A stretch of 64,000 bases of DNA. Source: Pontibacillus sp. HMF3514 (lineage in GTDB: Bacteria; Bacillota; Bacilli; Bacillales; BH030062). The position numbers were made by a program, and so were the translations under genes. The stretch lies in NCBI RefSeq assembly GCF_009858175.1, contig NZ_CP047393.1:3658001-3722000 (forward strand), written 5' to 3'. Below, in pieces: positions 1-64,000 of this stretch; the first letter of the stretch is position 1, and each line of letters opens with the position of its first letter. The notes under the pieces were generated by a model, which ran no database searches, was not told the DNA's origin, and was given only the letters and a program-made list of their open reading frames with translations.

Positions 1-27
1 ACTATTCATTAATCCAATTTCACTCAT
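1..27 (-). CDS. 5' end of an unidentified gene cut by the window edge
   Basis: Only nine codons are visible (M-S-E-I-G-L-M-N-S), so the function cannot be named. The start is supported by a strong ribosome binding site (GAGGAGATGA) placed just before the ATG, and by a good sigma-A promoter about 60 bp upstream. It is transcribed leftwards, in the same direction as the flavoprotein gene behind it, but has its own promoter after that gene's terminator. Confidence 0.6.
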
Positions 28-38
28 AAAAATCATCT

Positions 39-76
39 CCTCACAATTAATGTTATGTTTCCTCACATAATGTATG
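39..76. promoter_or_regulatory. Tandem operator-like repeats in the leader of the left-edge gene
   Basis: Two similar units, CCTCACAATTAATGTTATG (39-57) and CCTCACATAATGTATG (61-76), lie in tandem between the -10 box and the start codon of the left-edge gene. The second unit is also an imperfect palindrome (CTCA...TGAG). The position downstream of a strong promoter suggests a repressor site. The regulator is unknown. Confidence 0.4.
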
Positions 77-82
77 AGTATT

Positions 83-110
83 ATTTTACAAGTTATCTGA
101 AAATTGTCAA
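83..110 (-). promoter_or_regulatory. Sigma-A promoter of the left-edge gene
   Basis: On the minus strand a perfect -35 TTGACA (105-110) is followed after 16 bp by -10 TAAAAT (83-88). It begins directly after the T-tract of the upstream terminator. Confidence 0.7.
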
Positions 111-117
111 TAAAAAA

Positions 118-142
118 TGCTCACTCTTTTTTTGAGTGAGCA
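118..142 (-). terminator. Rho-independent terminator of the flavoprotein gene
   Basis: A 9-bp perfect stem TGCTCACTC/GAGTGAGCA with a 7-nt loop is followed on the minus strand by TTTTTTATTG. It lies 12 bp after the stop codon of the CoADR-like gene. Confidence 0.85.
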
Positions 143-153
143 TCAAAATTTAT

Positions 154-1488
154 CTATTTCGCTTTTTTAGCTGCTTGTTGCAAAGGATCCCATACACTGT
201 TATATGGTGGAGCATAAGAGAGGTCTAGATCAAGTAGATCGTTCATTTCCATGGAATGATATAAAGCGGTAGAGAGCACATCAATCCGTTTGTCTACCCC
301 TTCTCTGCCGATAATTTGGCCACCTAAAATACGATTAGTTTTCGCATGATACAAGATTTTCAACGTCATTTTACCTTCTTTTGAGTAATAACCCGCCGCA
401 TGTGTAGAATTGATCTTCACCGATTTATGAGGAATTTTTAAGGAATCCGCTTCTTTTTCTGACAAACCCGTTCTCCCTAAAGTAAGGTCAAAAAATTTAA
501 TAATGGATGTTCCAACAATACCTTTAAAAGTTGTAGGAATATCAACCATATTCATGCCAGCGATTGCCCCTTGCTTATTTGCATGTGTTCCTAGTGGAAT
601 AAAATCTTCTTTTTGCTTGATTCGATGAAACTGTGTAGCACAATCTCCTGCTGCATAAATATCTTTTATATTTGTTTCCATATAGGCATTAACGTTAATG
701 GCTCCTTTGAGAGTGGTGTACACCCCTGTACCTTCAAGGAATTTGGTATTAGGTGTAACGCCTACCGCTACAAGCACTAAGTCAGCTTCATGTTCACTAT
801 GGTCAGTCACCACACATGACACTTTACCTTCTTCTCCTTTAAATCCTTCTACCGACTCACCAAAGGCGATTGAAACGTTTTGTTTATAAGCTTCTTCATG
901 AATGAGGTCTGCCATATCTTCATCAAAAATCTTTGCAAGCTGTTCACCACGTTCAATCATTTTAACTTCCTTGCCAACAGCAGCAAAGCTTTCAGCCATC
1001 TCAAGCCCTATATATCCTCCGCCTATAATCGATACTTTTTGAACATCTTTTTGCATATAGTCTAGAATTTCATGCACGTCAGGGATCGTTTTCAAACTGA
1101 AAATCCCATCAAGCTCTAATCCTTCCCATGGGGGACAAACAGGACTTGCCCCTGAAGCTACAAGCAAACGATCATAACTTTCTTCAAAAGTTCCTCCTGA
1201 TCGTAAATCCTTACCTTTGACAACTTTTTTATTACAATCCACTTCAGTCACTTCATGTAATGTATTCGTTTTAATCCCGTACTTTTCTTGAAACGTTTCC
1301 GGAGTTCTGGCAATTAAATCATCTGAAGATTCAACATCTCCACTGACAACGTAAGGTAACCCACATTGACCATAGGAGTACGTCTCTCCTTTTTCAAATG
1401 TAACGATTTCATTTCCTTCACTGTTTCGAACAATCTGCATAGCTGCACTCATGCCAGCCGCATCTCCTCCAATAATGACATATTTCAA
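154..1488 (-). CDS. CoA-disulfide reductase-like FAD/NAD(P)-dependent oxidoreductase
   Basis: A class III pyridine-nucleotide disulfide oxidoreductase with a single redox Cys. The N-terminus has the FAD-binding IIGGDAAG motif. The active-site segment SYGQCGLPYV carries the lone Cys typical of CoA-disulfide and persulfide reductases. A second dinucleotide fold (IIGGGYIGLE) lies near residue 155, and AAGDCA near residue 280 contacts FAD. Family members reduce CoA disulfide or CoA persulfide, or act as NADH oxidases, so the substrate here is inferred. The frame opens with GTG at 1497, but TTG at 1488 has the well-spaced SD GAGGTGATC and is the likely start (444 aa). Rhodanese-fused relatives exist; this one has no extra domain. 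Confidence 0.85.
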   Translation of the reverse strand: MKYVIIGGDAAGMSAAMQIVRNSEGNEIVTFEKGETYSYGQCGLPYVVSGDVESSDDLIARTPETFQEKYGIKTNTLHEVTEVDCNKKVVKGKDLRSGGTFEESYDRLLVASGASPVCPPWEGLELDGIFSLKTIPDVHEILDYMQKDVQKVSIIGGGYIGLEMAESFAAVGKEVKMIERGEQLAKIFDEDMADLIHEEAYKQNVSIAFGESVEGFKGEEGKVSCVVTDHSEHEADLVLVAVGVTPNTKFLEGTGVYTTLKGAINVNAYMETNIKDIYAAGDCATQFHRIKQKEDFIPLGTHANKQGAIAGMNMVDIPTTFKGIVGTSIIKFFDLTLGRTGLSEKEADSLKIPHKSVKINSTHAAGYYSKEGKMTLKILYHAKTNRILGGQIIGREGVDKRIDVLSTALYHSMEMNDLLDLDLSYAPPYNSVWDPLQQAAKKAK

Positions 1489-1597
1489 AGTGATCACCTC
1501 TCTATGTATGTTGGTCTTAATGGATATTCCCGTTTTTTCTATAATTTATGTGTTGACCCCTTCATCCTATTTCAATTTAAGTTCTTTTAATAAAAAG

Positions 1598-1630
1598 TCC
1601 CCGGTTTTAAAGGTATTCCAAAACCGAGGA
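1598..1630 (-). terminator. Terminator of the antiporter gene
   Basis: An 11-bp stem with one mismatch (TCCCCGGTTTT / AAAACCGAGGA) is followed on the minus strand by CTTTTTATTA, shortly after the stop codon at 1655. Confidence 0.75.
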
Positions 1631-1654
1631 TTTTAGGGGGAAGTATTCTACCCA

Positions 1655-3082
1655 TCAAAAAAAGAAAGGTAATACAAAGTAAAGGGCAGATGCTACACCA
1701 GCAGCGATTAGAGCTGGCTTTAATTTAAATTTTGCATATTTAACCGGATTTAAATTGAGGATGCCTGCAGTTGTATTCGTATTATCACTTAGGGGAGATG
1801 AAAAAGCTCCAAACGTCCCACTCGCAAACACAGCTCCAATTACAATAGGTAACGAACTCCCGGAAACACTTGCTATCGAAATTCCAACAGGCATTAAGAT
1901 CCCCCATGTTCCCCATGATGACCCAATGAAATAGGACAATCCACAACCAATTAAAAAGACAAGGACAGCTACAAATGATGCAGGTATCCATTTCAAGGAA
2001 GAAGAGATCGTATCCGCAAATCCAAGCACCTCTGACCCCTGACTGAGTCCCCAAACCATAGCCAGCAGTAAAATGACATTCATCATTTCATTCCCACCGA
2101 TTACAAGGTCATTCATTTGTTTACGTAAAGGCATTGCTCTTACTTTTAGGTAAAGGACAAATCCAATTATTGTAACGACAACAGCTAATACCATCGCGTC
2201 TAATACATTTGCATTAATCAACGCTTGTAATCCCTCTTTATCTTTCTTTACACCTAAGGCATACATCAATACAAATGTAAAAACAATGACGCTTAGTAAC
2301 GGAACAATAAGATGCCATGCATTTGAAGGTAAATCTTTGGCAACTGCCGGGTGACAATCCTCCCACTGATCATCATCATCTTTACCTTGTGAGTTTGTTC
2401 CATCTTCAGCATCCGTTGCTTTCTTTTTACTCTTGTGGAAGAAACTAAGGTAAAATCCAATCAACAGCATAGATATAGCGAAAAAGTTAAAGGGGATGCT
2501 TTGTAAAAATAGCATATAAGAATCGCCCTCTAAGTTGGATTGGTTCAATGAGAGTTGAATGACAGAAGACATGTATCCTACAAACGCTGTTGCTACCGGA
2601 ATGAGTACGATAAAAGGTGAAGCAGTAGTCTCGATAACAAATCCTAGTTCTTGCTTCGTCATGGGGATTTTCCTCCGCATTGCTTTCATAACAGGACCAA
2701 TTGTAACGATACGAAAGCTCGGTGCACTAAAAGTCCCGAGTGCGGAAATCCACGTTAGTGTAAAAGCACCCTTTTTTCCTTGGATTTTGTTTGTAGCTTG
2801 TTCTACAAATCCTTTGATTCCACCAGAGGTACGAATTAATCCGATCAATCCGGAGAAAGCGTAAAGGAAGATGATGATTTTTAAATTGTTTTTATCTGTA
2901 AGTCCTTCTACGATAAATCCAAGAGCCGCTGTCATACCGCCTAACCAGTCAGGCTCTGCAAGATACCCTGCTACAATTACTGCAAATAGCAAACTCGGTA
3001 CGACTTGTTTCGTCCAAATGGCTGCTATAACAACCACTATAAATGGAATAATGGATAACCAGTTCATCTCACATGCCCTCAT
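1655..3082 (-). CDS. NhaC-family Na+/H+ antiporter-like membrane protein
   Basis: A polytopic membrane protein of about 475 aa with a dozen or so hydrophobic segments and a charged cytoplasmic loop near residues 215-255 (KSKKK...GKDDDDQWED). The conserved segments GSSWGTWG (near 390) and FSSPLSDNTNTTAG (near 430) are hallmarks of the NhaC/YqkI group of the ion transporter superfamily. That group exchanges Na+ for H+, or malate/lactate in some members, so the exact substrate is open. The start is uncertain: the ATG at 3082 has AGGAG 10 nt upstream, and an in-frame ATG at 3067 has GAGG 9 nt upstream. It is a single-gene unit with its own terminator, and a composite repeat lies upstream. Confidence 0.8.
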   Translation of the reverse strand: MRACEMNWLSIIPFIVVVIAAIWTKQVVPSLLFAVIVAGYLAEPDWLGGMTAALGFIVEGLTDKNNLKIIIFLYAFSGLIGLIRTSGGIKGFVEQATNKIQGKKGAFTLTWISALGTFSAPSFRIVTIGPVMKAMRRKIPMTKQELGFVIETTASPFIVLIPVATAFVGYMSSVIQLSLNQSNLEGDSYMLFLQSIPFNFFAISMLLIGFYLSFFHKSKKKATDAEDGTNSQGKDDDDQWEDCHPAVAKDLPSNAWHLIVPLLSVIVFTFVLMYALGVKKDKEGLQALINANVLDAMVLAVVVTIIGFVLYLKVRAMPLRKQMNDLVIGGNEMMNVILLLAMVWGLSQGSEVLGFADTISSSLKWIPASFVAVLVFLIGCGLSYFIGSSWGTWGILMPVGISIASVSGSSLPIVIGAVFASGTFGAFSSPLSDNTNTTAGILNLNPVKYAKFKLKPALIAAGVASALYFVLPFFF

Positions 3083-3167
3083 TTCTCATAATCTCCTCTT
3101 AGCATGTGAAAAAAGTAACTGTTTTATGAAAAGTAACTGGGTAAGGTGCTTGGAGTTTTGTATGAGT

Positions 3168-3778
3168 TACTCAGCAATCTGGCAGGATTGTTGAAGACTT
3201 GAAACTGAGAGGAGTCCGTTGCTGTTGGGTAATTTGTTACGGTCAGTGAAACGGCAAGCCTGTTGTTGCCCCACACGACGTGGGGTAGTTCTACGTTGCC
3301 ACATGATGTGGCGGTTTTAGTAGAACCTCCATTGTATAGCCTCCTCGTTCCTGCGGGGTCTCGTCTTGCCTTTGCTACCACGACAGTTTGCCGTTTCCTT
3401 CCCTCCACGCGATTATGGAAACTAACGGACCATAATTTGGCTATCCCACCTCATGTTGGTTGGAAATCATATTCAGAGAAGTTGTTCAGAGCCTTGTCAT
3501 GATAGGGTTATACTACCTGGAATCAGAACACCTCATCCCAAAACTAAGGCGGTTCCGTTAATCTCCATTCGGCTAAGGTGGGCTGTGGAACGGGTTGACT
3601 CCTCCGGTAGAAAGGGCGAGCGAGATCCCGCAGGAACGAAGTGACGAGGAAGCTCGATCGGTCTTCCGGGGAAAGCAACCCGTTCCACAGCCCGCCGATC
3701 TGCACAAAAGCAACGGAACCATACGCACATTATCTCGAAACCAAGTCTTCCAGATAAGGAGGCGATTGTGGAAGAATT
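3168..3778. repeat. Composite inverted-module repeat, copy 1
   Basis: About 600 bp without a credible gene. The left module (about 3190-3432) and the right module (about 3547-3760) face each other. Each begins outside with a GAAGACTTG-type sequence, and each is a nested hairpin bounded by TCCGTTGC and TAACGGA. In the right module, 3577-3597 pairs with 3676-3696 (20 of 21 positions). The hairpin cores contain the family signature GCCTCCTCGTTC...GGGGTCTCG. The copy is about 98% identical without indels to 40746-41348. Short ORFs inside lack ribosome binding sites. Confidence 0.85.
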
Positions 3779-3833
3779 TTAAAACAAAAAAATCCAGGGA
3801 AGGTCCCCAGACTAATTTACATAGAAATACAAT

Positions 3834-4547
3834 TTATTCAGTTATCCAATCAATGCTACCTACACCTAATGAGATGCTAAAGTCAAAGTAAGGTTCATCC
3901 TTCTCAAAGGTTTTTGTTGTGAATTGTTCATTCCCTATAGACACCATGTTATTTCTTCCGGAAAATGATCCAATTCCTTTCGAGCACTTTACTTTTGCAG
4001 GTAGGTCTTCAGATAAGCGAATATCCATGCTTCCCACACCACTTTCAAACTCTACTGGAACTCTAGCGTGTTTTGGTGATTGTTTTGTAAAGTCAATATC
4101 GCATGAGCCTACTCCTGAGTGGATTTCTAAGCCAGCTAAATCAATTTCTCCAAAGTCTAACTCATTTGAACCAGCACCTAGATTTAATTTGAGTGATGTT
4201 GGAATTTCAGTAGGTAAATAAATCGTCCACTTTTGTTTTGCATTCTTCCAGGTACCTGTATGCGACTGCTGTGATAACTTAAGTTTACCTTGATCTCCTA
4301 TTTTGTTGAACTCAATATTGGGCATCGTCTTTCTATATTCACAAATGACTTTTACTTCATCTACATCATCATTTTGCTGTTTAATGATTAAACTTCCTGC
4401 ACCAAGATCTCCTTTTACGTTCAATGCGTTAAGTTCTTGTACAGAGAAATCCTTTTCGAACTTTTCCCAGATTCCTGAAGAATCCTCCTCAGTGAATTCA
4501 TCTTTAAACTTCACTAGTTTTTTAAATACGTTGTTCAAATTGCCCAT
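3834..4547 (-). CDS. DUF4097-like repetitive beta protein
   Basis: A 237-aa protein with no signal peptide or membrane segment. From about residue 40 onward a short pattern recurs: LGAGS, LGAGSNELDF, SGVGSCDIDF, SGVGSMDIRL, KGIGSFSG and LGVGSIDW. This matches the toastrack/beta-helix fold of the DUF4097 and LiaF C-terminal families seen in envelope-stress genes of Bacillota. The molecular function is unknown. A TATAAT box at 4583-4588 on the minus strand suggests its own promoter, although no clear -35 is visible. Downstream, GGGGACCTTCCC before TTTTTTT may be a weak terminator. No partner gene adjoins it; a composite repeat lies downstream. Confidence 0.7.
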   Translation of the reverse strand: MGNLNNVFKKLVKFKDEFTEEDSSGIWEKFEKDFSVQELNALNVKGDLGAGSLIIKQQNDDVDEVKVICEYRKTMPNIEFNKIGDQGKLKLSQQSHTGTWKNAKQKWTIYLPTEIPTSLKLNLGAGSNELDFGEIDLAGLEIHSGVGSCDIDFTKQSPKHARVPVEFESGVGSMDIRLSEDLPAKVKCSKGIGSFSGRNNMVSIGNEQFTTKTFEKDEPYFDFSISLGVGSIDWITE

Positions 4548-4661
4548 GCTATCGGCTCCCTTTTTCGTTTGATTGTACTTTTATTATAGAGGGAATTGAT
4601 AAGAACGGCTATTGACTCTAGGATGGTTCTTTCTCAGTCTCAGGTCGGATTTAAAAAAGAA

Positions 4662-4689
4662 AGAGCGTCCATATTAAAATGAACGCTCT
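4662..4689 (-). terminator. Terminator overlapping the end of the 42-aa ORF
   Basis: AGAGCGT and ACGCTCT pair around a 14-nt loop, and the minus strand continues TTCTTTTTT. The hairpin includes the stop codon of the small gene. Confidence 0.65.
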
Positions 4690-4802
4690 TCCTTCTGATA
4701 CTTTTCATACATCCAACGTGTGAACTCCCATTCCCTTTCTGTTAAGGAACGTAATAACCTGTTTTCTAAACAGGTTACAAAATCTTGAAATGTCATCATC
4801 AT
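4674..4802 (-). CDS. Small hypothetical protein (42 aa)
   Basis: The start is decided by the ribosome binding site GGAGGGTGA, 7-8 nt before ATG ATG ATG at 4802. A longer frame reaching to 5000 would overlap the cytochrome oxidase gene and has no such site. The product is charged and soluble (FTRWMYEKYQKEE at the C-terminus) and contains one Cys. It has its own promoter (4882-4909) and terminator, so it looks like a real independently expressed gene rather than a fourth oxidase subunit, which would be a membrane protein. I do not recognise the family. Confidence 0.65.
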   Translation of the reverse strand: MMMTFQDFVTCLENRLLRSLTEREWEFTRWMYEKYQKEERSF

Positions 4803-4881
4803 AAGGGATTCACCCTCCTGGCATTCTTGAATGACCAACACGTAGACGAACCTATTCATTCGACATTTTATGATACCCCTA

Positions 4882-4909
4882 TTATTACCATACCGACTTA
4901 CAAAGTCAA
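4882..4909 (-). promoter_or_regulatory. Sigma-A promoter of the 42-aa gene
   Basis: TTGACT (minus strand, 4904-4909), a 16-bp spacer and TAATAA (4882-4887). It lies in the 128-bp gap between the oxidase subunit III stop and the small ORF. Confidence 0.55.
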
Positions 4910-4930
4910 TGACCAAACATACGTTTACAC

Positions 4931-5503
4931 CTAATAAAATAAATACGGACCATAGACTAGTGTGATAATGAAAATCCAAACCACATCTACAAAGTGCCAA
5001 TAATAACTAAATATATTTTGCTTCTGCGCATAATTCATAAATGGAATTCGATTCTTTTGATACGCTAATACAAGCATCCACCCCATCCCAAATAGGACGT
5101 GAGAAGCGTGTAAGCCTACTAGGATATAGAAGGAAGAGAGAAACAGGTTTTGGGTTAACGTGAACCCTTCTTTGTAGTAAGTCTGAAACTCATGTGCTTC
5201 CATACCAATAAAACCAACTGATAACAAAAACGTAGTCAATAATCCGATCCATATCCCTTTATGGTTCCCTTTTTCCACAGCCTTTTCACCATAGTGTATG
5301 GTTGCACTACTTGTGAGAAGGAAAACAGACGAAATGATCACCGTTCTTGCTTCAAATACTTCTTTAGGTATCGGATTAATAGCAGTAGGCGTATAAATAA
5401 AGTACGTTGCAAAAAGCGTAGCAAACATAATTGCTTCACCGATTAAATACATCACAAACCCTAGCTGCTTATCACGAAAACGTTCAGTTTTGAAGGTATT
5501 CAT
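4931..5503 (-). CDS. Cytochrome c oxidase subunit III
   Basis: A 190-aa membrane protein with about five hydrophobic helices, the length usual for bacterial short-form subunit III (CtaE/QoxC type). Family features include the opening helix LGFVMYLIGEAIMFATLF, the segment SSATIHYGE, the conserved acidic GMEAHEF and the C-terminal YYWHFVDVVWIFI. Its ATG overlaps the TGA of subunit I by 4 bp (ATGA), so translation is coupled. It is the last gene of the II-I-III cluster. No subunit IV and no ctaB/ctaG assembly gene follow. Confidence 0.9.
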   Translation of the reverse strand: MNTFKTERFRDKQLGFVMYLIGEAIMFATLFATYFIYTPTAINPIPKEVFEARTVIISSVFLLTSSATIHYGEKAVEKGNHKGIWIGLLTTFLLSVGFIGMEAHEFQTYYKEGFTLTQNLFLSSFYILVGLHASHVLFGMGWMLVLAYQKNRIPFMNYAQKQNIFSYYWHFVDVVWIFIITLVYGPYLFY

Positions 5504-7419
5504 TCGTTTTCCTCCTCTCTCGCCACCCTTACATGTTCATCGGTCAAGTTTCGAATAACAAAGAATGATAGAACTCCTATTCCTGCAATAATTTGGAGCC
5601 ATGTTTGATGATAGATAAATGCTAGAGAAAACACCATCATCATGCCAGCTAATCCGATTGGTTGCCAGGAAGTCACATCAATCGGAGCACTTCTTGCACT
5701 CTCTGCTTCTGGTAGTTTTCCACCACGATTACGTTTCGCTTCCCACAATGGATCGATCGTTTTCACAAGAGGCATCGGTTGGAATGGGTGCTCAGGTGCA
5801 GGTGACGGTACAGCCCACTCAAGGGTACGACCATCCCATGGGTCATTTCCTGTGTAATCCGGATTCTTAAAGCTTTGATAGATATTCCAAATAAACGCTA
5901 GCGTTCCAAGACCCATTAAAAAGGCACCGATTGTACTAACAAAATTGTAAATAAACACATCATCTTTAGGAAGATACGTATAAACCCTTCTAGGCATGCC
6001 ATTTAATCCAGCTAGATGCATAGGGAAGAATGTTATATGGAATCCAATTACGAATAACCAAAAATGCCATTTTCCTAACGTTTCTTTTAACTTGATTCCA
6101 AACATCTTCGGGAACCAATAATAGATTCCAGCAAAAGCACCTAATACAGTTCCACCAATCATCGTGTAGTGGAAGTGGGCAACTACAAAGTAACTATCAT
6201 GATATTGCATATCTGCCGCAGCAACAGAAAGCATGACTCCAGTTACACCACCTACCACAAACGTCGGTATAAAACCAAGCGAAAACAGCATAGGTGTTGT
6301 AAGTTGGATCAAGCCTTTTCTCATTGTGAAAAGCCAGTTAAAAATTTTGATACCTGTAGGGACAGCAATTAACATGGTTGTAATAGCAAAAACCGTATTC
6401 ACTAATGGTCCTAATCCAACCGTGAACATATGGTGGACCCAAACCATAAAGCCTAATAACCCTATAATGGTAATAGCAATAACCATTGAGGTATATCCGA
6501 ACACTCTTTTTTTGGAGAAAGTAGAAATAATATCAGAGAATATTCCAAATGCCGGAAGTATAATGATATACACTTCTGGATGACCAAAAATCCAAAATAA
6601 GTGTTGCCAATAAATTGGGGATCCCGCTTCACCCGTAAAGAATTGCGTACCAAACATTCGGTCAAACATCAGTATATAAAGGGCGATAGTTAAAACAGGA
6701 AATGCAATTAGAATAAGAAACGATGTAATGAGTGTAGACCATGGGAACAGAGGCATACGTGTTAACTTCATTCCTGGTGCTCTGTGACGAACGATGGTAA
6801 CGATCATATTGATAGCTGCCAAAATCGTCCCTATTCCCGATACCTGCAACCCAAATACATAATAGTCATTCCCCGCTTCAGGTGTGTATGTACTTATACT
6901 AAGAGGAGCATAAGCTGTCCATCCCGCATTTGGAGACGCCGTCATAAAAAAGCTCATATTTACAAGAATAGCCCCTGCGAGAAATAACCAGAAGCTTACA
7001 GCATTCATATATGGAAACGCCATATCTCGAGCTCCAATTTGTAGAGGAACCGCTACGTTCATTAAACCAATTAAAAGTGGCATAGCCACAAAGAAGATCA
7101 TGATTGTTCCATGAGTAGTGAATGCCTCATTAAACTTATCCCCCTGAAAGACCCACCAGTCATTTTCAGGTACGGCCAGTTGGACCCGTATAATTAATGC
7201 TTCTATACCAGCTCTGATAAAGAATAAAGTTGCTGATAACAAATAGAGAACACCTATTTTCCGATGGTGAGTAGTGGTTACATACTTCTTTATCGTCGGC
7301 CATTTATCCGCCTTTGTGATTAAATAAAAGATCGCAGCCCCCGATAAAATCACGGTTATGTACGCTAACAAAACGTCAGAAGCAATATAAAAGCTTCGAT
7401 CAAATAAATAAAAGGTCAT
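5500..7419 (-). CDS. Cytochrome c oxidase subunit I (heme-copper oxidase)
   Basis: A 639-aa catalytic subunit of an aa3-like proton-pumping oxidase in the cytoplasmic membrane. The metal ligands are visible: heme a His103 (TTHGTIM), CuB His280 with cross-linked Tyr284 (GHPEVY), CuB His329-His330 (VHHMF), and His415/His417 (AHFHYTM) for hemes a3 and a. The NVAVPLQIGARD segment resembles the D-channel entry of A-type oxidases. The ribosome binding site GAGGAGGGAG lies in the 13-bp gap after subunit II. Because subunit II keeps its CuA ligands, the electron donor should be cytochrome c rather than quinol. Confidence 0.92.
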   Translation of the reverse strand: MTFYLFDRSFYIASDVLLAYITVILSGAAIFYLITKADKWPTIKKYVTTTHHRKIGVLYLLSATLFFIRAGIEALIIRVQLAVPENDWWVFQGDKFNEAFTTHGTIMIFFVAMPLLIGLMNVAVPLQIGARDMAFPYMNAVSFWLFLAGAILVNMSFFMTASPNAGWTAYAPLSISTYTPEAGNDYYVFGLQVSGIGTILAAINMIVTIVRHRAPGMKLTRMPLFPWSTLITSFLILIAFPVLTIALYILMFDRMFGTQFFTGEAGSPIYWQHLFWIFGHPEVYIIILPAFGIFSDIISTFSKKRVFGYTSMVIAITIIGLLGFMVWVHHMFTVGLGPLVNTVFAITTMLIAVPTGIKIFNWLFTMRKGLIQLTTPMLFSLGFIPTFVVGGVTGVMLSVAAADMQYHDSYFVVAHFHYTMIGGTVLGAFAGIYYWFPKMFGIKLKETLGKWHFWLFVIGFHITFFPMHLAGLNGMPRRVYTYLPKDDVFIYNFVSTIGAFLMGLGTLAFIWNIYQSFKNPDYTGNDPWDGRTLEWAVPSPAPEHPFQPMPLVKTIDPLWEAKRNRGGKLPEAESARSAPIDVTSWQPIGLAGMMMVFSLAFIYHQTWLQIIAGIGVLSFFVIRNLTDEHVRVAREEENE

Positions 7420-7432
7420 ACGTCTCCCTCCT

Positions 7433-8137
7433 CTACTCGGTTTTTCGTTTCATCTTTTGGATCCATTGTTTATAGTCTTCTTGTGTTTTGACGATTGTTT
7501 CAAAGCGCATAAGAGAGTGCTCTTTCCCACAGAATTCTGCACATTTCCCTTGATATGTTCCTATCTCATCCGGTGTTACTATCAACCTTCGCTCTTTGCC
7601 AGGAATAACATCCATTTTCCCACCTAACTTAGGAACCCAGAACGAGTGAATAACATCATCAGAATTCAAATGAAAAACAACAGGACGATCTTTAGGAATG
7701 ACAAGCTCACTTGTTTGGACAACTCCATTTTGATATTCAAATGTCCAACTAAATTGCTGGGCAGTGACATCAATATGTACCGCATTCGGTGGCGTTGCTG
7801 AGGAACTAGCCGATATTTCATAAGTGATTTTTATCGTAGGTACTGCCAGAACAGCCAATAAAATAATGGGTAGTACTGTCCATGTTATTTCAAAAAAACG
7901 ATTCCCTTTCTCATCTTCCGGAATTCTATGTTTGTTTTCTTCTGTTTGTCGATACTTCCATACAAACCAAATAAACAAAACTATGACCGTAGTAAAGACG
8001 ATCATCATTAAGGCAAAACTAAATTGAATTAAAAAGGATTGACCCTTAGCTGTTTGAGACTTTGGATCCAACACACGCATGTTACAGCCTGATAAAATAA
8101 GTAGGACGGATGAAAGAATTACATATAATTTCCGCAT
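7433..8137 (-). CDS. Cytochrome c oxidase subunit II, lipoprotein with CuA centre
   Basis: A 234-aa protein with a lipoprotein signal (LILSGC, Cys18), two transmembrane helices and an extracytoplasmic cupredoxin domain. The CuA ligands are intact: His164, then C199-A-E-F-C203 with H207 and M210. This rules out a quinol oxidase subunit, which lacks them. It also lacks the fused C-terminal cytochrome c domain of Bacillus CtaC (caa3 type), so a separate cytochrome c must donate electrons. The ribosome binding site GAGGAGAAAAG precedes the ATG. It is the first gene of the cluster and is divergent from the STAS gene. Confidence 0.92.
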   Translation of the reverse strand: MRKLYVILSSVLLILSGCNMRVLDPKSQTAKGQSFLIQFSFALMMIVFTTVIVLFIWFVWKYRQTEENKHRIPEDEKGNRFFEITWTVLPIILLAVLAVPTIKITYEISASSSATPPNAVHIDVTAQQFSWTFEYQNGVVQTSELVIPKDRPVVFHLNSDDVIHSFWVPKLGGKMDVIPGKERRLIVTPDEIGTYQGKCAEFCGKEHSLMRFETIVKTQEDYKQWIQKMKRKTE

Positions 8138-8253
8138 CTTTTCTCCTCATTTCTACACCATTTGATAATCTTTTAATCTATTACCTACTTCCTTTTATAT
8201 GAAACATTCATGGATGGTGGATTTTGTATTTATTATGCGAATAAAGGAAATTT

Positions 8254-8273
8254 CTCAAAATTATAATTTTGAG
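8254..8273. promoter_or_regulatory. Perfect 20-bp palindrome, operator candidate
   Basis: CTCAAAATTATAATTTTGAG is a perfect 20-bp palindrome ending one base before the -35 of the STAS gene promoter, in the divergent gap with the oxidase cluster. There is no T-tract, so it is not a terminator. A dimeric regulator site is the simplest reading. Confidence 0.5.
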
Positions 8274-8274
8274 T

Positions 8275-8303
8275 TTTACTTTATAATTAAAAATTTATAT
8301 AAT
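8275..8303 (+). promoter_or_regulatory. Promoter of the RsbR-like gene
   Basis: TTTACT (8275-8280), a 17-bp spacer and a perfect TATAAT (8298-8303). It lies about 50 bp before the start codon chosen for the STAS gene. Confidence 0.55.
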
Positions 8304-8354
8304 ATAAAATTGAAAAATGAGACTGAAAAACTAAATGGTGGTGTCACAAAAGTC

Positions 8355-9194
8355 ATGGAGAGTAAAAACCATTTTTTATTCTTTCAAGAAAAAATGCTTA
8401 CCCATTCTAGTGAAATTGCACATGATATCATAAGCCTATTAGAAGAACGTTACCCAGAAGATTATCGAGGTTTAGCGGACGAAGATAAAAACACTCGTAT
8501 TCAAATCATAAATGAATTGGTTCAAACGATTGCCAATAACTTAGTTCATAGAGAAAATACACCTACAATCACGAAAAATTGGGGAGAATATATTGGTGAA
8601 GAAGCTATAAAAAAGAACCTCCATTTGCCAACTTATCTTCAAAAGATAAGTATTTATAAAGAGGTTATATGGACGTTTATCGAGGAGAAGTTCAAAGAGT
8701 ATGATCAGTCGTCCTCAGGAATGATCCAAGTCGTAATGCAGGTAGACTATCTATTTAATCATATTATTCATGGATTTAGTTTAGCATTTTCTAAAGATGA
8801 GAAACGTCGTATGGATGATTACGAGGAAAAATACTTGAAACTATCCACGCCTATTGTACCCGTTAAGGACAATGTCGCGATTCTACCTATTATCGGAGAA
8901 ATTGATGAGAAACGTGCGAACGTTCTAATTGAGGAAACTCTAAACGAGGTCAATCAATTAAATATTGATTGGATTGTGATTGACCTGTTAGGGGTTTATA
9001 ACGTCGATGATTTATTTATGAACCATTTACAGAAATTACTCGAGTCTATCATCATTCTCGGCATCACACCAATTCTCACAGGAATCCGCCCAGAATTTAG
9101 CATGCGCGCCACGCAAATGGGACTTAATATCATTCAAAGCAAAGAAGTCCTAACAAAACCGAACCTGAAACAAGCAATTGAAATGCTTCAATAA
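8355..9194 (+). CDS. RsbR-like STAS-domain protein (stressosome type)
   Basis: A 279-aa protein from the ATG at 8355, matching the usual RsbR length. The frame is open back to 8199, but the promoter lies inside that extension. The N-terminal half is helical, like the non-heme globin sensor of RsbR paralogues. The C-terminal STAS domain (about 160-275) includes VAILPIIGEID and VIDLLGVYNVDD. RsbR proteins form the stressosome scaffold controlling sigma-B with RsbS/RsbT, none of which is nearby. By hand alignment the positions of RsbRA Thr171 and Thr205 are Asp (NVDDLF) and Arg (SMRAT). It is probably a divergent paralogue. Confidence 0.8.
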   Translation: MESKNHFLFFQEKMLTHSSEIAHDIISLLEERYPEDYRGLADEDKNTRIQIINELVQTIANNLVHRENTPTITKNWGEYIGEEAIKKNLHLPTYLQKISIYKEVIWTFIEEKFKEYDQSSSGMIQVVMQVDYLFNHIIHGFSLAFSKDEKRRMDDYEEKYLKLSTPIVPVKDNVAILPIIGEIDEKRANVLIEETLNEVNQLNIDWIVIDLLGVYNVDDLFMNHLQKLLESIIILGITPILTGIRPEFSMRATQMGLNIIQSKEVLTKPNLKQAIEMLQ

Positions 9195-9228
9195 AAAAGA
9201 GTACCGTGCTTTAACACGGTACTCTTTT
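9195..9228. terminator. Bidirectional terminator between STAS and phasin-like genes
   Basis: A long perfect stem AAAAGAGTACCGTG / CACGGTACTCTTTT with a 6-nt loop, A-rich on the left and T-rich on the right. It can serve both converging genes. Confidence 0.9.
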
Positions 9229-9237
9229 AATTTGATA

Positions 9238-9534
9238 TTATTCTTCATGCTTTGCTTCAAGCTTCTCAATACGACTCTCTAACTTCTCGTACTCTTCTTT
9301 CGTAACAAATCCTAAATCTTTAATCATATCTTTAAAGTACTGCTCAGATTGAGCGCTCCATTCCTGGTTTTTCTTTTCTCCCTTTTCCTTGAACTCATTC
9401 ATCATATCTTTTGCTTCCCCAGGGGAAACCTGACCTTTTGCGATCATCTCATCAACGACTTTATCGAACTTTTCCTTACTGCTCATTGCTGCGCCAAGAC
9501 CAATGAAAAATCCTTTTTTTAATAAATCACTCAT
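9238..9534 (-). CDS. Phasin-like coiled-coil protein
   Basis: A 98-aa soluble helical protein. The N-terminus LLKKGFFIGLGAAMSSKEKF and the long charged coiled coil ending EEYEKLESRIEKLEAK match the small polyhydroxyalkanoate-granule-associated/phasin-like family often found beside AarF/UbiB kinases in Bacillota. Its start overlaps the end of the UbiB-like gene by 8 bp, so the two are cotranscribed and probably translationally coupled. No PHA synthase gene is in the window, so a granule role is not shown. A regulatory or scaffolding role for the kinase-like partner is equally possible. Confidence 0.65.
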   Translation of the reverse strand: MSDLLKKGFFIGLGAAMSSKEKFDKVVDEMIAKGQVSPGEAKDMMNEFKEKGEKKNQEWSAQSEQYFKDMIKDLGFVTKEEYEKLESRIEKLEAKHEE

Positions 9535-11182
9535 TGTTATTCCTCCTATTATTCGTAATGAGATAAATATTCCTAAAGTGACGAATGAAAATCAGTAATA
9601 AACTTAATAAACTGGCACCACTTACGCTAATGCCAATGTATAGCAGTATTTCTAGATCCTCAACATAGCCAAACCCTGCTACACCAGCACTTAAAGTGAA
9701 GACGATAAAACTTAAAAGACCATAAAATAAGTAAAATTGATGGAACAGCTTTCTTTGATAATATCGCTCTTTCCATGCTCTTTCCCGTGCACCATCAGTT
9801 AGAAACTGATTTACTGATCTCGGAAGTGAAAGCAGTGGTTTGGCTGATTCTTTTAATACATTCAAGTAAATGGATTCATTAGAATCATTCCCCGAAACCC
9901 ACTGTTGAATAACAGGCTTACCCCACTTCATAAGATCAATTTCAGGGTAAACGGAGGTTAAAACGCCAATCACAATGGATGAAGCTCTTCCTAAAAAGGC
10001 ATAATCAGCTGGTAATTGGATTGGTTGATCCTGAACAAACTCCTGAACGTCACTTAAAATTTGATTAATGACATCCTGATCAAACTTTTCAAAGTTACCT
10101 GCTAAATACATATCAGCTGTTTCTTTTAGCAATCGTTTTACCTTTTGCTGATTAGCATGCGGTAATAAAAAGTCCATCTTTTCTAAAGCGCGTATGACTG
10201 CATCATAATCGTCCAAAATAAATCCTTGGATCATCATTCGAATGTTACTAGCGTCTTCTTGCTTAATCTCTCCAACCATTCCAAAATCAATCATGACAAG
10301 CGTGCCATCGGATCGAACCATCAAGTTACCTGAGTGCGGGTCTGCATGAAACATCCCAGCAGAAACAAGCTGATCCGTGAATAAGTCAAAAACACGTTTG
10401 GCAATTTGCTCACGGTCAAGGCCGTTTTCACGAATAAATGAGGAATCTGTTACCTTTGCTCCCTCAATCCACTCCATGACGAGCACTCGTCTTGTAGAAA
10501 GATGTTCATAGTACTCAGGAACATACACTCCTTCCCAGTCCTGATATCGTTCCTTAAAGCTGAGTGAATGCTTTAATTCTTTCTGAAAATCTAACTCCTT
10601 GCTAATGACCATAACTAACTCGCGATACAATGCACCAAGGTCTGCTTTTTTCCCAAATGATGTTACTCTCGCAAGTATCCAAAATACAATACGTAACGCT
10701 TTAAAATCGGTACGAAAAATTTCTTCAACTCGGTGCCTTTGCACTTTTATGGCAACCGGAGTTCCATCAAGAAGATATGCTTTATAAACTTCCCCAATTG
10801 AAGCAGAAGCTACAGGTTGGTCCTCGATGTCTTGTATGTAATCCTCTATGTTTCCTTTCCATTCTTGTTGAATGATTTCTTTGGATATATGAGGAGGTAC
10901 CGGTTCAACCCGGTCAACTAATCCCTCCAACTCATTTAAAAATACTGGTGGAAGCAGGTCTGCCCTTGTACTTAAGAATTGACCAAACTTAATCAGTAAT
11001 CCTTCGAGCTCTAGTGATTTTCTACGATATTCTTTTGCTTGGTTTACGAGCAGGGATTCCCACTTTTCTCTAGCACTCTCATCCCAAAAACGATGGGTGC
11101 GTCGAAACCAGAATATTTGCCACATAAATTTGATAAACATAAATACGATAACAGTAATTCGATAAAATGCACGATATTTCAA
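9527..11182 (-). CDS. AarF/UbiB (ABC1/ADCK) family atypical kinase
   Basis: A 551-aa protein with the ADCK signature: KFGQFLS (the KxGQ motif, near 65), the Ala-rich loop ASASIGEVYKA (near 128), VAIKVQR (the Lys of the kinase fold), HADPHSGNLMV (near 285) and IDFGMVGE. Two hydrophobic segments at the C-terminus and an amphipathic N-terminus anchor it to the membrane. Relatives support isoprenoid-quinone synthesis through ATPase activity. In a menaquinone-using Bacillus-like host the exact role is unclear. It is the first gene of a two-gene unit with the phasin-like gene. Confidence 0.88.
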   Translation of the reverse strand: MKYRAFYRITVIVFMFIKFMWQIFWFRRTHRFWDESAREKWESLLVNQAKEYRRKSLELEGLLIKFGQFLSTRADLLPPVFLNELEGLVDRVEPVPPHISKEIIQQEWKGNIEDYIQDIEDQPVASASIGEVYKAYLLDGTPVAIKVQRHRVEEIFRTDFKALRIVFWILARVTSFGKKADLGALYRELVMVISKELDFQKELKHSLSFKERYQDWEGVYVPEYYEHLSTRRVLVMEWIEGAKVTDSSFIRENGLDREQIAKRVFDLFTDQLVSAGMFHADPHSGNLMVRSDGTLVMIDFGMVGEIKQEDASNIRMMIQGFILDDYDAVIRALEKMDFLLPHANQQKVKRLLKETADMYLAGNFEKFDQDVINQILSDVQEFVQDQPIQLPADYAFLGRASSIVIGVLTSVYPEIDLMKWGKPVIQQWVSGNDSNESIYLNVLKESAKPLLSLPRSVNQFLTDGARERAWKERYYQRKLFHQFYLFYGLLSFIVFTLSAGVAGFGYVEDLEILLYIGISVSGASLLSLLLIFIRHFRNIYLITNNRRNNNE

Positions 11183-11348
11183 CGTTTGAGATTCCCTCCT
11201 CTTTTATTTAGTTTGCCATTATATGTTCATAGTACCCGTTTTTACTGTGGGCAACCCTTGAAAAAATTTAACTGAGCCATAATCCTAACTTTTCTTTTCA
11301 TAAGCGCTTTGTTACAGTATGAAGCACCAACATATGAGGAGCGTAACA

Positions 11349-12233
11349 ATGAACATTCAACCATTAAAATACGAAGAATTAGAAGAAGTTAGTCTATGGT
11401 TAGCTAACTTAAATGAAAAAGATAGCCATTTTGTTGCATGGCTAGACTCTGGTGTAGAGGCTATAAAAGCACAACTCTCCCCACTTTTGTCATTTGAATC
11501 AACACTTCTTTGGGTGGGAAGAAATGAAAGGGAGATCGTTGGTTTCATCGGACTTTTACCTTTCTTTAATCAAAAAATATGCCGATTACTTGGCCCATTT
11601 ACAACAAACGCACATGCACTTGAATCCATGAGTGAACTTTGGGAGAAAGCTTCCCCAATTGCTTCTCATTATTTTGATATTGTTAAAGTGGCATTCTTCA
11701 AACAAAATGACGCCCTTACGAAGTTCAGTGAGCACCACGGTTTTTATTGCTACAACAGTGAAAAAAGCCTTCTATTACATAAGGACCAGGCTACTGATCA
11801 AGAATTAAACGCATATCAAATCGATCCCTATCAAGAAAGGTTTAATGAAGATATTCGACGACTTCACCCTCAAGCGGCCTACTATACACCTGAAGAACTT
11901 TTACAACTTATAAACGATTCCGAGAATCATTTGTGGTGCTATGTAGAAGATGGTCATGTGAAAGGTTATGTGTATTTTGAAGAAATCATTGGTACAGATG
12001 AAGGGGAGGTTTGTTTTGTTAATGTAGAGAAAGGAGAAAGAAGTCAGGGAATTGGTAGCGTTCTTATTCAATACGCTTGCCATAAAGCCTTTCATGAATT
12101 TGGACTCTCGCTTGTAACCATATCTGTTCGAACAGGAAACCCAAAGGCCGAGAAGCTTTATAAAGAGCTTGGCTTTAAAGAAGGACCAACGATTTATGCT
12201 TATGAGAAAGCGATGAATATGAACCTACCATAG
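11349..12233 (+). CDS. GNAT acetyltransferase (two GNAT-like domains)
   Basis: The start is set by GAGGAG 8 nt before the ATG at 11349; an upstream ATG in the same frame has no such site. The 294-aa product has a degenerate N-terminal GNAT half (about 1-140, LLWVGRNEREIVGFIGLLPF). The C-terminal GNAT domain has the acetyl-CoA loop ERSQGIGSVLI and ends with the family pattern NPKAEKLYKELGFKE. The substrate is unknown. It stands alone, divergent from the UbiB-like gene. Confidence 0.8.
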   Translation: MNIQPLKYEELEEVSLWLANLNEKDSHFVAWLDSGVEAIKAQLSPLLSFESTLLWVGRNEREIVGFIGLLPFFNQKICRLLGPFTTNAHALESMSELWEKASPIASHYFDIVKVAFFKQNDALTKFSEHHGFYCYNSEKSLLLHKDQATDQELNAYQIDPYQERFNEDIRRLHPQAAYYTPEELLQLINDSENHLWCYVEDGHVKGYVYFEEIIGTDEGEVCFVNVEKGERSQGIGSVLIQYACHKAFHEFGLSLVTISVRTGNPKAEKLYKELGFKEGPTIYAYEKAMNMNLP

Positions 12234-12303
12234 ACGATTCTCCTTCTTTCTTTCCAATATTCCTATTTCATACATCCTTCATTTATGATATGTTTAGGTT
12301 ATA

Positions 12304-12317
12304 AGTAACCGCTTACA
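12304..12317. promoter_or_regulatory. cre-like (CcpA) site upstream of the AraC gene
   Basis: The minus-strand sequence TGTAAGCGGTTACT matches the catabolite-responsive element consensus TGWAANCGNTNWCA at 13 of 14 positions. It lies 36-54 bp before the AraC-family regulator, depending on which start is used, and suggests carbon catabolite control. Prediction only. Confidence 0.5.
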
Positions 12318-12352
12318 ATGATTCTAATAACCTCCTAAAAAGGAAAAAATAT

Positions 12353-13096
12353 GTGTTTGTAGGTGACAAAATGAGTAACTTGTTAAAACAAAAGACCGTT
12401 GATCATGAGATACCGTTTCAAATAGCCCAAGAAGAAGAATATATGCAACCTTCATATCTTATAGAAAAACAATTGCTAGAGGCTATCAAGCAAGGCAATC
12501 AAGTGTTAGCTGAACAGTTGTCCTATTCTATAAGACAACACTCTCATACTCAACTAGCAGATGATCCGTTACGGTCGAAACAGAATCATATTATTTCTAC
12601 GTGTACGTTATTTACGAAAGCCATTATTGATGGTGGGGTTAAACCTAAAAAAGCTTATCCGCTAAGAGATTCATACATTCGTAAAATTGAAAAGGCTGAA
12701 AACGAAGAAGAACTAGAACACTTTGAACGAATGATGCTGCAATATTATATTGAATTTCTAAGGCAAGAAATCACATCACCTTATAGCAAAGTCATTAATC
12801 AATCCATTTCATTTATCCACGACTACTTACTCCATGATCTTACCTTAGATATGATCGCTGAGCATTGTTATGTCAGTCCTAGTTATCTATCCCATCTATT
12901 TAAAAAAGAAGTAGGCATTTCTGTTGTTCAATTTATTAATCAAAAAAGAATTGAGGAATCGAAATACTTTCTACTACAAACTCCTATTCCAATTTCAGAC
13001 ATCGCTACACTATTTCAATTTTGTAATCAAAGCTATTACACATCTTTATTTAAAAAACACACAGGAAAAACACCTAAAGAATATCGCGGAACGTAA
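12353..13096 (+). CDS. AraC-family transcriptional regulator
   Basis: A 247-aa protein with the two helix-turn-helix AraC domain at residues about 145-245. The first helix region is LTLDMIAEHCYVSPSYLSHL; the second follows ISDIATLFQF, and the end is the typical HTGKTPKEYR. The N-terminal 140 residues are helical (YesN-like) with no recognised sugar-binding cupin. The start may be GTG 12353 (after AAAGGAAAAA) or ATG 12371 (after GGTGA). A cre-like site upstream suggests CcpA control. Its targets are not evident. Confidence 0.85.
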   Translation: MFVGDKMSNLLKQKTVDHEIPFQIAQEEEYMQPSYLIEKQLLEAIKQGNQVLAEQLSYSIRQHSHTQLADDPLRSKQNHIISTCTLFTKAIIDGGVKPKKAYPLRDSYIRKIEKAENEEELEHFERMMLQYYIEFLRQEITSPYSKVINQSISFIHDYLLHDLTLDMIAEHCYVSPSYLSHLFKKEVGISVVQFINQKRIEESKYFLLQTPIPISDIATLFQFCNQSYYTSLFKKHTGKTPKEYRGT

Positions 13097-13125
13097 AAAG
13101 GTTTGGGGAAATTATACTTAATTGC

Positions 13126-13160
13126 AAGAGGGTGTGAAACCTATACTCACACTCTTTTTT
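13126..13160 (+). terminator. Terminator of the AraC gene
   Basis: AAGAGGGTGTGA pairs with TCACACTCTTTTTT with one bulged G, followed by the T-tract. Confidence 0.75.
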
Positions 13161-13276
13161 GACGTCCTCTGTTTTACAAAACATAAAATTCATATTACTG
13201 GAAACCATCCAACAGTTTCATTGCTCATTTTTAGGGGAATGGATACCAACAATGTTAGAGTTACGGAGGTGTCACT

Positions 13277-13972
13277 TTGATTTTTAGAGGAACACGCTTA
13301 TCAGATATTTCTAAGACATCCATTGCTTTAATCGTAATAGGTTTTATTGTTGTAGGTCTATCCTTTAACTTCTTCTTTGAATTAGGTGAAACTGTTTTAG
13401 AAGATGAAAAATTTGCAATAGATGCTGCAACCACGGAGTTTATTAATTCAATTAGCACTCCATGGATAGTGAATGCCATGGGTTTGATAACAGAAGCAGG
13501 GTCTGTTATGTTCTTAACGATTGCATCAATCATTTTAGCAATCTATCTATTTTTCTTTTCTTCATTTAGCAGATGGGTCACTGTTTTTTTCGCAATAAAC
13601 ATGGGCGGGATTAGTGCACTGACCAAAATATTAAAACTTTCATATGCAAGAAAACGCCCTAGCGTGCTAGAAAAATATGATGGTACAGGATTCAGCTTTC
13701 CTAGTGGTCACACAACTGGCTCTATTGTATTTTATGGATTTATCATCTATTTAGTTACCGTGAGTCACCTTGGTAAACGATTAAAGTGGAGCCTCAATAT
13801 CTTTATTGCTTTATTCGCTTTATGCATTGGTATAAGTCGCTTATTCCTAGGCGTTCATTTTATAACGGATGTGATGGCAGGCATTTCATTCGGACTTTCT
13901 TGGCTATTAATATGCATTATGGCATTAGAAATTACGTTATGGAATCAACGTAGAAGACAAGTGAAACATTAA
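13277..13972 (+). CDS. PAP2-family membrane phosphatase
   Basis: A 231-aa integral membrane protein with six hydrophobic segments. The complete PAP2 phosphatase signature is present: K120...R127-P128, P142-S-G-H145, and S187-R188...H194...D198, forming the phospho-His active site outside the membrane. Relatives dephosphorylate undecaprenyl pyrophosphate (BcrC type) or phosphatidylglycerol phosphate; which one applies here is not shown. The start is TTG at 13277, placed by GGAGG with 7-nt spacing. It ends just before a bidirectional terminator. Confidence 0.88.
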   Translation: MIFRGTRLSDISKTSIALIVIGFIVVGLSFNFFFELGETVLEDEKFAIDAATTEFINSISTPWIVNAMGLITEAGSVMFLTIASIILAIYLFFFSSFSRWVTVFFAINMGGISALTKILKLSYARKRPSVLEKYDGTGFSFPSGHTTGSIVFYGFIIYLVTVSHLGKRLKWSLNIFIALFALCIGISRLFLGVHFITDVMAGISFGLSWLLICIMALEITLWNQRRRQVKH

Positions 13973-13973
13973 T

Positions 13974-14010
13974 AAAAACCACTTTCCATTGTTCTGGAAA
14001 GTGGTTTTTT
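13974..14010. terminator. Bidirectional terminator between PAP2 and TVP38 genes
   Basis: AAAAACCACTTTCC pairs with GGAAAGTGGTTTTT around an 8-nt loop, with a following T run. It serves the convergent genes on both sides. Confidence 0.9.
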
Positions 14011-14020
14011 AGGATCTATT

Positions 14021-14713
14021 TTAATTCTTTAACTCTTTCATTTCGTCCTTCAATTCATCTAAATCATATTTGCTTCCTAGCTGACGCTTTGTAAGGTAGG
14101 CTAATAAAGCTAATACCACAATAATACCTGCTAAGATGATCAGATTCATTGGCTTCAATTTTAATAAACTGGAACCAAAGTAACCAAACATAAACGATCC
14201 AGGAATTGTTCCAACTAGCGTAGCTAATAAGAACTTCCACCAAATCACTTTCATTTTCGCACAAAAGAATGTTAATAAATCAAAATTAAGTGCTGGAATA
14301 AGACGAAGCATTAACACGGACTTGAAGCCATTTTCCTCAAGATCATTTTTAAATGCTTTGAGTGTATCTAAATTTCTATCTTCGATGTGAGCTTCATCAG
14401 TGAAGATACGAATAGCCGCAAAGGATGTACCTGCTCCGATAACTGTTCCGATAATGTTATAAAGTGTTCCCATATATGGTCCGAAAATCAAACCAGAAGA
14501 TAGTGCGATTATGGACAATGGGATTAATGTAAATGGTCTTATTGCAAAGATTCCCATTAAAATAACTGGGGCCCAACCCCCGAAACTTTCCACCCACTTC
14601 TGTATATCTTCAGGCTTTAAATTGAAGAATAGCTTATTTAATAGAAGGAATAATCCGGCTATAGATATAAGTACAACAATTTTAATTATAAAATTCCGTA
14701 ATTTCTTATTCAT
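14021..14713 (-). CDS. TVP38/TMEM64 family (DedA-like) membrane protein
   Basis: A 230-aa protein with an N-terminal anchor, then the SNARE-associated/VTT domain. Landmarks are FAIRPFTLIPLSIIALSSGLIF, the glycine-rich YNIIGTVIGAGTSFAAIR, and the re-entrant region VLMLRLIPALNFDLLTFF. Related DedA/VTT proteins act as lipid carriers or scramblases and affect envelope stability; the exact substrate here is unknown. It is a single gene; a composite repeat fills the upstream region. Confidence 0.85.
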   Translation of the reverse strand: MNKKLRNFIIKIVVLISIAGLFLLLNKLFFNLKPEDIQKWVESFGGWAPVILMGIFAIRPFTLIPLSIIALSSGLIFGPYMGTLYNIIGTVIGAGTSFAAIRIFTDEAHIEDRNLDTLKAFKNDLEENGFKSVLMLRLIPALNFDLLTFFCAKMKVIWWKFLLATLVGTIPGSFMFGYFGSSLLKLKPMNLIILAGIIVVLALLAYLTKRQLGSKYDLDELKDEMKELKN

Positions 14714-14845
14714 TTTTTACCCTGCCTTTTATTATATGAAATAATAGCCTATAATGCGCTTTCCCCTAGATTCAAAGGTTTGAAACGAGAAGTTTTTGTC
14801 AGTAGGTGGAATTTTACATAAATCCAAAAAGCTAAATCTTCAACA

Positions 14846-15499
14846 ATTGCCCCCTTATCTGAAGACTTGGAGTCGAGATAAGTTAAGAGCAGTCCGTTGC
14901 TTTTATGAGAGGTAGGGGTTCAGTGAAACGGCAATACTCCTGCGGAAGACCAGCTGAGCCTCCTCGTTCACTCCGTTCTCTGTGGGGTCTCATCTGCCCT
15001 TTCTACCGCGGGAGTTTGCCGTTTCCCTCACCCCTTTACATTTATGGAGGTTAACGGACCCTAGTTACTTGAGATCTAAACGTTACGGACATCGGTTCCG
15101 TTATTTTGAACTTTTAAGGCATTTCGAGAGTCGTTACGGACATATGGTACCTTATTTATGACAAATTGGGCTTTTTCAATGTGATTTGATGCAAATAACG
15201 GAATAAATGTCCGTAAGAAAGTCATTTTAAGGTCAAATAACGGAACAATTGTCCGCAAGTATTTCCTCACATAATCGCTGCGGTTCCGTTAATCACCATT
15301 CGGCTAAGGTGGGCTTGGGAACGGGTTGACTCCTCCGGAATAACGGGCGAGCGAGACCCCGCAAGAAGCGTAGCGTATGAGGAGGCTCGATCGTTCGTCC
15401 GGGGAAAGCAACCCGTTCCCAAGCCCACCGCACTCCACAATAGCAACGGAACCGCCTCTCTCACTAAAACAGTTATTCCAGATTACTGCCAGATTGCTG
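14846..15499. repeat. Composite inverted-module repeat, copy 2
   Basis: This gene-free stretch of about 830 bp (14714-15543) is mostly one composite repeat. The left module (about 14862-15066) starts with CTTATCTGAAGACTTGG and nests GTCCGTTGC with GTTAACGGAC. The right module (about 15277-15450) is in the opposite orientation. Its stem arms 15308-15328 and 15409-15429 are 21 bp and perfectly complementary. Between the modules sits a separate four-unit repeat (15083-15258). The right outer edge ends CAGATTGCTGAATT, the complement of the left edge of copy 1. Confidence 0.8.
15083..15258. repeat. Four-unit inverted mini-repeat nested between the two modules
   Basis: Four related units occur. 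Two in one orientation start at 15083 and 15133 (TTACGGACATCGGTTCCGTT and TTACGGACATATGGTACCTT). Two in the other start at 15193 and 15235 (AAATAACGGAATAAATGTCC and AAATAACGGAACAATTGTCC). Each unit is about 25 bp and itself partly palindromic (GGAC/GTCC-type ends around CCGTTATT). Confidence 0.75.
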
Positions 15500-15506
15500 A
15501 ATTAAA

Positions 15507-15533
15507 AACCCCTGACCGCAATGGACAGGGGTT
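15507..15533 (-). terminator. Terminator of the 5'-nucleotidase gene
   Basis: The 8-bp stem AACCCCTG/CAGGGGTT is followed on the minus strand by TTTTTAATTC, 10 bp after the stop codon. Confidence 0.85.
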
Positions 15534-15543
15534 GATTGGTGTT

Positions 15544-17427
15544 TTACTGTTGAGATGTTTCTACAATACGTTCTTCTACTTCTGTGTTAATGGATTCTAG
15601 TTCTTTTAAATATTTTTCTACGATGTCATACGTTGTGTATCCAGTGTTAAAGGATTCGTTATCCTTGAACATTGCGTATCCATCTCCACCAGCTGCTAGG
15701 AAGCTGTTTGTTGCAAGCTTATACGTTTTAGACTCATCAAGTGGCTCTCCACCAATCATAACTTCGCCTACACGTTCACCAGCTGGTTTTGTAATATCAT
15801 ATGTGAAGGACATGCCTGCAATTTGAGGGAATCGTCCTGCTACTTCTGAAATTTTTGATACGCCATTTTCTAGTGCTGCTTTAATTTCAGAACCTGTTAC
15901 ATCCATTGTAGTTAGTGTATTTCCGAATGGAAGTACGTTATAAAGGTCGAGCTTTGTTACTTCACCTGGCTTGATTTCTGCGCGAATGCCACCACTGTTC
16001 GTTAAAGCGATGTCCGCTTGATGACCTTCAATCGATTGTGTTTTTTCAAGCATTACGTCTGCGATTAAGTTACCAAGGTTTGTTTCTTGTGATCTGATCG
16101 CTGAACGTTCACCTACAAGAAGCTCATCTGTTGTGGTGATAACTTCTTGCATTTTCTCATCTACTTGCTCTGTAATCTTTTCAACCATTGCTTTTACTTC
16201 TTCATCCGCTTTAACAGAAGCATCGTATTCCTTAAGACCACCTGTGAATCCTACAAGTTCATTATTGTAGTAATATAGATCTGCACGACCAAGAGACTTT
16301 CCATACTCCCAATCTTGAACGATATATGTGTCATTAACACGTTCAGGAGCATCTAATGGTGTGTGGGAGTGACCACCAACAATTAGATCGATTCCATCTA
16401 CTTTTTCAGCAATCTCACGGTCTACGGACAATCCAACATGAGAAACTACAACAACGTGATCTACTTCTTCTTTTAATTTAGGAATCATCTCTTGCGCAAC
16501 TGACACAGGGCTCTTAAATGTTAAGCCTTCTACGTTATCAGGGTGTGTTAAAACGGGTGTTTCTTCAGCAACAAAGCCAATAAATGCATACTTTTCACCC
16601 GCTACTTCTTCGTAATGAACAGGTACTAATAAGTTCGAGCCATCTGGCTTAAATACGTTCGCTGAGATCATTGGATAATTTAATTGATCACGAAGTTTTA
16701 AAAGCTGCTCGTAACCAAAGTCAAATTCATGGTTCCCAGCTGCCATTACATCGTAGTCTAAGTGATTTAAGATTGGAAGAACGGATTCTCCTTGGAACTG
16801 GTTAACAAAAATGGTTCCTTGGAACGTATCTCCAGCATCAATTAAAAGGAAGTTTTCATTTTCAGCACGCCATTGATCAATAAGCGTTGCCATTTTTGCG
16901 TAACCAAACTTTTTGTTGTAGCCATCTTCTTCAATATTCCCATGAACGTCATTTGTATGGCCGATTGTAATATGTTTAGTTGCCGCTTCCCCTAGACCTT
17001 GAAGGAACATGCCTCGAGTAATTTTACCTGTTTGTTCAAATGACACTTCAAACCCGAGCTCTCCAGCAAGTGAAGCTGCTTCTTCTGCTTTAAGCTGTTT
17101 GAATGGGTACATACTTTCTTTCTCTGTAATAGCTCCTGCTTCATGAGCCCATTGCAAATAAGGTGTAGACCAATGCTTTGGATTTTCTAGTTCTGGAATT
17201 TCTGCTCCTTTTGTACGAGCTATGAAAATCACGGCCTCTGCCATCGTAATGTGGCGATCAAGGTGGAAGTTACCTTGTAAATCCCCTCTTAAAATGTTCT
17301 TTTCTGCCATCCATTCCGAATGGTGATACGGTTTAAGTGGTTCAGCATTCACAGAACCTGCGCTTACAAATAAAGAAGCAGATAATGCCGCTGTCGCTAA
17401 AACCTTACTTACTTTGTTCACGTTCAT
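15544..17427 (-). CDS. Secreted 5'-nucleotidase/2',3'-cyclic phosphodiesterase with SLH-like N-terminus
   Basis: A 627-aa protein starting at the ATG at 17427, after AAGGGGGAAGAG; the longer open frame lacks a site. The signal peptide (about 1-28) ends SAGSVNA. Residues about 30-150 look like S-layer-homology repeats (SEWMAEKNILRGDLQGNF, HITMAEAVIFIAR) that could hold it on the cell wall. The metallophosphatase domain shows HTNDVHGNIE, LIDAGDTFQG, AAGNHEFDFG and GGHSHTPLD. The 5'-nucleotidase C-terminal domain shows ETNLGNLIADV and ALTNSGGIRAE. UshA/YfkN relatives hydrolyse extracellular nucleotides to recover nucleosides and phosphate. Confidence 0.88.
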   Translation of the reverse strand: MNVNKVSKVLATAALSASLFVSAGSVNAEPLKPYHHSEWMAEKNILRGDLQGNFHLDRHITMAEAVIFIARTKGAEIPELENPKHWSTPYLQWAHEAGAITEKESMYPFKQLKAEEAASLAGELGFEVSFEQTGKITRGMFLQGLGEAATKHITIGHTNDVHGNIEEDGYNKKFGYAKMATLIDQWRAENENFLLIDAGDTFQGTIFVNQFQGESVLPILNHLDYDVMAAGNHEFDFGYEQLLKLRDQLNYPMISANVFKPDGSNLLVPVHYEEVAGEKYAFIGFVAEETPVLTHPDNVEGLTFKSPVSVAQEMIPKLKEEVDHVVVVSHVGLSVDREIAEKVDGIDLIVGGHSHTPLDAPERVNDTYIVQDWEYGKSLGRADLYYYNNELVGFTGGLKEYDASVKADEEVKAMVEKITEQVDEKMQEVITTTDELLVGERSAIRSQETNLGNLIADVMLEKTQSIEGHQADIALTNSGGIRAEIKPGEVTKLDLYNVLPFGNTLTTMDVTGSEIKAALENGVSKISEVAGRFPQIAGMSFTYDITKPAGERVGEVMIGGEPLDESKTYKLATNSFLAAGGDGYAMFKDNESFNTGYTTYDIVEKYLKELESINTEVEERIVETSQQ

Positions 17428-17667
17428 AAAACTCTTCCCCCTTAGAATGGTGTCCCCCCTGTTTTTCTTTCTCGTTGTAAACCCTTTCACGTTTATGTAT
17501 AACAAGGAAACAAATGTAATTTTTGGTAGTATATATACCAACTTTTATTATAGCTCAATATGACACTCTTTTCATCGTTTTCTGATAATTTTGTATCATT
17601 TTGTTAAATCATGATAGGTTTAGGTTATACAGAAAAGGTAAACGTATGATAAGTGAGGTGATCAATT

Positions 17668-18534
17668 ATGAAAAAGCGTATATCTCATGCACTTGAAGTG
17701 ATCGGGGACAAATCAGCTATTCAAGAAATGACACAAATCTCTGGCGGGGATATTAATCAAGCCTACTACATCCAAACGAATGAACATGAATATTTTATAA
17801 AAGGTAACTCCAATGTTTCGGAACATTTCTTTCGAGTAGAAGCGAAAGGGTTAAAATTAATGAAAGAAACAGGTGCGGTGAATGTACCTGAAGTATATTA
17901 TTACGATGACCCAGTTGAAGACGAAGGTGTCATAGCCTTGGAATGGATAAAAGGAAATAAAGACTCCAGAACTGAAGAAAAACTAGGTGAACAACTTGCC
18001 TATATGCACCAACATTTTGGTGAAAGCCACGGTTTTGATGAAGATACTTTTATCGGTCTGCTTCCTCAGCCGAATAAGTTCTATGATAAATGGGTGGATT
18101 ATTATCATGAATGTAGACTCGTCTCTCAGTTTAATATTGCTGCTGAGCGCGGCAGGTTACCACTTGACCGTAAACACCTATTAAAAAAATTAATGGAGCG
18201 TTTACCAGAGTGGATTGATTATGGAGCGAAGCCTTCACTCCTTCATGGAGACTTATGGGGTGGCAACTGGATGGCTGGCAAAAATGGATCTCCTTACTTA
18301 ATTGACCCTTCAGTGTTATATGGAGATCATGCCTTCGAAATCGCATTTACAGAATTGTTTGGTGGATACTCCGATGCATTTTATCAAGCTTATCAGGAAA
18401 GGTTTCCACTTCCAGAACATTATGAAGATATTAAAGCAATTTATCAGTTGTACTACTTACTTGTTCATTTAAACCTTTTCGGTGAAGCTTATGGTAGTTC
18501 AGTAGATCGAATCTTGAAATATTATGTAGGGTAA
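17668..18534 (+). CDS. Fructosamine-3-kinase family protein
   Basis: A 288-aa protein of the fructosamine/ketosamine kinase family (choline-kinase-like fold). Visible are the early SGGDINQAYYI segment, the Lys of EYFIKGN, VIALEWI, the catalytic LLHGDLWGGNW (about 192-202) and the metal-binding LIDPSVLYGDH. Family members phosphorylate sugars attached to amines, which starts protein deglycation; bacterial substrates vary. The ribosome binding site GTGAGGTGATC precedes the ATG. It is a single gene between a nucleotidase (opposite strand) and a convergent DUF523 gene. Confidence 0.85.
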   Translation: MKKRISHALEVIGDKSAIQEMTQISGGDINQAYYIQTNEHEYFIKGNSNVSEHFFRVEAKGLKLMKETGAVNVPEVYYYDDPVEDEGVIALEWIKGNKDSRTEEKLGEQLAYMHQHFGESHGFDEDTFIGLLPQPNKFYDKWVDYYHECRLVSQFNIAAERGRLPLDRKHLLKKLMERLPEWIDYGAKPSLLHGDLWGGNWMAGKNGSPYLIDPSVLYGDHAFEIAFTELFGGYSDAFYQAYQERFPLPEHYEDIKAIYQLYYLLVHLNLFGEAYGSSVDRILKYYVG

Positions 18535-18547
18535 ATTCATATCCATT

Positions 18548-18576
18548 GGTGTGCCGCGCTATGTCGCGGCAACACC
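18548..18576. terminator. Hairpin between convergent genes, possible weak terminator
   Basis: GGTGTGCCGCG pairs with CGCGGCAACACC around CTATGT, with small mismatches. It is GC-rich and sits exactly between convergent stops, but neither strand has a proper T-tract, so the termination role is uncertain. Confidence 0.4.
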
Positions 18577-18597
18577 TCATAGGTTCAGCACATATGT

Positions 18598-19569
18598 TTA
18601 TGCATAAGCTCTACCTTTTCCAGAATCGCTAATCTCAACTAGATCTTCTGGATAAGGTTCAAAATAGGTTTGTTGTTTAAGGTAATCATGGTCAAACCGA
18701 ATCACCCATGATTTCAATATTCCTAAAACCGTACTTAAAGGAATTTTTTCATTGTAGTATTTATCTAATTCCTCTAAGAAGAAATCTTTTTCCCCTTTTG
18801 TCAGTTCATTTTTAAAGTAACCCATGATATGCTGACACACATTTACGTTGGACCTGCGATTAGGAGCTCTTCGAAACATCCAAGTCAAATGCTTTTCATA
18901 TTCTTCAAACATTTCTTCCACTGGTAGTTTTTCCTGATTTGCTGTAAGTCTACCCATATCCTTTAATGTTTTTTGATTGTATGTCATAAAAAGATACTTG
19001 TTTATGGATTGAAAAAGAACCAGTTTCTTCATTGAAGGTTCTTTTTTCAACTCGCGGAAATGCGCTAATGTAAAGAGCTTTGTAAAAAAGTGTTCGCGAA
19101 TACGAAAGTTTTTCAATCTTCCTTCTTCTTCAACTGCTAAACCCGGATGTCGATCCAATACTTCTTGTGCAAACAACCCTTTCGTTTTTCCTACTACCGG
19201 GGATTTCTCAGGCTTATCATACACTTTTACGTCTTGGATACCGCAAGTAGGGGAACGATTTTTTAATAAAAAGCCATCTACATCTCCTAAGGAATCTAAA
19301 AATCCATTTGCAAACGTACGCATGTGTTCTGTAAGGTCTTTTCCTGTCGCTGGTTGTACTAAACGCTCCTCATCTTCTTCACGGACGATTCGAATAATAT
19401 CTCTCGGAACTCCTAACCCTATCTCTACTTCAGGACAGATAGGCATGAACGTAACATGAGGCTCTAATCGTTGTACGACTTTATCCGGTATTACTTCACC
19501 ATTGTATCGAACTTGATCAAATTCAAGGCACTTACTGACAACAACTTTTGGTGTGGCAAATTCACGCAT
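18598..19569 (-). CDS. DUF523 and DUF1722 two-domain protein (YbgA-like)
   Basis: A 323-aa protein. The N-terminal half is DUF523, with the conserved Cys pattern VVSKCLEF, PICPEVEIGLGVPR and the signature KNRSPTCGIQDVKVY. The C-terminal half (about 190-320) is DUF1722 (YbgA). The Cys residues suggest metal or cofactor binding. DUF523 proteins have been linked to 2-thiouracil desulfidation, but no role is proven for the fusion. AGAGGG 6 nt before the ATG at 19569 sets the start; the frame extends to 19620 without such a site. Confidence 0.8.
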   Translation of the reverse strand: MREFATPKVVVSKCLEFDQVRYNGEVIPDKVVQRLEPHVTFMPICPEVEIGLGVPRDIIRIVREEDEERLVQPATGKDLTEHMRTFANGFLDSLGDVDGFLLKNRSPTCGIQDVKVYDKPEKSPVVGKTKGLFAQEVLDRHPGLAVEEEGRLKNFRIREHFFTKLFTLAHFRELKKEPSMKKLVLFQSINKYLFMTYNQKTLKDMGRLTANQEKLPVEEMFEEYEKHLTWMFRRAPNRRSNVNVCQHIMGYFKNELTKGEKDFFLEELDKYYNEKIPLSTVLGILKSWVIRFDHDYLKQQTYFEPYPEDLVEISDSGKGRAYA

Positions 19570-19738
19570 GTATATCCCTCTTTTTAATATGAATTCTTCA
19601 TTCCCTATTACCCGATTCACTCTTTATTTATGATTCTCGATAGTCTTAGTTTTCCCTTTTCACCTCTTGGGATTCGCTTCAACCTTCTTCTTCTTGTACA
19701 ATGAATGATAACTTAAACCTCGCAAGGAGACAGACAAA

Positions 19739-21307
19739 ATGGATACCACACTTGAGCAATCCTACATCAATCAAACACCTCTATCCTATCGAAGAAAGAA
19801 GGGACAGTACTTCACTCCCCCACATATAGCTGAAGTTATGGTTGAATGGCTCGTTCCCACAGAGCCAGCAACCATTTTAGATCCGGCTGTTGGAACGGGG
19901 ATATTTCCTAGAGCATTAAATCAGCGAATACCAGGCACTATTTCTAATTGGGAAATATACGATATCGATGAATCCTTCATACATCCACTGGAATCAGTGG
20001 GTCTCGATATGTACCATCAAGACTTCCTTCAATCAGACTGGGAGAAGCTTTTTGATGGAATCTTAGCTAATCCGCCTTACTTTAAGTTAAGTAACCATAA
20101 TCATAAAGAGGAGCTACTTAAGACTTTTGAGGAGAAACTAGGTGTTCGCTTACCCGGCAATACGAATATTTATAATCTATTCATTTTAAAATGCCTTGAA
20201 CAACTTAATGTAAACGGAAGAGCTGCTTTTATAGTACCCTCAGATTTTTTAAATGCAGATTATGGGCAGCATATAAAAGCATATTTACTCGAGCATAAAC
20301 TGTTGGATTACGTAGTCATTACAGATTATCAATTGAGCTGGTTTGAAGAGGCGACTACTACCTCTGCTATCCTTTTATGCAGTCGGGAAGAGACAAAAGA
20401 TATTGTAGAATTTATAAATGTACAGTCCGATTCACAAATGAAGAATTTTAAAGAGTTTCTTCAAAGGGTGGATTACTCTAAACCCTATGGAAAGTCTTTT
20501 GCTTACCATGAGCTAAATCCAAGTATTAAATGGAGGCATTATTATCAAGATTCATTATTGGAAACCTATAAAAACCTTCGACCCTTTCATGAGTTTGGAA
20601 AAGCTAAACGAGGGATAGCCACAGGAGCAAATGATTTCTTTTGTTTAAGTGAAAGTGAACGAATTGAATGGGGGTTAGATAGAGAAGTCACTGTCCCTTG
20701 TCTTATCAAAGCCTATCAAGCAAGCGAGCCCTTCTTTACTTGGGAGAATTGGGAATCGTTAAAACATGATGACCATCCTGTGTATGTATTACAAGTAAAA
20801 CAAGAGCATGAGCAACATCATGTTGTTCAACGCTACATTCAATACGGAGAAGAACATCATTTTCATCAAAGATACTTAACGAAACACCGTAACCCCTGGT
20901 ACAAGCCCGAACTAAGGGAACCTGCACCCATTCTTTTTCGTGTATTTAATCGGTCTAGTCTCCAATTCATTCGGAATGAAGCTGGCATAATGCATTTGAC
21001 GTCCTTTCATGGTTTGTATATCCATGAATATTTCATGCATGAAATTGATGTGATTATGGCTTACTTTTTAACCGATGTTGCAAAGGAACTGATGAAAGAA
21101 TCTAGGCGGGAATATGGAAAAGGGCTTTTAAAGTTTGAACCTAATGACTTGAACCAATCTTGGGTTGTGGATTTTGAACGTATTGAAGAAAAAGAAAAGG
21201 ATCAAATTCGTGAGTTATATACGAGCATACGCCAAGAGAGAGCTTTCTCTCGAGATGAGTTATTGTCAAGGTTGAATAAGATGTTTATTAAGATATTGAA
21301 AAGGTAA
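19739..21307 (+). CDS. Orphan N6-adenine DNA methyltransferase (gamma class)
   Basis: A 522-aa protein. Motif X-like KKGQYFTPP (20-28) precedes SAM-binding motif I DPAVGTGIF (48-56) and catalytic motif IV NPPY (111-114), preceded by the LANPPYFKL context. The order X-I-IV with a C-terminal target-recognition region fits the M.TaqI/Eco57I-like group. No PD-(D/E)xK nuclease motif is visible, and no restriction or specificity gene is adjacent, so it looks solitary. Its role may be regulatory or protective methylation. The ribosome binding site AAGGAGACAG precedes the ATG. The recognition sequence is unknown. Confidence 0.8.
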   Translation: MDTTLEQSYINQTPLSYRRKKGQYFTPPHIAEVMVEWLVPTEPATILDPAVGTGIFPRALNQRIPGTISNWEIYDIDESFIHPLESVGLDMYHQDFLQSDWEKLFDGILANPPYFKLSNHNHKEELLKTFEEKLGVRLPGNTNIYNLFILKCLEQLNVNGRAAFIVPSDFLNADYGQHIKAYLLEHKLLDYVVITDYQLSWFEEATTTSAILLCSREETKDIVEFINVQSDSQMKNFKEFLQRVDYSKPYGKSFAYHELNPSIKWRHYYQDSLLETYKNLRPFHEFGKAKRGIATGANDFFCLSESERIEWGLDREVTVPCLIKAYQASEPFFTWENWESLKHDDHPVYVLQVKQEHEQHHVVQRYIQYGEEHHFHQRYLTKHRNPWYKPELREPAPILFRVFNRSSLQFIRNEAGIMHLTSFHGLYIHEYFMHEIDVIMAYFLTDVAKELMKESRREYGKGLLKFEPNDLNQSWVVDFERIEEKEKDQIRELYTSIRQERAFSRDELLSRLNKMFIKILKR

Positions 21308-21484
21308 CCTATTTTATATCATTTAATATACATCTTAATAAATATACAGCTCTATTAATTTTTATTAAATTTCCAGTAGATTTTTGTCGAGTCATGTATT
21401 AAAATAAAATCCGTTGCATACTTATGATGACTTCAGATCAACATGCAAAGGAACATGACCTAAACGTAAAGGAGGATAATGAAG

Positions 21485-22843
21485 ATGAAAAACCAACAAA
21501 AATTTCCGTTTCAACTATCTGATCATTTAAAATTCATCGTGCCATCACTCATTGGTATTTTGTTATTTATGATTCCAATGAATTTAGGCGGGGATGTCAC
21601 CATTCCAGTAGCTTATTTTGCAGGTGTATTACAAGAACGACTTAGTGATCAGCTTTCTGCCATTATGACAATCATTATATCCATTACAGCTATTGGTACG
21701 ATCATAGTCAAGCTTCTAGGTGGTGAATCTTTACGACGTTTTCCATTCTTCAGAAACCTCTTTGATGTTTCTTGGGTCTGGGTCATCATCCGTATTCTCG
21801 GAGCGATCTTTGCCATCATGACATTATTCAAATTTGGATCTGAGATGGTTTATTCAGCGAATACAGGCGGTTTATTGCTAACATCGTTATTGCATATTTT
21901 ATTTACTGTCTTTTTATTTGCAGGGTTATTCCTTCCCTTACTATTGAATTTTGGACTACTTGAACTGTTTGGAATCATGTTAACGAAGATTATGCGCCCC
22001 CTATTTACCACACCTGGGCGCTCTTCGATTGATTCCATTGCTTCTTGGTTAGGTGATGGGACAATTGGAGTTTTATTAACAAGTAAACAGTATGAAGAAG
22101 GGCATTATACGAAACGTGAAGCTGCTGTTATCGGGACAACCTTCTCCATTGTTTCCATAACATTTACACTTGTAGTAGTTGCTGAAGTTGGACTTGGAGA
22201 CATGTTCCCTATCTTCTACGCTACGGTATTACTTGCTGGATTAATTGCTGCAATTATTATGCCGCGTATCCCACCATTATCGAAAAAGGAAGATACCTTT
22301 TTAAGTGGTGAAAAGGCTAGCGCTGAGCCGGGTACTCCTGAAGGATATAATTTATTTAGCTGGGGGTATTACAAAGCTGTTGAGCGTGGAAAAGAACAGT
22401 CAAGTGTTAAGGACTTCTTTAAACAAGGATTCCAAAACATTTTAGACATGTGGATGGGGGTTGCGCCTATTGTCATGGCGCTTGGTACGATTACACTTGT
22501 GATCGCTGAATATACACCACTTTTCACATGGCTTGGGTATCCATTCATTCCATTGCTTGAACTTATGCAAATCCCTGAAGCAAACGCTGCTTCCGAAACC
22601 ATTTTAGTAGGCTTTGCAGATATGTTCTTACCAGCCATCATTGGATCTTCTATTGAGAGTGAAATGACACGCTTTATCATTGCTGCATTATCCGTTACGC
22701 AGTTGATTTATATGTCAGAGGTTGGTGGACTTTTATTAGGTTCTAAGATTCCAATTGGAATGAAAGACCTTTTCATCATATTTGTGGAACGTACGATTAT
22801 TACACTACCGATTATTACGGCAATTGCTCATATTATTTTTTAA
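21485..22843 (+). CDS. YjiH-family multi-pass membrane protein (nucleoside-recognition/Gate domain)
   Basis: About 452 aa with ten or so membrane helices, related to YjiH and to the Gate domain of nucleoside and SpmA/SpmB-type transporters. Typical elements are SIASWLGDGTIGVLLTSKQY, GTTFSIVSITFTLVVV and the C-terminal SSIESEMTRFIIAALSVTQ. The transported substrate is unknown. The start is placed at the ATG at 21485, 9 nt after AAAGGAGG; an ATG two codons earlier is too close. It is a single gene followed by a strong terminator. Confidence 0.75.
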   Translation: MKNQQKFPFQLSDHLKFIVPSLIGILLFMIPMNLGGDVTIPVAYFAGVLQERLSDQLSAIMTIIISITAIGTIIVKLLGGESLRRFPFFRNLFDVSWVWVIIRILGAIFAIMTLFKFGSEMVYSANTGGLLLTSLLHILFTVFLFAGLFLPLLLNFGLLELFGIMLTKIMRPLFTTPGRSSIDSIASWLGDGTIGVLLTSKQYEEGHYTKREAAVIGTTFSIVSITFTLVVVAEVGLGDMFPIFYATVLLAGLIAAIIMPRIPPLSKKEDTFLSGEKASAEPGTPEGYNLFSWGYYKAVERGKEQSSVKDFFKQGFQNILDMWMGVAPIVMALGTITLVIAEYTPLFTWLGYPFIPLLELMQIPEANAASETILVGFADMFLPAIIGSSIESEMTRFIIAALSVTQLIYMSEVGGLLLGSKIPIGMKDLFIIFVERTIITLPIITAIAHIIF

Positions 22844-22848
22844 TTTTT

Positions 22849-22900
22849 AAGAGAAGATACTTTTTAGCCAGAAATGCTGGTTTAGTATCTTCTCTTTTTT
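22849..22900 (+). terminator. Strong terminator of the YjiH-type gene
   Basis: AGAGAAGATACT pairs with AGTATCTTCTCT, with an inner CAG/CTG mini-stem, followed by TTTTTTT. Confidence 0.9.
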
Positions 22901-22913
22901 TACTCCATCCTTA

Positions 22914-23493
22914 AAGCCCCCTTATCTTGAAGACTTGGATTCGAGATATAGTGCGTATGGTTCCGTTGCTTTTATGGAGTGCGGTGGGCTGGGAAACGGG
23001 CTGCTTTCCCCGGACGAACGATCGAGCCTCCTCATCCGCTACGCTTCTTGCGGGGTCTCGCTCGCCCGTTTTTCCGGAGGAGTCAGCCCGTTTCCCAGCC
23101 CACCTTAGCCGAATGGTGATGAACGGAACCCTTGACTGAAAAGAGGAGCTAATTGATGCATTGTGCTAAACCATAATTACATAGATAGTGACTAAGATAT
23201 TAAGCATGTTCAAGGTGTTTATAAGATCAATTTACTACTTTTATGACGAGTGAGAAATCCACTTATTCGAGCTGGTCCGTTAACCTCCACTTCTATAGGG
23301 GGAAGGAAACGGTGAGACTCCAGTGGTATTACGATCGGGCGAGACCCCGCAGAGAGTGAAACGAACGAGGAGGCTCGAACGTGAGTCCACAGGACGCGAA
23401 CCGTTTCACTGACCCCTTCCTCTTTTTACCGTAACGGAACCACCCTCTCACAAAGATGCTTATTCAATATTATTGCCATTTAACTTAATAAAA
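22914..23493. repeat. Composite inverted-module repeat, copy 3
   Basis: The gap 22844-23598 holds no gene beyond this element. The left module (about 22921-23131) begins CTTATCTTGAAGACTTGG and has perfectly complementary 21-bp arms at 22983-23003 and 23084-23104. The right module (about 23272-23447) is inverted, starts GGTCCGTTAAC and ends GTAACGGAACC. The outer right edge ATTATTGCCATTTAACTT recurs in the remnant at 30.8 kb. The 145-bp middle differs from the other copies. A short ORF at 22927-23139 is only the hairpin read through. Confidence 0.8.
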
Positions 23494-23628
23494 TTCTTTG
23501 TATTTTCTAAACAAAATCATGTCAACGTCCTCCCTCTTAAAACCCAATGAAAGTAAACAGATTTCACATGTGTAAAATTCCCACTTTGTAGAACAATAAT
23601 GAAAAATATGAGCAAAGGGGTTACATAT

Positions 23629-25260
23629 ATGAAAGTTGCGGAGTTATTTGTGAAATGCCTTGAGCATGAAGGTGTTGAATATATTTTTGGTGTTCCCGGT
23701 GAAGAAAATATTGATTTGATGGATGCATTAAAGGATTCTTCTATTCAATTTGTTGTGACCAGACATGAGACAGGTGCGGCGTTTATGGCTTCCCATTACG
23801 GAAGACTTACCGGAAAGCCTGGTGTTTGTCTTGCAACACTGGGCCCTGGTGCTACGAACTTACTGACGGGTGTAGCAAATGCGAATATGGACCAATCTCC
23901 CGTTGTCGCAATTACAGGTCAAGCTGGCTTGAATCGTCAGCACAAGATTTCACACCAGTATTATGACTTAGTATCTGTGTACGAACCTGTAACAAAATGG
24001 AATGCACAGATCAAAAAAGCAGAAATTGTACCAGAAGTAATACGCAAAGCGTTTCAAGTTGCAAGCCAAGAAAAGCCTGGGGCTACACATATTGATTTAC
24101 CTGAAGATATTGCAGACATGAAAGTCGAAGCAAGCCCATTAGAAATAAGAAGAGAACCTATATCCGTTGCGTCTGATGACATGATTCAAGATGCAGCTGA
24201 ACTCATATCCCATGCAAGTTCCCCTATTATTCTGGCGGGGAATGGAATTACAAGAGACAACGCATCTAAGAACTTACGCCAATTCGTAGAAAAGCATCAA
24301 ATTCCAGTCGTTCATTCCTTCATGGGGAAAGGAGCACTGTCTTGGGATCATGAACTTAGCTTGCTAACTGCAGGAGTAGACAATGACTACCCATCATGTG
24401 CGTTCGCTGAGGCTGACTTAATCATCCCTGTAGGTTTTGATATGGCAGAAGTAGCGCCTAAGAGTTGGAATCCAAATGGAGATACGCCTATTCTCCATAT
24501 TGATAGTCAGCCTGCAGAGACTGATGAGTATTACCCTGTAGAAACAAGCCTTATTGGGGATATCAGCTCCAACCTCGACAAACTAAGTGAGCGCTTATCT
24601 CCTAAGCAGCGTGACCTTTCTTGGGTAGCTACCATTCGAGAGAAGGCTCTGGGTGAACTCAAAGAATTTGAGAGTGATACCTCCTTTCCAATGAAACCGC
24701 AAAAAATTATTTCTGATTTACGTGCTGTTTTAAATAAAGAGGACATTGTCATATCCGATGTAGGGGCTCACAAAATGTGGACGTCTCGTTTGTTCCATAG
24801 TTATGAACCGAATACATGTCTTATATCAAACGGCCTTGCATCTATGGGTGTGGCTGTACCAGGGGCTATTGGAGCTAAATTAGTTCATCCCGATAAAACA
24901 GTAGTAGCCTTATGTGGAGACGGAGCTTTTCAAATGACGAGTGCAGAACTCGAAACAGCAAAGCGATTGAACCTCCCAATCGTAGTTCTTCTCTGGCGTG
25001 ATGAAGGATACGGATTGATTGAATGGCATCAAATGAAAAAATTTGACCGCGCTTCTCATATTGATTTTACAAATCCAGATTTTATTAAGCTTGCGGAAGC
25101 TTACGGATTTGAAGCGATGCAAATTAACTCAGGAGATACCTTACAAGATACGTTAAAGAAAGCGATCTCCTTAAACAAACCAGTTCTTATTGATTGTCCT
25201 GTTGACTATGACGAGAACATGAAATTGACAAAAAAGCTAAAGAATATGCAATGCGAATAG
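23629..25260 (+). CDS. Acetolactate synthase-like thiamine-diphosphate enzyme
   Basis: A 543-aa enzyme of the acetolactate synthase/2-oxoacid decarboxylase superfamily. The N-terminal Pyr domain has the catalytic Glu47 (RHETGAAFMA) and GPGATNLLTG. The central domain follows, then the C-terminal PP domain with the ThDP/Mg motif CGDGAFQM and NLPIVVLLWRD. The reaction is probably condensation or decarboxylation of a 2-oxoacid. No regulatory subunit, alsD or ilv genes are adjacent. Instead an aldehyde dehydrogenase follows 11 bp later, which would suit a decarboxylase producing an aldehyde. AAAGGGG 8 nt before the ATG at 23629 sets the start; an upstream in-frame ATG is not supported. Confidence 0.75.
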   Translation: MKVAELFVKCLEHEGVEYIFGVPGEENIDLMDALKDSSIQFVVTRHETGAAFMASHYGRLTGKPGVCLATLGPGATNLLTGVANANMDQSPVVAITGQAGLNRQHKISHQYYDLVSVYEPVTKWNAQIKKAEIVPEVIRKAFQVASQEKPGATHIDLPEDIADMKVEASPLEIRREPISVASDDMIQDAAELISHASSPIILAGNGITRDNASKNLRQFVEKHQIPVVHSFMGKGALSWDHELSLLTAGVDNDYPSCAFAEADLIIPVGFDMAEVAPKSWNPNGDTPILHIDSQPAETDEYYPVETSLIGDISSNLDKLSERLSPKQRDLSWVATIREKALGELKEFESDTSFPMKPQKIISDLRAVLNKEDIVISDVGAHKMWTSRLFHSYEPNTCLISNGLASMGVAVPGAIGAKLVHPDKTVVALCGDGAFQMTSAELETAKRLNLPIVVLLWRDEGYGLIEWHQMKKFDRASHIDFTNPDFIKLAEAYGFEAMQINSGDTLQDTLKKAISLNKPVLIDCPVDYDENMKLTKKLKNMQCE

Positions 25261-25271
25261 GAGGCAACAAG

Positions 25272-26705
25272 ATGCAAATTGGATCCATTATCAATGGTCA
25301 GGAACGAAAGGAAGATAACCGACAAACAATGGATGTTTTTAATCCATATAATCAAGAGAAAGTCGTTACGCTTATGTTAGCTACAAAAGATGATTTAAAT
25401 GAAGCTGTTGAGAGTTGCTTCGAAACGTTTCATAACAAAATGAACCACATGCCTGCTCACGATCGTGCGGATATTTTAAGAAGAGCAGCAGATTTACTTG
25501 AAGAACGTGAAGAGGAATTCGCACAAACCATTGTCCAAGAAGCTGGAAAGCCTATTAAATACAGTAAAGGTGAAGTGCAGCGTGCGGTGCAAGTTATTCG
25601 TTTTGCATCTGAATTAGCTAAAAACATCTATGGTGAAGTAATCCCCATGGACGCAGCAGTCGGTGGACAAAACCGCATGGGATTGGTGAAGCGAAAGCCA
25701 CTGGGTGTAGTAGGGGCGATCACCCCTTTCAATTTTCCATTGAACCTCTCCTTGCATAAAATCGCACCAGCCATTGCAGCAGGAAATACGGTCGTGTACA
25801 AACCTGCAGAGAAAACACCTCTTTCTGCTTATAAGCTTGTACGTCTTTTTCAACAAGCAGGACTGCCCGATGGAGCATTAAATCTTGTTCTTGGAACTGG
25901 AAAAGAAGTTGGTGAACCACTTGTCCAACATGATAAGGTCCAAAAAATCACATTCACAGGAAGTGTTCCTGTTGGTAAAAACATTCGAGAATCAGCAGGT
26001 TTAAAAAAGGTTACGCTTGAACTTGGCTCTAATTCACCGAATATCATATTTAATGATGCAAATCTAGAAGAAGCAGTGGAAGGTCTCGTAAAAGGGGCAT
26101 TTGCCTTCTCAGGTCAGGTTTGTATTTCCGCTCAACGAATTTATGTACATCGAGATATTTACGACACATTCCTCGAAAAATACGTAGAACTAACGAAAAC
26201 GTTAACCATTGGAAATCCAGAAGATGAGGATACAGATTTTGGGCCAATGATTAATGAAGATGAAGCAAAACGAGCGAAGCAATGGATCGATGATGCAGTT
26301 GAAAAAGGAGCTAAAGTGCATACCGGCGGAAAACGAAATGGAACGATTTTAGAACCTACCATTATGTCGGACGTAAAAAACGATATGAAAATTATTGCTC
26401 AGGAAGTATTTGCTCCTATTGTGTCGGTAATGCCTTTTGATTCTGAAGAAGAAGTCGTTCGACGATCCAATGACTCAATTTATGGCTTACAAGCCGGTGT
26501 TTTCACCAAAGACATGGATCGAGCTTTCCGTGTTGCGGATCTGCTTGAGATGGGTGGCGTTTGGATTAATGAGATCTCTACCTATCGCCAAGATAACCAT
26601 CCATATGGCGGGGTCAAGCAAAGCGGAATGGGAAAAGAAGGCGTTAAATATGCCATTGAAGATATGACAGAAATGAAATTTATCGGAGTTAAACTAAAGG
26701 GATAA
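25272..26705 (+). CDS. NAD(P)-dependent aldehyde dehydrogenase
   Basis: A 477-aa ALDH-superfamily enzyme that oxidises an aldehyde to the acid. Seen are the cofactor-site segment GAITPFNFPLNL, KPAEKTPLSAY, the FTGSVPVGKNI loop, the general-base Glu in LELGSNSPN and the catalytic Cys in FSGQVCISAQR. The ending GGVKQSGMGKEG is typical. The start ATG at 25272 follows AGGAGGCAACAAG, which overlaps the stop of the TPP enzyme, so the two form a tight operon. The aldehyde substrate is presumably the product of the upstream enzyme, but this is inference. Relatives include lactaldehyde, benzaldehyde and non-phosphorylating glyceraldehyde-3-phosphate dehydrogenases. Confidence 0.85.
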   Translation: MQIGSIINGQERKEDNRQTMDVFNPYNQEKVVTLMLATKDDLNEAVESCFETFHNKMNHMPAHDRADILRRAADLLEEREEEFAQTIVQEAGKPIKYSKGEVQRAVQVIRFASELAKNIYGEVIPMDAAVGGQNRMGLVKRKPLGVVGAITPFNFPLNLSLHKIAPAIAAGNTVVYKPAEKTPLSAYKLVRLFQQAGLPDGALNLVLGTGKEVGEPLVQHDKVQKITFTGSVPVGKNIRESAGLKKVTLELGSNSPNIIFNDANLEEAVEGLVKGAFAFSGQVCISAQRIYVHRDIYDTFLEKYVELTKTLTIGNPEDEDTDFGPMINEDEAKRAKQWIDDAVEKGAKVHTGGKRNGTILEPTIMSDVKNDMKIIAQEVFAPIVSVMPFDSEEEVVRRSNDSIYGLQAGVFTKDMDRAFRVADLLEMGGVWINEISTYRQDNHPYGGVKQSGMGKEGVKYAIEDMTEMKFIGVKLKG

Positions 26706-26713
26706 TCCCTCTC

Positions 26714-26742
26714 GCATGCAGTTGAATAACTGCATGCTTTTT
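26714..26742 (+). terminator. Terminator of the TPP enzyme/ALDH operon
   Basis: A perfect 10-bp stem GCATGCAGTT/AACTGCATGC with a 4-nt loop, followed by TTTTT. Confidence 0.9.
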
Positions 26743-26868
26743 ATTTACATAAATATGGTTAAAAGCCCACCAATTACTAGTTTAGAGTCTTTTCTTTTTT
26801 GTTACGATAAGCATATACTACATATTTTTCAAACAATTAAGACGTTTCAGCAGGAGGCTAAACACACC

Positions 26869-27750
26869 ATGAAAAAAACATTTTTAAAGAAGCTCGCTTT
26901 TGCAACATCTATCCTAAGTTGCACGGCATTTGCCACAAGTGTCAGCGCACAATCTATTACCGTTCAATCTGGAGATACGCTATGGAAACTTGCTCAAAAA
27001 CACGATGTTTCTACACATGAGCTAATTGAGACCAATAACCTGTCATCTCCCACTCTACATATCGGGCAATCCTTAACGATCCCAAATGACATGTACACCG
27101 TGCAATCTGGAGATTCACTTTGGAAAGTTAGTCAGAGGTTTAACACGAGCATCCAAGCCATTAAACGAGAAAATCAACTATCATCTAATGTTTTACATGC
27201 TGGACAAGCCCTTTCTATCCCAGAACAAGCTAGTACAGCCTCCACCTATGATGTGCAGTACGGAGACACATTGTGGATCATCTCACAAAAGTTTGGTGTT
27301 TCCATTCAAAATATTATGAATTGGAATAACCTCTCATCAACTCAGCTTTATCCTGGGCAAACGTTGCACTTGAAAAACCAACAAAACTATCTTGCTACCA
27401 ATATGATTGAAACAGCCAAGCAATACATGGGAACACCTTATGTATGGGGAGGAGACTATCCTTCTCAAGGATTCGACTGTAGCGGATTCTTAAAATATGT
27501 GTTTGGTAAGCATGATGTAGAGATCCCAAGAACCGTTGCTACGATTTATCAGGAGGGAACCTTTGTCTCTAAGCCAGAACGAGGAGACCTTGTCTTCTTT
27601 GAAACGTATAAACCAGGTGCGTCACATGCAGGTATATACCTTGGGGATGGTAAATTTGTTCACGCCAGTTCTTCCAAGGGAGTAACGATTAGTTCAATGA
27701 GCAATGTGTATTGGGAACCAAGGTATCTAGGAGCAAAATCTTATTACTAA
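26869..27750 (+). CDS. Secreted cell-wall hydrolase, three LysM domains plus NlpC/P60
   Basis: A 293-aa exported protein resembling B. subtilis D,L-endopeptidases LytF/CwlS/LytE. It has a signal peptide (1-27, ending SVSA-Q) and three LysM peptidoglycan-binding repeats (about 28-72, 75-117 and 126-168), each with the SGDTLW/YGDTLW-type motif. A C-terminal NlpC/P60 domain carries catalytic Cys204 (GFDCSGF), His253 (ASHAGIY) and His265 (FVHAS). It should cut the stem peptide of peptidoglycan during growth or cell separation. CAGGAGGC before the ATG at 26869 sets the start; the frame upstream has no support and contains the terminator of the previous operon. Confidence 0.92.
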   Translation: MKKTFLKKLAFATSILSCTAFATSVSAQSITVQSGDTLWKLAQKHDVSTHELIETNNLSSPTLHIGQSLTIPNDMYTVQSGDSLWKVSQRFNTSIQAIKRENQLSSNVLHAGQALSIPEQASTASTYDVQYGDTLWIISQKFGVSIQNIMNWNNLSSTQLYPGQTLHLKNQQNYLATNMIETAKQYMGTPYVWGGDYPSQGFDCSGFLKYVFGKHDVEIPRTVATIYQEGTFVSKPERGDLVFFETYKPGASHAGIYLGDGKFVHASSSKGVTISSMSNVYWEPRYLGAKSYY

Positions 27751-27754
27751 GTTA

Positions 27755-27785
27755 AAAGGCAGAAGGATCGCATCCTTCTGCCTTT
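27755..27785. terminator. Bidirectional terminator between LysM hydrolase and DJ-1 genes
   Basis: AAAGGCAGAAGGAT and ATCCTTCTGCCTTT form a 14-bp stem with a 3-nt loop, between convergent genes. Confidence 0.9.
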
Positions 27786-27788
27786 CTA

Positions 27789-28451
27789 TTACTGTTCTAC
27801 CTTTTGCACAAACTTACGAGCTGTTGCTAAGCTGGATTGTGGATTCTGTCCTGTGACAAATTTTCCATCCGCTTCTACGTGCTCTGTATAGTTTGGTTCA
27901 GCAAGAAAATGTGCACCTTGTTCTGTTAAGCGCGTTTCAAGTAAGAATGGCACTTTTGAGTCGAGCTGCGTATCTTTCTCTTCTTCATTGGTAAAGCCAG
28001 TCATACGTTTACCGTCTACAATATACTTCCCATTACTATCCTTCACACCCACAAAACCAGCAGGTCCATGACAAACCGAGCCAATGACTTTATCTTCATC
28101 AGCGAAATGTTGAAGTACTTTTTTCATAGCTTCGTTGTCAGGGAAATCCACCATTGTTCCGTGTCCACCAGGCAGGAAAACACCATCATATTTTGAAGGG
28201 TCTATTTCATCAAGCTTCACTGTATTCTTCAGTGGCTCCATGACACCATCCCATTCATCCGGCTCTTCACCAGAAATACTGTTTGGGTCAATCGGAATCT
28301 CACCACCAGCAACACTAGCTGTCGTTACCTCGTAACCAGCCTGTGTAAATTCCATATATGGTTCTGCATATTCCGATAACCATAAGCCAGTTTTATGATC
28401 ATCATCTAACCAACCTGCATTTGTTACGATCATTAAAATATTTTTAGACAT
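27789..28451 (-). CDS. DJ-1/PfpI family protein (Hsp31-like class I amidotransferase fold)
   Basis: A 220-aa protein of the DJ-1/PfpI superfamily. The nucleophile elbow GSVCHGPAG gives Cys127-His128, and an upstream acidic residue in SEYAEPYMEF (Glu30) completes the usual triad area. FLPGGHGTM is the oxyanion loop. The closest type is the Hsp31-like/glyoxalase III clade (YdeA/HchA-like), which converts methylglyoxal to lactate or acts on damaged proteins; the activity is inferred. AAGGAGTG precedes the ATG. It is a single gene. Confidence 0.85.
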   Translation of the reverse strand: MSKNILMIVTNAGWLDDDHKTGLWLSEYAEPYMEFTQAGYEVTTASVAGGEIPIDPNSISGEEPDEWDGVMEPLKNTVKLDEIDPSKYDGVFLPGGHGTMVDFPDNEAMKKVLQHFADEDKVIGSVCHGPAGFVGVKDSNGKYIVDGKRMTGFTNEEEKDTQLDSKVPFLLETRLTEQGAHFLAEPNYTEHVEADGKFVTGQNPQSSLATARKFVQKVEQ

Positions 28452-28584
28452 TCAAACACACTCCTTCAGTGAAAAGTGTTTACGTTACTACGATTGTTTA
28501 TAACACAAAATCGGCTTATTTAAACCTCCTTCATCGTCATATGCCAGTGCAGGTTTAATTATGGTATGTATGGGAAGTAAATGG

Positions 28585-28917
28585 ATAAGTGCCCTGACCC
28601 CTTTCTTACATCCTACCTGAAGAAGAATAATGATAAGGAGTGATGGGACGTTGTCAGAAAAACATTATCAATACCCTGTCCACCGTCGTCACCTATTAGT
28701 TTTCTTTCATACCAAACAAATACTAACTCGGTGGGAACATGTTAATCAAAAACCTGATATCCAAACCCTGTCCATTTTCACTGGGTATTCAGAAGAAAGT
28801 ATTTTGGAGTCCTTGGAATTTGGACATCCTTCATTAATTGATCATCTACAGGGTTCATCTGCCCATCCGTTAAAAACAGCACGCTAGCGTAAGGGAGGGG
28901 TATGTCAGGGCGCTTAC
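28585..28917. repeat. Small unit bounded by inverted ends, enclosing a short ORF
   Basis: The left end ATAAGTGCCCTGAC (28585-28598) is the near-complement of the right end GTCAGGGCGCTTAC (28904-28917). A second block (left CCCTTTCTTAC; right, complement, CCCTCCCTTAC) extends the match inwards. The enclosed about 330 bp carry one ORF. This could be a miniature mobile unit; alternatively the two ends could be coincidental regulatory sequences. Confidence 0.5.
28651..28887 (+). CDS. Small protein of unknown function (78 aa) inside the inverted-end unit
   Basis: AAGGAG at 28635-28640 favours TTG at 28651 over the ATG at 28630, which it overlaps. The product is soluble and rich in His and aromatic residues at the start (HYQYPVHRRHLLVFFHTKQ), with a helical C-terminal part (YSEESILESLEFG). 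I recognise no family. It lies between two minus-strand genes and is flanked by inverted sequences, so it may be a passenger gene. Confidence 0.55.
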   Translation: MSEKHYQYPVHRRHLLVFFHTKQILTRWEHVNQKPDIQTLSIFTGYSEESILESLEFGHPSLIDHLQGSSAHPLKTAR

Positions 28918-29777
28918 TAATTATTTAACGTTTGTAACATCCAGACTTGTTTAAATACTTCTTGGAAGCCTAATGATAAAACCAGGTCATGCATAGGATT
29001 GGAATGGCGCAAATTAATGTTTGTACGCTTAATATTTTTATCTGCATATAAAGCCTGATTTAAAAAAGCTTGTATTAAAGATTCATCATCTTGATAAACA
29101 GGATTTAGCTCTAACTGATATACGGCAATACTTGTTAGCTCACCATTCTCTTCTTGCTTTTTTTGAACCGTATAACCAATTAACTCCTCCCCTTTATAAA
29201 ACCCTCTAATATACAACTCCCCTGCCTGATCTTCATGACTTTGCCATGGTAGTTTCACAGGGTACCAGGCAAGCGTTACCAATCGTTCAGGAGATACTTG
29301 CTTCTCAAGTAACCTGATTTCAACACTCGAATGAATTTGTCCAGCTTGTTGTAAGATGGATAAATGATCTTCCACCACATAACCATGTTTTTCATACAAA
29401 TGAATAGCTGAATCATTATCACTCACTGCTTCTAATGTTGCGAGTTCAACGTCTTCTTGCTCATAAAGTTTTAGGGAAGCTTCAACCAGCTTATGACCAA
29501 CACCTTGATCACGATAGTCAGGATGAACCCCTGTTCCACCATTCCAAGATGTCCTTAGACCACCTCGTTCTTTGATTCCACTAACTAATATTCCAATCGG
29601 CTTTTCATCATCAAAAGCTACATGAGAATATCTAGGAGATAGCTTTTCTTGTACGGTCCGTTTTAAGAATGCATCCATATCCATATGTAAGTCAGCCACA
29701 TAACCTTTAAATCCTTCATTCCAGGCTTCTATTACTTCATTTAAGGCACAATATTCCAATTGTTTCACATGAATCAC
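28917..29777 (-). CDS. GNAT acetyltransferase
   Basis: A 286-aa protein with an N-terminal GNAT domain (about 1-145; acetyl-CoA loop YRDQGVGHKLVEASL; NDSAIHLYEKHGY) and a degenerate second GNAT-like half. The start is GTG at 29777, 8 nt after AGGAGG; an ATG two codons upstream is too close to the site. The substrate is unknown. The stop codon touches the right end of the inverted-end unit. Confidence 0.8.
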   Translation of the reverse strand: MIHVKQLEYCALNEVIEAWNEGFKGYVADLHMDMDAFLKRTVQEKLSPRYSHVAFDDEKPIGILVSGIKERGGLRTSWNGGTGVHPDYRDQGVGHKLVEASLKLYEQEDVELATLEAVSDNDSAIHLYEKHGYVVEDHLSILQQAGQIHSSVEIRLLEKQVSPERLVTLAWYPVKLPWQSHEDQAGELYIRGFYKGEELIGYTVQKKQEENGELTSIAVYQLELNPVYQDDESLIQAFLNQALYADKNIKRTNINLRHSNPMHDLVLSLGFQEVFKQVWMLQTLNN

Positions 29778-29862
29778 GCGCATCTCCTCCTATTCTTAGT
29801 TAATATATTCGTCAAAAGTACGTGATATCCTTGGTGTAAATTAAACGCTTAGGTTTTTTTAG

Positions 29863-30018
29863 ACCATGTTTCAATTAGTAGATGAAGTTATCGCATAAAG
29901 CAGAGATTCAGCATGTGAGGGAGAGGGAGATTTTCTTTCCCACATGTTACAAGGCGTAGACCCAAACACAGGTGAGGGTTTAACGGATGAAAACATTCGA
30001 CATCAAATTATGACAATG
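29863..30018 (+). pseudogene. Remnant of a CYP102-type (P450 BM3-like) gene
   Basis: Reading the plus strand in frame with 29863 gives TMFQLVDEVIA, a TAA stop, then SRDSACEGEGDFLSHML and QGVDPNTGEGLTDENIRHQI. This aligns with the region just before the oxygen-binding I-helix of Bacillus CYP102 enzymes (LVDKIIADRK...[29 protein letters not shown]). The heme, reductase and all other parts are missing. One internal stop is present. It is a decayed fragment with no surviving function. Confidence 0.75.
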
Positions 30019-30027
30019 TTTCCCAAC

Positions 30028-30060
30028 ACAAAAACGCTCCCCATAACGAGAAGCGTCTTT
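30028..30060 (-). terminator. Terminator of the GNAT gene at 30066
   Basis: ACGCTTCTC pairs with GGGGAGCGT (two G-T pairs) around GTTAT, then TTTTTG on the minus strand. Confidence 0.7.
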
Positions 30061-30065
30061 GTGAA

Positions 30066-30614
30066 TTATACATTCACCTCATATATACAATGACCACCGT
30101 AAGCATCCACTTTTTCTTTTAACGGGTAAAACTGTTGATAGTAATTGTTCAACCCTTCATTGCTTGCTAAACAATCAAATCTGAGCTTGGTTTTACCTTC
30201 ACGTTTTACATAGGCCTCTGCCCATTTCATTAACGCTGCACCTATTCCTTTTCCTGCATACTCACGAAGAACAACTAATCGATGGAGGTACATCGCTCCC
30301 TCATCTTTTGCCTCTTCTCCCCAAAGGTCAAAATCAAATTCACTAGCTTTTGGTTCTAACGTAAGGGACGCAATAACTTCACCTTCTTTTTCAACTACGA
30401 AGGTATTCCCGTTCTCCATAGATTCAACCACTTCACCAGCGTTTCCTTCGAGATCTTTTCGATAGTAATCCCATTGCGTCGTCCCCTTTGTTTCGAGCCA
30501 TTTCGATGCATCGAGTAAAAGGCTTAGAATGTCTAGTAAATGCTCAGGCCGTGCTTGGCGTAATTGATAGGTTTCTCCTTTTGCTTCCACGGTCATAAAT
30601 GAATCTGATTGCAT
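30066..30614 (-). CDS. GNAT acetyltransferase
   Basis: A 182-aa single-domain GNAT with the core motif LHRLVVLREYAGKGIGAALM (acetyl-CoA pyrophosphate loop near residue 120) and the late NEGLNNYYQQFYPLKE element. The substrate is unknown. AAAGGACGTG precedes the ATG. It has its own terminator downstream; a degraded repeat lies upstream. Confidence 0.82.
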   Translation of the reverse strand: MQSDSFMTVEAKGETYQLRQARPEHLLDILSLLLDASKWLETKGTTQWDYYRKDLEGNAGEVVESMENGNTFVVEKEGEVIASLTLEPKASEFDFDLWGEEAKDEGAMYLHRLVVLREYAGKGIGAALMKWAEAYVKREGKTKLRFDCLASNEGLNNYYQQFYPLKEKVDAYGGHCIYEVNV

Positions 30615-30655
30615 ACGTTCACGTCCTTTTTAATAATCTTTGTTAGTTAGTTTCG

Positions 30656-30812
30656 ATGTAATGTCTGAGAATCCCTTTAATAGAAGACTTGGATTCAATA
30701 TAAAAGAGTGAGGGCGGAGTAGCACCTTACCCGAGGGATTACAATCTTGTCCCAGCGCACTTCTCTCTATTTGGTAACAGAACCACTCCACGCTATACTG
30801 TCATTTAACTTA
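30656..30812. repeat. Degraded remnant of the composite repeat family
   Basis: It keeps the outer GAAGACTTGGATTCAATATA end (30680-30699) and the opposite outer end ACTGTCATTTAACTT (30797-30811) with GTAACAGAACC. The hairpin cores and one module are lost. It lies between a GNAT gene and the ribose operon terminator, and shows the family can decay in place. Confidence 0.6.
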
Positions 30813-30816
30813 AAAA

Positions 30817-30846
30817 AGCCTATGAGGGATCTAACCCTCATAGGCT
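30817..30846 (-). terminator. Terminator of the ribose operon
   Basis: A perfect 12-bp stem AGCCTATGAGGG/CCCTCATAGGCT, followed on the minus strand by TTTTTTAAG. Confidence 0.9.
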
Positions 30847-30859
30847 CATGTTTCCTATT

Positions 30860-31804
30860 TTATTCTTTTACTAGCTGTAGTTCAACTGGAATGGATTCTT
30901 TGATGTCTTCGCCTTTTACTACTTTACCAGCAGCATTAATCGCTTTTTCACCGATTAATTTTGGCTGTTGGGCGATTGTTGCATCCATGCGACCTTCAGA
31001 AACTGCCGCTCTTGCATCGTCTGTTGCATCGAAACCAACTACAATGACGTCTTTAAGCATATTTTTCGCTTCTAGAGCTTGTACTGCACCTAAAGCCATT
31101 TCATCATTATGAGCGAATACGGCATCAATATTGTCTGTACTTTGTAGGATGTTTTCCATAACCGTTAATCCTTTAGAACGGTCGAAGTTTGCGGATTGTT
31201 TCGCTACAACTTCAATACCATCTTTCTTATCAACGATGTTGTGGAATCCTTTACCACGCTCACGAGTAGCTGAAGCACCGGGGATCCCTTCTAGTTCCAC
31301 GACTTTTCCTTTATCACTTAATTGTTCTGCGATGAATTTCCCTGCCATTTCTCCACCTGCTATGTTATCAGAAGCAATGTGGGAAACAATTTCTCCACCA
31401 TCTGCACTACGGTCAACTGTGATGACCGGCACATCTTTACTATTTGCAGATTCAATAGCTGATACAACTGCTGCAGAATCAGCCGGGTTTACAAGCAATA
31501 CATCAATGTTTTGTTGCAGTAAGTCTTCAATGTCGTTAACCTGTTTTGCTGGATCATTTTGTGCATCAGCTGTAACAATTTCATAACCAGCTTCTTTAGC
31601 TGCTGCCTCAGCACCATCACGTAATGATACGAAGAAAGGGTTATTTAAAGTAGATACAGATAGACCAATCTTCGTTTTATCATCACCAGAAGACTCTCCA
31701 CCATCATCAGATCCACTAGAGGATCCTGGTTTTTCCGTAGAGCAAGCTGTAGCAAAGATCAATAACAGAGCGAAAAGGCCAAATGTTTTTAAAAATTTAC
31801 TCAT
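30860..31804 (-). CDS. rbsB: Ribose ABC transporter substrate-binding lipoprotein
   Basis: A 314-aa periplasmic-binding-protein-family lipoprotein. The signal peptide ends FATAC with lipid-modified Cys21, followed by a Ser/Gly/Asp-rich linker. The sugar-binding fold shows GLSVSTLNNPFF, VNPADSAAV, VDRSADGG and FAHNDEMALGA, all typical of RbsB. It captures D-ribose outside the membrane for RbsAC. It is the last gene of rbsRKDACB, 60 bp after rbsC, with its own site TAAGGAGG, which would allow high expression. Confidence 0.92.
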   Translation of the reverse strand: MSKFLKTFGLFALLLIFATACSTEKPGSSSGSDDGGESSGDDKTKIGLSVSTLNNPFFVSLRDGAEAAAKEAGYEIVTADAQNDPAKQVNDIEDLLQQNIDVLLVNPADSAAVVSAIESANSKDVPVITVDRSADGGEIVSHIASDNIAGGEMAGKFIAEQLSDKGKVVELEGIPGASATRERGKGFHNIVDKKDGIEVVAKQSANFDRSKGLTVMENILQSTDNIDAVFAHNDEMALGAVQALEAKNMLKDVIVVGFDATDDARAAVSEGRMDATIAQQPKLIGEKAINAAGKVVKGEDIKESIPVELQLVKE

Positions 31805-31864
31805 GTGAGTAACCTCCTTAAATTTAGTTAATCTATCATCATGTTCTAGTGAACATCATGGGTA

Positions 31865-32800
31865 TTATTTAGACCTGCGATCAAGCAGGACAGCTAGTAG
31901 AATAACTCCACCTTTAACAATTTGTTGGTAGAAGGACGAAACGTTCAATAAGTTTAAGCCGTTATCTAAAACACCAATAATTAAGGCACCAATTAATGTC
32001 CCGACAATCCTTCCACGTCCACCAGCAAGGCTTGTACCACCTAGAACAACAGCCGCAATGGCATCTAGCTCATACATCGTACCTGCTGTCGGTTGAGCTG
32101 AATTGAGTCGACTTGTTAAGATAATTCCTGCTAAAACGGAAAGCATTCCCGTTAGTGAATACACCCATATTTTGACTCGGTCTGCTTTAATCCCAGAGAG
32201 AATAGAAGCTTCTTCATTTCCACCTACTGAGTAAACCTGACGTCCAAATACGGTTTTGCGTAAAATAAAGAACAGAATGAAGAACACGATAATCATTAAG
32301 ATAGCTGGAAATGGTACTCCAAATACATATCCTTTTCCAATCATTTCGAACACAAAGCTATCAGATAATCCTGTGATTGGGCGACCATCTGTATAAACGA
32401 GTGTCGCACCACGGAAAATGGTCATAGTTGCAAGAGTTGCAATAAACGGAGCTACCTTACCTTTTGTAATGACAAAACCGTTGAATGCTCCCATTACAGC
32501 ACCTGCAAGTAAACCGAGTAAGACTGCTAATAGAGGATCCATCCCACTTGCTAGCATGCCTGCTGTAATCGCACTACCAAAGGCGAGAATCGATCCTACA
32601 GAAAGGTCAATGCCCCCTGTCAAAATAACGAAGGTCATACCAAATGCAATTAGAGCATTAATCGATATCTGCCTAAGAAGGTTTAGGATGTTGTCTAGTG
32701 TGAAAAAGTTATCACTTAAGAATCCCAGTATAATCATAATTAGTACTAAGCCAATGAGTGGCCCAAGTTGTGAAATATTCTTCATAATCCTTGCTTGCAT
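31865..32800 (-). CDS. rbsC: Ribose ABC transporter permease
   Basis: A 311-aa membrane permease of the BPD_transp_2 family with eight or more helices. Characteristic stretches are INALIAFGMTFVILTGGIDLSVGS, the AAVVLGGTSLAGGRG EAA-like loop and the ending GGVILLAVLLDRR. It forms the channel with RbsA. The gene starts 2 bp after the rbsA stop, with AGGAGGGGAG inside the end of rbsA. Confidence 0.93.
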   Translation of the reverse strand: MQARIMKNISQLGPLIGLVLIMIILGFLSDNFFTLDNILNLLRQISINALIAFGMTFVILTGGIDLSVGSILAFGSAITAGMLASGMDPLLAVLLGLLAGAVMGAFNGFVITKGKVAPFIATLATMTIFRGATLVYTDGRPITGLSDSFVFEMIGKGYVFGVPFPAILMIIVFFILFFILRKTVFGRQVYSVGGNEEASILSGIKADRVKIWVYSLTGMLSVLAGIILTSRLNSAQPTAGTMYELDAIAAVVLGGTSLAGGRGRIVGTLIGALIIGVLDNGLNLLNVSSFYQQIVKGGVILLAVLLDRRSK

Positions 32801-32802
32801 CT

Positions 32803-34302
32803 TTACTCCCCTCCTGTGGCAGCCTGCATAATTTTTTCTTGATCTGCGTCTTTTCGATTTAAGATTTTTGCAACCTTTCCTTCATGAATAACCATAATAC
32901 GATCGCTAATGCCGAGTACTTCCGGAAGTTCAGAAGACACCATAACAATGGCAACACCTTGTTCCGTGAGTTCATTCATAATGTGATAAATCTCTTTTTT
33001 CGCACCTATATCTACTCCACGTGTAGGTTCATCCAAGATTAACACTTTAGGCTTAATTCCTAGCCATTTCGCTACGACCACTTTTTGTTGGTTTCCTCCA
33101 CTTAAGGAACGTACGTCTTGTTCTCGTCCGGTTGTTCGAACATGAAGCTTCTCAATTAAGTCATCAATTAATTTCTTTTCTTTTTTAGAAGAAATCCACC
33201 CTTTATCAGAAATCGCTTTCATGTTTGTTAAAGCAATATTTTCACGAATCGATAAATCGAGTACTAATCCTTCATCTTTTCGGTCCTCTGTAATAAACCC
33301 GATACCTTCTTGTATAGCATCTTGAGGGTGTTTAATCTTTAGAGGGCTTCCATTTAAATAAATATTACCTCCACTTTTTTTACGTGAACCGAAGACAGCT
33401 TCCATAATTTCCGTTCTTCCTGCTCCCATTAATCCAGCTACACCAAGGATCTCTCCTTTATGAACGTCAAAACTTACATTCTCAAACAATCCTTCTCTGG
33501 CTAAGTCTTCTACTTGAAGAACAACGTCACCAATCTGACTCGTCCTATCCGGGAAACGTTCACCCAGTTCACGTCCAACCATCATTTTTACGATGGCTTC
33601 AAATGAGGTTTCCTTAATATGTTCTGTTCCGACATATTCACCATCTCTTAACACAGTTATGCGGTCACAGATTCGAAAAATCTCCTCCATACGGTGAGAG
33701 ACATATACAATACTTACACCTTGCTGTCGAAGAGAATTAACAACTTGAAACAGATTTTCGATCTCTCTTTCCGTTAAAGCTGCCGTAGGCTCATCCATAA
33801 TGATCATTTTTGCATCAGTAGACATCGCCCTAGCAATCTCAATCATTTGTTGTATTCCTACCGATAGATTCCCGGCTTCTTCATCTGGATCAATGTTCGA
33901 AGCACCTAATCTTTCTAAGTTCTGGAGAGTTTGCTTCTTCATTTCTTTCATTTTGAGAATTCCAGATTTACCATACGTTAACTCTCGTCCTAAAAACATA
34001 TTCTGCGTAACGGTTAAGTGAGGAATAATATTTAACTCTTGGTGAATCACTACGATTCCTTCACGTTCAGCTTGTTTAGGGTTGTTAAAAGCTACTTCTT
34101 CTCCTTGTAGCTTGACCGTACCAGCATCTCGCTTATGAATTCCTGTTAACACTTTTATAAGAGTGGATTTACCAGCTCCGTTTTCTCCCATTAGCGCATG
34201 GACTTCTCCAGGTAAAACAGAAAAGTCTACATCCTTTAATACTTGGTTACCGGAGAAGGACTTTTGAATCGCATTCATTTCTACAAAAGGTGTTTCAGCC
34301 AT
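32803..34302 (-). CDS. rbsA: Ribose ABC transporter ATPase (two nucleotide-binding domains)
   Basis: A 499-aa tandem ABC ATPase energising ribose import. Domain 1 shows Walker [11 protein letters not shown], signature NLSVGIQQM and Walker [12 protein letters not shown]. Domain 2 has a degenerate Walker A (GLMGAGRTE), signature SLSGGNQQK and Walker [12 protein letters not shown]. This asymmetry is usual in the RbsA/MglA family. The start is the ATG at 34302, with AGAGG 8 nt upstream; an in-frame GTG three codons earlier overlaps the site. Confidence 0.93.
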
Positions 34303-34319
34303 CTTCTTCACCTCTTTTC

Positions 34320-34715
34320 CTAAAAAATTACGCCTGCTTGTAAAATGACATTTGCAAAAGGAGTGTTTTCTCCTGTCCTAATAATGGCTTTAGCTTGCTT
34401 TAATTCATCCTTAAGCTCTTCATGACTTTGATAGGATATAGGGATTTCTTTGTAAGTCTCTCGGATCTGCTCATATAAAGACTCATTATATGCTTTAATT
34501 TCATTTGCTAGTGTCATAGATTCTACTTCCATATCTTCCAATATTGCTTCGAGCACTGTACCAAAACGTGGATATCCTTGTTTTATGGATACGTCAATAC
34601 AAGGTGTTTCTTCTGGGATAGGAAGACCACAGTCAGCAATTACGACCTTATCTGTATGACCCAACCTTGCCAAAATAGCTGCAATGTCTCTATTTAAAAC
34701 TCCGTGTTTTTTCAT
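34320..34715 (-). CDS. rbsD: D-ribose pyranase
   Basis: A 131-aa protein, the normal RbsD length, interconverting beta-pyranose and furanose ribose so that RbsK can use it. Family features are the opening [21 protein letters not shown] with catalytic His, [10 protein letters not shown] and the C-terminal [14 protein letters not shown]. Its ATG overlaps the rbsK TGA by 4 bp. The ribosome binding site AAAGGTCTG lies inside rbsK. Confidence 0.93.
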
Positions 34716-35608
34716 ATGCAATCAGACCTTTCTTCCATGAACGTGTTCACTTCTTCTGCTGATGGCATTCCACTTTGAGCTCCTACCTTCATAATGGATA
34801 AGGCTGCAGCTGCATTTGCATAATGAACGGCTTCACCTAAAGGCCTGCCATTAGCTAGTTGGGTTGCAAGTGCACCGTTAAATGTATCACCAGCCCCAGT
34901 CGTATCTAATACATCTACAGGAAAGCCCGGAATAACTTGCTCCACTCCATCCTTATAAGTTGATACTCCTTTTTCACCATTTGTAACAATTAATTGTTCT
35001 TTGTTCACATGAGAATTCGGATCATCAAGCATTGCTTCAGCTTCCATTTCATTTGGTGTGAGATAATCTACACCAGATATCAAAGAATCAGGGAGTGATT
35101 GATATGGAGCTGGGTTTAAGATCACTGGAACCTCATGTTGTTGAGCAATCTTTACAACAGCTTGTACCGTATCTAATGGAACCTCCAGCTGTAAAAGGAT
35201 GATGTCACTTTGTTTAATTATCTGTTCATGTTGTTGAATGAGTTCAGGAGTTAATCTTCCGTTTGCACCAGGAGCTACAATAATACGATTATCTCCTTCA
35301 GAAAGAATGATGGTTGCCGTTCCTGTTGCTACGTCTTTTAATTTGTGAATAGTTTTTGTATGAATATTTTCTTGTTCTAACTGATTCAGTAAGCTCTCTC
35401 CAAAAACATCATCTCCCATAGCACCTACCATATTCACATTTGCCCCTAACCTGGCTGCTGCTACTGCTTGGTTAGCACCTTTCCCACCTGGAAACGTTGC
35501 AAATTCTTTTCCAATAACGGTTTCACCCTGGTTTGGCATTTGATCAGTAGAGACGGTGAGATCCATGTTAATGCTACCTACGACTGTAACTGTTGGACGT
35601 TCACTCAT
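34712..35608 (-). CDS. rbsK: Ribokinase
   Basis: A 298-aa PfkB-family kinase that phosphorylates D-ribose to ribose-5-phosphate. The N-terminal GSINMDLTV and FPGGKGANQAVAAARLG bind the sugar. The C-terminal DTTGAGDTFNGALA holds the anion hole and catalytic Asp. It overlaps rbsR by 4 bp (ATGA) and rbsD by 4 bp, so the three are translationally coupled. Confidence 0.94.
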   Translation of the reverse strand: MSERPTVTVVGSINMDLTVSTDQMPNQGETVIGKEFATFPGGKGANQAVAAARLGANVNMVGAMGDDVFGESLLNQLEQENIHTKTIHKLKDVATGTATIILSEGDNRIIVAPGANGRLTPELIQQHEQIIKQSDIILLQLEVPLDTVQAVVKIAQQHEVPVILNPAPYQSLPDSLISGVDYLTPNEMEAEAMLDDPNSHVNKEQLIVTNGEKGVSTYKDGVEQVIPGFPVDVLDTTGAGDTFNGALATQLANGRPLGEAVHYANAAAALSIMKVGAQSGMPSAEEVNTFMEERSDCI

Positions 35609-36600
35609 GTTTCATCCCTCCTTGATGACGTGGACTCACGTTTGATTAACTGTACGGAAAACTCTTCTGATTGTGTGATCGTATTTTCTTCTTCAATTTG
35701 CTTAATAAGCATTTCAGCTGCTTTAGCTCCTATTTGATAGATAGGCTGAGCCATCGTTGTTAAAGAAGGAGATGTCGTTTCTCCTAAGGTAATCCCATCA
35801 AAAGCAATTAGGGAGAGGTCAGCTGGAACGTTTATTCCGAGTGATTCTGCTGCCTTCAAAGCACCTACAGCCATCAAATCATTTCCTACAAATAAACCAT
35901 CTATGTCTGGGTGTCGTTTTAAAAGATTGATTGTAGCTTGTTTAGCTCCATCATAGTGATACTCTCCATGTTCAACTAAGCTGAGTCGAAACCAATCTTC
36001 ATTTTGAACTTCATCTAAATAACCTCTACGGCGTTCATTCGCATTATCTACATGTTCTGGTCCTGCAATATGAGCGATTTTTTTACATCCTAGGGACTTC
36101 AAATATTGAATCGCCTGTCTAGAACCTTCGCGGTTGTTAACCGTTACAGAGGCAATTCCATTGTTTAATTTACGGTCAAGCGCCACCACTGGTATTTGAA
36201 TATGGTGGAGCTGTTCTGGTGTAAGTGTACTTGAAACGATAATTAAACCATCCACCGACTTCTGTTGAAGTGCATCGATATAGGCCGTTTCTTTTTCAAT
36301 ATCATCATCCGTGTTACACAAAATAAATGTAAAATCGTGATTTTTCGTCATATCTTCAACAGCTCTCGCTAGTTCTGGGAAGAATGGGTTCATGATATCG
36401 GGGATAAATAATGCAATCATTTTGGATCGCCCTTTAAATAGACTACGTGCCACATCATTGGGCTTATAATTTAATTGCTTTATCGCTTTAGCCACCCGGT
36501 TCTTCGTTTCTTCATGTACATAACCATTCTCATTTAAAACTCGAGAAACTGTTGCTGTCGATACCTCTGCCAGTTTTGCTACGTCTTTAATCGTCGCCAT
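35605..36600 (-). CDS. rbsR: LacI-family ribose operon repressor
   Basis: A 331-aa LacI-type regulator. The helix-turn-helix ATIKDVAKLAEVSTATVSRVLNENGYV occupies residues 2-28, followed by the hinge VARSLFKGRSKMIAL and a sugar-binding core (FVGNDLMAVGALKAAESLG). It is the first gene of the operon and probably represses it, releasing DNA on ribose binding. Two matching operator palindromes and a cre-like site lie upstream. Confidence 0.92.
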   Translation of the reverse strand: MATIKDVAKLAEVSTATVSRVLNENGYVHEETKNRVAKAIKQLNYKPNDVARSLFKGRSKMIALFIPDIMNPFFPELARAVEDMTKNHDFTFILCNTDDDIEKETAYIDALQQKSVDGLIIVSSTLTPEQLHHIQIPVVALDRKLNNGIASVTVNNREGSRQAIQYLKSLGCKKIAHIAGPEHVDNANERRRGYLDEVQNEDWFRLSLVEHGEYHYDGAKQATINLLKRHPDIDGLFVGNDLMAVGALKAAESLGINVPADLSLIAFDGITLGETTSPSLTTMAQPIYQIGAKAAEMLIKQIEEENTITQSEEFSVQLIKRESTSSRRDET

Positions 36601-36624
36601 AAAAAACCACTTTCTTTTTCATAA

Positions 36625-36716
36625 TGTGTAACCCGTTACATATAAAAGAATTTAAAAACAGGTTCAATAATTATGCTTATATGAAACCCGTTACACATTA
36701 TAATAAAGCGCTTACA
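36625..36716 (-). promoter_or_regulatory. rbs promoter with two RbsR-type operators and a cre-like site
   Basis: On the minus strand -35 TTGAAC (36662-36667) and -10 TTATAT (36640-36645) are 16 bp apart. Operator palindromes GTGTAACCCGTTACAT (36626-36641) and GAAACCCGTTACAC (36683-36696) share the GTAACNNGTTAC core. They lie about 55 bp apart, one over the -10 and one upstream of the -35, which could allow looping. ATAAAGCGCTTACA (36703-36716) matches the cre consensus at 12 of 14 positions. Confidence 0.7.
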
Positions 36717-36807
36717 TCCATGTGTCAATCATTCAATTTAATAAATGTAAAATCATATCGTTGTACAATCCGATTCTCCCTATATATGAGCCCTGTAACA
36801 AAAATTT

Positions 36808-36839
36808 AGCGATATACCCTCAACAAAGGATATATCGCT
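36808..36839 (-). terminator. Terminator of the acyltransferase gene
   Basis: AGCGATATA pairs with TATATCGCT, with an inner CC/GG, followed on the minus strand by AAATTTTTGTT. Confidence 0.75.
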
Positions 36840-36843
36840 CCTA

Positions 36844-37857
36844 TTAAAGTCGATATTCTTTTACTGTACGAATCTTTTTACTCCATCTGAAATGGCTTTT
36901 ATCCTTCCATTCAATCAGAGGTGATGCCAGCTTTCTAACAGGCTGTGAGGATAGTCCCCACGTAATCATAGCGGCAACAGTAACTAACACAGCCATATCT
37001 AATGAAGATTGTAATTGAAATACTTCAAACTCTCTGAAAAAGTGAATAAAGAACCCGTGAAGAAGATACACATATAACGTGTTCGTCCCGTACTTCGTCC
37101 AAATCCCCTTTTTACGAGGCATCCATGCAAGCACACTGAACATCATCAGGATCGTAATCACGTAAACCCCTAAACGAATAAACCCTCCCCATTCGGGCAT
37201 TCCCATTTCCAAGTAGGATTTAGAACCGAGAAACCAAGATGTTGAAAATCGAGGAGCAATCGTAATCGCTGCTGCTGATAGACCTAGCACTAACAGGGAA
37301 AAGGCACGAATATTCTTTTTTCGCAACCATTTCAGTTGTTCTGGTCCAAACCAATATCCCAGTAAAAAGAATGGGAAGAAGACAAACGTACGTGACAGAC
37401 TAAAACTATGTCCAATAACGTCAATATATCCAACAAGCAAACCTAATTGAACGGTAATCAATAGGGCTACATGTTTCGGAAGTCGATAAAACCAATACAA
37501 CATGATATGCCAGCATAATAAGCTGATCAAGAACCATAATGACCAATGTGGTTCAAACGGTGTATGAAGCCAGTCCTGTTTTCCGATTAAGAAATAATAA
37601 ACTGTATAAATGCTTTGGAAAATCACATATGGAATCAGGAGCTTCTTCGTTAACTTCAACACATATCCTTTCGATCCTGAAGGCTTCGCAAAATAACCAG
37701 CTAGAAAGATAAAGGCTGGCATATGAAACGTATATATCCATTGATAAAGTACATATATCGCGTCATGCTTCTCTACAAAAGGTTGAATCGTATGACCAAA
37801 CACAACAAAAAAGATTAAGATCCATTTCGCATTATCAAAAAACGCTTCTCGTTGCAT
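36844..37857 (-). CDS. Acyltransferase family 3 membrane protein
   Basis: A 337-aa integral membrane protein with about ten helices, of the acyltransferase-3/OatA-like family. The family features FFDNAKWILIFFVVFGHTIQPF (catalytic-type His at the end of helix 1) and YTFHMPAFIFLAGYF are clear. Members transfer O-acyl groups to cell-wall or extracellular carbohydrates. The substrate here is not evident, and there is no extracytoplasmic SGNH domain. It is a single gene divergent from nothing functional; rbsR lies downstream on the same strand order. Confidence 0.8.
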   Translation of the reverse strand: MQREAFFDNAKWILIFFVVFGHTIQPFVEKHDAIYVLYQWIYTFHMPAFIFLAGYFAKPSGSKGYVLKLTKKLLIPYVIFQSIYTVYYFLIGKQDWLHTPFEPHWSLWFLISLLCWHIMLYWFYRLPKHVALLITVQLGLLVGYIDVIGHSFSLSRTFVFFPFFLLGYWFGPEQLKWLRKKNIRAFSLLVLGLSAAAITIAPRFSTSWFLGSKSYLEMGMPEWGGFIRLGVYVITILMMFSVLAWMPRKKGIWTKYGTNTLYVYLLHGFFIHFFREFEVFQLQSSLDMAVLVTVAAMITWGLSSQPVRKLASPLIEWKDKSHFRWSKKIRTVKEYRL

Positions 37858-37969
37858 AACAAAACCCTCCTTAGGCTCGTCCTTATAAAGGTTCGAACTC
37901 TAAGAAGGGGGTGAGAGTGTTGTTACGAGAATGTAATCCCACTATAAAAAAATTGTAACGCTGTAACAT

Positions 37970-38836
37970 TTAGGATGTCTTCTTCTTGGTATCTTCCTTG
38001 TCTTCGGTTTTCTTTTGTGTAGCCTTCTTTTTCTGAGTCTTCTTTTTGCTTGCTCCTTTATTCCCTTTTGTCTTCTCAAGCGATTTTTCTAGAGCTTCCA
38101 TTAAGTCCGTAACATTATCTGGTGTTGGTTGAGGCTTAGCAGTTGTTATTTCTTCATCGTTTTTCTTCGCCTCTATGAGCTCCATAAGTGCCGTTCGATA
38201 TTCATCTTTATAGTTCTCAGGTTCAAACTCTGTCGTAAGCTGCTCGATTAAGTTTTTGGCTGTATCAAGTTCTTTCTTACCGAGTTCCTCTTCCTCAGGA
38301 ACATTAGGAACCTCCTGATAGTCTCGGACTTCGTCTGGGTAATGAATAGTCTCCATAATAAGTGTATTTTCATAAATACGTACAATGGCGAGTTGTTCTT
38401 TGGATCGAATAATGATTTTTGCAATACCGATCTTCCCTGTATCTTTTAATGCTTTACGAAGTAATGAATAGGCCTTAGATCCTCCTTCATTCGGTGAGAT
38501 GAAGTAGCTTTTTTCAAAATAAATCGGATCAATTTCCTCAAGCTTAACAAAATCTACAATCTCAACCGCTTTATCCTCTTGTTCTTTTTTCAAATTCTCA
38601 AGATCCTCATCATCTAATACAACAAATTTACTTTCAGCATATTCATAAGCTTTTACGATTTCTTCATTTTTGACCTCTTCATCGCAATTCGGGCATGTAC
38701 GCTCATATTTGATTGGGGTTTTACATTCCTTATGAAGCTGACGTAGCTTGATGTCTTTATTTTCTGTAGCAGAATGTAGCTTAACAGGAATATTAACGAG
38801 TCCAAAACTGATTGTGCCTTTCCACATCGTATGCAC
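37970..38836 (-). CDS. ku: Ku protein for non-homologous end joining
   Basis: A 288-aa bacterial Ku homodimer subunit. The core ring domain covers about 1-250, opening MWKGTISFGLVNIPVKL and including a CPNC-type Cys pair in RTCPNCDEEV. A basic Lys-rich tail (KGNKGASKKKTQKKK) probably aids DNA binding. It binds double-strand ends and recruits LigD. GTG at 38836 with AAGGAG 10 nt upstream is the likely start. It is divergent from ligD, with 109 bp between them; in B. subtilis the equivalents (YkoV/YkoU) act in spores. Confidence 0.93.
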   Translation of the reverse strand: MHTMWKGTISFGLVNIPVKLHSATENKDIKLRQLHKECKTPIKYERTCPNCDEEVKNEEIVKAYEYAESKFVVLDDEDLENLKKEQEDKAVEIVDFVKLEEIDPIYFEKSYFISPNEGGSKAYSLLRKALKDTGKIGIAKIIIRSKEQLAIVRIYENTLIMETIHYPDEVRDYQEVPNVPEEEELGKKELDTAKNLIEQLTTEFEPENYKDEYRTALMELIEAKKNDEEITTAKPQPTPDNVTDLMEALEKSLEKTKGNKGASKKKTQKKKATQKKTEDKEDTKKKTS

Positions 38837-38945
38837 AGTTCACCCACTCCTTTTTTCTTTATGGTTTACGTTCTATAACAAAATTATGTTCATGGATGAA
38901 AAGAGCGCTTTATTGCCAAACTAATAGCGAAATTGGAGTGATGAT

Positions 38946-40733
38946 ATGAAACCGATGTTACCTACATTATCAGGAGATGCTCCTAAAGGTGATGATTGGG
39001 TATATGAAGTAAAGTATGATGGATTTCGTGTTCTTTTAGAGTGGTCAAAAAATCAGGTGAAACTGGTGAGTCGAAATGGAAATGATTTAACCACTAAATT
39101 CCCTGAGATTAAGAAATTCTGTGAAGAACACCAAGATACATATGACGAGGATCTACCCTTGGTTTTGGATGGAGAGCTTGTCATTCTTAATACTAAAATC
39201 CAAGCTAATTTTCCGTTGCTTCAACAACGTAACAGAATGGGAAACAAGAAGCGAATACAAGAAACATCTGACGCGCGTCCAGTTACATTTATAGCTTTTG
39301 ACATTCTCAAACATAAAGGGAAAGATACGTTTGAGCTAACTCTCAAAAAACGCAGAAAACATCTTGAATCTTTATCCTTTACATCAGGAGATCGTCTGCA
39401 ACTCGTTTCTCAGTACGAAACATTTGATGACATATGGGAAGAAGTCAACCTTCATTTAGGAGAAGGAGTCGTTGCAAAGCGTTTAAATAGCAAATACAGA
39501 GAAGGAGAGCGGACAGATAAGTGGATAAAATTGAAAAATTGGCGTGTGTTGTCTGGGATTCTCTCTTCATATAATCAGGAAAATGGTTACTTTTCTTTGA
39601 GAGTTTATGAGGATGAATCATTGGAGGAACTTGGATCATGTAAGCATGGACTTTCTTCTGAGGATGGAGAAACACTCCGAACCTTTTTTACATCTAAAGG
39701 AACAAAAAAAGGTGAAATCTATAAGCTGAGACCAAGTGTTTGCGTAGACGTGAAATGCCTTCATCAACAAAAAAATGATTTAAGAGAACCGATGTTTGAC
39801 TCATTTCGTTTTGATTTATCACCAGAGGAATGTTCAGAACAAAAAAAGCAATGGGATTTAGCACAATTTCCAGACGTAAATATTACGCACCCCGATAAGG
39901 TTTTATGGCCTAAGCCAGGGTATAAAAAGCGGAACCTTCTCTTGTATATGCGACGCATAGCACCTTATATTATGCCTTTTCTAAAGGACAAAAAACTTAC
40001 GGTTATTCGTTTTCCAGATGGAATTCATGAGGAATCTTTCTTTCAAAAACATTTACCTGATTATGCACCTGATTATGTTGAATCTATTAAGCGTGATGGA
40101 GAGATTTATACGCTATGTCAAAACCTCTCGACTCTTATTTGGTTCGGTAACCAAGGAGCATTAGAATACCATGTTCCTTTTGAACGTGTGCATGAGGAGA
40201 AACCACATGAAATTGTGTTTGATTTAGATCCCCCCTCCAATGATGACTTTGAAATGGCGGTACATGCAGTACAGTTATTTAAACACCTATTGGATAAGCT
40301 AGAGCTCACTTCATTTGTTAAAACCTCTGGTGGAAAAGGTATGCAGATTCATATCCCAATTCCTAAGGACCGCTTAACATACGATGAAACACGAGCTTTC
40401 ACTGAAAAACTAGCTACTTTGTTAGTAAAACAAGAGCCATCTATGTTTACGATTGAACGCTTAAAGAAGAATCGTGGGAATCGTTTATACATTGATTACG
40501 TTCAACATGCAGAAGGAAAAACGATTATTGCACCATATTCTCCAAGAGGTAGAGAGCATGCAACTGTGGCCACACCTTTATATTGGGATGAAGTAACGGA
40601 GTCACTTTCTCCAACAGACTTTACGATCGAGAATGTATTGAAGCGAGTGGAGAATCATGGATGCCCTTTTGCAAATTACTTTGATATTGGAGAACAACAA
40701 AACTTGGAACACATTTATAAGTTGATCGAATAA
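38946..40733 (+). CDS. ligD: DNA ligase D (ligase plus polymerase domains)
   Basis: A 595-aa two-domain repair enzyme. The N-terminal ATP-dependent ligase has nucleophile Lys23 in EVKYDGFR, the DGELVIL motif and KRLNSKYREGERTDKWIKLK. The C-terminal primase-polymerase domain opens THPDKVLWP and has IVFDLDPP (the catalytic DxD) and KTSGGKGMQIHIPI. The 3'-phosphoesterase domain of Pseudomonas/Mycobacterium LigD is missing, as in Bacillus. GGAGTG precedes the ATG. It works with the divergent Ku; a composite repeat begins about 15 bp after its stop. Confidence 0.93.
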   Translation: MKPMLPTLSGDAPKGDDWVYEVKYDGFRVLLEWSKNQVKLVSRNGNDLTTKFPEIKKFCEEHQDTYDEDLPLVLDGELVILNTKIQANFPLLQQRNRMGNKKRIQETSDARPVTFIAFDILKHKGKDTFELTLKKRRKHLESLSFTSGDRLQLVSQYETFDDIWEEVNLHLGEGVVAKRLNSKYREGERTDKWIKLKNWRVLSGILSSYNQENGYFSLRVYEDESLEELGSCKHGLSSEDGETLRTFFTSKGTKKGEIYKLRPSVCVDVKCLHQQKNDLREPMFDSFRFDLSPEECSEQKKQWDLAQFPDVNITHPDKVLWPKPGYKKRNLLLYMRRIAPYIMPFLKDKKLTVIRFPDGIHEESFFQKHLPDYAPDYVESIKRDGEIYTLCQNLSTLIWFGNQGALEYHVPFERVHEEKPHEIVFDLDPPSNDDFEMAVHAVQLFKHLLDKLELTSFVKTSGGKGMQIHIPIPKDRLTYDETRAFTEKLATLLVKQEPSMFTIERLKKNRGNRLYIDYVQHAEGKTIIAPYSPRGREHATVATPLYWDEVTESLSPTDFTIENVLKRVENHGCPFANYFDIGEQQNLEHIYKLIE

Positions 40734-40745
40734 AAGATATTCAAT

Positions 40746-41348
40746 TATTTGGCAGGATTATTGAAGACTTGAAACTGAGAGGAGTCCGTTGCTGTTGGGT
40801 AATTTGTTGCAGTCAGTGAAACGGCAAGCCTGTTGTTGCCCCACACGACGTGGGGTAGTTCTACGTTGCCACATGATGTGGCGGTTTTAGTAGAACCTCC
40901 ATTGTATAGCCTCCTCGTTCCTGCGGGGTCTCGTCTTGCCTTTGCTACCACGACAGTTTGCCGTTTCCTTCCCTCCACGCGATTATGGAAACTAACGGAC
41001 CATAATTTTGCTATCCCACCTCATGTTGGTTGGAAATCATATTCAGAGAAGTTGTTCAGAGCCTTGTCATGATAGGGTTATACTACCTGGAAACAGAACA
41101 CCTCATCCCAGAACTAAGGCGGTTCCGTTAATCTCCATTCGGCTAAGGCGGGCTGTGGAACGGGTTGACTCCTCCGGTAGAAAGGGCGAGCGAGATCCCG
41201 CAGGAACGAAGTGACGAGGAAGCTCGATCGGTCTTCCGGGGAAAGCAACCCGTTCCACAGCCCGCCGATCTGCACAAAAGCAACGGAACCATACGCACAT
41301 TATCTCGATTCCAAGTCTTCCAGATAAGGGGGCTTTAATGGAAGAATA
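40746..41348. repeat. Composite inverted-module repeat, copy 4
   Basis: It is colinear with 3176-3778 at a constant offset of 37,570 bp, with about ten substitutions and no indels. The left module spans about 40760-41002 and the right about 41117-41330. The right-module arms 41147-41167 and 41246-41266 are perfectly complementary, while copy 1 has one unpaired position. It sits between convergent ligD and the glutamate dehydrogenase gene. Short ORFs (for example 40833-41072) recur in both copies but have no ribosome binding site. Confidence 0.88.
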
Positions 41349-41357
41349 AAACCGCCT

Positions 41358-41397
41358 AAAAAAGTGTCTGTCCTTTTTTTCGGACAGACACTTTTTT
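41358..41397. terminator. Bidirectional terminator at the glutamate dehydrogenase gene end
   Basis: AAAAAAGTGTCTGTCC pairs perfectly with GGACAGACACTTTTTT. It lies between the repeat and the minus-strand gene stop at 41401. Confidence 0.92.
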
Positions 41398-41400
41398 AGC

Positions 41401-42654
41401 TTATCTTTCATCATCGATCCAGCCACGTGCGATCATGGCATCACCTAAACGTTTTACCGCTAGATAAAAGGCTGCATGGCGCATGCTTTTATCGATATGA
41501 TTTCTCATGTCGTACACCTCTTGGAAAGCAGTAGACATATCTTTTTCTAGACGTTCGTTTACCACTTTTTCAGCCCAATGGTCGTGCGAATCATTTTGCA
41601 TCCATTCAAAGGCAGATACCATAACCCCACCTGCATTACACAGAATGTCTGGAATGACGAAGACTCCATTATCGCTTAAAATTTCATCTCCCTTTTCAGT
41701 CGTTGGACCATTTGCAGCTTCAGCCACGATTTTTGCTTTGATTTTCGGAGCTGTCTTTTCTGTGATCTGGTTTTCAAGCGCAGATGGAATAAATACATCA
41801 CACTCTACATCAAATAGATCATCAGGATTCTTATCATCAGCGTACCCTTTTAGAGAGCCGTTCTCTTCAACGTATTTAACCATTTCAGGAACGTTTAAGC
41901 CATTAGGATCCGTTACAAGAGCATCTATATCTGATGCAGCTACTACCTTCACTCCTTTTTCATGAAGGGTTACAGCTGTTACCGACCCAACATTTCCAAA
42001 CCCTTGAATTGCCACAGTTGATTGTTGTGGATCCATATCGAGCTTTTTCATGGCTTCTAAAATATTTACAACAACACCACGTCCTGTTGCTTCAACGCGC
42101 CCCTCAGAGCCACCCACTACTGGAGGTTTCCCTGTTATAAAGCCAGGAATATTACGACCACGTAGCTTGAAGAATTCATCCATCATCCAGCCCATAACGC
42201 GTCCATCTGTATTGACGTCAGGTGCTGGAATATCTTTTTGAGGTCCTATAACAGGTTCAATATCTTGTATATATTGGCGGCTTAACTGCTGTAGCTCCTT
42301 TCTTGAGAGTTCTTGAGGGTCAACAATTACCCCTCCTTTTGCTCCTCCGAATGGAAGCTTTAAAATAGAGGTTTTTAACGTCATCCACATGGATAAAGCA
42401 ATAACCTCTTGTTCGTTAACATCTTTATGGAAACGAATACCGCCTTTCCCCGGTCCAAGAAGATCACTATGAACCGAACGATAGCCTGTGAAAGTCTCCA
42501 CACTACCATCGTCTCTTTCAAGAGGGATAGAGACCGTAATACAGTGCTTTGGGTTCTTTAGTATCTGGTAGACAGATGGTGATAACTCAAGTTCTTCCAC
42601 CACTTCGTTGATTTGTCGTTTTAGCCAATCTGTCGGATTCTGGTTACTCACCAA
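41401..42654 (-). CDS. NAD-specific glutamate dehydrogenase (RocG/GudB type)
   Basis: A 417-aa hexameric-type GDH converting glutamate to 2-oxoglutarate and ammonium. Seen are the substrate and catalytic Lys region KLPFGGAKGGVIVDP (near 105), PAPDVNTDGRVMGWMMDEF, the Rossmann motif VAIQGFGNVGSV and AEAANGPTT. The length matches B. subtilis RocG/GudB. The start is TTG 42654 (AAGGAG spaced 7 nt) or GTG one codon later. It is a single transcription unit. Catabolic use is inferred from the family. Confidence 0.92.
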   Translation of the reverse strand: MVSNQNPTDWLKRQINEVVEELELSPSVYQILKNPKHCITVSIPLERDDGSVETFTGYRSVHSDLLGPGKGGIRFHKDVNEQEVIALSMWMTLKTSILKLPFGGAKGGVIVDPQELSRKELQQLSRQYIQDIEPVIGPQKDIPAPDVNTDGRVMGWMMDEFFKLRGRNIPGFITGKPPVVGGSEGRVEATGRGVVVNILEAMKKLDMDPQQSTVAIQGFGNVGSVTAVTLHEKGVKVVAASDIDALVTDPNGLNVPEMVKYVEENGSLKGYADDKNPDDLFDVECDVFIPSALENQITEKTAPKIKAKIVAEAANGPTTEKGDEILSDNGVFVIPDILCNAGGVMVSAFEWMQNDSHDHWAEKVVNERLEKDMSTAFQEVYDMRNHIDKSMRHAAFYLAVKRLGDAMIARGWIDDER

Positions 42655-42805
42655 ATGCTCACTCCTTCGTCTTAGTCTATAAGATCTCTTCCCTAATGAA
42701 CACTAGTTCGAAACCAGAATATAGAAGTGGATGGGTCTTTTGAATTCAAGGTTTCCAGAGTGACAGATCATACTATGTAATTTATATAGGAACTTCCTTC
42801 TCACA

Positions 42806-42837
42806 AAAACCCCCGTACCACTCACAGCGATACGGGA
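42806..42837 (-). terminator. Terminator of the aminopeptidase gene
   Basis: CCCGTA...TACGGG with an inner CGC/GTG stem, followed on the minus strand by GGTTTTTG. Confidence 0.7.
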
Positions 42838-42861
42838 TTCTCTATCTTCTAGCTATTCATT

Positions 42862-44103
42862 TTAATCAAAGTCAATTGCCCAATTCCCGTTACGGAAGAT
42901 TGGCTCTGTTGTACCGTCTTCCAGTACGCCGTCGATATCCATGTCAGCAGATCCCATCATGAAGTCCTCATGAACCATACTGTCATTTACGCCGTGTTTT
43001 GCTTTTTCGTCCTTATCCATGCTAGAGCCGCCCTTAACATTTGTCGGGTATGCCGCTCCAAGCGCTAAGTGACATGAAGCGTTCTCATCGTATAGCGTGT
43101 TATAAAAGATAAGCTCAGATTGAGAAATTGGAGATTCGTGTGGTACAAGAGCAACCTCACCAAGGTGGCGTGCACCCTCATCTGTATCGAGCAGATGCTT
43201 AAGTGTATCTTCTCCGCTTTCTGCTTTAAAGTCCACAACTTTTCCATTTTCAAATGTTAAGGTGAAGTTATCGATTAGGTTACCTGCATAGTTTAATGGC
43301 TTCGTACTTGTTACCGTGCCATTAACACCGTCTTTATGAGGCATAGTGAATACCTCTTCTGTTGGCATGTTCGGATTAAATTTCACACCATCCTGGGACT
43401 TTGTATCTCCACCATGCCAGATGTGATTATCAACTAACTGGATAGAAAGGTCTGTACCAGGTGCTTTATAAACAAGCTTTTTATATTGCTTTTCATTCAG
43501 GTAAGCACGGGCTTTGCGTAGTGTTGCGTTATGCTCTTCCCAAGCTTGAATTGGATCTTCTTGGTCAATACGTGTGATATGGAAGATTTGATCCCAAAGC
43601 TTTTCAATTGCTTCTTCTTCTGAAGCTTCAGGGAAAATTTTCTTTGCCCAATTTGCTGTAGGGACCGATACAATTGTCCATGTTACTTTATCGTTCATGA
43701 CTGCTTGCTGATACTCACGTAGCGCTTGTCCCATCGCTTTGTTTGCTGCAGCAATACGTTCAGAATCAATATCTTTTAGTAGATCCGGGTTAGGACCATA
43801 AATCGTCATAATGGAAGCGCCATCATTTACGAAGTCCATGCGTTGATCTACAAGCCATTGTGGTACGTTTTCTAAAACATCCATGGATGCGTTCTTCATT
43901 TTTAAGTATGTAAGATCTTCATCTTTCCAGTTTACGTGTACATTTTTTGCACCCGCTTCGTATGCTTTTTTCGCAACGATACGTACAAAATCTGCGTTTT
44001 GAACTTCTGCGTTAATGACTAACGCTTGTCCTTCCTGCAAATTGACCCCAGTTTGAACCGCCAATTCAGCATATTTCTCTAATGTTTGCTGTGATGGTTT
44101 CAT
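42862..44103 (-). CDS. Aminopeptidase T/AmpS family (peptidase M29)
   Basis: A 413-aa dimeric metalloaminopeptidase that removes N-terminal residues from peptides in the cytosol. M29 features are visible: LAVQTGVNLQEGQALVI at the start, the metal-ligand region GEVALVPHESPISQSELIFY, NTLYDENASCHLALGAAYP and HEDFMMGSADMDIDG near the end. Two ATGs adjoin GGAGGGAT; the second (44103, 7-nt spacing) is preferred. It is a single gene. Confidence 0.9.
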   Translation of the reverse strand: MKPSQQTLEKYAELAVQTGVNLQEGQALVINAEVQNADFVRIVAKKAYEAGAKNVHVNWKDEDLTYLKMKNASMDVLENVPQWLVDQRMDFVNDGASIMTIYGPNPDLLKDIDSERIAAANKAMGQALREYQQAVMNDKVTWTIVSVPTANWAKKIFPEASEEEAIEKLWDQIFHITRIDQEDPIQAWEEHNATLRKARAYLNEKQYKKLVYKAPGTDLSIQLVDNHIWHGGDTKSQDGVKFNPNMPTEEVFTMPHKDGVNGTVTSTKPLNYAGNLIDNFTLTFENGKVVDFKAESGEDTLKHLLDTDEGARHLGEVALVPHESPISQSELIFYNTLYDENASCHLALGAAYPTNVKGGSSMDKDEKAKHGVNDSMVHEDFMMGSADMDIDGVLEDGTTEPIFRNGNWAIDFD

Positions 44104-44190
44104 CATATCCCTCCAATAAAATTAGTCTCACATCCTTAATTATCACACAAATGTCAGAACAAGTCATTTAATGTGGTATGGAAGCTCTAT

Positions 44191-45630
44191 TCATTCCCCC
44201 TCAAACATCGCAATAGCCTTTTTCCTCATGGTTTGGTGATCAACAACCGGTTCTGGGTAATCTTCCCCTATAACGCAACCGTACTTCCTTTGTTCATCTT
44301 CACTCATTTTAGAAGGGTCATGAATATATCTTTTCGGTACATCTAGTAAAGCAGGTAAATACGTTTTGATAAAAGTTCCCTCAGGATCAAACCGCTTAGA
44401 CTGTCTGGTAGGATTAAATACACGGAAGTACGGCACAGCATCTGTCCCCGTTGAAGCAGCCCATTGCCACCCACCGATATTAGAAGAAGGATCATAGTCA
44501 ATCAAGCGCTCTTCAAAATAACGCTCACCTTTACGCCAATCCATAAGTAAATCTTTTGTAAGAAATGAAGCCACAACCATACGCAAACGATTATGCATCC
44601 AACCAATGGTGTTTAACTGTTTCATTGCTGCATCCACTATTGGAAAACCTGTTTCACCATTTCTCCATTTTTGGAATAGCTCCTCATCCTGATTCCAGGA
44701 TAGCTTCTTGTATTTATCACTGATTTCTTCATCCTTGCTATTTGGATAAAGAGCATAGATCATGTTGTAAAAATCACGCCATGCAATCTCTGAAATATAA
44801 GTTTCTAGCCCTTCTGATTCTCCAATTTCATTCTTTGCATCCATCGCTTTATGATAGACCGTGCGTGGTGATAACACGCCACATTTCAAATAAGGAGAAA
44901 TAAGACTCGTTCCATTTAATGCTGGAAAGTCTCGTTTCTCTTCATAAGCCTGTACTTTATTGTACAAAAAGTAAGCTAATCGCTGCTTTGCTGACTTTTC
45001 ACCAATATGCTTCCATTTCATCGTGCAATTGTTTAGTAAGGTTGAAAATTGATCATATCCCTCTTGGAATTGCTCTCTAATATCCAACCCATGTTTCTTA
45101 AGATGGCTTTTATCTATTGAAAAAATCCCTGGCTTATCAAGTGAATTCCATCTGCGTAAATAAGGCGTAAATACTTGATAGGATCCACCACCTTTTTTAC
45201 AAACCTCTTCCGCTCCATGAATATGAGCATCTACGAAACTATGAACAAGTATATCCTTTTCCTCTAAAAAAGAACGAACCTGTTCATCGCGTGTTTTGCC
45301 AAACCCCACCTCATCTTTGTTGAAATAAATAGCATATAAGTCGGACGCTTTATCTATTAGGCTTTCAAAAGCTTCCTCTTGATCACCATATATAAAATGA
45401 ACAGGTATCCCATCTTCTTCAGCTTGGTCTGCAAAGTTCTCTAACGTGTTGAAGAAATAATCATGTCGAATTGTAAATGAATCATTTAGTGAAGGATGAA
45501 TGTGAAAGAAAGCCATCATTTTAGCCCCTGTTTCTTCTGCTTCCTTCAATGCATAGTAAAGTGCTTTATGATCACTTAAACGTAAATCCTTCCGAAACCA
45601 AACACCTATTTTCTTGTTTTCCCCCATCAT
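44191..45630 (-). CDS. phr: Deoxyribodipyrimidine photolyase (cryptochrome/photolyase family)
   Basis: A 479-aa class I-type photolyase that uses FAD and blue light to split pyrimidine dimers. The N-terminal antenna domain begins IGVWFRKDLRLSDH. The C-terminal FAD domain contains WRNGETGFPIVDAAMKQL, GWMHNRLRMVVASFLTKDL, LIDYDPSSNIGGWQWAAST and FNPTRQSKRFDPEG, all conserved. GAGGAGG precedes ATG 45630 or the adjacent ATG 45627. It is a single gene; light-exposed habitat is a fair inference. Confidence 0.93.
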   Translation of the reverse strand: MMGENKKIGVWFRKDLRLSDHKALYYALKEAEETGAKMMAFFHIHPSLNDSFTIRHDYFFNTLENFADQAEEDGIPVHFIYGDQEEAFESLIDKASDLYAIYFNKDEVGFGKTRDEQVRSFLEEKDILVHSFVDAHIHGAEEVCKKGGGSYQVFTPYLRRWNSLDKPGIFSIDKSHLKKHGLDIREQFQEGYDQFSTLLNNCTMKWKHIGEKSAKQRLAYFLYNKVQAYEEKRDFPALNGTSLISPYLKCGVLSPRTVYHKAMDAKNEIGESEGLETYISEIAWRDFYNMIYALYPNSKDEEISDKYKKLSWNQDEELFQKWRNGETGFPIVDAAMKQLNTIGWMHNRLRMVVASFLTKDLLMDWRKGERYFEERLIDYDPSSNIGGWQWAASTGTDAVPYFRVFNPTRQSKRFDPEGTFIKTYLPALLDVPKRYIHDPSKMSEDEQRKYGCVIGEDYPEPVVDHQTMRKKAIAMFEGE

Positions 45631-45721
45631 TCAAACCTCCTCTAATCCATTGATAAAACAAGTATACCCAAAACTCTAACTTGGATCTTCTTGAGATGTT
45701 TGGTTGATGTGCTTTTCAGCT

Positions 45722-45757
45722 TAAAACCCCACTAGACAAATAGTCCAGTGAGGTTTT
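45722..45757 (-). terminator. Terminator of the cystine transporter gene
   Basis: AAAACCCCACT/AGTGAGGTTTT with an inner GAC/GTC stem; the minus-strand tail is T-rich. Confidence 0.8.
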
Positions 45758-45762
45758 AAAAG

Positions 45763-47160
45763 TTACATATTGGTTGTTTCCGATTCAATAGCTGATGGAT
45801 TATTAAAGGTTTCATGATTCAGTGTACCTGTGATTTTAGATGTAATAGTACCAGAAGTCATAGCACCATTAACATTCAATGCTGTACGCCCCATATCAAT
45901 AAGAGGCTCTACCGTAATTAAAAGGCCAGCTAAATAAACTGGTAGATTCATAGCTGATAACACAATCAAAGCGGCAAATGTAGCTCCCCCTCCTACACCC
46001 GCTACGCCAAATGAGCTAATACCAATAATTAAAACAAGAGATATGATGAAGTCTAAACTAAGCGGATCCACTCCAACCGTAGGAGCAATCATCACCGCTA
46101 GCATGGCTGGGTATATCCCCGCACAGCCATTTTGCCCGATTGTGGCTCCAAACGATGCGGACATATTTGCAATCCCTTCTTGAACGCCAAGACTATTTTT
46201 TTGCGCTTGCACGTTAAGCGGAATGGTTCCAGCACTTGAACGGGATGTGAAGGCGAAACCTAGTACCGGAAGCACCTTTTTCACAAAGGTAAATGGACTT
46301 AAGCCAAATAACGAGATCATAATAAGGTGAATCACAAACATAACAGCCAAAGCAACATACGAAGCGAGAACAAATTTCCCGAGTTCAAGTATGCCTGCAA
46401 AATCTGTATGGGCTACGGTATTTGCCATGAGGGCCAATATTCCGAACGGAGTTAAACGTAAAACAAGCGTCACTATTCTCATGACAACAGCGTAAACGGC
46501 ATTAATACCTTTTGTGAAAATCTCAGCTTGCTCTGGATTCTTCCTTCGAACTCCTAACACAGCGACACCAATGAATACAGAAAAAATAACAACCGCAATC
46601 GTAGACGTCGCACGATCTCCTGTCATATCCTGAAACGGGTTCCTCGGAATAAATTGCAAAATTTTATCTGGCGTCGACATACCTTCAAGACCTTCTAGAC
46701 GCTGTTCAAGTGATTGACCTCTCGCTTCCTCAGCTTGCCCAACCTCAATTTGATTGGCATTTAAATCAAACACAACTGAAGTACCTACCCCAACAAGAGC
46801 AGCAATCATAGATGTCCCTACTAATATCCCGATAATCCAGACTGACATTTTCCCAAGCTCAGATGAAGCTTTTAAATTAATGATTGATTGGATAATCGAA
46901 ACCATAATGAGCGGAATGACAATCATGTACAGTAAGCGAATATAGCCACTACCAACAATACTGTACCAATCTGTTGTGGTGGCTAAGACTTCTGACTCTG
47001 CCCCATAACTCCATTGCAAGATAGCACCTAACAAAACACCTAGACCTAACCCCAAAAATACACGCTTACTAAACGAGACCTTTTGACGATGAAAATGCAC
47101 TAAAACACCTATTAATGCAAGCATGACGATGATGTTAAAAAGAATCCAAAACGTCTCCAT
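45763..47160 (-). CDS. tcyP: L-cystine:cation symporter of the DAACS family
   Basis: A 465-aa secondary transporter closely matching the length of B. subtilis TcyP (463 aa). Family elements are IRLLYMIVIPLIMVSIIQS in helix 2-3, the SSAGTIPLNVQAQKNSLGV re-entrant loop (the serine-rich motif) and GRTALNVNGAMTSGTI near the C-terminus. It imports cystine with Na+ or H+. AAGGAGGGACG before the ATG at 47160 sets the start, ten codons after the frame opens. It is a single gene; no riboswitch is visible upstream. Confidence 0.9.
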   Translation of the reverse strand: METFWILFNIIVMLALIGVLVHFHRQKVSFSKRVFLGLGLGVLLGAILQWSYGAESEVLATTTDWYSIVGSGYIRLLYMIVIPLIMVSIIQSIINLKASSELGKMSVWIIGILVGTSMIAALVGVGTSVVFDLNANQIEVGQAEEARGQSLEQRLEGLEGMSTPDKILQFIPRNPFQDMTGDRATSTIAVVIFSVFIGVAVLGVRRKNPEQAEIFTKGINAVYAVVMRIVTLVLRLTPFGILALMANTVAHTDFAGILELGKFVLASYVALAVMFVIHLIMISLFGLSPFTFVKKVLPVLGFAFTSRSSAGTIPLNVQAQKNSLGVQEGIANMSASFGATIGQNGCAGIYPAMLAVMIAPTVGVDPLSLDFIISLVLIIGISSFGVAGVGGGATFAALIVLSAMNLPVYLAGLLITVEPLIDMGRTALNVNGAMTSGTITSKITGTLNHETFNNPSAIESETTNM

Positions 47161-47291
47161 CTCGTCCCTCCTTGAAGTCAATTCCCTCACTGATTTCTAT
47201 AGGGTTACTTCAATTTATGCTAAGCTAGTGAATATATATTCTTTTTGCGGATATAGCTTTATGATTTATTTACATTAAAGGAGTGGTTACC

Positions 47292-47621
47292 TTGCTATAT
47301 GCTATTTTCTTGTTTATATTGGCTGGACTAGCAGAAATCGGTGGAGGCTATTTAATATGGCTATGGCTTCGTGAAGGTATGTCGTTTTGGTATGGTGCGA
47401 TCGGCGGTATTGTTCTGGTAGCTTATGGAGTGATCCCAACCTTGCAAACTTTCCCGACATTCGGACGAGTATATGCAGCTTACGGAGGGGTATTTATTAT
47501 CCTTGCTGTGTTATGGGGGTGGGGGATCGATAAGAAAACCCCCGATATTTATGATTGGGTCGGAGCGTTCATATGCTTGATTGGGGTTTCCATTATCCTA
47601 TGGGCGCCAAGGAACGGGTAG
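47292..47621 (+). CDS. YnfA/UPF0060 small membrane protein
   Basis: A 109-aa protein with four hydrophobic helices, the normal UPF0060 length. The family sequence [20 protein letters not shown] and [26 protein letters not shown] are unmistakable. A relation to small-multidrug-resistance-type transporters is suggested by fold, but function is not settled. AAAGGAG sets TTG at 47292 (8-nt spacing) as the start; a GTG three codons earlier overlaps the site. Confidence 0.9.
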
Positions 47622-47685
47622 AAACCTGGACCTTATTTATGTTTTCTCACGGTATTTAATATTCTATGTTCAGAAAAGAACTCGT

Positions 47686-48585
47686 TCATTTGGACGAATG
47701 ACGATTATTCACAAACCTTTTCAACACCTCTTTTAAAACAAGAGTAGACCTTGTATGCATGGGTTTATCTTTTAATAGGATAGAAAAATCCCGGTCTAGT
47801 GTACCCTTTTCCACTTCCATTGTAGCTAATGTGTGCATAGAGAGCTCCTTCCGAATGGCCCATAATGATAGGAGCGTTACACCCAGACCAGCTTCTACAG
47901 ACTCCTTAATAATTTGGGTGCTTCCAAACTCCATTCGATGAGTCGGATCTATCCTCATCTGTTCAAAAAGCTTTTCTGTAGCTTCCCTTGTACCAGACCC
48001 CTTCTCCCTTATAATCCACGTTTCTTCTTCAAGTTGACTGGCTTTCACATGCTCCTCTTGAGCTAGTGGATGGTCATGTGAAGCAATGATACACATTCTG
48101 TCAGCCGCAAGTGATTCTACTTGAAGTTGAGCATCATCTACATCTCCCTCAACAATTCCAATATCGAGTTTCATATCTGCCACTTCCTCAGCAATCTCTT
48201 GCGTATTTCCAATGGTGATACTTGGTTGAATCCCTGGATACTCTTTCAATAGTTGAGCAATCACCCTTGGCAGAACGTATTCTCCGAATGTATAGCTTGC
48301 ACCAATCGATAGTTCTCCCTTAGGTTCATGCTCTAAGTCATGTAGTAAATGATGCATCGTTTCAAAATGACCGATCATCTCTTTTGCATGCTCATACACG
48401 ATACGTCCTTCTTTTGTTAACCTTATGACTTTGTTACTCCGGTCCAAAACCTGAACGCCCATGTCTCGCTCTAAATTTTTGATATATTGGCTTACAGCTG
48501 GTTGCGTCATATAAAGAGCCTCAGCAGCTCTAGAAAAGTTTCCTCGTTCTACGACTTCGACAAAAACACGTAATGTTGTGTTCAG
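47686..48585 (-). CDS. LysR-family regulator with a CTG start codon
   Basis: The first ATG (48510) lies inside the helix-turn-helix. The 25 codons before it encode a normal LysR N-terminus (NTTLRVFVEVVERGNFSRAA, then EALYMTQPAVSQYI). The frame meets a TGA stop two codons upstream of CTG 48585. GGAGG sits 8 nt before this CTG, and no ATG, GTG or TTG exists between the stop and the first ATG. The 299-aa product has the LysR effector domain (LSIGASYTFGEYVLPRVI). It is divergent from the YeiH-type gene, which it probably controls, as is common for this pair (CysL-like). Confidence 0.82.
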   Translation of the reverse strand: MNTTLRVFVEVVERGNFSRAAEALYMTQPAVSQYIKNLERDMGVQVLDRSNKVIRLTKEGRIVYEHAKEMIGHFETMHHLLHDLEHEPKGELSIGASYTFGEYVLPRVIAQLLKEYPGIQPSITIGNTQEIAEEVADMKLDIGIVEGDVDDAQLQVESLAADRMCIIASHDHPLAQEEHVKASQLEEETWIIREKGSGTREATEKLFEQMRIDPTHRMEFGSTQIIKESVEAGLGVTLLSLWAIRKELSMHTLATMEVEKGTLDRDFSILLKDKPMHTRSTLVLKEVLKRFVNNRHSSK

Positions 48586-48600
48586 CTCTCACACCTCCAT

Positions 48601-48618
48601 CATAAGCAATTACTTATG
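48601..48618. promoter_or_regulatory. LysR-type operator in the LysR/YeiH divergent gap
   Basis: CATAAGCAATTACTTATG has perfect 6-bp inverted arms around a 6-bp centre. It is followed at 48627-48632 by TATAAT (plus strand) with no good -35, which fits an activated promoter for the YeiH gene. Confidence 0.55.
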
Positions 48619-48691
48619 ATACTCATTATAATCATTTATTTCCCTTATAACAAACACTCTCATACCATTGATAGTAGAAGAGGTGTTACAG

Positions 48692-49687
48692 ATGAATCTA
48701 AATCAAACAACGAATTGGATCTCTGGTGTCTTATTTACAGCGGTTTTTGCAGCTTTAGGACTCCTGCTCATTCAACTTCCTATCTTTCAACATATCGGGG
48801 CATTAGCTACCTCTATTTTACTCGCCATCCTATACAGACAATTGTTTGGGTATCCTAACCAACTACGTACTGGTATTCAATTTTCTACGAAAAAGCTTTT
48901 GCGTGTTGCGATTATTTTATTTGGGCTGAAATTAAATTTAGATGTTGTCTTCAATGAAGGGCTTGGACTGCTTATAAGAGGAGCTTGCACAATCATATTC
49001 GCACTGATTGTCACCATGCTTTTAGCTAAATGGTTCAAGGGGAACAAAACCATTTCCATGTTACTTGCTGTTGGAACGGGGGTATGCGGTGCTGCTGCCA
49101 TTGCAGCTGTTTCTCCAATTATAAAATCTGAGGAAGAGGACACTGCATTAAGTGTTGGGATCATTGCCCTTGTCGGCACGATATTCGGCATTTCTTACAC
49201 GTTAATTGGTCCACTGTTACCTATATCAGCTGAAGCCTATGGAATTTGGTCTGGACTTAGCCTTCATGAAATTGCGCACGTTGCTTTAGCTGCTGCTCCA
49301 GCCGGAGAAGATGCATTAGCTATGGCTCTGTTAGCGAAGTTAGGTCGTGTTTTATTACTGATCCCACTCTGTTTCATACTGGTATATTGGATGCAACGTA
49401 AAAACAAAGACCAAAATGCTGAAACAAACGTGTCTTTCCCTTGGTTTTTACTAGGCTTTATCATCATGAGTTTCTTAGGTAGTTATGTTTTTGGTCATTC
49501 GATCACTTTACCTGAGAACTCTTTAACTATTGTGTCACAAATCACAACATTTTTATTAGCCATGGCGATGAGTGGACTCGGGTTAAATGTCGATCTAAAG
49601 AGCATTGGCACAAAAACACTTCGCCCCTTACTCGCAATGTTCATTACGTCTGTGCTGTTATCCATCGTAACGTATTTCATGTTATAA
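48692..49687 (+). CDS. YeiH-family (UPF0324) putative anion/sulfur exporter
   Basis: A 331-aa membrane protein with ten or more helices. YeiH/UPF0324 signatures include FSTKKLLRVAIILFGLKLN, AVGTGVCGAAAIAAVSPII, LSLHEIAHVALAAAPAG and LAMAMSGLGLNVDLKSIG. Members are described as putative sulfate or sulfite exporters on limited evidence. AGAGGTG before the ATG at 48692 sets the start; the frame opens earlier at a TTG without a site. It is divergent from a LysR regulator, and TcyP and YnfA are close by. Confidence 0.88.
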   Translation: MNLNQTTNWISGVLFTAVFAALGLLLIQLPIFQHIGALATSILLAILYRQLFGYPNQLRTGIQFSTKKLLRVAIILFGLKLNLDVVFNEGLGLLIRGACTIIFALIVTMLLAKWFKGNKTISMLLAVGTGVCGAAAIAAVSPIIKSEEEDTALSVGIIALVGTIFGISYTLIGPLLPISAEAYGIWSGLSLHEIAHVALAAAPAGEDALAMALLAKLGRVLLLIPLCFILVYWMQRKNKDQNAETNVSFPWFLLGFIIMSFLGSYVFGHSITLPENSLTIVSQITTFLLAMAMSGLGLNVDLKSIGTKTLRPLLAMFITSVLLSIVTYFML

Positions 49688-49772
49688 AATTTGCAAAAAG
49701 CCCTCCCATTTTTGAGATTCTTTCATAGAGTATTTAAGAAAGCATTTCCTTAATGAGTTGGAGGTGTGTTAC

Positions 49773-49871
49773 ATGTCTGGAGGTTACGGTGGCGGTTTCG
49801 CTTTACTTGTTGTGCTATTCATCTTGCTTATCATTATTGGAGCAGGACTTGGCGGAAGAGGCTATTACTAA
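49773..49871 (+). CDS. YjcZ-family tiny transmembrane protein (32 aa)
   Basis: A 32-residue product: a Gly/Tyr-rich start MSGGYGGGFA, one hydrophobic helix LLVVLFILLIIIGAGLG and a short tail GGRGYY. This is the YjcZ tiny-TM family of Bacillus, linked to sporulation. GGAGGTG 6-7 nt before the ATG supports expression. It is followed by its own terminator. Confidence 0.85.
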   Translation: MSGGYGGGFALLVVLFILLIIIGAGLGGRGYY

Positions 49872-49885
49872 ATAGATCTTTAAAG

Positions 49886-49917
49886 AAGGGAAGAGCTTAT
49901 CTGCTCTTCCCTTTTCT
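49886..49917. terminator. Bidirectional terminator between YjcZ and the nag operon
   Basis: AAGGGAAGAGC pairs with GCTCTTCCCTT, then TTCTT. It serves yjcZ and the minus-strand SIS gene. Confidence 0.88.
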
Positions 49918-49930
49918 TACTTTATAAGCA

Positions 49931-50653
49931 TTAATATAAAATCCGATGTCGATACTGATTAAGCAGCGTTTTATTTGTTGAATCTGAACTATCCACATTT
50001 CCACTTTTTAAAATAGGTGGATCTATCCCCTTTTCCTTTAATTTTATGATGGTTTTAGAAAATACCTCTTGTAAAAGGGCTGTTGCGATAACAGAAGATA
50101 CAGGAGAGAATGATTCATCTATATTATCATGACTCATAACTGCATCTCCCACTGGAACATTTGTCTCTAGAGTATGATCCACAACGTCCTCTAACCGATA
50201 ACCAGAGGGGTGTTTGGATGCTTGATTATTTTTGTATTCTTTAGAGAGTAGCCCAACAATGAAGGCCCCTTTTTCCTTCCCATATAAAGCAGCGTCAATG
50301 GGTACTGGGTTACGCCCAGATGTTGAAATAACAATGAGTGCATCTGTCTCTCTTATATCCTCATGCTGAAAGGAATCCTCTAACATGTTCGACTTTCGTT
50401 CATTTTCACTAGCTTGCTCAGCACCCTTGTGTAACATAAAAGGTTCTAGATTAATAGCACGCACAGGAGCTAACCCTCCTGCTCGATAAAAGGCATCCTG
50501 AGCAATTAAATTAGAATGTCCACATCCAAACAAATGAATGATTCCTCCATCGCTAATCACCTTAACCATTTGATCACTTACTTCTTCTACATCATTTTGG
50601 GTAGAGGTCTCTAGCTCTTGAAGCATTTTTGAAACGGTTGATAAATAGCTCAT
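49931..50653 (-). CDS. SIS-domain sugar isomerase-like protein (UPF0309)
   Basis: A 240-aa protein with one SIS (phosphosugar-binding) domain: IHLFGCGHSNLIAQDAFYRAGG and LIVISTSGRNPVPIDAALYGKEKG. This is the UPF0309 type, annotated as a sugar isomerase domain protein. It is the last gene of the GlcNAc operon, 10 bp after nagR. It probably acts on an amino-sugar phosphate, though no reaction is proven. The ATG at 50653 follows GAGGTG by 6 nt; an in-frame GTG is part of that site. Confidence 0.8.
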   Translation of the reverse strand: MSYLSTVSKMLQELETSTQNDVEEVSDQMVKVISDGGIIHLFGCGHSNLIAQDAFYRAGGLAPVRAINLEPFMLHKGAEQASENERKSNMLEDSFQHEDIRETDALIVISTSGRNPVPIDAALYGKEKGAFIVGLLSKEYKNNQASKHPSGYRLEDVVDHTLETNVPVGDAVMSHDNIDESFSPVSSVIATALLQEVFSKTIIKLKEKGIDPPILKSGNVDSSDSTNKTLLNQYRHRILY

Positions 50654-50663
50654 TAGTGTCACC

Positions 50664-51389
50664 TCACGTCCGATAAATATCGCTAATAAATTTATAACGA
50701 TCGGCCCTATATGCTGATTTCACAACTTCAAATGCTCTACCGTCTTTTAAAAAGCTATGACGTTCCATGTGCAAAATAGCTGATGCAGGCGGAATATCTA
50801 ATAAGTTTGATAAATGCTGATCTGAAATGGTGGCTTCAATCATCTGGGAAGCTTTTTCAATTTCTAACTTTAATGTGTTCTCGATGTAATCGTATAAAGA
50901 GCCCTGAACAAGATCTTCTGATAAGTTAGGGATTAATGCTGTATGAATATATGTTGTTTCAACAGCCATTGGTTTATGATCTGCATAACGTATTCGTTTA
51001 ATCTCATATACTTGTTGGTCCATGTCTAATAGAAGCTTTTTCGCTATATCTTGTGGTATGGGTATCGTTTTAAATACGAGTAGCTTACTACTAGCAGTCA
51101 TCCCTCTTTGTTTCATATCTTCCGTAAAGCCTGTCATCCCTTGAAGGGGTTGTTCAATTTTACGTTCAGAAACAAAGGTACCCTTTCCTCTTTCTCTATA
51201 TAGGTGCCCATCATTCACCATATTCGTGATCGCTTGTCGAACGGTCATTCGGCTAACGTTATAAACTTCCGATAATTCTCTCTCTGATGGAATCATATCC
51301 CCAGGATTAAACTCCTGTTGTTCAATCCTATTTTTCAGATCCTCTATAATTTGATAATAAATTGGTAGAGGAGACTGCTTATTAATCAT
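50664..51389 (-). CDS. nagR: GntR/HutC-family repressor of GlcNAc use
   Basis: A 241-aa regulator: an N-terminal winged helix (PLPIYYQIIEDLKNRI, IPSERELSEVYNVSRMTVRQ) and a UTRA effector domain (about 80-235). It resembles B. subtilis NagR/YvoA, which senses GlcNAc-6-P or GlcN-6-P and binds dre sites. A matching dre-type site overlaps the operon promoter. It lies 14 bp after nagB. Confidence 0.88.
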   Translation of the reverse strand: MINKQSPLPIYYQIIEDLKNRIEQQEFNPGDMIPSERELSEVYNVSRMTVRQAITNMVNDGHLYRERGKGTFVSERKIEQPLQGMTGFTEDMKQRGMTASSKLLVFKTIPIPQDIAKKLLLDMDQQVYEIKRIRYADHKPMAVETTYIHTALIPNLSEDLVQGSLYDYIENTLKLEIEKASQMIEATISDQHLSNLLDIPPASAILHMERHSFLKDGRAFEVVKSAYRADRYKFISDIYRT

Positions 51390-51403
51390 ACATACTCTCT
51401 CCC

Positions 51404-52138
51404 TTATTTTCCTTCAAGAAGTTGATAGGAAGCTTTATCCACAAGAAGGGTGACATTCTTATGATGGTGTAAAGCAGAAGCTGGGAATTGTTCATCTACA
51501 GGCCCTTCGAGAAGTCGTTTGATCGCTTCAGCCTTCCGCTCACCTGAGGCTAATAGAACAATTTGTTTACTTTTAAGAATGGAACCAATCCCCATCGTGA
51601 TCGCTTGCTTTGGTACTTCATCAAATGAGTTAAAAAACCTAGCATTGGCTTGTCGTGTTGATACCTCCAGATTCACAATATGCGTCAAACTTGTAAAAGG
51701 AGTACCTGGTTCGTTAAATCCTATATGACCATTTTCTCCAATCCCTAGTAATTGAAGATCTGGAGGTCCAATCTCATCTATAATCCCTTCATACCTCTTG
51801 CATTCTTGATAAAGACTGCTTGTTTTTCCGTCAGGTATATACGTATAGTCATCTTGGATATTGATATGATCAAATAGGTGCTCTTTCATAAATTGATGAT
51901 AACTTTGGGAATGGTTTTTGTCTAAACCTACATACTCATCCAAATTGATTGAAGAAACATTCGAATAATCCATATATCCTTGATGATATCCTCTGATTAC
52001 ATATTTGTATGCTCCTAGAGGTGTCCCCCCTGTCGCTAAACCTAATACAGTCTGAGGGTGCGTTTGAACTTGTTGTTCTATGAGGGAAGCTGCTAATTGA
52101 CTGAGTTCCTCATAGTTTTCTAATACCTTAACATTCAT
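51404..52138 (-). CDS. nagB: Glucosamine-6-phosphate deaminase
   Basis: A 244-aa NagB that converts GlcN-6-P to fructose-6-P and ammonium. Family motifs are LGLATGGTPLGAYKYVI (phosphate binding), SINLDEYVGLD (catalytic Asp) and LLGIGENGHIGFNEPG (His/Glu relay). It overlaps nagA by 4 bp (ATGA) and precedes nagR. Confidence 0.94.
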   Translation of the reverse strand: MNVKVLENYEELSQLAASLIEQQVQTHPQTVLGLATGGTPLGAYKYVIRGYHQGYMDYSNVSSINLDEYVGLDKNHSQSYHQFMKEHLFDHINIQDDYTYIPDGKTSSLYQECKRYEGIIDEIGPPDLQLLGIGENGHIGFNEPGTPFTSLTHIVNLEVSTRQANARFFNSFDEVPKQAITMGIGSILKSKQIVLLASGERKAEAIKRLLEGPVDEQFPASALHHHKNVTLLVDKASYQLLEGK

Positions 52139-53322
52139 GATGATGCTTCCCCCCTTTGATCATAGGAGAGAGCCCCTCTACAAATCGTCATAATAACTTG
52201 ATCTTGATCATCTAATAAAACCAAGTCAGCATCTTTCCCAACTGATATACTACCTTTACGATCAAAAACATTTAATTGTTTAGCTGCATTGGCCGAAGTA
52301 ATGGCGGCAAGGTCTGCATAGGATAGATTATTTCCTGCTTTCATCTTTCTTGCAGCTTCTTCTAACGTTAGGATACTTCCAGCTAATGCACCATTTGCAA
52401 GACGTGCTTCTCCATTACTGACAATGACATCTTGACCACCAAGATCATAAGTTCCTTCCGGAAGACATTTAGCTCTCATCGCATCTGTAATCAAGATTGT
52501 CCGATCAGCCTTCGTAAATTGATAGGCGATATTAATGGCATCTTTTTGAACATGAATATGGTCGACAATCATTTCAACTTTTACATCATCATTCAAAAAT
52601 GCTCCCCCAACTACACCTGGTTCACGATGATGAAGCCCACTCATTTGATTATATAGGTGTGTGATATGACGAGCCCCTTTTTGGACTGCCTGATTTACAG
52701 TGGATAGTGTCGCGTCACTATGACCAATGGAAGCGACAATACCCTGAGAGGCTAGATATTCAATAAACTCTAATCCTCCCTCTACCTCAGGAGCTAGCGT
52801 CACTAATCGGATATGGTTTCGACTCTCTTTTTGCCACGCTTGAAATAAATCAATGGAAGGAGGCACAACATGGTCAATGGGTTGTGCTCCAACTTTTTTC
52901 TCTGAAATAAATGGACCTTCTAAATGAACACCTAGCAATTCAGCCTGACCACTTGCAGGCTGGTCTTCCGTATATTTCCCAGCATTCGAAAGTGCATTTG
53001 ATATGGCCTCATCAGATTGTGTCATGGTAGTGGCTAAAAAACTCGTTGTTCCTTCCTTAGGCAACTGGGACGCCATTCCTGACAGGGCTTCGTCGGTTGC
53101 ATCCATTACATCATGACCGTTAGCTCCATGGATATGAACATCAACAAAGCCTGGTAGAAGTGTCCAACCTTTCCCTTTCCCATCAATGACTTCGTCTGCT
53201 CCTCCAATATATTTATTGGATATTTGATTGATCTTACCGTCTTTTATCTGTAATGATCCCATATTGATTTCTTGTTTTTCTGCGATCACGTTAACATTCT
53301 TGATTTCAATAATTCCTTGCAT
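52135..53322 (-). CDS. nagA: N-acetylglucosamine-6-phosphate deacetylase
   Basis: A 395-aa amidohydrolase removing acetate from GlcNAc-6-P. Visible are LLPGFVDVHIHGANGHDVMD (metal site), GVHLEGPFISEKKVGAQ (Glu ligand), SIGHSDAT and HLYNQMSG (His ligands), and LITDAMRAKC (catalytic Asp). AGGAGGAATAAG before the ATG at 53322 sets the start. It lies between nagE and nagB, with a palindromic hairpin in the nagE-nagA gap. Confidence 0.93.
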   Translation of the reverse strand: MQGIIEIKNVNVIAEKQEINMGSLQIKDGKINQISNKYIGGADEVIDGKGKGWTLLPGFVDVHIHGANGHDVMDATDEALSGMASQLPKEGTTSFLATTMTQSDEAISNALSNAGKYTEDQPASGQAELLGVHLEGPFISEKKVGAQPIDHVVPPSIDLFQAWQKESRNHIRLVTLAPEVEGGLEFIEYLASQGIVASIGHSDATLSTVNQAVQKGARHITHLYNQMSGLHHREPGVVGGAFLNDDVKVEMIVDHIHVQKDAINIAYQFTKADRTILITDAMRAKCLPEGTYDLGGQDVIVSNGEARLANGALAGSILTLEEAARKMKAGNNLSYADLAAITSANAAKQLNVFDRKGSISVGKDADLVLLDDQDQVIMTICRGALSYDQRGEASS

Positions 53323-53345
53323 CTTATTCCTCCTCATCGTTTGAA

Positions 53346-53370
53346 TGGGAGAAGCATAATGCTTCTCCCA
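53346..53370 (-). promoter_or_regulatory. Intra-operon hairpin between nagE and nagA
   Basis: TGGGAGAAGC and GCTTCTCCCA form a perfect 10-bp stem around ATAAT. On the minus strand no T-tract follows, so it is more likely an mRNA processing or stability element after nagE than a terminator. Confidence 0.5.
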
Positions 53371-53375
53371 TCAAC

Positions 53376-55307
53376 CTATGAACCAACTGTAATAATTCCT
53401 GATTCTCCTTTTTTAACAGAACCAGACTTATGAAGGTTAACCGTTTCATTTTCAAGATTTGTAAAGATGATCGGAGTAATAACAGAAGGTGCTTTCTCTC
53501 TTACCTCATTCATATTGACTCGTATTAAAGGATCTCCTTGTTTCACCATTTGTTCAGCCTCTACTAGCGTTTCAAAACCTTCGCCATTCAGCTTCACTGT
53601 ATCGAGTCCAATATGAATAAGAATTTCTATTCCATTATCTAATTCTAATCCAATAGCATGTTTAGTTGGGAATACCTGTACCACTTTCCCATCTATAGGT
53701 GAATGGAAAGTGTCCCCTTCAGGATCAACAGCGAATCCTTGCCCCATCATTCCTTGTGCAAAAACTTCATCGGGAACTTCAGATAAAGGAAGAACTTTTC
53801 CATCCATCGGCATCTCAAAGTCTTTTTCGCTTACACTACGATCATTAGGTTTGTCGCTCTCAGGATTTTCAGTTTGACCTTGCGTTTGCGGTGGGGTCAT
53901 ATTCCCTTGTTCTATTCGTTTTTTCATAGCTTCTGCAAGAAATTCTACACTTGTTCCTACTATAACCTGTAAGTTGCGCTTCCCGACTTTCATTACACCT
54001 CTAGATCCGTACCTTTTTAGTTTATTTTCATTCGCTTGGTCTCTATCTTTCATCTGCATTCTTAAGCGAGTTGTACAATAATCCAGAGATTCAATATTTT
54101 CTGGTCCGCCTAATGCCTCTAGGTAATAATAGGCTTTTGTATCAAAATCATCTGTTTCATCGTTTGGTTGCCCAACTTCTTGTGTCTCTTCTACAAAGTC
54201 TTCATCCTCATCTTCACGACCTGGCGTTTTTAGATCAAGTTTGACGATAAGGAAGTAGAATACAAAGAAGTATATAGCCGCCATAAATATTCCCAGAACA
54301 AGAAGCATTAAAGGATTTTCAGCAATACCAAAGTTTAAGACGTAGTCAATTAAACCGGCTGAGAACCCAAAACCATGACGAATTTCAAATAGATATGCGA
54401 TCACCATTGATAAGCCTGTTAGAACGGAGTGTACCGCATAAAGTAAAGGTGATAAGAACATGAAAGAAAACTCAATTGGTTCCGTTACACCTGTTAAAAA
54501 TGAAGTAAGTGCAATACTTAAGAACATGCCTCCTACAGCTGCTTTACGATGCTTCTTCGCTGCTGCATACATGGCAAGACAAGCTGCCGGAAGACCAAAC
54601 ATCATTACTGGGAAGAAACCGGCTAGGAAATAACCTGCTTCAGGGTCCCCATTTAAGAAGCGGTTGATTTCTCCATGGACCACATCGCCTCCACTTGTAG
54701 TAAAGGAACCGAAGTCAAACCAAATTAATGCGTTAATAACATGGTGCAATCCTACTGGAATTAGCAGACGGTTGAGGATACCATAAACCCCTACACCAGG
54801 AGCACCAGAGTTTAAAATCCAATTCGTTGTGATATCTAAAACTTGCTGTGGATATACCCACAAATGACCAAATATAAATGCAAGAAGAACCATCACAGCG
54901 GAAGTTATAATCGGAACAAACCGCTTGCCTCCGAAGAAGGAAAGATAATCTGGAAACTTAACATCATGGAAGCGATTATAAAGCATTCCACCTGTTATAC
55001 CTGCAATAACACCAGCAAAGACGCCCATTTTAACGTCTTCATTAATAGCTTCTATACCACTGTCTAACACTAAGTAACCGATCGCACCGGCTAATGCAGC
55101 AGCTCCACTACCATCCTTCGCAAATCCCATTGCAATACCAATTGCAAAGATCAATGATAGATTCCCCAATATACCATTCCCAGCTGCAGTCATGAATGGA
55201 ATATTTAACATATCTTCCATACCAAGTCGTACAAGAATGGCTGCTGCAGGTAATGTCGCAATAGGGAACATTAATGATTTCCCGATTCGTTGTAAGAAAT
55301 TAAGCAT
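53376..55307 (-). CDS. nagE: PTS N-acetylglucosamine transporter subunit IICBA
   Basis: A 643-aa three-domain PTS permease. IIC membrane domain (about 1-365): MLNFLQRIGKSLMFPIATLP and FLTGVTEPIEFSFMFLSPLL. IIB (about 390-475): phospho-Cys in LDYCTTRLRMQM. IIA (about 505-640): FHSPIDGKVVQVF and phospho-His in IEILIHIGLDTVKL. The full IICBA order indicates GlcNAc import with phosphorylation to GlcNAc-6-P. It is the first gene of the operon, downstream of dre/cre-type sites. Confidence 0.93.
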   Translation of the reverse strand: MLNFLQRIGKSLMFPIATLPAAAILVRLGMEDMLNIPFMTAAGNGILGNLSLIFAIGIAMGFAKDGSGAAALAGAIGYLVLDSGIEAINEDVKMGVFAGVIAGITGGMLYNRFHDVKFPDYLSFFGGKRFVPIITSAVMVLLAFIFGHLWVYPQQVLDITTNWILNSGAPGVGVYGILNRLLIPVGLHHVINALIWFDFGSFTTSGGDVVHGEINRFLNGDPEAGYFLAGFFPVMMFGLPAACLAMYAAAKKHRKAAVGGMFLSIALTSFLTGVTEPIEFSFMFLSPLLYAVHSVLTGLSMVIAYLFEIRHGFGFSAGLIDYVLNFGIAENPLMLLVLGIFMAAIYFFVFYFLIVKLDLKTPGREDEDEDFVEETQEVGQPNDETDDFDTKAYYYLEALGGPENIESLDYCTTRLRMQMKDRDQANENKLKRYGSRGVMKVGKRNLQVIVGTSVEFLAEAMKKRIEQGNMTPPQTQGQTENPESDKPNDRSVSEKDFEMPMDGKVLPLSEVPDEVFAQGMMGQGFAVDPEGDTFHSPIDGKVVQVFPTKHAIGLELDNGIEILIHIGLDTVKLNGEGFETLVEAEQMVKQGDPLIRVNMNEVREKAPSVITPIIFTNLENETVNLHKSGSVKKGESGIITVGS

Positions 55308-55339
55308 TATAAATCTTCCTCCTGCTGAAATTAAAATTA

Positions 55340-55406
55340 TGAAAGCGCTTCAAAGTCATGTTATCATCTTAACATATAGTTGTCTATACCAATTATATAT
55401 ACCACT
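55340..55406 (-). promoter_or_regulatory. nag promoter with dre-like NagR sites and cre-like site
   Basis: On the minus strand -35 TAGACA (55381-55386) and -10 TAACAT (55358-55363) are 17 bp apart. ATTGGTATAGACAACT (55378-55393) closely resembles the B. subtilis NagR dre sites and covers the -35. A weaker related half, AGTGGTATATATAATT (55391-55406), abuts it. TGAAAGCGCTTCAA (55340-55353) is cre-like, placed near the transcription start where CcpA would repress. Confidence 0.72.
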
Positions 55407-55517
55407 ATTCTTTTCTGTATTACTACGGTTTATTGGGGATCATTTTATGTTCTCTGTGGACAGAGATGAAGTGTTTGGGTATTTTAGAAATTAACTTTTC
55501 GCTTTCATTTATAGAAA

Positions 55518-55553
55518 AAAAAACGCTTAGAGCCTTTTTGCTCCAAGCGTTTT
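55518..55553 (-). terminator. Terminator of the riboflavin operon
   Basis: AAAACGCTTAGAGC pairs with GCTCCAAGCGTTTT (one mismatch), and the minus strand continues TTTTTT. Confidence 0.9.
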
Positions 55554-55559
55554 ACAGCC

Positions 55560-56030
55560 TTACATATCAAAACTTTTATTTAAGTTCGCCATTTCTAGTG
55601 CTGCTGTAGCAGCCTCCCAGCCTTTGTTACCAGCTTTAGTGCCAGCACGTTCAATTGCCTGCTCAATCGTTTCAGTTGTAATGACACCGAAAATAACAGG
55701 TACACCCGTTTGCATAGAAGCTTGGGATACACCTTTTGCTGCTTCACTGCATACATAGTCAAAGTGTGGAGTTGAACCACGAATCACTGTACCTAATGTA
55801 ATTACAGCGTCGTATTTTCCTGTGTCCGCCATGCGTTTTGCGATCATCGGAATTTCGAATGCGCCTGGTACCCAAGCAACATCAATATCATCTTCACTAA
55901 CACCGTGACGTTTTAGAGCGTCCATCGCGCCACCGTGAAGCTTACTTGTAATAAAATCATTAAAACGTCCAACGACGATTCCTACTTTTAAACCTGTTCC
56001 GACTAAGTGTCCTTCAAATTGTTGTCCCAT
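55560..56030 (-). CDS. ribH: 6,7-dimethyl-8-ribityllumazine synthase
   Basis: A 156-aa lumazine synthase that joins the RibA pathway product with dihydroxybutanone phosphate. Features include [27 protein letters not shown] and [19 protein letters not shown], with the catalytic His. It forms icosahedral or pentameric shells in relatives. It is the last gene of ribD-ribE-ribBA-ribH, 20 bp after ribBA, with AGGAGG before the ATG. Confidence 0.95.
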
Positions 56031-56049
56031 TGAATTGGCCTCCTAAAAT

Positions 56050-57243
56050 TTAATAGTGAAATAAGTGACCTAGCTTACTTTGCTTGGCACTCAAGTATTT
56101 TTCATTTTCCTTACGTTTTTCCATCTGAATGGGTACACGATCTACCGCTTCAAGTCCGTATCCTTTTAAACCAGTGATTTTCTTAGGATTGTTGGTAAGC
56201 AACTTCATTTTAGAGATACCTAGATCTCGTAAGATTTGCGCACCAATTCCATAATCACGTAAGTCCGGCGGGAATCCTAGTTTTTCGTTTGCTTCTACTG
56301 TATCAAGCCCTTCTTCCTGGAGCTTGTAGGCATACATTTTATTGATCAACCCAATACCACGGCCTTCTTGTCGCATATAAAGAAGTACGCCTTCTCCAGC
56401 TTCTTCAATTTGTTGAAGAGCGGCATGAAGTTGAGGGCCACAATCGCAACGATAGGATCCAAATACATCGCCTGTTAAACATTCAGAATGAACGCGTACA
56501 AGTGTCGGTTCATCTGGGTTTATGTCTCCTTTTACTAGAGCGATATGTTCCTTATCATCCACAACATTTGAATAGCCAATCGCTTTAAAATCCCCATATT
56601 CAGTTGGTAGATTGATTTCAATTTCCCTTTGAACAAGCTTATCCTTTGAATTACGATAATGGATTAAATCCTGAATCGTAATCATTTTTAGATTGTGTTC
56701 ATCTGCCATTTCACGAAGATCAGGCACACGCGCCATCGTTCCATCATCTTTTATAATTTCACAGATTACACCTGCAGGCTTTGATCCGGCAAGCTTAGCT
56801 AAGTCTACAGCCGCTTCTGTATGCCCTGCACGGCGAAGTACGCCCCCCTCTTTAGCAAGGAGCGGAAAAATGTGTCCAGGACGTTTAAAGTCCTGCGACT
56901 TTGCTTCAGGGTTCAGCATTTCTTTGATCGTTACAGAACGCTCAGCAGCAGAAATTCCTGTACTCGTTGTTTTATGATCAATGGAAACCGTAAAAGCTGT
57001 ACCGTGTGGATCTGTGTTTCGCTCTACCATCGGAAAAAGATCAAGACTTTCAGCTATATCCTGAGAAACTGGAGCACACACAAGACCTTTACCATGCGTA
57101 ATCATAAAGTTGATCACTTGTGGTGTTGCTTTATCGGCTAATGCAATCAGGTCACCTTCGTTTTCTCGATCTTCATCATCACAAACGATAACCATTTTAC
57201 CGTTCTGAAGATCTTTTATGGCATCTTCTATTTTATCAAACAT
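56050..57243 (-). CDS. ribBA: Bifunctional DHBP synthase/GTP cyclohydrolase II
   Basis: A 397-aa fusion making both riboflavin precursors. The N-terminal RibB domain has [16 protein letters not shown] and [13 protein letters not shown], with the metal-binding acids. The C-terminal RibA domain has the zinc ligands [18 protein letters not shown] and [26 protein letters not shown] sets the ATG at 57243; the frame opens five codons earlier. It is the third gene of the operon. Confidence 0.95.
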
Positions 57244-57267
57244 GTTCTTCACTCCCATTTATTCAAC

Positions 57268-57921
57268 TTACATGAAGCCGTTCTCTTGTAGAAAGGATTC
57301 TGTAATGGACGATGACTTTTTATCTGAACCAAATTGTTTTGTTAAAAAATTCACGACATATTTGCCTAACATATCGATCTCAATGTTCACATGATCACCA
57401 GGGCCTTTACCCCCTAAAATGGTGTGTTCCATTGTGTGAGGAATCAGTGAGATCGTAATTCCTTTATCACTTACGCCAAAAACCGTTAAGCTCGTGCCAT
57501 CAACGGTGACAGATCCTTTATAAACAAAATAATCTAGTAATTCAGTTGGAAGCTCAATGTCATAATAAACAGCATTGGATTCCGTTTTTTTGCTTGTAAT
57601 GGTCCCAAGGCCATCAACATGACCTGATACCATATGCCCTCCAAATCTGCCATCTGCTTTCATGGATCTTTCTAAATTGACTTTACTACCTTTTGATAGT
57701 TCATTTAGGTTCGTTGCTTTAAACGTTTCAGGCATTACATCGAAGCTTGCTTCATCTTTCGAATAGTGTGTCACAGTTAAGCACACACCATTAACAGATA
57801 TACTGTCACCTAAATGAACATCCTCAAGGATCTTACTGGCTTGAACAATGATTTCCATGGATTCTTGACCCGTTTGGATACGTTTCACTGTACCAAGCTC
57901 TTCTATAATTCCAGTAAACAT
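57268..57921 (-). CDS. ribE: Riboflavin synthase alpha chain
   Basis: A 217-aa protein with two lumazine-binding repeats that dismutates dimethylribityllumazine to riboflavin. It begins with the hallmark MFTGIIEELG. Repeat 1 has GDSISVNGVCLTV and GGHMVSGHVDG; repeat 2 has GSVTVDGTSLTV and LIPHTMEHT. AGGGGTGATCCC precedes the ATG, 14 bp after ribD. Confidence 0.95.
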   Translation of the reverse strand: MFTGIIEELGTVKRIQTGQESMEIIVQASKILEDVHLGDSISVNGVCLTVTHYSKDEASFDVMPETFKATNLNELSKGSKVNLERSMKADGRFGGHMVSGHVDGLGTITSKKTESNAVYYDIELPTELLDYFVYKGSVTVDGTSLTVFGVSDKGITISLIPHTMEHTILGGKGPGDHVNIEIDMLGKYVVNFLTKQFGSDKKSSSITESFLQENGFM

Positions 57922-57935
57922 GGGATCACCCCTGC

Positions 57936-59024
57936 CTAAATTGGTTTTGAAATGATTTTTACGTCTTCCCCTAACTGGGTTACCTCAGTGATGGTAAGTT
58001 GCATGGATTCCGACAGCTTTGCAATCCCTTCTCCTCCTATAGGTGTTGGAGATTGCTGACCACCAATCAGCTTTGGAGCGACATAGTTAATGACTTGCTG
58101 GACTGCTTCTGCTCTAAGAAAAGCGTCGTTAATTTTTGCGCCTCCTTCAACAAATACGGAGGTGACGTCTTTTTCTCCTAGACGTTGCAATGTTTCTTCT
58201 ATTGAAATCGTTGGTTCTGAAAGCTGAATGATTTCTACATGAGCGAATTGCGTAAAACGTTCAAGCTTTTCTTTCTTCACTTCACTACCCGTCACAATCC
58301 ATGTTGGGGCCTCGGGGTTTTGAATGAGAGGCGTGTCGATCGGTGTTCGAAGATGTGTATCGAGCACTACGCGAATCGGATTCTTTCCGCCATGAGGAAG
58401 TCTTGTGGTGAGGTTTGGTTTATCTTGAATAACTGTATTTACACCGACAAGTATTGCATCATGTGTATGACGGTATTGATGAACATCCCTACGTGCTTCC
58501 TCTCCAGTAATCCATTGGCTCTCACCAGTTGTTGTAGCAATCTTTCCATCTAGTGACATTGCTGTTTTTAACGTGACAAAAGGTCGTTTGGATTGAATCC
58601 AATGGTAGAACACTTCATTCAGGTCATCCGCTTCACTTTTTAAGAGATCAGTTTTCACTTCAATCCCTGCATCCTCAAGCATTTTTATACCTCTTCCAGC
58701 AACCTTTGGATTCGGATCGAGCGTTGCTACAACAGCACGGGATATTCCTGATTGAATGATCTTTTCAGCACATGGAGGTGTCTTCCCGTAATGGCTGCAT
58801 GGTTCAAGAGTTACGTAGATGGTTGCACCTTTTGCTCGCTCACCAGCCATATTTAGTGCGTGTACTTCAGCATGAGCTTCACCCGCTTTCAGGTGTGCTC
58901 CCATACCAATGACTTCACCATTTTTAACAACAACAGAGCCCACTGATGGATTCGGGTTCGTTTGCCCTTGAGTGGAAGCTGCCATTTGGATAGCCAGTTT
59001 CATGTATTGTTCATCCTGATTCAC
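57936..59024 (-). CDS. ribD: Bifunctional riboflavin deaminase/reductase
   Basis: A 362-aa protein. The deaminase domain has zinc ligands HAEVHAL and PCSHYGKTPPCAEKI. The reductase domain (about 145-360) has PFVTLKTAMSLDGKIAT and SVFVEGGAKINDAFL. It performs the second and third steps of the pyrimidine branch. The start is GTG at 59024 after GGGGGTG, giving MNQDEQYMKLA as in other RibD proteins; an upstream ATG lies inside the ribosome binding site. It is the first gene behind the FMN riboswitch. Confidence 0.93.
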   Translation of the reverse strand: MNQDEQYMKLAIQMAASTQGQTNPNPSVGSVVVKNGEVIGMGAHLKAGEAHAEVHALNMAGERAKGATIYVTLEPCSHYGKTPPCAEKIIQSGISRAVVATLDPNPKVAGRGIKMLEDAGIEVKTDLLKSEADDLNEVFYHWIQSKRPFVTLKTAMSLDGKIATTTGESQWITGEEARRDVHQYRHTHDAILVGVNTVIQDKPNLTTRLPHGGKNPIRVVLDTHLRTPIDTPLIQNPEAPTWIVTGSEVKKEKLERFTQFAHVEIIQLSEPTISIEETLQRLGEKDVTSVFVEGGAKINDAFLRAEAVQQVINYVAPKLIGGQQSPTPIGGEGIAKLSESMQLTITEVTQLGEDVKIISKPI

Positions 59025-59053
59025 GGTTCTCACCCCCATTTTGAATATAAAAA

Positions 59054-59083
59054 ACCCTGAGGAAGATATACGTTCCCCAGGGT
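59054..59083 (-). terminator. Riboswitch-controlled terminator before ribD
   Basis: ACCCTGGGGAA pairs with TTCCTCAGGGT, followed on the minus strand by TTTTTTATA, directly ahead of the ribD ribosome binding site. This is the likely OFF-state terminator of the FMN riboswitch. A smaller hairpin with TTTTTT follows the aptamer at 59117-59133 (CACAG/CTGTG). Confidence 0.88.
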
Positions 59084-59213
59084 CTAAGTTTAGTCACGAA
59101 AGAATTTTGTAAAAAAGCACAGTTCACCTGTGTTTGAGTCCTCATTTATAAAATGAACATACTTGCAGAATTTTACAAGCATCTCGAAAAATCAGTACTC
59201 TCCTGACTCGTTC

Positions 59214-59355
59214 GACTTCCTTCTCCCATCCGGACTGTTACCGTCGGCTTTGGTTTCTCACCAAATCAGCCGCAAAGCAGAGCAATGCGGGTCGCGGGCT
59301 AGCAAGACAAGCTTGATCACCGCCGGTTGGGATTTGCACCCGACCCCGAAGGAAA
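59214..59355 (-). ncRNA. FMN riboswitch (RFN element)
   Basis: The minus strand shows the conserved RFN blocks in order: TTCGGGGTCGGGTG, then CCCAACCGGCGGT, AGCCCGCGA, CTGATTTGGTGAGA, CCAAAGCCGACGGT, and AGTCCGGATGGGAGAAGG. P1 closes through TTTCCTTC with GAAGGAAG. It binds FMN and controls the rib operon by premature termination 130 nt further on. Confidence 0.97.
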
Positions 59356-59376
59356 TTATTCGATTGTCTAAATTTA

Positions 59377-59405
59377 AATATAAAGCATTTTATTATATCA
59401 TGCAA
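59377..59405 (-). promoter_or_regulatory. Candidate promoter of the rib operon
   Basis: TTGCAT (59400-59405), a 17-bp spacer and TATATT (59377-59382) on the minus strand, about 20 bp before the riboswitch. The -35 is poor, so the call is tentative. Confidence 0.4.
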
Positions 59406-59483
59406 TTTTTTTAGTTTTCCCAATTAGCTAGATTAGCTTTGTTAGGGAATTATGCGATTGATTCAAAAATGAGTATTCAAATA

Positions 59484-59511
59484 AAAAAGACTCCATAATA
59501 TGGAGCCTTTT
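59484..59511 (-). terminator. Terminator of the OsmC gene
   Basis: CTCCA/TGGAG with flanking AAAAAGA/CCTTTTA, overlapping the stop codon; the minus strand continues TTTTTTAT. Confidence 0.65.
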
Positions 59512-59962
59512 ATCCTTCATTAACGGTTAAGTCAGCTTCTAGTTTCACATCTACATTTCCTTTAATAGCCCGGGAAATCATGCAACTTTCTTCTGCTTTC
59601 TCTGCGATTCGCTGTAGCTTGGTTAAATCATCCATTGTTGCTTCTGGCTTCAGTCTTACAACCGGGCGGTGGATGATTTCTTCGTAAGTGATAACACCTT
59701 TTGTTACATCTACAACACCTTCTGAACTCATGTCCATTTCATCTAGCGGAAGACCAGCGCGTTCGATCATTGCACCAAGTGTGATAATATAACATGTCGC
59801 TGCTGCTCCTAGTAGCATTTCATCTGGGTTTGTTCCGATACCAGGCCCGTCCATTTCTGTTGGAACGGAGATTTCTGTCTTCAGTTTATCTGCTTCAATT
59901 GTACCTACATTGTTTCGACCACCTGGCCAATCAGCTTTTAAGTGAAAATGATGTTTTGCCAT
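59510..59962 (-). CDS. OsmC/Ohr-family peroxiredoxin
   Basis: A 150-aa OsmC-fold protein that reduces organic hydroperoxides with two reactive Cys residues: Cys57 (GAAATCYII) and Cys127 (AEESCMIS), both in the expected places. It may use lipoyl or small-thiol donors; the partner is unknown. The ribosome binding site AGGAGG overlaps the end of the peroxiredoxin-like gene 11 bp upstream, so the two are one redox operon. Confidence 0.9.
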   Translation of the reverse strand: MAKHHFHLKADWPGGRNNVGTIEADKLKTEISVPTEMDGPGIGTNPDEMLLGAAATCYIITLGAMIERAGLPLDEMDMSSEGVVDVTKGVITYEEIIHRPVVRLKPEATMDDLTKLQRIAEKAEESCMISRAIKGNVDVKLEADLTVNEG

Positions 59963-59973
59963 GTTGGTTCCTC

Positions 59974-60531
59974 CTACTCTTTGCTGTTATGTTTCTCCAT
60001 ATATTGTAAGACCGTGTCTAGCTTCGCATGGTCCTCTGGTGACGAATCAATATGATGCCAGATCACTTGACCATTTTCATCATATAACCAGGTCCCACCT
60101 TGAATATATACATCCTGTGTTTTCATTGAATTTTTAACAAACTCTTTTTGATTTTCATCGTTAGGTAGGAAGTTCTTTACCTTACCTGTCACAGCACCCC
60201 AAAGCGCTTTTGATAACAGCTTCCACTTTTGCATCGTCACGGTACCTTGTTCTTTATATAGTTGTCGGGAAGGATCTCCATATATATCAAATGGAAATGG
60301 ACCAAAGTGCTCCAAAAATTGTGCTATAAACGATGCACTTGATGGAGCTATGACAACAACTTGAAATTCTTTTAATTCAACTTCATCTATTCGCTCACGC
60401 AACTGCGAGAGATACGCTCGACAAACCGGTCAACCAAGGTGACGTACGAAAACAACCATTGTCTTTTGACCTTCAATAACCTGACCTAAGGTTCTCTCCT
60501 CCGTCTGCCCTTCTAACATTGTTTTGGACAT
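59974..60531 (-). CDS. Peroxiredoxin-like (SelU/AhpC-TSA_2 type) probable selenoprotein with in-frame TGA
   Basis: From the ATG at 60531 (after GGTGGTGAAG) the frame reads through one TGA at 60430-60432 and then stays open to TAG at 59974, 185 residues in total. The TGA is codon 34 in the context VVFVRHLG-TGA-PVCRAYLSQL, exactly the first position of the family's CxxC redox motif. A protein restarting after the TGA would lose the active site and lacks a ribosome binding site. The remainder fits the AhpC/TSA-type fold (FQVVVIAPS, FDIYGDPSRQLYKEQG, WLYDENGQVIW). A SECIS-like hairpin follows. The most likely reading is selenocysteine; a recent nonsense mutation is the alternative. Confidence 0.8.
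60394..60411 (-). promoter_or_regulatory. Candidate bacterial SECIS stem-loop
   Basis: Starting 18 nt after the TGA, CTC-T-CGC pairs with GCG-T-GAG (6 bp and one T-T mismatch) around the loop AGTT. The loop begins 25 nt after the TGA and has a G in its first two bases, as described for bacterial SECIS elements. The competing stem CGAG/CTCG is shorter. Confidence 0.6.
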
Positions 60532-60627
60532 TAGCTTCACCACCTATACCATCATCATATCGAATTTTGCTCCCATAAACCAAATGGGACGATGTGATGT
60601 CTTCTAAAAATAAGCATTTACTAACAC

Positions 60628-61248
60628 TTAATTATGTAATGATTTCTTCAACAGAAAATCCTTGTCCTTCATCCTAATAACATTACAATCATAACTTGAC
60701 TCAAATTCTCGTAGCCTATCTTCAATAGTTGTGTCCGCTTCAAAGAGGTCCTCTCTATCGTAATGAGGGAAGATAACATCCTTATGTAAGTAAAGACCCG
60801 AAAGATCTCTTAATTCAATTTCATTCATAAAAGGGGTGAATGCGTCAACCATATAAATATGTGGACCTAGAACCATAGCACCTGCACTCACTCCAACAAT
60901 TACGCCTTCTTTCTTGGCAGCAAACTCTACTAACTCTTTGTCTGCACCAGATTCTTTTAAGTGATATAGAAGCTTATAAGGATTACCTCCATTGATGTAA
61001 ATGATCGAGTAGTTATTTATAAGTGAAGGGTCATCATATTCCACATCTAAAAAGTCCACTATATTTACTCCCATTTCCAATAGATCTGACTTAGCCTTTC
61101 GAGCATATCTGTTCTGTTCTTTTTCCTTCGATGCGGTAGTTATGATAACTGCAGTAGTATTTTTTTGAAGAGCAATACTCTGCATAAAGCACTCTTTAAT
61201 TTCTTCAGTAAAAAAGCCATTGGAGGTTAAAAAAATATCAGTTGTCAT
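60628..61248 (-). CDS. Peptidase E-like protein (family S51)
   Basis: A 206-aa cytosolic serine peptidase-like protein. The nucleophile motif GVSAGAMVLG (Ser near 120), the upstream YINGGNPYKLLYHL loop and FPHYDRE (His) match the S51 dipeptidase E family, which cuts after N-terminal Asp. The ATG at 61248 overlaps the end of the DUF402 gene, so translation is coupled. The peroxiredoxin-like gene follows 96 bp later. Confidence 0.85.
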   Translation of the reverse strand: MTTDIFLTSNGFFTEEIKECFMQSIALQKNTTAVIITTASKEKEQNRYARKAKSDLLEMGVNIVDFLDVEYDDPSLINNYSIIYINGGNPYKLLYHLKESGADKELVEFAAKKEGVIVGVSAGAMVLGPHIYMVDAFTPFMNEIELRDLSGLYLHKDVIFPHYDREDLFEADTTIEDRLREFESSYDCNVIRMKDKDFLLKKSLHN

Positions 61249-61771
61249 CACTCTTCACCCATTTTTTCGCTTCTCTTAAGATATCAAATTGCCCTGATTC
61301 CAATAGATATGTAACTTTTCGATGGGTTCTTAATCCTAAGTCATACTGTTCTCTCGTGATATCTCCTGCTCTCAATGCTGCATCTAATTCATCCTGGTCA
61401 AGCGTATAGTAATCCCCATTCGGCAATGCTACTACATCTAAAAATAAATCCTCATACCAAGGGATACCATCTTCCGTCTCACCATATGCGTTAATCATAT
61501 CAATATACCACTGCACAACATGACCATCATCATTAATCATAGCCGTAACTGTGTAATATTCACCCTTTGGAAAATGCTGCACCCATACGTACCCATCATC
61601 AGCGATACAAATATGTCTGTCTTCATACGGAATCACTAACCTTGTACGTACTTTGTGAATATTCAGGACTGCCACAGCACCCTGAAACGAATCACTATTC
61701 TCATGATGAACAGAAAAGGAGCGTTCCTTCACTCGATTCCAATGAGAGCGATCTGCATATTTAACCTTCAC
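61238..61771 (-). CDS. DUF402/nucleoside tri- and diphosphate phosphatase-like protein
   Basis: A 177-aa protein like B. subtilis YgaC and staphylococcal Ntdp. Conserved acids and aromatics lie in VWVQHFPKGEYYTVTAMI, WYIDMINAYGETEDGIPWYEDLFLDV and TLDQDELDAAL, which bind Mg2+ and phosphates in relatives. The GTG start at 61771 comes 3 bp after the GNAT stop, with GGTGA 7 nt upstream. It is in an operon with GNAT and peptidase E. Confidence 0.85.
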   Translation of the reverse strand: MKVKYADRSHWNRVKERSFSVHHENSDSFQGAVAVLNIHKVRTRLVIPYEDRHICIADDGYVWVQHFPKGEYYTVTAMINDDGHVVQWYIDMINAYGETEDGIPWYEDLFLDVVALPNGDYYTLDQDELDAALRAGDITREQYDLGLRTHRKVTYLLESGQFDILREAKKWVKSDDN

Positions 61772-61774
61772 CCC

Positions 61775-62245
61775 TCATTCACCTACCTCCCGTTCCATCT
61801 TTACAAATTCAAAGGTGCTTCCGTTGGTATCCTGCATGAAGGTTTGAACTTTTTTAAATCCAACTCTTTCATAGACTTTTATCGCACGTTCATTAAACGT
61901 AGCTACAGATAACGTCAGCTTTTGAGGAGAAAAAGAGGCTTTCACATATTCAATTCCCTGCTCTAAAAACAATTGCCCTTCTCCCTTGCCTGTTAAATCT
62001 GGGTGTAATCCCAAGCCAATATCAACAACATTTGGTTCTGCTTGATTAAAGCTAAAAAAGCCAATTACGCTACCATTCTTATAAACACTAAAGGATTTAT
62101 CCTCTCGTTGTTTGGGGTCTAAAAATTCCTCAAGATCCTCTTCATCAGCTGAAATATCATAAAAGGCGTACTCCCCTTCATAATGCCATTGACTTGCTAT
62201 ATATTCTGCTTCACTTTGAGTCATCGGTTGAAATGTGTACGTCAC
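61775..62245 (-). CDS. GNAT acetyltransferase
   Basis: A 156-aa single-domain GNAT: the acetyl-CoA loop HPDLTGKGEGQLFLEQGIEY and the end NERAIKVYERVGFKKV. It is close to the YjcK/RimJ-like small-molecule acetyltransferases; the substrate is unknown. The start is GTG after AAGGAGG with 6-nt spacing. It is the first gene of the GNAT-DUF402-peptidase E unit. Confidence 0.82.
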   Translation of the reverse strand: MTYTFQPMTQSEAEYIASQWHYEGEYAFYDISADEEDLEEFLDPKQREDKSFSVYKNGSVIGFFSFNQAEPNVVDIGLGLHPDLTGKGEGQLFLEQGIEYVKASFSPQKLTLSVATFNERAIKVYERVGFKKVQTFMQDTNGSTFEFVKMEREVGE

Positions 62246-62336
62246 TGTTTTCCTCCTTATCTCAATTATTATTTCAAATTTTCAAACAATTTTAAAGGTA
62301 AATAAGCAAAGTACAGGAAATACCAATAAAAAAAAA

Positions 62337-62376
62337 GATGCATATAAAAGGTCAAAACCAACTCTTCTTATGCATC
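62337..62376 (-). terminator. Terminator of the cupin gene
   Basis: GATGCATA pairs with TATGCATC around a long loop, followed on the minus strand by TTTTTTTTTA. Confidence 0.7.
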
Positions 62377-62386
62377 TCTCATCCAC

Positions 62387-62761
62387 TTATATATTTTGAG
62401 GTTGTAAGGTTACTTCTTGCATTCTTTCCTCAGGTTTTAATTTCCCTGATTCAACCGCAATCACTGTCATACCCGTTTCAGATCCAGATGCATGGCTTTC
62501 CCCCGTCACCCAAAAAGCTGCAATTCCTTTTTGAATCGGATACGTAACACCATCTTCTCCATAAACCCAACCTTCACCTTCCATAACTACGAATAGCTGG
62601 TCGCACGCTGCCTCATGCTCCCCAACATTACCACCTTCCGGGATGTGCATACATCCTATATGTGCACCGTCCTCTATTAACAGTAACGGTGACATAGAAA
62701 ACGTAGAATCATATTGTGTAATCGATTTTGCTACCTTTTCATCAAATCGAAAAAATTTCAT
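62387..62761 (-). CDS. Cupin-domain protein
   Basis: A 124-aa single cupin barrel with the motif 1 region MHIPEGGNVGEHEAACDQLFVVMEGEG and motif 2 near FWVTGESHASGSE. The usual metal ligands are only partly present (His in GEHEA, His in ESHAS), so metal binding is likely but not certain. The substrate is unknown. GGGGGAGA precedes the ATG. It is a single gene. Confidence 0.78.
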   Translation of the reverse strand: MKFFRFDEKVAKSITQYDSTFSMSPLLLIEDGAHIGCMHIPEGGNVGEHEAACDQLFVVMEGEGWVYGEDGVTYPIQKGIAAFWVTGESHASGSETGMTVIAVESGKLKPEERMQEVTLQPQNI

Positions 62762-62922
62762 TCATTCTCCCCCTGTATTTTAAGTTGCACTGACATATAA
62801 TCCCCTCCTAAGCTTAAATTCTTCCACTCCTTTTCCCTATTTCCTTCTTTCAAACTAGGATTTTAATGCTCGTTTCTTGTATCCTAGAAAGAAGAATGAT
62901 TTTTTTAGGAGGCGCTATATAT

Positions 62923-63855
62923 ATGAAAACTTTATCCCCAAATGCATTTCAGCAAGCACGAAACTGGATCATGACAGAAGCACGTCCTTTGGAACAAGCT
63001 CTTTTCTCATACGAATATGAAAATGGTTCAGCAGATGATGTTCTAAATGAGCTTGCAAAATTTCAAAATAAAGATGGTGGGTTTGGCAACGGTTTAGAAG
63101 CTGACTTTCGCATGCCACACTCCTCCCCTATGGCCACATCAGTGGGTCTTCAGCACTTAATTCAATTTGCTGATCAACCTAAAGCTGAACCAATGATCCA
63201 AAATGCAATCCGCTACTTGGAATACTCTTTCCTCGAAGAGCGTCAAGGCTGGTTGGCGGTACCTAAAGAAGTAAACGAATATCCTCATGCCTTTTGGTGG
63301 ACGGTACATGAGAATGGGATGTCATGGATTGATGACAACTGGGGGAACCCTAGTGCGGAGTTAATTGGCTATCTTCATATTTTTGAACATTATGTAGCAG
63401 CATTAAATGTACCAAAACTTGTGGATCAGGCTGTTCAACACTTTTTAAACTTAGAAAAGTTCGAGTCAGAGCATGAAATTTATTGTTACTTACGCTTACT
63501 TGCTATGGTTCCATCACAGCGTACGGAGAAAGTAGAAAAACAAATTGAGCGAGCCGTACAATCTGTTGTAAAACTAGACCGTGAAAATTGGGAGAAATAC
63601 GTCCCATTCCCCCTTAAATTTGTAGCAAGTCCTGAATCGAAAACGTACGGCATTCCTCAATTTAAAGTCGAGGATAACTTAGATTATTTTGTAGAGAAAA
63701 TTGAAGAGCATGGTGTAATAGAACCAACATGGGCATGGAATGATTATATGAATGTATGGGAAGAAGCAAAGCGTGAGTGGACAGGAGCCCTTACACTCGG
63801 AACATTGGGTGGGCTTAAACGATTCAATCGTATGGAAGCAGAAAACAAGTTATAA
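62923..63855 (+). CDS. Hypothetical alpha/alpha-toroid (prenyltransferase-like) protein
   Basis: A 310-aa soluble helical protein. AGGAGGCGC before the ATG at 62923 sets the start; the frame opens at 62866 without a site. FQNKDGGFGNGLEADFR resembles the QW-type repeat of terpene cyclase/prenyltransferase toroids. The catalytic DxDD motif of squalene-hopene cyclases is not seen, so enzymatic cyclisation is unlikely. The family is common in Bacillus and uncharacterised. Confidence 0.65.
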   Translation: MKTLSPNAFQQARNWIMTEARPLEQALFSYEYENGSADDVLNELAKFQNKDGGFGNGLEADFRMPHSSPMATSVGLQHLIQFADQPKAEPMIQNAIRYLEYSFLEERQGWLAVPKEVNEYPHAFWWTVHENGMSWIDDNWGNPSAELIGYLHIFEHYVAALNVPKLVDQAVQHFLNLEKFESEHEIYCYLRLLAMVPSQRTEKVEKQIERAVQSVVKLDRENWEKYVPFPLKFVASPESKTYGIPQFKVEDNLDYFVEKIEEHGVIEPTWAWNDYMNVWEEAKREWTGALTLGTLGGLKRFNRMEAENKL

Positions 63856-63900
63856 CTTATACCCTTATCATATAATTTTCAAACCATTTTTTCTTTGAAC

Positions 63901-63946
63901 AGTGATCTAATGAAACAAATCAATCGATAGCTTAGCGAAGATCACT
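63901..63946. repeat. Inverted repeat near the right edge
   Basis: AGTGATCT (63901-63908) and AGATCACT (63939-63946) are perfect inverted arms 30 nt apart. No T-tract follows, and no gene is visible in the last 145 bp. Possibly a regulatory site for a gene beyond the window. Confidence 0.35.
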
Positions 63947-64000
63947 TACAGATAAGTATTAAATGTGACATCCCCTATGCTATCCTATCTTTACGCCTAG

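Follow-up and report, generated by a model that had tools for sequence, protein, structure and literature searches.

A very probable peroxiredoxin-like selenoprotein with a UPVC motif in Pontibacillus sp. HMF3514 and its relatives in Bacillales

The locus and its reading frame

We analysed a window of 64,000 nucleotides from the genome of Pontibacillus sp. HMF3514 (contig NZ_CP047393.1, positions 3,658,001 to 3,722,000). On its minus strand lies a frame that opens with ATG at 60531, runs through 33 sense codons to an in-frame TGA (60430-60432), and continues for a further 151 sense codons to a TAG stop (59974-59976). The residues around the TGA read RHLG-TGA-PVCR, that is, RHLG-U-PVCR if the codon specifies selenocysteine (Sec, U). 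An initial annotation, made from the letters of the window, had described this same arrangement of ribosome binding site, start, 33 codons, TGA, 151 codons and stop, and our re-reading of the frame matched it exactly. It had also stated that standard gene calling would yield a fragment beginning beyond the active site; indeed, an ORF search with translation table 11 returned just a 142-aa ORF with a TTG start (59974-60402), from which the active site is missing. The features of the locus, together with two further TGA-containing genes of the same genome, are collected in Table 1.

Table 1. Features of the selenoprotein locus (window coordinates) and of the locus L002 of the same genome
Feature	Position	Strand	Remarks
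Selenoprotein gene (very probable)	59974..60531	-	185 residues with Sec34, TAG stop; PF13911 match, conserved
TGA taken as selenocysteine codon (Sec34)	60430..60432	-	position 1 of UPVC; TGA in the same column of strong homologues; Sec reading deduced
Cys37, partner residue of UxxC	60421..60423	-	the protein's only Cys; from the translation
Ribosome binding site AGGTGG	60540..60545	-	direct reading; 8 nt 5' of the ATG
SECIS hairpin (putative)	60394..60411	-	7-bp family stem, with a single U-U mismatch in the window copy; loop AGUU (60401-60404); spacing of 25 nt from the TGA
SACOL1771 family (OsmC/Ohr-type) peroxiredoxin gene	59510..59962	-	TIGR03563, 212.4 bits, above cut-off; starts 11 nt after the selenoprotein stop
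SelD gene, probably itself a selenoprotein gene	L002:6273-7325	-	TIGR00476; in-frame TGA in the N-terminal motif AG-TGA-GCK (GUGCK)
SelW/Rdx-like small gene	L002:7453-7686	+	TIGR02174; between selD and selA; one TGA, CMK-TGA (CxxU)

The OsmC/Ohr-type gene is followed by a terminator-like stem (59511-59485, a match to consensus only), and a search of the minus strand upstream of the selenoprotein gene returned no promoter-like site; the two genes probably share a transcript. Elsewhere in the window we noted an FMN riboswitch (59214-59357, minus strand) 5' of riboflavin genes, and two Bacillaceae-1 RNA matches of equal score on the minus strand (3270-3336 and 40840-40906).

Conservation and decoding of the TGA

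A frame of this kind could be left by a random nonsense mutation, or a sequencing error, in a Cys-type peroxiredoxin-like gene, in that the TGA breaks the frame and the table-11 ORF has no active site. The homologues leave this explanation next to no probability. Among 150 related genomes (our own included), 29 contained a match and 25 a strong match (E of 1.1e-40 or less, with the window gene counted), the nearest to the window gene being that of Pontibacillus marinus (90% identity), and the TGA stood in the same column in 25/25 of the strong matches. A scan of public genomes, which shares some genomes with the set of 150 and, having begun from two peptide patterns, under-samples Cys forms elsewhere, gave 76 loci, of which 69 were of Bacillales type with TGA and 7 carried Cys; all 69 combined the TGA with an AGUU loop at identical spacing. 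In a set of 398 genomes of the class, 77 had a match, and in the 12 with a strong one (E at most 1.3e-57; four of these genomes are also among the 150) TGA and hairpin were present in 12/12; the other 65 had weak matches only (E 1.3e-11 or worse). No strong match in any of these three collections had Cys at the site or any other stop. Random stops or decay in relatives had been named at the outset as a finding that would point to a pseudogene; the strong homologues instead keep the same TGA. Extra stops in some homologues, considered as candidates for UxxU, are normal C-terminal stops, and that reading was rejected.

Purifying selection acts downstream of the TGA, which argues further against a decayed gene. 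In four pairs of sequences dN/dS 3' of the TGA was 0.119 (the nearest pair), 0.073, 0.086 and 0.064; 5' of it, where sites are few, the values were 0.84, 0.29, 0.23 and 0.05, the 0.84 belonging to the nearest pair and depending on 4 changes.

The machinery for Sec is present as well, again in conflict with a chance stop. The genome, a single contig of 3.98 Mb, encodes SelA (TIGR00474, 557.6 bits), SelB (TIGR00475, 357.9 bits), SelD (TIGR00476, 411.9 bits) and a tRNA-Sec (68 bits, TCA anticodon), all inside ~7 kb, so that every component for which the initial annotation had proposed a search was found. The SelW-like protein scores 70.3 bits against TIGR02174, above the cut-off, and slightly below the cut-off of NF041051. 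The window gene, SelD and the SelW-like gene bring to at least three the genes of this genome in which a TGA occupies a redox or active-site position. Immediately 5' of selB lies a 121-aa ORF (L002:3958-4323, plus strand) for which NCBIfam gave no family match at E 1e-5.

An intact gene might still be expressed by ordinary read-through, the UGA being decoded by a Trp or near-cognate tRNA instead of tRNA-Sec, Sec insertion being deduced here. We nevertheless consider such read-through very improbable, for the gene tracks SelA. Full-length SelA was found in 25/25 gene-bearing genomes versus 49/125 of the others (Fisher p 1.8e-9, a value that overstates independence, the genomes being related); within the genus, SelA occurs in 2/8 genomes, our own included, and the same two carry the gene (Fisher p 0.036). 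The suggestion that Sec use is uncommon in Bacillaceae was not borne out nearby, where 74/150 relatives have full-length SelA (87 pass the family cut-off). Furthermore, the 7 Cys homologues place Cys, not Trp, at the site, and a conserved SECIS-type hairpin that goes with the TGA is absent from 7/7 of them.

A consensus, CTY-N-CG-CAGTTG-CG-N-RAG, is common to 25/25 strong sequences, and their alignment folds as a hairpin of 7 bp around an AGUU loop, in which five pairs are invariant and two vary, with pairing kept by changes on both sides in some sequences (C-G, U-G, U-A; A-U, G-C, G-U). Paired cells amount to 99.4% in the 25-sequence alignment versus 15-63% in slid controls; of the 25, the window copy is the only one with a broken stem pair, the U-U mismatch. 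In a covariation test the paired cells, the cells changed on both sides and the covariation score lay above all 500 shuffles; two other measures did not clearly do so, namely how many pairs showed a change at both positions (reached by 91/500 shuffles) and how many further pair types occurred (496/500). None of the 69 loci departs from this loop or spacing; two lack the outermost pair, and two have U-G at one inner pair. All 69 use CAG for the Gln and TTG for the Leu encoded within the hairpin, whereas elsewhere in the same genes CAG accounts for 51% of Gln codons and TTG for 16% of Leu codons. According to the available text of PMC13188914, a bacterial SECIS has a loop of 3-9 nt with G in the first two positions, an upper stem of 4-16 bp and a distance of 16-37 nt from the UGA, a geometry shared by the AGUU loop, the 7-bp family stem (with one mismatch in the window) and the 25-nt spacing found here. 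The same text gives an MFE of at most -7.5 kcal/mol; we obtained -11.1 kcal/mol for a 54-nt stretch with the hairpin and -6.3 for the 18 nt of the window hairpin by themselves, and none of the values beats shuffles where tested. Indeed, the window copy folded by itself was no better than shuffles (z 0.84, 0.50 and 1.10 for three stretches). The search for a SECIS thus succeeded in the alignment, as a conserved bacterial-type hairpin, and gave no folding signal above shuffles in the window copy; the case for a SECIS accordingly rests on the alignment.

These observations suggest that the TGA is almost certainly read as selenocysteine in this bacterium, and that the gene is, with high confidence, a genuine selenoprotein gene of the peroxiredoxin-like kind (AhpC-TSA_2, near the SelL-related and PRXL2 proteins). 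This confidence extends to the selenoprotein and its family, and not to the choice between peroxidase and oxidoreductase. UGA34 would be decoded by SelB and tRNA-Sec, guided by the AGUU-loop hairpin 25 nt downstream.

Family, fold and possible activity

The protein matches PF13911 (AhpC-TSA_2) with 58.2 bits (cut-off 27); AhpC-TSA (PF00578) and Redoxin also score above their cut-offs, PF13911 being the better match. It is the sole PF13911 match in the genome at E 0.001, and an alignment search of the genome returned one further weak stretch (E 8.6e-4). The NCBIfam model NF040769, 'SelL-related redox protein', aligns over the full length with 100.7 bits (E 7e-29), below its cut-off of 120, and we therefore describe the protein as related to that family and do not file it as a member. 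Among 10 other proteins scored against this model, the Cys members passed in 2/2 cases (135.2 and 138.6) and the Sec members in 1/8 (L103, 123.6); each of the 60 members of our alignment A3 is also hit by the model, at E 0.001 or below. The AhpC-TSA_2/PRXL2-like family named by the initial annotation is upheld by Pfam and by fold, with the correction that the closest NCBIfam model is the SelL-related one, under its cut-off. The motif of SelL proper is UxxU, and the window protein differs from it in having UPVC.

An AlphaFold2 model (alignment of 60 rows, Cys replacing Sec) had a pLDDT of 90.9 and predicts a helix from residue 35. Its best PDB match, both by fold and by sequence, was human prostamide/prostaglandin F (PGF) synthase (9us9, 9usa), also named PRXL2B. 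Cys44 and Cys47 of the human protein align with Sec34 and Cys37; it is, however, a Cys enzyme with 20-21% identity in the fold alignment, and its substrate is not transferable. The alignment of Sec34 with the first active-site Cys of this enzyme, together with the Cys that the 7 remote homologues carry in the TGA column, is in keeping with the proposal that the TGA stands at the redox position.

Selenoproteins of similar description have been reported, and we compare them here by description only. The available text of PMC9312934 describes an 'AhpC/TSA family protein' selenoprotein (pfam13911) with the motif UxxS, which thus belongs to the same Pfam family and has Sec at the first motif position, but differs in UxxS versus UxxC. 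That of PMC13188914 describes a Prx-like thiol:disulfide oxidoreductase selenoprotein (PF00578) with UxxC or UxxU, which shares UxxC and a Pfam model scoring above cut-off with the window protein, although the latter is better matched by PF13911.

The enzyme probably reduces a peroxide or a disulfide, as the annotation had proposed in calling it a Sec-containing peroxidase or thiol oxidoreductase; machinery, TGA conservation and hairpin speak for the selenoprotein. In the predicted fold, of the peroxiredoxin/thioredoxin type, Sec34 lies right before the first main helix, with Cys37 as its presumed partner. The Sec34 selenolate would attack a hydroperoxide or a disulfide, Cys37 would then close a selenenyl-sulfide bond with Sec34, and this bond may be reduced by thioredoxin or by a small thiol such as bacillithiol.

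The two activities appear nearly equal in probability, and we slightly favour a peroxidase because the next gene in Pontibacillus encodes an OsmC/Ohr-type peroxidase. That the protein is mainly a thiol:disulfide oxidoreductase of the thioredoxin-like UxxC type, and not a peroxidase, is a reading to which we give somewhat less than an even chance. It would agree with the available text of PMC13188914, where UxxC is given for Sec thioredoxin as well as for the Prx-like thiol:disulfide oxidoreductase. In the structural comparison, the Cys of the SPVC motif of thiol peroxidase 2cx3 aligns with Cys37, and its Ser with Sec34, which likewise fits an oxidoreductase. In classical peroxiredoxins the peroxidatic Cys is preceded, at a distance of three residues, by Thr or Ser; in the window protein, Sec34 itself sits three residues before the place aligned with the 2cx3 Cys. 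The OsmC neighbour, too, was found in 0/68 loci other than that of P. marinus, where the order of the two genes is the same. When six neighbour proteins were compared with the 2.5-kb flanks of the 69 loci (some flanks being shorter), P. marinus (L042) was the only locus to match any of them, and we rejected a conserved neighbourhood as a clue to function. Against the oxidoreductase stand the OsmC/Ohr neighbour in Pontibacillus and four members from Fictibacillus that have Sec and lack Cys, which are hard to explain by an exchange of the CxxC style.

A Sec-type branch in Bacillales

At position +3 from Sec, the 69 loci have Cys in 64, Tyr in 4 and Thr in 1. The four Fictibacillus proteins (L096, L097, L098 and L105) keep Sec in the motif UPYY and contain zero cysteines, so that an outside thiol would have to resolve the intermediate if they are active; one Alteribacillus protein (L107) has UPCT. 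The 7 Cys loci, which supply the Cys homologues suggested for aligning the TGA column, come with the labels Nitrospirota, Armatimonadota, Myxococcota, Planctomycetota and Acidobacteriota. A 60-row tree, built from the window gene, the 7 Cys loci and 52 of the 69 Sec loci, divides Sec from Cys forms on one branch with support 100/99; this branch is long, with a long-branch warning, and the root is unsure. The 69 Sec loci carry names of Bacillales type save two (L043 and L055), which go under the names Pseudomonas sp. ISL-84 and Chryseobacterium sp. ISL-80 and are placed by the tree among Bacillaceae; the labels or the assemblies look wrong. Two remote Mycobacterium records (24% identity) are carried on plasmids.

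Four of the 150 relatives had weak matches only, with TGA in L037, L038 and L039 and Cys in L040; these were taken as other peroxiredoxin-like proteins and kept out of the counts. L037, L041, L038 and L039, all from other Bacillales, have additional peroxiredoxin-like genes whose TGA lies in a UPNC or UPFC motif, and in L037 and L041 the bases 3' of the TGA could, by eye, fold another hairpin with an AGUU-type loop.

Tentatively, and with odds that we put slightly against it, we propose a Bacillales-wide, Sec-obligate branch without a surviving Cys version, in which the gene has been lost together with Sec decoding rather than converted, and in which the lone Sec of the Fictibacillus proteins would carry out the whole reaction, an outside thiol resolving it.

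The kind of protein is known: Prx-like selenoproteins with UxxC (PMC13188914) and AhpC-TSA_2 selenoproteins with UxxS (PMC9312934) appear in the available texts, and those of PMC1794560 and PMC5029168 count, respectively, 3 selenoproteins in 3 families in Bacillales (2006) and Prx-like oxidoreductases in 28 organisms. These counts make a prior sighting in a supplement quite possible. The Bacillales branch itself looks little described, with no description of a Sec-only Bacillales branch found in a literature search of main texts, mostly from outside the subscription journals, nor of the Bacillales branch in the available text of PMC2398784 and PMC1914089.

Bacillales possess a widespread, probably Sec-dependent redox enzyme, of which a table-11 ORF search leaves a stretch without the active site and whose strong matches in the class and in public genomes are of the Sec type only. 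Whether one selenol is enough for activity could be learned from the Cys-free Fictibacillus proteins, and one genus, in which some species have both the Sec system and the gene and others neither, offers a natural test of selenium retention. In that genus, the OsmC gene is present in 7/8 genomes and adjoins the Sec gene in 2; the five further genomes have OsmC with no Sec gene within 1.5 kb or in a whole-genome search. In three genomes of the genus (L150, L151 and L153), repeated palindromes resembling GTGTCTGGCACCC were seen by eye upstream of OsmC, at the place where the genome of Pontibacillus sp. HMF3514 has the selenoprotein gene.
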